20,692 nucleotides of DNA, from positions 1 to 20,692 of the IMG/VR virus record IMGVR_UViG_3300025769_001073; one strand, 5' to 3'. This document shows positions 1-20,692 of this stretch, piece after piece. The notes beneath the pieces are model-generated. The model saw only the letters and a list, made by a program, of their open reading frames with translations, was not told the origin of the DNA and did no database searches. Positions within the stretch are counted from its first letter, which is position 1. Each line of letters starts with the position of its first letter. The position numbers and the translations under genes are program-made. The stretch is from a virus.

Positions 1-1316
1 GTCCCAAACAACATACGGCATGGCTGAAGTTGACTGATAAAACTACTAGATTTATTGGTTTTGGAGGAGCAGCAGGGGGCGGAAAATCTTGGCTCGGAGT
101 TAATTGGTTAATCATAATGTGCTTTACTTACCCTAAAACAAGGTGGGGACTAGGAAGGAAGGAGTTAAAAAACCTAAAAAGGAGTACTTTGCCTACATTC
201 TTCAAGGCATTAAGCAATTATGGTATTACAGACAAGCATTACAACTACAATCAGCAATATGATTTCATTAGATTTACTAATGGATCTGAGATTTTCCTTG
301 TAGATATGTCTTATAACCCTTCTGATCCTGAATTTACTAAGTTTGGAGGTCTAGAGCTTACAGGCGCTTTCGTAGATGAGAGCAATGAGTGTACAGAGAA
401 GGCAATTGACATCTTATCTAAGAGGATTAGGCACATGAACAAGGAATATAACCTTATTCCAAAGGTTTTAGAGACATTTAACCCTTCTAAAGACCATGTT
501 TATTGGAGATACCATAAACCTGAGAAAGAAGGCACTTTAGAGCTAGAATACGCCTTTATTAGAGCATTAGTGACAGATAACCCAGATGTAGATCCTGAGT
601 ACATCAAACAGCTTCAAATGGGAGATAAAGCTACTATTGAGAGGTACTTTCATGGTAACTTTGACTACGATGATGATGATTCTAAGTTAATGGACTACGA
701 TTCTATCTGTGCAGTGTTTGAAAACAAGGAAATACCAGAGGGTGAGGGATATATTTCTGTTGATATTGCTCGTTTTGGTAAAGATGCTACGACTATATTT
801 GTTTGGAGTGGATGGAGAGTGATTCATGCAGACGTTATAGACAAAGGATCTACTACAATGACAGCACAAAGGATAGTAGAGATGGCAGAAAGGTACGGAA
901 TACCTAGCAACAACGTCATTATTGATGAAGATGGTGTAGGTGGGGGAGTAGTAGACATGATGAGAACAAGATTTCCATCTGTTAAAGGGTTTGTTTCTAA
1001 CAAATCTCCTATCAAAAGAGGTAACGGTGACCACAACTACAACAATATTAAGTCTCAATGCTACTTTATGTTAGCTAAGTTCGTAAACGAAGGTAGAATC
1101 TACTTCCTTCCTAAAGACAAGGAAATAAAACAGAAGCTAGTACAAGAATTAGAGGTTGTAAAGAAGAAACACGTAGATAAAGATGGTAAGAACATGGTTC
1201 TGCCTAAAGAAGATATAAAGAATATAATAGGGCGATCTCCTGACTACTCTGACGCATTAATGATGAGGATGTGGTTTGAATTAGGTCGTAATGAAACTAA
1301 AATTGAATGGCTATGA
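1..1316 (+). CDS. terL: Phage terminase large subunit (5' partial)
   Basis: This is the ATPase-nuclease motor that packages phage DNA into the prohead through the portal. The reading frame is open from the window edge. A TTG at 30 is not the real start, because the in-frame codons before it read PKQHTAWLK, a typical adenine-binding Q motif. Counting from the TTG, Walker A is GGAAGGGKS (12-20), Walker B is FVDE (D116, E117), and the coupling motif is TFNP (149-152). The C-terminal nuclease domain has its acidic residues at VDIARFGKDAT (D245), IIDEDG (D299) and SPDYSDAL (D405, D408). All motor and nuclease motifs are present, so the enzyme looks intact. The gene ends in an ATGA overlap with the next gene. 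The small terminase subunit is not in the window and probably lies just upstream. Confidence 0.95.
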   Translation, partial: PKQHTAWLKLTDKTTRFIGFGGAAGGGKSWLGVNWLIIMCFTYPKTRWGLGRKELKNLKRSTLPTFFKALSNYGITDKHYNYNQQYDFIRFTNGSEIFLVDMSYNPSDPEFTKFGGLELTGAFVDESNECTEKAIDILSKRIRHMNKEYNLIPKVLETFNPSKDHVYWRYHKPEKEGTLELEYAFIRALVTDNPDVDPEYIKQLQMGDKATIERYFHGNFDYDDDDSKLMDYDSICAVFENKEIPEGEGYISVDIARFGKDATTIFVWSGWRVIHADVIDKGSTTMTAQRIVEMAERYGIPSNNVIIDEDGVGGGVVDMMRTRFPSVKGFVSNKSPIKRGNGDHNYNNIKSQCYFMLAKFVNEGRIYFLPKDKEIKQKLVQELEVVKKKHVDKDGKNMVLPKEDIKNIIGRSPDYSDALMMRMWFELGRNETKIEWL

Positions 1317-2062
1317 TAACAATTAAGCTCTTAGACAACGAATACGAGGTTATTAACGAATGGGAAGACCTAACTATCCAAAAGTTTGCGAAAGTTCAGC
1401 AGATCTGCGATAAAGCACCTAAAAAGCTACAAAAGCTACTAGGTCATGTTTATCTTGGAGAAAAAGAAGAGATTAATGAGATGGAGTTTACTAGCAGAGA
1501 ACAGATAAAAACATTTCCTAAGTTCTATGGTGATATGTTGGAGGAAGTTAGTAATATTCCTAAGAAAGTTATTAATCAAATTGACTATCAAGCTAGACAA
1601 GAGTTTTTTAACACTTACTTACTAAAGTTTGCCATTGGTTCTTTGTATGCTCCTGTAGATATTCCAGAGGTAACAACAGAAGAGTTTAAATTTGAGGGAG
1701 AAACGTATGTGCTTCCTAAGAAAAGGACTGTATTAGGAGAAGAAAGAGAGATGGGTTATATTTCTACTATACAATTCACAGAAGCTGCTGACTTAGACCT
1801 TTATATGAGAGACTTAGACGATAAAAACTATTCTGTATTGGCTAATATTGTTTCTATTATCTGTCTCAAGGAGGGAGAGGAATATGACGAGGAAGTTTGC
1901 TTAAAGAGAGCAGAAAAATTCAAGGATGTGACGATGGATATAGCATGGGATGTTTTTTTTTACTTGGGCGAACTATTAGATACATACACGAAAGCTATCC
2001 TCAGCTCTTCTCAGGAAAAACTAAAGCTAAGTATGCAAGCGCAGCTAAAGCGTCAGGATTAA
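1307..2062 (+). CDS. Putative tail assembly chaperone, short (G-like) form
   Basis: This 251-residue soluble protein has no membrane segment. It is probably the zero-frame product of a tail-assembly-chaperone pair, which keeps the tape measure soluble while the tail tube polymerises around it. The basis is its form and context rather than a recognised motif: an N-terminal beta-rich part (ITIKLLDNEYEV), a helical middle and an amphipathic helical C-terminus. A run of nine T lies near its end, beyond which a second open frame continues. Two starts are possible, ATG at 1307 or ATG at 1313. The second gives a classic ATGA overlap with the terminase stop and is preferred. The gene is longer than the lambda G protein (about 140 residues) and sits far upstream of the tape measure gene, which is unusual. 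It could instead be an unrelated small structural protein. Confidence 0.55.
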   Translation: MAMITIKLLDNEYEVINEWEDLTIQKFAKVQQICDKAPKKLQKLLGHVYLGEKEEINEMEFTSREQIKTFPKFYGDMLEEVSNIPKKVINQIDYQARQEFFNTYLLKFAIGSLYAPVDIPEVTTEEFKFEGETYVLPKKRTVLGEEREMGYISTIQFTEAADLDLYMRDLDDKNYSVLANIVSIICLKEGEEYDEEVCLKRAEKFKDVTMDIAWDVFFYLGELLDTYTKAILSSSQEKLKLSMQAQLKRQD

Positions 2063-2253
2063 ACGGATTTGGATGGTATTTACAATTAAAATCAGTAGCT
2101 GAGAAAGGAATCTTCACTTTTGGCAACAATTCACCTATAAAAAGCGTAGAAAAGACTAATCTTTACGACTTTTTGACATACATTGCTGCAAACGCCTCAG
2201 AAGCGTTGTACCAAGAGAAAATAAGAGAATATGAAACTGGAAGAACTCGTTGA
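1307..2253 (+). CDS. Putative tail assembly chaperone, frameshifted (GT-like) form
   Basis: This is a predicted fusion of about 315 residues. The first 218 residues are shared with the short form. After the codon at 1958-1960 the ribosome would slip back one base and read on from TTA at 1960 to the stop at 2251-2253, adding about 97 residues. The added part (SGLNGFGWYLQLKSVAEKG, then a helical end) looks like real protein. The same frame before the T run reads as nonsense, and its only early start is a poor TTG at 1897. The fusion's stop overlaps the next gene by 23 bases, whereas the short form leaves a 168-base gap in an otherwise gapless operon. Chaperone pairs made by -1 slippage are well known in long-tailed phages. 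A sequencing error in the homopolymer, or a true single fused gene, cannot be excluded. Confidence 0.6.
1953..1961 (+). promoter_or_regulatory. Slippery T9 run, candidate -1 frameshift site
   Basis: Nine T in a row follow GATG within the putative chaperone gene. In the zero frame the codons are GTT TTT TTT TAC. The heptamer T TTT TTT at 1954-1960 fits the X XXY YYZ pattern for a -1 tandem slip, giving TTT TTT TTA CTT. A run this long could also support slippage by RNA polymerase. I found no convincing downstream stem-loop or pseudoknot. Confidence 0.6.
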
Positions 2254-2920
2254 TAAAATTGAATCACTAGTAATATCCGATCCTAACATAGATACGTTCC
2301 TTTTCGATGAACCTGAAAAAGTGAACGAACTTCACGCTACAGACTACCCTCTATTATTAATGAATCCTCTTGAGGACACCATTGATCCTAGAGCAAACGA
2401 GCAAGACTACAACCTAGAGTTGTTCTTGTTAGATACTTACTACCAAGACGATACTAAATCTCTTAGAGAAAAGTATTCTGATATGCAAATATGGGGGTTA
2501 CAGTTAATACAAGAAATATATGACGTTGCTCAAATAAGAAACGTAGGTGACGTAACAGTAAACAGAGGAACAGAGCAGTATAACGATAACTTAGCTGTTG
2601 TGCAATTCTCTTTTGTTGTTAGAGTACATGAATGTATGAAGTTGTTGGAGAAGCCATATAATCTAGTAGCAACGACTGCATCTTCTTCACAAATAAACTT
2701 AGCATGGAATGACAGCGAAACTACAGAATCAAATTATGAAGTTTCTCAAAGTATTGACGATGTTACATGGACAACTATTGATACAATAGCTGCCGACTCT
2801 ACTTCCTATTCTGCTACTGGTCTTGATCCTAGCACTCTTTATTACTTTCGTGTTAGGGCGACAACAGCTACAAATAGATCTCCATATTCTAACACAGCTT
2901 CTGACACAACTTCAGCATAA
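2231..2920 (+). CDS. Tail terminator-like protein with C-terminal fibronectin III domain
   Basis: The protein has 229 residues in two parts. Residues 1-135 resemble tail-terminator/tail-completion proteins of Bacteroidetes phages: an N-terminal helix (LEELVDKIESLV), the DYPLLLMNP segment, and a closing strand (NLAVVQFSFVVRVHE). Such proteins cap the tail tube and join it to the head. Residues 142-229 form a clear fibronectin type III domain, with PYNLVATTASSSQINLAW, a YEV strand, SATGLDPSTLYYFRVRA and a Thr/Ser-rich end. Phage FN3 domains usually sit on exposed virion surfaces and may bind carbohydrate weakly. The start at 2231 overlaps the end of the frameshifted upstream frame, and the stop overlaps the next start as TAATG. 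The FN3 call is firm; the terminator role is inferred from shape and position. Confidence 0.65.
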   Translation: MKLEELVDKIESLVISDPNIDTFLFDEPEKVNELHATDYPLLLMNPLEDTIDPRANEQDYNLELFLLDTYYQDDTKSLREKYSDMQIWGLQLIQEIYDVAQIRNVGDVTVNRGTEQYNDNLAVVQFSFVVRVHECMKLLEKPYNLVATTASSSQINLAWNDSETTESNYEVSQSIDDVTWTTIDTIAADSTSYSATGLDPSTLYYFRVRATTATNRSPYSNTASDTTSA

Positions 2921-3480
2921 TGCCTAGATTCGATTGGATACATACAGAGGCAGCAACAGTAAAATGGGCAAGAGCTGTCGCCGAAGCTCTACGTAAAGAA
3001 CTTAAACAACAAGGACACGTTGCAAGTGGTAGGTTGTTAGATAGTATTGGACTAGGAGACTTAGATACTAGAGGTGGTAAAGTAAAGCAAACTATTAAAG
3101 CTTTTGGTAGAGGAGAGAAGCTAGATAAGAGACAAGCAAACGCTGTTGTTAGTATTAATCAGCTACTAAGGTGGATGAGTAATAAGAACAAGACTACTAT
3201 TGGAAGTAAGAAGTTTGTATGGTCTACTATTAAAGAGAAGAAAAGAATAGCTTATGCTTTAAAGAGGGCAATAGAGAAGGAAGGAATTCCAACGGCTAAC
3301 TCTTATAATTTCTCTAATAACGGTAAGAGAACAGGATGGATTTCATTACCATTCAAAAGAAGTAAAATAGAAGTTAACAAGAAGGTGATACCAGCAATAA
3401 CAAAGGATATAGTTGAGTCTATATCTAGGATCTTAGAGAGGTTAGCAAGTAGATACCCTAACATGAAAATATTAAAATAA
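2920..3480 (+). CDS. Putative tail-completion / HK97 gp10-like protein
   Basis: This basic protein of 186 residues is rich in Lys and Arg and has no signal peptide or membrane segment. An N-terminal helix (AATVKWARAVAEALRKELK) is followed by ASGRLLDSIGL, which resembles the 'sG.L.dSi' strand of HK97 gp10-like and related neck proteins. There is a helical region (RIAYALKRAIEKEGIPT) and a C-terminal helix (DIVESISRILERLASRY). These proteins act at the head-tail junction or finish the tail tube. The neighbours fit that role: a terminator-like gene before it and a tail gene after it. The gene starts and ends in one-base TAATG overlaps, implying coupled translation. The family assignment rests on weak motif resemblance. 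Confidence 0.5.
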   Translation: MPRFDWIHTEAATVKWARAVAEALRKELKQQGHVASGRLLDSIGLGDLDTRGGKVKQTIKAFGRGEKLDKRQANAVVSINQLLRWMSNKNKTTIGSKKFVWSTIKEKKRIAYALKRAIEKEGIPTANSYNFSNNGKRTGWISLPFKRSKIEVNKKVIPAITKDIVESISRILERLASRYPNMKILK

Positions 3481-4724
3481 TGGCAATAACATTAAATTCA
3501 CAGCCAACGCTAAATAATATTCATAGTCCTTATAGACCTATGGAGATTAAGGTTACGTCTAACGCTGCTACTATAAATAAGATGAAGTGTTTTATTCACT
3601 TAAATGATAGCGCAACAGCAGACAACGCTAGTACGCCTATTGTACTAGATCCTGACTTTGGAACAACAAATGAGTTTACTTTTGATCTGTCTGCTTATCT
3701 TGCTGGGTTGGATTCTTTAACTTACGACATACAAACTCATGGTTCTGTTGTTTCTTTGGCTACAACGAGTAATTCTATTAAGAAGGTTAGTTGCACATTT
3801 ACAGAGGTATTGATTTCTTCAGGACTTCTTTCTGATGGAGCTTCTTTAAGTCACACTAGTATATCTGATTGGTTCGTTATCAATGGAGCTTGGCAACACG
3901 ATCAAATATCTAGCCAGTTTACAGATTTTAAGCTACAACCTACTGGAAACAAATACTTTTTAACAAACTATAGAGGCTATAGAGACATAAAACTTTCAGA
4001 AAGTTATTATTTAAGTTTCTTTACAACTAAAGGAGGTTCAACTGGAGAGCCAGCTTATCTTCAGGTTATAAGGTGGACTGGAAGAAATGCAACAGGATCT
4101 AGTAGCACTAAATATAGAACTTTTGTATTTACCAAAAATAGATTTCATTTAGCCTGTGGTGCTTTAAATATAAATAATACTTTTGGAAGTTGGTATAGTG
4201 ATTTAGGTGTTACCCCAACAAGTAATGCTTCCTTAAATTCTAGTTATGGTTCTTATCAGCTTGCATTTTATGATGCTTCGAGCCAACAGATCTCTGAACG
4301 ATTAACTTTTAACTTAGATTTTGATGAGAATGAAGATCACACAAGAATAAAGTTTATGAATAGACTAGGTGCTTTTGAATACTTTACTTTTAAAGGATAT
4401 AGAGAAAGATCGGTTGACGTTAGAAAACAATATTACAAGTCACCGCTACCTAGTTCTTATACTGTAGATCAAGGTGGAGACAGAGTGTTAAGTGTTGACT
4501 CAAGAGATGAGTTTGTTGTCCACTCTGGTGCTTTAAATGAAGAGCAAAGATTGTGGCTAATTGAGTTAATTGAGGGTGTTGAATGCTACGTAGTAGAAGG
4601 ATCTAACCATATCCCAATTAAAGTTAGGGCAGGGAAAACTAAGATAATAGATGAAGGTAATGGCTTATTTACCATCAAGATGACATATCAATACGCAAAC
4701 GAAAACAGAAGACAGAATGGCTGA
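3480..4724 (+). CDS. Putative distal tail / baseplate structural protein
   Basis: This 414-residue beta-rich protein has no signal peptide or membrane helix. The middle (about 120-270) is rich in Ser, Thr, Asn and Tyr, as in fibre or receptor-contact domains. The C-terminal third (about 275-410) carries IKFMNRLGAFEYFTFKGY followed by a charged segment, a pattern I associate with a tail protein of Bacteroidetes phages found next to the tape measure and baseplate genes. It ends with a strand-rich part (LNEEQRLWLIELIEGVE). A distal-tail role, joining the tube tip to the baseplate or fibre, fits its place immediately before the large baseplate-type protein, which it overlaps by eight bases. I do not recognise a named domain. 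Confidence 0.5.
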   Translation: MAITLNSQPTLNNIHSPYRPMEIKVTSNAATINKMKCFIHLNDSATADNASTPIVLDPDFGTTNEFTFDLSAYLAGLDSLTYDIQTHGSVVSLATTSNSIKKVSCTFTEVLISSGLLSDGASLSHTSISDWFVINGAWQHDQISSQFTDFKLQPTGNKYFLTNYRGYRDIKLSESYYLSFFTTKGGSTGEPAYLQVIRWTGRNATGSSSTKYRTFVFTKNRFHLACGALNINNTFGSWYSDLGVTPTSNASLNSSYGSYQLAFYDASSQQISERLTFNLDFDENEDHTRIKFMNRLGAFEYFTFKGYRERSVDVRKQYYKSPLPSSYTVDQGGDRVLSVDSRDEFVVHSGALNEEQRLWLIELIEGVECYVVEGSNHIPIKVRAGKTKIIDEGNGLFTIKMTYQYANENRRQNG

Positions 4725-7700
4725 TATTAGGTTAATATTAACAAGTTTAGAATTAGAATTAGACGTACCACAGGATAGACAGTTTCCTTTGGCACTTAAC
4801 TATACTGCTGGTAGTTTAAAGCATATAGAGTCTAGGAGTACAGATTTTTCACTTGAGTTTAGAATACCAGCTAATAAAAAGAATAAAACAGCCTTAGACC
4901 ATTTAGAATCTACAAACATAGAGGATGGTAACCTTGTATTAGGAAGAAATGCTTGTAGGGTTACTATTGATAATATGCCTGTATTTGCAGGTGATTTTAG
5001 GCTGCTAGGATCAGTAAATGATAGAGGTCACGAGGAATTTAAGTGTATTATCTTAGGTTCTGGAATGGGATGGGCAGAGTCAATGAAGGGTAAGACTCCT
5101 AGAGATTATGATTGGGGTACGCATGACTATACAAAAGCAGAAATAGAAAAGTTTTGGGATAACGATGGTGCTGTTAGTTCAGCTACTGCTGTTACATCAT
5201 ACAACGATGGGGGTATTACTTATCCTTTAATAAACTACGGTGCTTGGGGAGAAACAAAATATGTAACAGTAGAAGATTTTAAACCTGCAATGTTTATGAG
5301 ATCTTTCTTTGAGAAAGCATTTACTGCTGAAGGATATACGCTTCAAGCTGACACAGACTCTAATGATTTCTTCCATACGACTAATAACCCTATAGCAGAT
5401 AAAATTATATTTCCATTTACAGGAACAGGATGGAAAGAAGAAGCTACCCTAGTTCCAGACACTACCTTTGAAGCTGCGAGGACTGATGTAAAAACTTACG
5501 GTATAAGAACTAAGTTGATAAAGAGATCTCGAGCTTATGGACAAACAGAAAGGGGGAGGACAACGGTACAGGCAGGGTTAGCTAATGCAGGTACTGCTAT
5601 TAATCAGAACCAATCAGTTAAGATATGGCTTAGAGACGCAACGTCTATTCCTAGAGATGGTTCAGGTAATATATCAATAGATGGTAACACTTACGTTGCA
5701 TTGCCTCAAGCACGTAATTCTTTATTAAAATCTCCTCTAGGAACGGTTTATAGACTTATAGGATACGGAACAGCTTATCACAGCGCACAAGGCATTACAG
5801 CAGATTATATAGAAATACTAGGTCAAGCAGGCGCAGCAGGTCAGGCTAATGTAATCATACCTTCTGTGGGATTCCCTTACGTTGCAACTTTTGATGTTGT
5901 TTTCGGAGAGCTAACTGGAGGGGTTTTTAATCCAGTTCCAATTGATTTCGACTCAGCATCTCCTAATCCTTCTGATGTATTTAACACAACAACAAATAGA
6001 TATACTGCTCCAACAGCAGTAAGATCTAGATTTAAGTTTGACTGTGAGATGTATAGTTTTAGTGACAAACAAGAAAACGTAGGTACATTTACTTTCAGAA
6101 TAATACACAAATCAGGATCAACAGAGACTATTATTAGTCAAGAAACGGTTTCTCCTACTGATACTTCTAACATGGATGAGTATGCACTGACACCATATAA
6201 TAGAGAAGCTTCAGTTATTGCTATAGGTTTTGAAGAATCTGGTGTTGTAAATCTTGTTGCTGGTGACCAAATATATGTAGATTGTGTTTTAAACCATACA
6301 AACAGTTCTGCTGCTAATCGTATTTTATTCGGTAATGCTAATGTAGGCGCAGAAAACATCACATTGTTAAGCGTAAAAAATGCAAACTTAAAATCTATTC
6401 CTCAATCTGCTATAATAAAAGGATATACAGGATTACCCTTAAACACAGTTCTTGATGATAGATACAATTCACTACAGTATATTAAAGGGTGCATACACGC
6501 TTTTAACTTAATGATAAAGACAGATCCAGTAACTAAGACAGTTATTGTTAAGTCAAGAGATGAGTTCTATGATGATAATATTAATGCTGTAGATTGGACA
6601 GATAAGTTAGATATAAAAAAACAGTTTGACATTAGTTATCTTAATCTGTATAAGAGAAGACTTAACTTTAAATTCAAAGATGATAGCGCAGATGCTTATT
6701 TGAGTGAATTAAATAGAATTTCAGATTCGGATTATGGAGCTGTAACAGATAGTTTATCAGACAGGTTTGATGATGGAGAGCAAAAGATGGAAAATCCTTT
6801 ATTTGCTTATACTCATCAGATGATAGACAGATCCATACTAGGTAAGGTTAATAAGTCTAATAAAGGTATAGTTTTAGCTAGGATGTGGAATCAATACTCT
6901 CCTAACTCTATAGCGCCATCTAAGCACTACAACTATAAGCCTAGATTATTAATCTTTGAGAACGCACAGCAAAACACAGGAAGTACATGGCTTTTTGAAG
7001 GTGCAGACCAATCTACCTGTCCTTCTGCTTTAGTGGATGACTACGGTAGTGCTGCTGATAATCTTGATTTTGATCTGCATTTAGGGTATAACAACTCTTC
7101 TGACAAAGGGCTGTTTGAAACGTATTACCAGAATACAATAAGCACAATAGAAAAGGGAACTAAATTATCTGCTCCATTCTATTTGACAAAAAGAGATATA
7201 CATAACTTTGATATTAGTAAGCCTGTCTATATTGGACAGCCTGCTAATTTAAAAGGGTATTGGTTAGTAGATAAAATATCTAACTTTCTTCCTAGCACAG
7301 ACACAACTACAACGGTTGAGTTAATTAAGAGAGAAGGTTTCGACAGAAGGGTAGTAGAAACTACTTACGATAATATTATCATGAAAGATGATAAAGATTG
7401 GGTAGCTGAAGAAGAAGAGTATATTGATATAGGTGATAAAGGCGGAGGAGACAGTAAAGCTGACGCAATAGATCAATCTAATTTATCTGACGATTCAGAG
7501 AAAGGTAATAAAGGCACTCTTTACAGTAAAGAAGTTGCTGCTGGCGGTGGCGGTGGTAGCGGTAGCGGCGGTAAGTATGGAAATTTAAGAGATGCTGCTA
7601 GGTTTAATGCAACTAATACAAAAGACACAGAATCTTTTGAAGAGGCAGAGGAAGAGGCAAGAAGGGATGATTTTGATAACTCTAAGAATGTAATTGGAAT

Positions 7701-8070
7701 TTCTGATTACGATGCTATGTCTACTAATCCTTTTGCTGTTAGGCATGATAGCAACAGCAAAGACGTTTCAATGGTACAGAGAGCTTCAGGGAACGTGTCT
7801 AAGAGAGGTACAGGTAACTTTGTAACTGGTAAACATAATGTTGCTGCTGGTGCTGGACAAACTGTGGTAGGTCAATATTCTAAGCCATCAAGTACTTCAG
7901 CGTTCTCTGTAGGTACAGGAGATAGTGACTCGGAAAGATACAACGCATTAAGCGTAGATAAAAGTGGAGTAGTAAGAGAAGGCGGTGGCGCACTTATAGA
8001 TGAGATTGACGATGAACATTCTCAGATATATGAAGAAATAAACGGTGAAATGGTTAAAGTAACAATATAA
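4717..8070 (+). CDS. Large tail/baseplate protein with C-terminal YadA-head-like segment
   Basis: This 1117-residue protein is the largest in the window. Its N-terminus (IESRSTDFSLEFRIPANKKN, about 35-55) resembles tail-tip or baseplate-hub proteins of Bacteroidetes phages. The next 800 residues are mostly beta-rich. From about 905 it becomes acidic and low in complexity, then has a Gly/Ser linker (GGGGGSGSGG, about 943-953). Residues about 1034-1086 (GNFVTGKHNVAAGAGQTVVG, later FSVGTGDSDSERYNALSV) look like the YadA-type head repeat and peptidase-G2-like stretches seen in trimeric phage fibres. The protein is therefore probably trimeric and exposed at the tail tip. It lies between a distal-tail candidate and the tape measure and overlaps both. 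No peptidoglycan hydrolase motif was noticed. Confidence 0.6.
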   Translation: MADIRLILTSLELELDVPQDRQFPLALNYTAGSLKHIESRSTDFSLEFRIPANKKNKTALDHLESTNIEDGNLVLGRNACRVTIDNMPVFAGDFRLLGSVNDRGHEEFKCIILGSGMGWAESMKGKTPRDYDWGTHDYTKAEIEKFWDNDGAVSSATAVTSYNDGGITYPLINYGAWGETKYVTVEDFKPAMFMRSFFEKAFTAEGYTLQADTDSNDFFHTTNNPIADKIIFPFTGTGWKEEATLVPDTTFEAARTDVKTYGIRTKLIKRSRAYGQTERGRTTVQAGLANAGTAINQNQSVKIWLRDATSIPRDGSGNISIDGNTYVALPQARNSLLKSPLGTVYRLIGYGTAYHSAQGITADYIEILGQAGAAGQANVIIPSVGFPYVATFDVVFGELTGGVFNPVPIDFDSASPNPSDVFNTTTNRYTAPTAVRSRFKFDCEMYSFSDKQENVGTFTFRIIHKSGSTETIISQETVSPTDTSNMDEYALTPYNREASVIAIGFEESGVVNLVAGDQIYVDCVLNHTNSSAANRILFGNANVGAENITLLSVKNANLKSIPQSAIIKGYTGLPLNTVLDDRYNSLQYIKGCIHAFNLMIKTDPVTKTVIVKSRDEFYDDNINAVDWTDKLDIKKQFDISYLNLYKRRLNFKFKDDSADAYLSELNRISDSDYGAVTDSLSDRFDDGEQKMENPLFAYTHQMIDRSILGKVNKSNKGIVLARMWNQYSPNSIAPSKHYNYKPRLLIFENAQQNTGSTWLFEGADQSTCPSALVDDYGSAADNLDFDLHLGYNNSSDKGLFETYYQNTISTIEKGTKLSAPFYLTKRDIHNFDISKPVYIGQPANLKGYWLVDKISNFLPSTDTTTTVELIKREGFDRRVVETTYDNIIMKDDKDWVAEEEEYIDIGDKGGGDSKADAIDQSNLSDDSEKGNKGTLYSKEVAAGGGGGSGSGGKYGNLRDAARFNATNTKDTESFEEAEEEARRDDFDNSKNVIGISDYDAMSTNPFAVRHDSNSKDVSMVQRASGNVSKRGTGNFVTGKHNVAAGAGQTVVGQYSKPSSTSAFSVGTGDSDSERYNALSVDKSGVVREGGGALIDEIDDEHSQIYEEINGEMVKVTI

Positions 8071-10610
8071 TGGCAGATAACAAGAAAATATTAATTGAGA
8101 TAGTTACCAAGACATCTGGTGCTGAGAAAAAGGTAAAGAAGACAGGAGACGCTGTTGAGAAGACAGGTAAACAAGCAGACAAAGCTAGTAAGAGTTTCTT
8201 TGGATTAGGAAAAACTATGAAAGCAATCGCTAGAGGTTTTATTATTGTTAAGTCTTTTCAATTATTAGCTAGGTCAGTATCTTTTGCGGCTAAGACTGCC
8301 GCAGATTTTGAGTTTATAATGGCAAAAGTAAAAGCTACATCAAAAGCTTCTGAAGCTCAATTTATTAAACTAACAAATTCTGCTAAAGCTCTTGCTGCTG
8401 GTACAATGTTCACAGCCACAGAGGTTGGAGAACTTCAACTAGCTTACTCTAAATTAGGTTTCACTACTGATGAAATCCTAGCAGCAACAGAGGCTACTCT
8501 TCAATTAGCAACAATTACAGGTGATAGTTTATCTAGTGCTGCTGATGTGGCAGGTGCTGCTGTCAGAGGGTTTGGACTAGACGCTTCAGAGACTCAAAGA
8601 GTTGTAGATGTTATGGCTGCGTCTTTTAGTTCTAGTGCTTTAAATTTAGAGAACTTTAAACAGTCTATGAAAACTGTTGCTCCGATTGCAAGAGCTGCAA
8701 ACGTTAGTATAGAAGATACTTCTGCATTGTTGGCTAAATTAGCAGATGCTGGACTAAGAGGTACAAGAGCAGCAACAGGATTAAAAAACATAATGTCGGC
8801 TTTAACAGATCCTACTTCAGATTTAGCTAAAGAATTAGGTTTTACTGTAAAGAATGGTGAGGGAGTAAAACAAGCGTTTAGAGAAATGTCTAAAAGAGGT
8901 ATAGACTTATCTAAAGCTACTCAATTAGTAGACGAAAGATCTAAAGCTGCTTTTATCACTTTAGCCAATGGTATAGATGATGTAGACGCTTTAGCTGATG
9001 CTTTTGAAAACGCTGAAGGATCTGCTGAGTCTATGTCTAAAACTATTTCAGATACTTTAGTTGGCGACTTTAAAAAGCTTGAAGCAACAATAGAGTCTGT
9101 TATTCTTAGTAAAGAAAGTGCAATAAACAAAGGACTTAGAAAACTAGCACAGCTTTCAACAGAAATGGTTTCGTTTTTTAATCCTGTTACAGAAGCTGTA
9201 CTAAATGCTGAAGCAGAATTTAAAAAGTTTGAAACTACGATAGGTACTTTAGATGAAAAAGAAAGAGTTGCTGCCTTAACAAATAAGATGAGAGAGCTTA
9301 GAGGTGAGAACGAGGAAATGATAAAAACTTTTAAAGGTCTTGGTTTTGACAATGAGTTTATAAAAGAAATAAAAGAGTTTGAAGGTCTTTCTTTTACAAA
9401 AGGAACTAAAGACATAAGAACAAACATAAAGCTAATAGAATTAATAAAAAAAGAAATTAAAGAAACTTTCAAGGCTGTAGAAGAAGGCAATAAAGAAATA
9501 AAAAAAGGTGACGCTACAGAGGCATTAAACGAGACAAGCATTGAGCTTTTAAATTTAGACGATGGATTCACAAAACTTAATGTCACATTTGACGAGTTTA
9601 TGGAGAAATTAGATGAGATACCTGATGAACTGCCTACAGTAGCAAGTATATTTATGGATTACGCTGAAGCTATAGGTGAAGTAGTTTTAGCAAACGAAGA
9701 ATATATAAATGGCGTAACTGATGTTATGTTCTCGGCAAATGAATTGTTTCAAGTAATGCAAGAGAATAAACTAAATAGCATCATTGCTTCTAATGACGCT
9801 GAGTTTGAAGCCTTCTCTCAAGCTCAAGATGATAGGTTAGCTAGGTACGACCTAGATCAAGAGGAAGAAATAGCTTTATTTGAAGGTACTCAAGAACAGA
9901 AAGCTCAGTTTGAAAAGCAAAAAGGATTAGAAAGACTAGAGTTTGAAAAACAACAAGAACAAAAAAGAGAAGCTTTAAGACAAAAACAATTAAATGCTGA
10001 GAATAAGATAGCAGAAGCAGCGTTTAAAGCAAATAAGAGATTCGCTGTCGCTGGGATTGCTATAAACTTAGCTAGAGAGATTTCTGCAATTGCTGTATCT
10101 TCTGCTGGAAACCCAGCTAACGCTTTTACTTTTGGTGCTGCTGGTGCTGGACAGTTTGCTATTCTCTCTGGTCTTGCAATAGCTAACGCAGGTTTGCAAA
10201 CAGCAGCAGTTTCTTCTCAGAAGTTTGTACCTAAGACATTCCAAGATGGAGGTATGATTGAAGGTGCATCACACGCAGAAGGTGGAGTTCCTTTTACTGT
10301 TGCAGGTAGAGCAGGGTTTGAAGCAGAGGGTGGAGAGTATATCTTCTCTAAAAACACAGTAGACAGATTAGGTACAGGACTTTTAGACGCTATAAACTTC
10401 GGTGGTGCTGCCCCAAGATTGTTTGCTGATGGTGGTGCTGTATCAAGAGCTTCTGTTGCTAGTTCTGCAATGAATCAATCCGAAATGGCACAGATGATTG
10501 GGGAGGTTGTTGCTTCTTCTGTTGCACAAATACCAGTAGTAAATGTAGCTACAGAAACAGATAGTTTGTCCAGAATGGTACAAAACGCTGAAGCTATGGC
10601 AACTATATAA
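8070..10610 (+). CDS. Tail tape measure protein (TP901 family)
   Basis: This protein sets tail length and occupies the tail lumen. Its 846 residues carry a TP901-type core at about 85-250 (DFEFIMAKVKATSKAS, then LQLAYSKLGFT, AGAAVRGFGL, and LADAGLRGTRAATGLKNIM). The middle is helical and Lys/Glu-rich. A charged coiled coil spans about 580-655, and a hydrophobic stretch rich in Ala, Gly and Ile at about 658-715 may insert into the host membrane during DNA entry. The C-terminus has the typical FQDGGMIEGASHAEGG and GEYIFSK motifs. At about 0.15 nm per residue the tail would be roughly 125 nm long. Start and stop are clear: TAATG overlaps the gene before, and the stop precedes the intergenic palindrome. 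It lies upstream of the capsid gene, unlike most siphoviruses. Confidence 0.93.
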   Translation: MADNKKILIEIVTKTSGAEKKVKKTGDAVEKTGKQADKASKSFFGLGKTMKAIARGFIIVKSFQLLARSVSFAAKTAADFEFIMAKVKATSKASEAQFIKLTNSAKALAAGTMFTATEVGELQLAYSKLGFTTDEILAATEATLQLATITGDSLSSAADVAGAAVRGFGLDASETQRVVDVMAASFSSSALNLENFKQSMKTVAPIARAANVSIEDTSALLAKLADAGLRGTRAATGLKNIMSALTDPTSDLAKELGFTVKNGEGVKQAFREMSKRGIDLSKATQLVDERSKAAFITLANGIDDVDALADAFENAEGSAESMSKTISDTLVGDFKKLEATIESVILSKESAINKGLRKLAQLSTEMVSFFNPVTEAVLNAEAEFKKFETTIGTLDEKERVAALTNKMRELRGENEEMIKTFKGLGFDNEFIKEIKEFEGLSFTKGTKDIRTNIKLIELIKKEIKETFKAVEEGNKEIKKGDATEALNETSIELLNLDDGFTKLNVTFDEFMEKLDEIPDELPTVASIFMDYAEAIGEVVLANEEYINGVTDVMFSANELFQVMQENKLNSIIASNDAEFEAFSQAQDDRLARYDLDQEEEIALFEGTQEQKAQFEKQKGLERLEFEKQQEQKREALRQKQLNAENKIAEAAFKANKRFAVAGIAINLAREISAIAVSSAGNPANAFTFGAAGAGQFAILSGLAIANAGLQTAAVSSQKFVPKTFQDGGMIEGASHAEGGVPFTVAGRAGFEAEGGEYIFSKNTVDRLGTGLLDAINFGGAAPRLFADGGAVSRASVASSAMNQSEMAQMIGEVVASSVAQIPVVNVATETDSLSRMVQNAEAMATI

Positions 10611-10625
10611 AAATTTTTAACCAAT

Positions 10626-10668
10626 AGTGTATACCTTTTAGGTCATTATGACGTATAAGGTATATACT
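10626..10668. promoter_or_regulatory. Intergenic 43-base imperfect palindrome
   Basis: The 81-base gap between the tape measure and protease genes holds an inverted repeat centred on T10647. Of 21 facing pairs, 18 are Watson-Crick, one is G-T (10629/10665) and two are mismatched (10638/10656 and 10641/10653). The outer arms read AGTGTATACCTT and AAGGTATATACT. The inner part is GTCAT-T-ATGAC. No T run follows, so it is not a standard terminator. It could be an operator, a transcript-processing hairpin, or part of a promoter region for the head genes. A run AAAAATTTTT lies just upstream at 10609-10618. Confidence 0.6.
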
Positions 10669-10691
10669 GTTCAAAATAATAGACAGACAAT

Positions 10692-12038
10692 ATGAAATTT
10701 AGATCAGACGTATGCTTCTCAAATTCAGGTTTAGACACCATTGATGAGCACACAGGAGTAATAAAAGGCGTTACTTTAGCTAGAGAAGGAGTTGCAAAAG
10801 GACATGGTGTTCATTTGGATTCTAAATTCATCTCTGACTTAGTAGAACTAGGTAACAGTCAAGAAGAAGGTGTAAAAGCAAGATTTGGTCATCCTAGCAT
10901 GACTTCAGATGCGTTCGGTACTTACATCGGTAGATATAAGAATTTTAGAATAAAAGATAAGAAAGCAAAAGCTGACTTATATATGGATGAGGTTTCTAAG
11001 AAGTCGCCTAAAGGTGATTTATATAGCTATGTATTTGCTATGGCAAGAAGCAATCCAGATATGTTCGGTAACAGTATTGTTTTTAAATCTGGTGAATCTA
11101 GATATGAAAATGAATTAGATGAAAACGAGAACGTAATTCGTAAAGAGTATGTTTCTATTGTTGGACTAACTGCTTCTGATTTAGTAGATACACCTGCTGC
11201 AACAGATTCTTTATTCTCTGCTGATATGCAGTTAAGAGAGTCTTACAGCGACTATCCTGAAGCTGCTGTTAATAACGCTAAGAGAGGAATTAAATTAAAT
11301 GAGAAAGTAAACAATAGATGTGCTACTGATGTTGGTAAACAACGTGCGCAACAGATTTCTAAGAAGGAAGCACTATCTATGGATACTATAAAAAGAACTT
11401 TTTCTTATCTGTCAAGAGCAGAGGAATATTACAATCCAGATGATCCTGAAGCTTGTGGTACTATCTCTTATCTTCTATGGGGAGGTAAGTCTATGAAAGC
11501 ATGGACAGAGAGAAAAATTAATGAAGTTGAAAATAATTATAAATCAAAAAATCAAGAAATGGAAAAATCATTTACAGACAAAGTAGTAGATGTTCTTAAA
11601 AGCTTCGGTATTACAAAAACTGAAGAGGTTACAGAATTATCAGAAGAAACTACAGAAGTTACAACAGAAGTAGAAGAAACTACTGAAGAAGTTGTTGAGG
11701 AAACTGTTGCAGAAAATGCAACAACTGAAGAAATTACTGCTGAAGAATCTACTGATGCTATTGCTCACGCTGTTGAGACTTTCGAAGCTGAAAGAGAAGA
11801 GTTAGTAAAAGAGTTTAACTCTAAAGAAACTGACTTAAATCACGCATTAGCTGAGTTAGGAGAAGAAGTTAAATCTCTTAAAGCTGAGTTAGAAGCAAAA
11901 GAAACAGAATTAGCTGCTTTCAATGTAAAGCCTACTGAAGTAGAAGGAAACGAAGATCCATCTATCAAAGGAGAGGAAAAGCAATTAAGCGAAAACGCTA
12001 GTGTTCTTAAAGACTTCTTAAAGGACATTAAAGAGTAA
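10692..12038 (+). CDS. Head maturation protease fused to scaffold
   Basis: The 448-residue protein has three parts. Residues 1-170 resemble prohead serine proteases: GVKARFGHPSM has a likely catalytic His67 and MFGNSIVFKSGE a likely Ser128. These enzymes cut scaffold and capsid delta domains during head maturation. Residues about 185-280 (YPEAAVNNAKRGIKLN, TDVGKQRAQQI, TIKRTFSYLSR, LLWGGKSMKAW) match a small helical domain I recall as attached to phage proteases and other head proteins, of unknown function. Residues 300-448 are very acidic, Glu/Thr-rich and then coiled-coil (EVKSLKAELEAKETELAAF), as expected of scaffold. The gene lies directly upstream of the capsid gene, as usual. The leader has no Shine-Dalgarno. 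The catalytic residue assignments are inferred by motif position only. Confidence 0.75.
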   Translation: MKFRSDVCFSNSGLDTIDEHTGVIKGVTLAREGVAKGHGVHLDSKFISDLVELGNSQEEGVKARFGHPSMTSDAFGTYIGRYKNFRIKDKKAKADLYMDEVSKKSPKGDLYSYVFAMARSNPDMFGNSIVFKSGESRYENELDENENVIRKEYVSIVGLTASDLVDTPAATDSLFSADMQLRESYSDYPEAAVNNAKRGIKLNEKVNNRCATDVGKQRAQQISKKEALSMDTIKRTFSYLSRAEEYYNPDDPEACGTISYLLWGGKSMKAWTERKINEVENNYKSKNQEMEKSFTDKVVDVLKSFGITKTEEVTELSEETTEVTTEVEETTEEVVEETVAENATTEEITAEESTDAIAHAVETFEAEREELVKEFNSKETDLNHALAELGEEVKSLKAELEAKETELAAFNVKPTEVEGNEDPSIKGEEKQLSENASVLKDFLKDIKE

Positions 12039-12054
12039 CTAAATAAGCACAATT

Positions 12055-12234
12055 ATGGCAAACATTAAAATCAAGTTTATTGTAAATGGTGAGGAAAGAG
12101 AGGGTGAGATTCCTGAAGCTGACTTCGCTAATTACGAGAAAGCTTATAAAGCAAAAAAGGTTGGAGGATCTGCACCAAAGAAAGCTGTTAAGGCTGAATT
12201 AAAGGAAGAACCAAAAAAAAGTAAAAAGAAATAA
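12055..12234 (+). CDS. Small basic protein between scaffold and capsid genes
   Basis: An open frame of 59 codons runs from ATG at 12055 to TAA at 12232-12234. The product begins MANIKIKFIVNGEEREGEI, a likely beta hairpin, followed by a short helical part (DFANYEKAYKAKK) and a Lys-rich tail ending EEPKKSKKK. It sits 16 bases after the protease/scaffold stop and 26 bases before the capsid start, on the same strand, and fills most of the gap. Codon use matches the neighbours. I do not recognise the family. Position and charge suggest a head accessory protein, possibly one that contacts DNA or the acidic scaffold, but that is a guess. Confidence 0.7.
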   Translation: MANIKIKFIVNGEEREGEIPEADFANYEKAYKAKKVGGSAPKKAVKAELKEEPKKSKKK

Positions 12235-12260
12235 TTAATTAACAAAACAAACAAAGAAAC
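12235..12260 (+). promoter_or_regulatory. A/C-rich, G-poor leader of the capsid gene
   Basis: The 26 bases before the capsid ATG consist almost only of A, C and T (one G) and contain no Shine-Dalgarno match. Unstructured A-rich leaders of this sort are typical of highly translated Bacteroidetes genes. A similar leader precedes the tail-tube candidate at 13639-13667. Confidence 0.4.
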
Positions 12261-13595
12261 ATGGCTAATTTAATGTCACATTCGTTAAGCTTCTCTAAAG
12301 AGAGTGTTAGCGAGTATTTTATTAAACCTTTATTCATTCAGTCTGATATCAAAGATATCGTTACTGTAAGAACAGACATCAAGAACTCTGAGAAATTAGA
12401 CTTCATTGATAACTTAGAGAAGATCACTAAAGCTTATGCTCAAGGTACTTCTTTCACTACATCTACAGGTGTTACTATCACACAGAAGACTCTTTCTGTA
12501 TCTGATATGAAAGCTGAAGTTGCACAAAACGGTAAAGCGTTCTTAAACTACGTTAAAGAATCTTTATTGAAAAAAGGTGTTGACGAGAATGACATCGGTG
12601 ATACTTTATTCGAAGAGATCTTAATGGAGATCTACATGGGTGGTATCGCAAGAGATTTCCAAAGACAAGTATTCTTCGGTGATACTGCTAAGGAAGCTAG
12701 AACTTCAGAAGCTCCTAACGGAACTTTAGATGCTGACTACAAAGAATACAATGGATTCTGGACTAGAATGATTAATGATTTTGATTCTGCTGCTTTACCT
12801 GCTGCACAATACCAAGATATTAACTCTTCTACTTACCAAACAACTGTTGCTGTTAAGCAAGTTGATACTGGTGTTGTAACTGGTGCTTCTGGTACTTTAG
12901 GACTAGTAATTAACGGTGTTACTTATACAGAGGCTTTCGATAGTGATATCGCTACTACTATCGCTAACTTCGTTGCATCTCACGCTGCTGCGGTTTTAGC
13001 TAGAGAAGGTAAATTAGTTTTATCTGGTACTGCTACTGACTTAATTGTTACTGCTGGTATCGCTGGTATGAAGCAAATCGTTACTGACGCTTCTACTACA
13101 ATGGCTTCTAACACAGCTACTACTGTTGCTAACGTTGCTAACACAACTTTAAAGACAGATGCTGCTTTAACTGCTTTCAAAGCGTTATGGTCTAAAATGC
13201 CTAACTCTTTAAGAAAGTTATTCAAGCAAGAAGGTAAGATTATGGTTACTGCTTCTGTTGCTGATAACTACACTGATACTATCGAAAGTTTAAATGGTTC
13301 TGATGCTGCTTACTTCACATTGAGAGATGGTGAGAAAGTTAAAGCTTTCAGAGGTGTACAAATCGTAGAAAGAGAAGAGTGGGATGAGCATATCGAAAAT
13401 GATTTCGATTCAGTAAGACCACACAGAATCTTATTCACTATTCCTAGAAACTTAGTTGTAGGTACTGATGGGATTTCTGATGATACTAAGATTGAGTCTT
13501 GGTATGAGCAATTAACTCAAAACAGACACGTAAGAGTTGAGTACAAAGCTGGAACACAGTATGTACACGAAGATTACATAGTTGCTGCTTACTAG
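12261..13595 (+). CDS. Major capsid protein (HK97-fold)
   Basis: This is the shell protein of the head. The 444-residue product begins with a helical N-arm (SLSFSKESVSEYFIKPLFI) and has features typical of HK97-fold capsid proteins: long helix-rich segments (AFLNYVKESLLKKG, ILMEIYMGGIARDFQRQVFFGD), a P-domain-like part, and a C-terminal half with IMVTASVADNY, FRGVQIVEREEW, RILFTIPRNLVVGTDG and a closing strand. Residues about 196-290 look like an inserted Ala/Thr-rich domain (GTLGLVINGVTYTEAFDSD), making it longer than a minimal capsid protein. Codon use is strongly uniform (TTA, GCT, ACT, GGT), as in very highly expressed genes. It follows the protease/scaffold and has its own terminator at 13609-13638. 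Confidence 0.85.
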   Translation: MANLMSHSLSFSKESVSEYFIKPLFIQSDIKDIVTVRTDIKNSEKLDFIDNLEKITKAYAQGTSFTTSTGVTITQKTLSVSDMKAEVAQNGKAFLNYVKESLLKKGVDENDIGDTLFEEILMEIYMGGIARDFQRQVFFGDTAKEARTSEAPNGTLDADYKEYNGFWTRMINDFDSAALPAAQYQDINSSTYQTTVAVKQVDTGVVTGASGTLGLVINGVTYTEAFDSDIATTIANFVASHAAAVLAREGKLVLSGTATDLIVTAGIAGMKQIVTDASTTMASNTATTVANVANTTLKTDAALTAFKALWSKMPNSLRKLFKQEGKIMVTASVADNYTDTIESLNGSDAAYFTLRDGEKVKAFRGVQIVEREEWDEHIENDFDSVRPHRILFTIPRNLVVGTDGISDDTKIESWYEQLTQNRHVRVEYKAGTQYVHEDYIVAAY

Positions 13596-13608
13596 TATAT
13601 TCTTTCTT

Positions 13609-13638
13609 GGGGAGTGAATTAAGTAGCTCCCCTTTTTT
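13609..13638 (+). terminator. Rho-independent terminator after capsid gene
   Basis: The stem GGGGAG (13609-13614) pairs with CTCCCC (13627-13632) around a 12-base loop and is followed by six T (13633-13638). It begins 14 bases after the capsid stop codon. It probably ends or reduces the capsid transcript and may also stabilise its 3' end. Confidence 0.85.
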
Positions 13639-13667
13639 AATTTAACAACAACAAAATAACATAAATC
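13639..13667 (+). promoter_or_regulatory. G-free A/C-rich leader of the tail-tube gene
   Basis: The 29 bases between the capsid terminator and the ATG contain no G (for example AACAACAACAAAATAAC) and no Shine-Dalgarno. The leader resembles that of the capsid gene and would leave the start site unstructured. Because a terminator lies immediately upstream, expression needs read-through or a promoter inside this region. I cannot point to a convincing promoter. Confidence 0.4.
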
Positions 13668-14207
13668 ATGGCAATAACTGCAAACTTAGCTGATTCGTGT
13701 AGTGCAAATTCTGGAGGAATTAGACGTATTGCGTTTATTTCTTTAAGTGACGTTGCAGAGGGAGCAATCTCTGTGACTTCTGGAGAGATTGACACTATCA
13801 CTTTAGCTACAGGAAAAGAGTTCTTCGAATACGATGCTGAACAAGACACAATCGAATGGAGAGAGAACGGAGAAATGGTAAACGGTTCTTTAAAGTACAC
13901 AGAAGAATTAGAGCTTTATATTAGAGGTAACAACAAAACAAACAGAGATGCTATCGTTGCGTTAGTAGAAGATCTTTGTGGTGTTTTAGCTATCGCAGAG
14001 GACTCTAACGGAACTATCTTTTTATTAGGATGGTCTGAGGCTTTAGACTTAGATAGACCTTTAAAAATGGCATCTGATGCTTCAGGATCTGGAAAAGAAT
14101 TAACTGACCTAGCTGGATCAACAATTACAATGGCGTGTATGTCTCCTACAAAAGCTTTCCCTATTACTGGGATTACTTGGGCAACACTTACTACACCTGC
14201 TCCATAG
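13668..14207 (+). CDS. Putative major tail tube protein
   Basis: The 179-residue beta-rich protein begins MAITANLADSCSANSGGIRRIAF and contains EYDAEQDTIEWRENGEMVNGS, then a helix (NRDAIVALVEDLCGVLAIAED). It ends with a KMASDASGSGKELTDLAG segment and a final strand (STITMACMSPTKAF). I associate this pattern (repeated strands, a central helix, then 'SDA.GSG..LTD..G') with proteins following the capsid gene in Bacteroidetes siphoviruses, thought to form the tail tube. Supporting context: it is a separate, apparently highly expressed unit with its own leader and terminator beside the capsid gene, as expected for the two most abundant virion proteins. A head decoration protein is the main alternative. 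Confidence 0.55.
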   Translation: MAITANLADSCSANSGGIRRIAFISLSDVAEGAISVTSGEIDTITLATGKEFFEYDAEQDTIEWRENGEMVNGSLKYTEELELYIRGNNKTNRDAIVALVEDLCGVLAIAEDSNGTIFLLGWSEALDLDRPLKMASDASGSGKELTDLAGSTITMACMSPTKAFPITGITWATLTTPAP

Positions 14208-14224
14208 TAGAGTAGAACAAATAC

Positions 14225-14252
14225 AAAGAGGGAGGGTTTTCCTCCCTTTTTT
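14225..14252 (+). terminator. Rho-independent terminator after tail-tube gene
   Basis: The stem GGGAGG (14230-14235) pairs with CCTCCC (14241-14246) across a five-base GTTTT loop. Flanking A-rich and T-rich bases extend the stem, and six T follow (14247-14252). It begins 18 bases after the stop codon. This is a stronger structure than the terminator after the capsid gene because its loop is shorter. Confidence 0.9.
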
Positions 14253-14273
14253 AATAACATTAAAATAAATCTT

Positions 14274-14483
14274 ATGGCTTACAAATATAAAGTAGAAGAG
14301 GCATTTAAAGATTCAACTGTTCACAGAGGTGAAAAATCATATAAGTTAGCTTCATGCTCTCAAAAAGATTTAAAGAAACTACATGACTCAGGATTAAAGT
14401 TTATCCTAGAAGAAGTAGTGCAAGCAAAGGAAGAAGTAAAAGCAACAGAAGATAAAGAATCTGTAGATGGAAAAGAAGGATAA
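14274..14483 (+). CDS. Small hypothetical protein upstream of portal
   Basis: The 69-residue protein has a probable beta start (MAYKYKVEEAF), a middle with SYKLASCSQKDLKKLHDSGL, and an acidic tail (EEVVQAKEEVKATEDKES). The middle resembles short phage proteins that end a 'thrL..as.edL..L...G...i' hairpin-helix, often found beside head or connector genes, but I have no firm family. Its leader (14253-14273) is G-free and follows the tail-tube terminator. The last 17 bases overlap the portal gene in another frame, which suggests coupled translation with the portal. Confidence 0.6.
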   Translation: MAYKYKVEEAFKDSTVHRGEKSYKLASCSQKDLKKLHDSGLKFILEEVVQAKEEVKATEDKESVDGKEG

Positions 14484-15786
14484 GCAGTTAGCTAATAATC
14501 AAGTGGAAACAGCGTTTTCAAGCAGCGTAATTAATACTACAAGTGCCTCTACTATTAAAGAGATATCTAAGGTAGATCATAACCCTAGAGACTATGTGTC
14601 TTTTGGAGCAGATAATTTGTTTCCACAAGGATTATCTATACTTAACAGAAGGTCTTCAACACACAGAAGTATCTTAAACAACAAGGTTATATACTCTTTA
14701 GGTAGAGGATTTATAACAGAAGGTAATGCTCCGTTGGAAGCTTTCATTAAGCAAGTAAACAACAACAGAGAGAGTTTAAGAAAGGTTCTAAAGAAGATAT
14801 TCAGTGATTGGTATAGCTTTGGTAACGCTTATTTAGAGGTAGTTCTAGTACCTAACGGTAATCCTCAGTTCTTCCATAAGGATGCAACTAAAATTAGAAT
14901 ACACAAAGACAGAGAACACGTTATTGTTCACCCAGATTGGAGACAGTATGAAGGTAAAAAGAGGTTTGCTAAGACTTTGCCTATATACCCTAACTTCGAG
15001 GAGATTGATGGTGCTCAGAGAGCTATATTCCACTTTAAGCAATATGAACCTGAGTTCTCTGATTATGGAGTACCTGATTGGATTGCTGCTTTGGATGCAG
15101 CAGCTATTGGGTACAAAACTAATAGATGGAACTTATCACGTCTTGAGAATAGTTTTCAAGTATCTGGGATACTAGAGATAGTAGGAGATATGTCTGCTGA
15201 GGACATGAAGAAGGTTAAGAAAGACCTAGCAAAATCGTTCTCAGGAGAGGAAAATGTAGGTAAGCTATTAGCTATAACAAAACAATTTAGTGAGAGTGGA
15301 TCGGGAACGACATTTACTCCATTAATTCAAACAAGCGAAGGTGAATGGATAAACCTACACCAACAGTCAGACTCGGATTTAATAATTGCACATAATTGGT
15401 TCAGAAGTTTATCTGGTATCTCTGATTCTACAGGGTTTGACACCAAGAGAATTAGAAACGAATATCAGGTTGCTAAGAACACTATCATAGGAGAGAATCA
15501 AGATGCTATATTATCTGAGATTAAATACTTGATCGAGGAGTACTCTAGCATCAATCCTGAGGCATTATCTTTTAGAAATGAGTCTCCAGTATCACTTATT
15601 GATTTAATTGACGTTAATTCGATTGTAACGGTTGATGAAGCTAGAGAGAATAGTTTAGGTTTAGCTAACTACCATGATGCAGAGAAAGGTAAGAAACTAA
15701 TTTCTGAGATCAGGGAAGAGGCTATGGACAGAGGACAGCAAAGAGAAACACCTGAAACTCAGAAGGATGGCGATACAGATAACTAA
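14467..15786 (+). CDS. Portal protein
   Basis: The portal forms the dodecameric ring at one head vertex, through which the terminase pumps DNA and to which the tail attaches. The 439-residue protein has the expected length. Recognisable parts are DYVSFGADNLFPQGLSILN (42-60) near the N-terminus, LNNKVIYSLGRGFITEG, SDWYSFGNAYLEVVLVPNG, the wing/stem part (DYGVPDWIAALDAAAIGYK), the helical RLENSFQVSGILEIVG, and the C-terminal RIRNEYQVAKNTIIGENQ segment with an acidic, Gln-rich end. This order and wording match portals of Bacteroidetes phages. The gene is placed after the capsid and tail-tube genes, whereas portals normally directly follow the large terminase. It overlaps the next gene by 20 bases. 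Confidence 0.85.
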   Translation: MEKKDKQLANNQVETAFSSSVINTTSASTIKEISKVDHNPRDYVSFGADNLFPQGLSILNRRSSTHRSILNNKVIYSLGRGFITEGNAPLEAFIKQVNNNRESLRKVLKKIFSDWYSFGNAYLEVVLVPNGNPQFFHKDATKIRIHKDREHVIVHPDWRQYEGKKRFAKTLPIYPNFEEIDGAQRAIFHFKQYEPEFSDYGVPDWIAALDAAAIGYKTNRWNLSRLENSFQVSGILEIVGDMSAEDMKKVKKDLAKSFSGEENVGKLLAITKQFSESGSGTTFTPLIQTSEGEWINLHQQSDSDLIIAHNWFRSLSGISDSTGFDTKRIRNEYQVAKNTIIGENQDAILSEIKYLIEEYSSINPEALSFRNESPVSLIDLIDVNSIVTVDEARENSLGLANYHDAEKGKKLISEIREEAMDRGQQRETPETQKDGDTDN

Positions 15787-16291
15787 CAATATATCTACTT
15801 TAGATATAGACTTTGATGGAAATGGCGATCAATATTCTACCTATAAAGATAATGTTACTTTAGAAAAAAGTGGCAATTCTGTTGTAGTAGTAGACTCTGG
15901 TAGATTTCCAGCTAAAGAATATAAGTTTTTATATACTGACGTTTCTGTTCCTAGTTCTGCTAGTGCAGATGAATTGTACACTACTTTATTATCTTATGTA
16001 AATAGCAAAGGGGCAAACAGTTCAACTATAGTTACTCAAGCAGTAACAACAGTAAATGTTGAGGTTTTAGCTGCTAACGAAGGTACTGTAGGTGCTAGTT
16101 TTGTTAATTTATCTAATAAAGATGCTTATATTTTATTAGCTAGTGGTACTGCTTCTGCAACAAATTATACAGCAAAGCTAACAGGAGATCATGGTGCTAT
16201 ATATGAAATGCCTTATAATTATTCAGGTGCTGTTAATGTAGTATTTTCTAATACAGGTACAGGCAATTTAGTAATAACAAAATTTACTTAG
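15767..16291 (+). CDS. Putative virion surface protein, paralogue of the 18006 gene
   Basis: The 174-residue beta-rich protein is rich in Ser, Thr, Asn and Val, and has no signal peptide or membrane helix. Its first 90 residues line up with the product at 18006-18506: ITN..STLD with a DG, then K..V.L, then DVSVPSSASADELYTTLLSYV against NVSTPSESSASALYDTVMDYI. The C-terminal halves are more diverged but share spaced Gly and Asn positions and length. I do not recognise a named family. It overlaps the portal end by 20 bases and stops one base before the next start. The position suggests a head decoration or fibre protein; this is inferred only from context and composition. Confidence 0.6.
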   Translation: MAIQITNNISTLDIDFDGNGDQYSTYKDNVTLEKSGNSVVVVDSGRFPAKEYKFLYTDVSVPSSASADELYTTLLSYVNSKGANSSTIVTQAVTTVNVEVLAANEGTVGASFVNLSNKDAYILLASGTASATNYTAKLTGDHGAIYEMPYNYSGAVNVVFSNTGTGNLVITKFT

Positions 16292-16292
16292 G

Positions 16293-17303
16293 ATGCCGTT
16301 AATGAACATAGTAAATACTGCCACAAATGAACCTGTTGACCATACAGACATTAACGGTGTATCTAAGAAGGTAAATCTTGGTAGCGTTACTACACAAGAC
16401 ACAATTGGAGATGCTGTTACGTTTACTTCTAGTAGTGCTATATCTATAGGGCAACCTGTTATTTATAACTATGCTTCAGGAATAGTTACAGCAATAACTG
16501 CTGGTTCATTACCTTCGCAACATGAAATTATAGGTATTGCTTTAGAAACAGTAAATTCAGGAGAAACTGTAAATATATTAACAAAAGGATTTGCAACAGC
16601 ACGTAGAGATTCTACATTTCAATCATCTTCTGAAACAGTATTATTAAACAATACAACAAACGGAACAACAAGAAATTTAACTAATGCTACTGCATTTTTA
16701 GATAGTGGTAACATAAGTTCTAGTTATGGTAGTTCTCAAAACTACAGCATTACTTTTGATGCTCAAGCTGGTAAAACTACGAAGATAACAGTTACAGACT
16801 TTGAGTTTGAACACGCTACATACTCTATGTATGATAGATTAGGAATACAAGGTTCTAATAATGGAGTAAGTTTCTCTAATTTAAGCGTAGAATGGCTGCA
16901 TAGATCAGCAACGTCTACACCTACTTATTCAAATTCTTTTGCTGGTAGTAGTTGGAACTCAAATTCTTCTGATGAAGGGTATATATTCCCTAAAGACACA
17001 GTAAGAGCAATATTAATGGGAGGAGTGCCTAATAACTCTTTTCCAGCAGACATAGACACAGGATATAGATACATAAAGTTTTATTTTATATCTGATGGTA
17101 GTGTTAATAAGGCAGGTTGGAACATGACTTTAGCTCCCAACACTCCATATTCTACTAATGCAGAAACTGTTGCAGAGGGTACAACATTATATTTAGATAA
17201 TAGCGACTATACAAAACTAACAACAGATGATACGTCACAGATTGTTGTAGGCTACTGTGCTTATAACAATGGAGAAAATGACAGTATATTTATAAGAGTT
17301 TGA
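16293..17303 (+). CDS. Putative capsid decoration protein with CUB-like insertion
   Basis: The 336-residue protein seems to be a small beta domain split by an insertion. Residues about 33-106 (GDAVTFTSSSAISIGQPVIY, HEIIGIALETVNSGETVNIL) and 290-336 (GTTLYLDNSDYTKLTTDD, IVVGYCAYNNGENDSIFIRV) together resemble short capsid-cement proteins of the DUF2190 type. Between them, about 107-283, lies a segment with CUB-domain features: a glycine-containing turn and strand start, ITFDAQAGKTTKITVTDFEF, a YDRLGIQGSNNG strand pair, and YRYIKFYFISDGS followed by AGWNMTLAP. CUB domains bind proteins or glycans, so this could be an outward-facing adhesion module on the head. Both calls are by eye. The protein could instead be a fibre. 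Confidence 0.5.
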   Translation: MPLMNIVNTATNEPVDHTDINGVSKKVNLGSVTTQDTIGDAVTFTSSSAISIGQPVIYNYASGIVTAITAGSLPSQHEIIGIALETVNSGETVNILTKGFATARRDSTFQSSSETVLLNNTTNGTTRNLTNATAFLDSGNISSSYGSSQNYSITFDAQAGKTTKITVTDFEFEHATYSMYDRLGIQGSNNGVSFSNLSVEWLHRSATSTPTYSNSFAGSSWNSNSSDEGYIFPKDTVRAILMGGVPNNSFPADIDTGYRYIKFYFISDGSVNKAGWNMTLAPNTPYSTNAETVAEGTTLYLDNSDYTKLTTDDTSQIVVGYCAYNNGENDSIFIRV

Positions 17304-17312
17304 TAATAAAAA

Positions 17313-17996
17313 ATGGAACAGATATTAAAAACATTAGCTGAGAATATAGAAGGTAGTATAGTTAGTTCTTTACTGCTCTTTTCTATTGCATTTATTTATA
17401 TCTTTAGGAAAAGCGTACCTCAATGGATAGGTGTTATCTTAAATAAAGGTAAAGAAAAAAAGACTATTGATAATTTAAAATATCACGACATATTTAGCAC
17501 CTGTTCTAGAGTAAAGACAGAAGTACATCTAATGAAGTTTTATACAGATGGTAAATACGATGGTACTAAAACTAGAATGTGTGGTGATTTTGCTAAACAT
17601 AAAGTAGAGGTTTGTAGCAAGAGAATAGAAGAGTTTGTATCTGATGACTTATTTAGATTAAACCCCGATGCGTTAAAGAAATTAATCTTTGCTCTACAAG
17701 CTGCTATGCACGAAGAATACGTAGCTAAAATCAAGGCTGATTGGCTTTCTAAAGGTATTCCTCAAGATGACGTAGATTATGTTATCGTATTGTTTGAAAA
17801 GTTCAGATATGACGTAATAATGAGCTTTGAAAACAGAATAAATGCAATATTTGGTAGTACATATCATAGAGATAACTTTGATAGGGTTTTAGGCGTATTA
17901 GAGATGTGGTCTATGGGCATTGATTTACTACCTAAAGATATGCTAACTACGTTTGAAACTTTAAATGGAAGATTTACAAAAATAAAATATAAATAA
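17313..17996 (+). CDS. Membrane-anchored protein of unknown function
   Basis: The 227-residue protein has one clear hydrophobic segment near the N-terminus (residues 15-31, SIVSSLLLFSIAFIYIF) followed by basic residues, suggesting a single membrane anchor with the body in the cytoplasm. The rest is helical and charged, with several aromatic residues and four Cys, and contains TIDNLKYHDIFSTCSRVKTE, ALKKLIFALQAAMHEEYVAK and VDYVIVLFEKFRYDVIMSFE. I do not recognise the family. A membrane protein among structural genes might act in lysis (holin-like), in assembly near the membrane, or in exclusion of other phages. No lysin is seen nearby, so a lysis role is unsupported. It starts nine bases after the previous stop. 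Confidence 0.6.
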   Translation: MEQILKTLAENIEGSIVSSLLLFSIAFIYIFRKSVPQWIGVILNKGKEKKTIDNLKYHDIFSTCSRVKTEVHLMKFYTDGKYDGTKTRMCGDFAKHKVEVCSKRIEEFVSDDLFRLNPDALKKLIFALQAAMHEEYVAKIKADWLSKGIPQDDVDYVIVLFEKFRYDVIMSFENRINAIFGSTYHRDNFDRVLGVLEMWSMGIDLLPKDMLTTFETLNGRFTKIKYK

Positions 17997-18005
17997 ACAA
18001 AAATT

Positions 18006-18506
18006 ATGGCTTGGGTAATAACAAATAAATCGACACACTTAGACTTCGCAGATGGAGCAACTAAATACTTGCTTCCAAAAAGTGATGTTAAGATAAAATT
18101 AGCAGATGGAATAGTAAAAGTATATTCTGATGCAAGTGAAAGAGATGTAATAGAATTAAACTATTTAAACGTATCTACACCTTCAGAGTCTAGTGCTTCT
18201 GCGCTTTACGATACTGTTATGGACTATATAGAGACTTCAGCAAGTGGATCTTCTTCTCAAACAGAGATTGCTTATAACAATGCTTCTACTCAGTTAGTAG
18301 CAGAGAACCTTGAAAGAAAAGGTGTGTTAATTGTAAACAAGACAGACGTTTATTTAACTATTGAGTTAGGTGATGTTACTGTTGTATTGAATGAAGGTGT
18401 ACAGATAGAAACTGATAAGGCTACATTTATTGAAACAACAGAAGAAGTTAAGTTTATTTGTAACACAGCGACAGCAGGTAAGGTTATCGCAGTAGAATAT
18501 TTATAA
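18006..18506 (+). CDS. Putative virion surface protein, paralogue of the 15767 gene
   Basis: The 166-residue, mostly beta protein has no signal peptide. It begins MAWVITNKSTHLDFADGATK and shares with the 15767-16291 product the opening ITN..ST.LD..DG pattern, the K..V.L segment and the S-x-SA..LY.T...Y helix. It diverges towards the C-terminus, which here ends in a strand-rich KVIAVEYL. The two genes are separated by the CUB-like and membrane protein genes, so the duplication was followed by insertion or rearrangement. The family is unknown. A role as a trimeric or multimeric surface protein on the head is plausible by position. Its stop is one base before the next start. Confidence 0.6.
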   Translation: MAWVITNKSTHLDFADGATKYLLPKSDVKIKLADGIVKVYSDASERDVIELNYLNVSTPSESSASALYDTVMDYIETSASGSSSQTEIAYNNASTQLVAENLERKGVLIVNKTDVYLTIELGDVTVVLNEGVQIETDKATFIETTEEVKFICNTATAGKVIAVEYL

Positions 18507-18507
18507 T

Positions 18508-19305
18508 ATGAGAGTTAAAGGTGATGGAATATTTTCTATAAACACATCTGCATCAGGTGGTTTTGGTAATGCAGGGATTTCTTTGCCTGAAATTGTTGCA
18601 GACGCAGGTGGGGGAGGTGATTCTCCTCCAATTACAGAAGAATTACAATTATATATCAATCCAGAAGCAGATGTTTATTCTGATACTGGTTCTACATTAG
18701 CAGTTGATGGAGATAACATTAGACAAATAAACGACCAAAGTGGTAATGGTGCAAACATCGTACAGCCTACTGCATCATCTCAATTTGTATATACTGCTGA
18801 TGCTTTAGGTACTGGAAATTTTGGATTGTATAAAGCTGCTGCTGCTGCCCACATGGATTTTGCTACTACGTTAAGTATTGCTGGGCCAGATTCATCATTA
18901 ACTTTTTATACTGTTTATGATAAAACTAATACTAGTTCTATAAGTTATCTTTTTGGAACTACTGATGGTAACTTTAACAGAATACTTGAATATGCAAATA
19001 GCAGGATTTATTTTCAAGATGATACTGGAGTTAACTTTTTCGGTACTATCACAAACGCTTCTGATTTAGCAATAAGAACATTTACATTAGATACTGCTAC
19101 AGATATTATAACTACTTATATTAATGGTACTTTAGTAAATAGTGGATATAAAGCTAGAACTTGGGGAGATTTTAATTTTGATAATTTCTGGGGTAGTGGT
19201 GCTGTTGCATATATTGGTAATACACTATTATACTCAGATGTACATGATGCTACACAAGTAGCTGAAGTTTCTGATTGGTTAAATACTAAATATTCAATTT
19301 ACTAA
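18508..19305 (+). CDS. LamG/concanavalin-like lectin-fold protein
   Basis: Residues 1-42 form a Gly/Ser-rich N-terminal segment (FGNAGISLPEIVADAGGGG), perhaps a flexible attachment. Residues about 45-265 form a single beta-sandwich with the signature of LamG/laminin-type jelly rolls: LQLYINPEADVY, IRQINDQSGNGANIVQP, the strand TFYTVYDKTNT, the IYFQDDTGVN turn, and an ITTYINGTLVNSGYK hairpin. The end has IGNTLLYSDVHDATQVAEVSDWLNTKY. That closing 'iael..vl.dwLn.kY' pattern is common in phage and bacterial lectin-like proteins. It probably binds a carbohydrate on the host surface or on particles, as part of a head or tail fibre. There is no signal peptide, so it is likely assembled into the virion rather than secreted. 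Confidence 0.65.
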   Translation: MRVKGDGIFSINTSASGGFGNAGISLPEIVADAGGGGDSPPITEELQLYINPEADVYSDTGSTLAVDGDNIRQINDQSGNGANIVQPTASSQFVYTADALGTGNFGLYKAAAAAHMDFATTLSIAGPDSSLTFYTVYDKTNTSSISYLFGTTDGNFNRILEYANSRIYFQDDTGVNFFGTITNASDLAIRTFTLDTATDIITTYINGTLVNSGYKARTWGDFNFDNFWGSGAVAYIGNTLLYSDVHDATQVAEVSDWLNTKYSIY

Positions 19306-19306
19306 T

Positions 19307-19567
19307 ATGAAAGCAATATTATTTACACAAGAAGACACAAGTGGGTTCAACGAATTGCAAGAAAGGATTCATCTGCACATGATTTCTAAAATTGGTGTTG
19401 ATGGATTTAAGTATTCTGCAACAAAATGGGCAGATGTTCAAGAGGCTCATATAAATGAAGATCACCTTTGTATGCCAATAGATGAGTCAGAGCCAAGATA
19501 CAACTACATACTAGAGGCGTTAACACAAGAAGAAATAGATTCAATACAAGACATAAACTTAGAATAA
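19307..19567 (+). CDS. Small hypothetical protein
   Basis: The 86-residue acidic protein starts MKAILFTQEDTSGFNELQER and contains KIGVDGFKYSATKWADVQEAH, then a helical acidic end (ILEALTQEEIDSIQDINLE). It follows the lectin-fold gene after one base and overlaps the next start as TAATG, so it is clearly part of the operon. No domain is recognised. Small acidic proteins directly after fibre genes can be fibre chaperones or accessory proteins, which is one possibility here. Confidence 0.6.
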   Translation: MKAILFTQEDTSGFNELQERIHLHMISKIGVDGFKYSATKWADVQEAHINEDHLCMPIDESEPRYNYILEALTQEEIDSIQDINLE

Positions 19568-20055
19568 TGGCGCAATTTGTTACAGCACAGCAAGTTATAA
19601 ACAATACGTTCACTAACACGAACACAGATACTAACTTAATCAAGACAACAACAATTGAACAGACTCAAATTAAACACTTGAAGCCTGTATTGACTAAGGA
19701 CTTATACGACCTTATAGTTACAGAGAATAATGCTTCTAGCTTATCTGCTGCTAATCAAACTATATTTGATACGTATATTGTACCTTCAATGTATTGGTTT
19801 GTTAAGTATGATGCTTTAGTAGACGCACATTATAAGTCAAATAGTAAAGGTGTTAATAGGTCTTTTGGTGATTTTAATGAGCAAGGTTCTAATGACGAGC
19901 TTTCTTATGTAATGAATGCAGCCTTTATGACAGGGATCAAAATTTTAGAGAGAATGACGACCTATATAGAGGACAACTCAACTAGTTATTCTACGTATAA
20001 CAGTGGAGAAAATGTTTTAAATGAAGTATCAATTAGAGCAAATATAATATATTAG
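19567..20055 (+). CDS. Head-tail connector (adaptor) protein
   Basis: The 162-residue helical protein has a pattern I recognise from connector proteins of Bacteroidetes phages: an N-terminal part with LIKTTTIEQTQIKHLKPVLT, then KDLYDLIVTENN, AANQTIFDTYIVPSMYWFV, KYDALVDAHYKSNSKGV and a closing helix with AFMTGIKILERMTTYIEDN. Such proteins (HK97 gp6-like in role) bind below the portal and form the gateway to the tail. No membrane segment is present. Oddly, it is separated from the portal by about 3.8 kb of surface-type genes. It starts on the last base of the preceding stop. The next gene starts two bases after its own stop. Confidence 0.65.
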   Translation: MAQFVTAQQVINNTFTNTNTDTNLIKTTTIEQTQIKHLKPVLTKDLYDLIVTENNASSLSAANQTIFDTYIVPSMYWFVKYDALVDAHYKSNSKGVNRSFGDFNEQGSNDELSYVMNAAFMTGIKILERMTTYIEDNSTSYSTYNSGENVLNEVSIRANIIY

Positions 20056-20056
20056 T

Positions 20057-20692
20057 ATGGCAGCTAAAAATCAACACAGAAATTTAACAGGAGACGCATT
20101 ACATAACCCTAAAGGCTTTGATGGTGCTTCTAACGGTACTAAGCTAATTAAAGATGGTTCTGGTGCTTTAGATTGGACAGTAGATACTCAACTACCTAAA
20201 GCTTTAGACTACGTTTCAGCACAATCTGTACCTCCAACAGAGGTTACTGGTGATGTTTACTTAATAGACACTACAGGAACAGCCTACGACATTAATACAA
20301 TAGCTTGGCAGTCAGGTAACACTATTAGAATTGCTTTTAATGGTTCTCCTGATTTAAGTGCTGTTGCTATTGATGATTACTTTATTACTTCTGGTAATGC
20401 TAACTCATCTAACGATGGTACATTTATCATTACAACTGTTAATGATGGTTCTGATTATATAGAAATAACAAATAACGATAGATCTGACGCTACAGATGAT
20501 GAAGCAACAGATGCTGTTGGTACAGGATATTATACACTAGCTGAATGGGATGCTGTAAGCAAGGCATCACACGTTACATTTGATGGTAGTATATGGTCTT
20601 CTATTATACCTTCAGAGGGGCAATCTTGCTATGATGTAACTCTTGGTGCTATCAGAGTATTTGATGGTACTGATTGGAGTTCTTCACTTGCT
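20057..20692 (+). CDS. Fibre-like or other surface protein (3' partial)
   Basis: From ATG at 20057 the frame is open for 212 codons to the window end with no stop. The start MAAKNQHRNLTGDALHNPKG, then GASNGTKLIKDGSGALDW, is of the kind found in phage fibre proteins. The rest is beta-rich, with VYLIDTTGTAYDINTIAWQS, a strand pair with NSSNDGTFIITTVNDGSDYI, and SCYDVTLGAIRVFDGTDWSS. The last resembles the small beta repeats ('yDvt.gairvfdG..W') of DUF2793-type tail proteins. It is most likely the N-terminal part of a fibre or another surface-exposed structural protein. The remainder lies beyond the window, so length and C-terminal domains are unknown. Confidence 0.6.
   Translation, partial: MAAKNQHRNLTGDALHNPKGFDGASNGTKLIKDGSGALDWTVDTQLPKALDYVSAQSVPPTEVTGDVYLIDTTGTAYDINTIAWQSGNTIRIAFNGSPDLSAVAIDDYFITSGNANSSNDGTFIITTVNDGSDYIEITNNDRSDATDDEATDAVGTGYYTLAEWDAVSKASHVTFDGSIWSSIIPSEGQSCYDVTLGAIRVFDGTDWSSSLA

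Follow-up and report, generated by a model that had tools for sequence, protein, structure and literature searches.

A conserved run of nine T is predicted to join two reading frames in a phage gene next to the terminase

Introduction

What does a run of nine T (T9) do when it lies late in a phage gene, at a place where a move into the -1 frame would replace the end of the protein by a longer domain? The run studied here belongs to a virus record of 20,692 bases, called the window below (the whole stretch of DNA that was analysed), whose first gene codes for the terminase large subunit (terL) and whose next gene carries the run. An earlier note on this DNA had proposed that a programmed -1 frameshift at the run yields a tail chaperone of the GT type. 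Frameshifted tail assembly chaperones, including gpG/gpGT of phage lambda, are of a known kind (reviewed in PMC5009743). We therefore ask whether the reading frame changes at the run, whether ribosome or RNA polymerase would be the one to slip, and what the product might do.

Results

Re-reading of the sequence bore out the layout described before: frame 0 crosses the run as GTT TTT TTT TAC and stops at 2060-2062, while the -1 frame, open over 1888-2250, stops at 2251-2253 and shares 23 bases with the next gene, which starts at 2231. If no shift took place, a 168-base gap would be left at 2063-2230. The sizes given earlier, 218 residues for the shared part and 315 for the fusion, have been corrected to 216 and 313, since the start conserved in three IMG/VR relatives (L004, L008 and L009) is the ATG at 1313 and not the one at 1307. 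The features of the locus are as follows:

1-1316, plus strand: terL, 5' end cut off; upstream neighbour, overlapping the start of the recoded gene
1313-2062, plus strand: frame 0 gene of 249 residues (251 from the ATG at 1307)
1313-1960, plus strand: shared N-terminal part, 216 codons
1953-1961, plus strand: T9, the putative slip site, with the canonical in-phase heptamer T TTT TTT at 1954-1960
1960-2253, plus strand: -1 frame domain, 97 codons and a stop; predicted C-terminal part of the 313-residue fusion
1962-2062, plus strand: overlap in which frames 0 and -1 would both be read
2137-2174, plus strand: 38-nt block inside the -1 domain, an imperfect hairpin
2231-2920, plus strand: next gene
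8070-10610, plus strand: gene for the tape measure protein, about 6.1 kb 3' of T9

Within the 20.7 kb window, T9 is the only A/T run of at least nine bases (the next longest is one A8), and it holds the only in-phase heptamer that opens a -1 extension of at least 35 codons beyond a 0-frame stop. A -1 frame ATG, absent from the earlier note, lies at 1945-1947, three codons ahead of the run. The gene order over 1-15786 is unusual: terL is followed by the recoded gene, tail genes and the tape measure gene, and then by probable protease/scaffold, capsid-like and portal genes.

The IMG/VR relatives range from 98-99% amino-acid identity (L001-L003) through 69% (L004), 67% (L008) and 59-60% (L009 and L010) to 36% (L023). 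The window, all of these relatives and the isolate Nonlabens phage P12024S have a run of exactly nine T, with the same phase and codon position, and the -1 domain was found in every one of the IMG/VR relatives. L023 has 43% GC and uses TTT for 46% of its Phe codons, and nevertheless keeps T9. The chances of T9 in six lineages, with the amino acids and local codon usage taken as given, multiply to about 2e-5 when the lineages are treated as independent. Over the first 7 kb of the window, compared with loci that extend to about 4 kb on each side of T9, the window, L004, L008 and L009 have just two exact blocks of at least 18 nt in common, namely 1946-1965 (the T9 site) and 2137-2174. A search of genome contigs gave no homologues, and direct tblastn of the window proteins against isolate phages gave no match. 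The next gene, syntenic in L008, L009, L011 and L023, encodes a C-terminal fn3 domain that is absent from the L023 homologue.

The earlier note had looked to homologues for a decision, and had named as contrary outcomes a run of eight or ten T, and a downstream part that is missing or has a start of its own. What we found is that related phages keep two frames and the heptamer at the same codon, that eight or ten T is seen in no relative, and that the -1 domain is always present with no independent start conserved. The same T9 at the same codon in distant relatives argues for a real conserved switch rather than a sequencing error.

Coding constraint changes frame along the gene. Mean pairwise pN/pS among the window, L004, L008 and L009, calculated as simple Nei-Gojobori proportions with no phylogenetic model, is 0.22 in frame 0 against 1.63 in frame -1 before the run, 0.67 and 0.45 respectively in the overlap (where pS is low in both frames), and 1.25 against 0.25 past the 0-frame stop. 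From these values the overlap is under constraint in both frames, after which the signal is that of frame -1. Such a path, from frame 0 to both and then to frame -1, is what a programmed shift at or near T9 would predict at the sequence level, and it agrees with the earlier reading that the -1 frame has meaning only after the run.

A further line of evidence comes from homologues in which both parts already form one ORF: Flavobacterium phages 2A and laban6-1, Cellulophaga phage Ingeline_1 and Microcystis phage Mea-Yong924-1 (PHROG 25418), the last of them reached via a downstream tail gene. The fused window family aligns with these proteins across the junction (hhalign E 1.2e-8), as compared with 8e-7 for the -1 domain alone, 0.02 for the unshifted protein and 0.04 or worse for shuffled or reversed controls. 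The homology extends over both parts, with the evidence coming mostly from the last 120 residues. The score is highest with the junction at T9 and drops as it is moved downstream, for which reason a later GAAAAAC (2014-2020) was rejected as the main site. The permanently fused homologues (L042, L059, L060 and L061) have no slip site at the junction. The inverse arrangement, in which a slip out of the fused frame would give the short form, was also considered for the single-ORF relatives and rejected, there being no in-phase heptamer at their junction. Phages with a permanent fusion may do without the short form.

The conserved run, the frame switch in constraint and the single-ORF alignment across the junction together make recoding at T9 very well supported, and the -1 frameshift proposed earlier stands strengthened. 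Comparison of the sequences shows selection for a -1 recoding event at T9; that it gives a 313-residue fusion is, on the same basis, very probable. One start would thus serve two proteins, of 249 residues by normal decoding and of 313 after the move to frame -1, the shift exchanging the last 33 residues for a 97-residue domain. We infer that this would happen in the cell as a minority event.

A structure search with an AlphaFold model of the 0-frame protein (pLDDT 78) led to uncharacterised phage proteins that form a family (best E 3.8e-15), and among the matches is I6R9M9 of P12024S (175 residues, E 2.9e-3). Judging from its length, I6R9M9 is P12024S gene 38, which lies directly after terL. 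In this gene the phase of T9 is the same and the -1 frame runs to its end within annotated gene 39, which is probably a misannotated fragment, the C-terminal end of gene 38 in its long form (the two genes occupy L038 23136-23830, with the T9 shift at 23578-23586). The T9 pair is also kept in the isolate P12024L and in one metagenomic relative. Between the single-ORF family and the P12024S fusion the E value is 2.1e-5. When the profile of the 0-frame part was compared directly with that of gene 38, the match was not significant; the link between the P12024S pair and the window is weak by sequence alone and is drawn from fold, place, T9 phase and a weak match of the -1 domain.

Isolate relatives of the window terL are mostly Bacteroidota phages, and the hosts of the T9 family are probably Bacteroidota. 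A T9 pair after terL was looked for in the TerL relatives 11b, phi10:1, P12002L and Versailles, and none is there. Other arrangements were noticed in isolates. Genes 38 and 39 of Flavobacterium phage 11b (17864-18528; L045 5865-6529), annotated as two proteins, have an A9 run at their -1 junction and stand directly before a tape-measure-like gene; they have the appearance of a chaperone pair with A9 as its -1 shift site. Cellulophaga phage phi10:1 (L047 4529-5228) has an unannotated ORF before gp086 that meets an A8 run and then an immediate stop; gp086 resembles the 11b -1 domain, sits in the +1 frame and also has its own ATG, and a one-A sequencing error in the A8 is possible. Salinibacter phage M8CRM-1 (L041 14987-15594) is a candidate for a further chaperone pair, with an in-phase TTTTTTG that opens a 75-codon -1 extension before a probable tape measure gene.

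Discussion

If the frame changes at T9, either the ribosome would slip in tandem on T TTT TTT or the RNA polymerase on the T9 itself, and the same protein would result. We lean slightly to the ribosome, since chaperone pairs of such kind need only low-level shifting. The polymerase, to which we give a little less than an even chance, would insert one extra U or leave out two, placing the -1 domain in frame in a subset of transcripts whose ordinary translation would give almost the same protein. What speaks for it is that the run is exactly nine in every lineage where a heptamer needs only seven, that bacterial slippage is recognised for runs of nine A/T (PMC5009743, PMC1088944), and that the apparent chaperone pair of phage 11b has an A9. 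However, the heptamer T TTT TTT suits ribosomal slippage well by itself, the outer two T's may reflect amino-acid constraint (a hydrophobic codon before and, in frame -1, another after), and polymerase slippage on T9 would be a prediction for the hosts of this family. No downstream stem or pseudoknot-like stem was found in the 80 nt after the run in six lineages (z +0.2 to +1.5), and an Rfam search gave no match; the absence of a stimulatory structure 3' of the run, as the polymerase would have it, fits ribosomal slippage as well.

The second exact block may also bear on this choice. In the 38 nt at 2137-2174 the window, L004, L008 and L009 do not differ, even at silent positions (of the invariant degenerate codons, 13 of 15 are identical, against 12 of 39 elsewhere, p 5e-4). 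The block is present in one copy per genome and in this clade only, and is not conserved in L023. A tentative idea, which we consider rather unlikely, is that the phages with an invariant T9 (probably of Bacteroidota) make the fusion by RNA-polymerase slippage, perhaps tuned by this block some 175 nt downstream, so that the chaperone-like pair would be balanced at transcription, with sister phages that have exchanged it for a permanent fusion.

As to function, the pair would act like lambda gpG/gpGT, with the shared part chaperoning the tape measure and the -1 domain recruiting the tail-tube protein. The chaperone half of the earlier proposal is a fair reading of the anatomy, given the tail module, the overlapping pair and the Ingeline_1 homologue, but no chaperone match was obtained and the gene is not directly before the tape measure. 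As in lambda, two overlapping ORFs would be joined by a -1 slip at a slippery sequence, and relatives conserve the arrangement; a position directly upstream of the tape measure is found neither in the window nor in five relatives or P12024S. As had been pointed out before, the pair is beside the terminase and away from the tape measure: the recoded gene adjoins terL in all relatives whose contigs reach far enough, T9 is about 6.1 kb from the tape measure in the window and those five relatives, and in P12024S it is 6.7 kb from the likely tape measure gene (which has no such annotation). A role in tail assembly gains support from Ingeline_1, whose single-ORF homologue is some 1 kb upstream of the tape measure gene. 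Searches of Pfam, PHROG and PDB matched no known chaperone family or solved fold, PDB giving nothing above noise; this was a weak search that leaves room for a chaperone fold, and a model of the -1 domain from AlphaFold, at pLDDT 50, was left aside. Because the role is read from the tail module and PHROG 25418, when looked up, has no assigned function, we infer by analogy that the pair works like G/GT, and do not call it a proven member. Counting against the proposal, the permanent fusions in related phages indicate that some of them do without the short form.

The fusion could also be real and be a two-form tail or head-tail protein other than a chaperone, as its place next to terL and the missing chaperone match by sequence or fold would allow. 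We regard this as improbable, since an HK97-gp10-like tail component is among the genes that separate the recoded gene from the tape measure, the Ingeline_1 homologue lies where it does, and the module has no other frameshift candidate. Recoding at T9 together with a role in tail assembly is, taken jointly, likely.

It would be far less probable that the -1 domain is a separate protein made from an internal start with no shift. The ATG three codons ahead of the run in the window, L004 and L009, or the TTG in L008 and P12024S, could serve, but the possible start is not conserved: L023 has no start codon between the last stop and the run, nor after the run until codon 75. In addition, frame -1 is unconstrained upstream of the run, both parts are joined in the single-ORF homologues, and the conserved T9 would be left unexplained. 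Homopolymers are error-prone, but a true run of eight or ten T with one continuous frame has a negligible chance, as nine T recur in independent assemblies from several metagenomes and in the isolates P12024S and P12024L, both frames of the overlap are under constraint and the relatives refute it in practice.

New to us are the family, where its gene is placed, a homopolymer signal whose length does not vary, fused relatives that dispense with the shift, and the 38-nt block; in the openly licensed literature we found no paper describing the family, the placement, the fixed-length signal or the fused relatives. The results add an unannotated recoding family, in which a G/GT-like pair need not adjoin the tape measure. 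The series from T9 pair to permanent fusion makes the role of the ratio of short to long protein testable, and with a run of nine, RNA sequencing of one isolate could answer whether ribosome or polymerase slips.

The family can be set beside three known systems. PHROG 25418 proteins match the predicted fusion by profile over the junction; they are one continuous ORF with no conserved slip heptamer there, whereas the window needs a -1 shift at 1953-1961. Genes with transcriptional slippage on A9/T9 runs, such as IS elements and mapW (PMC1088944) or Shigella mxiE and Thermus dnaX (PMC5009743), have, like the window, a nine-base A/T run that joins overlapping ORFs and is conserved in more than one divergent homologue; the window differs in having T and not A, in a phage tail gene, and in that slippage in its RNA is a prediction. 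With lambda gpG/gpGT, to which no sequence or fold match was found, the window shares one start with two predicted products, a -1 shift late in the first ORF, a tail module and an arrangement that divergent relatives keep. Unlike the lambda pair, it adjoins terL, some 6 kb ahead of the tape measure, with a shared part of 216 residues, a nine-T signal and relatives in which the two parts are permanently fused.
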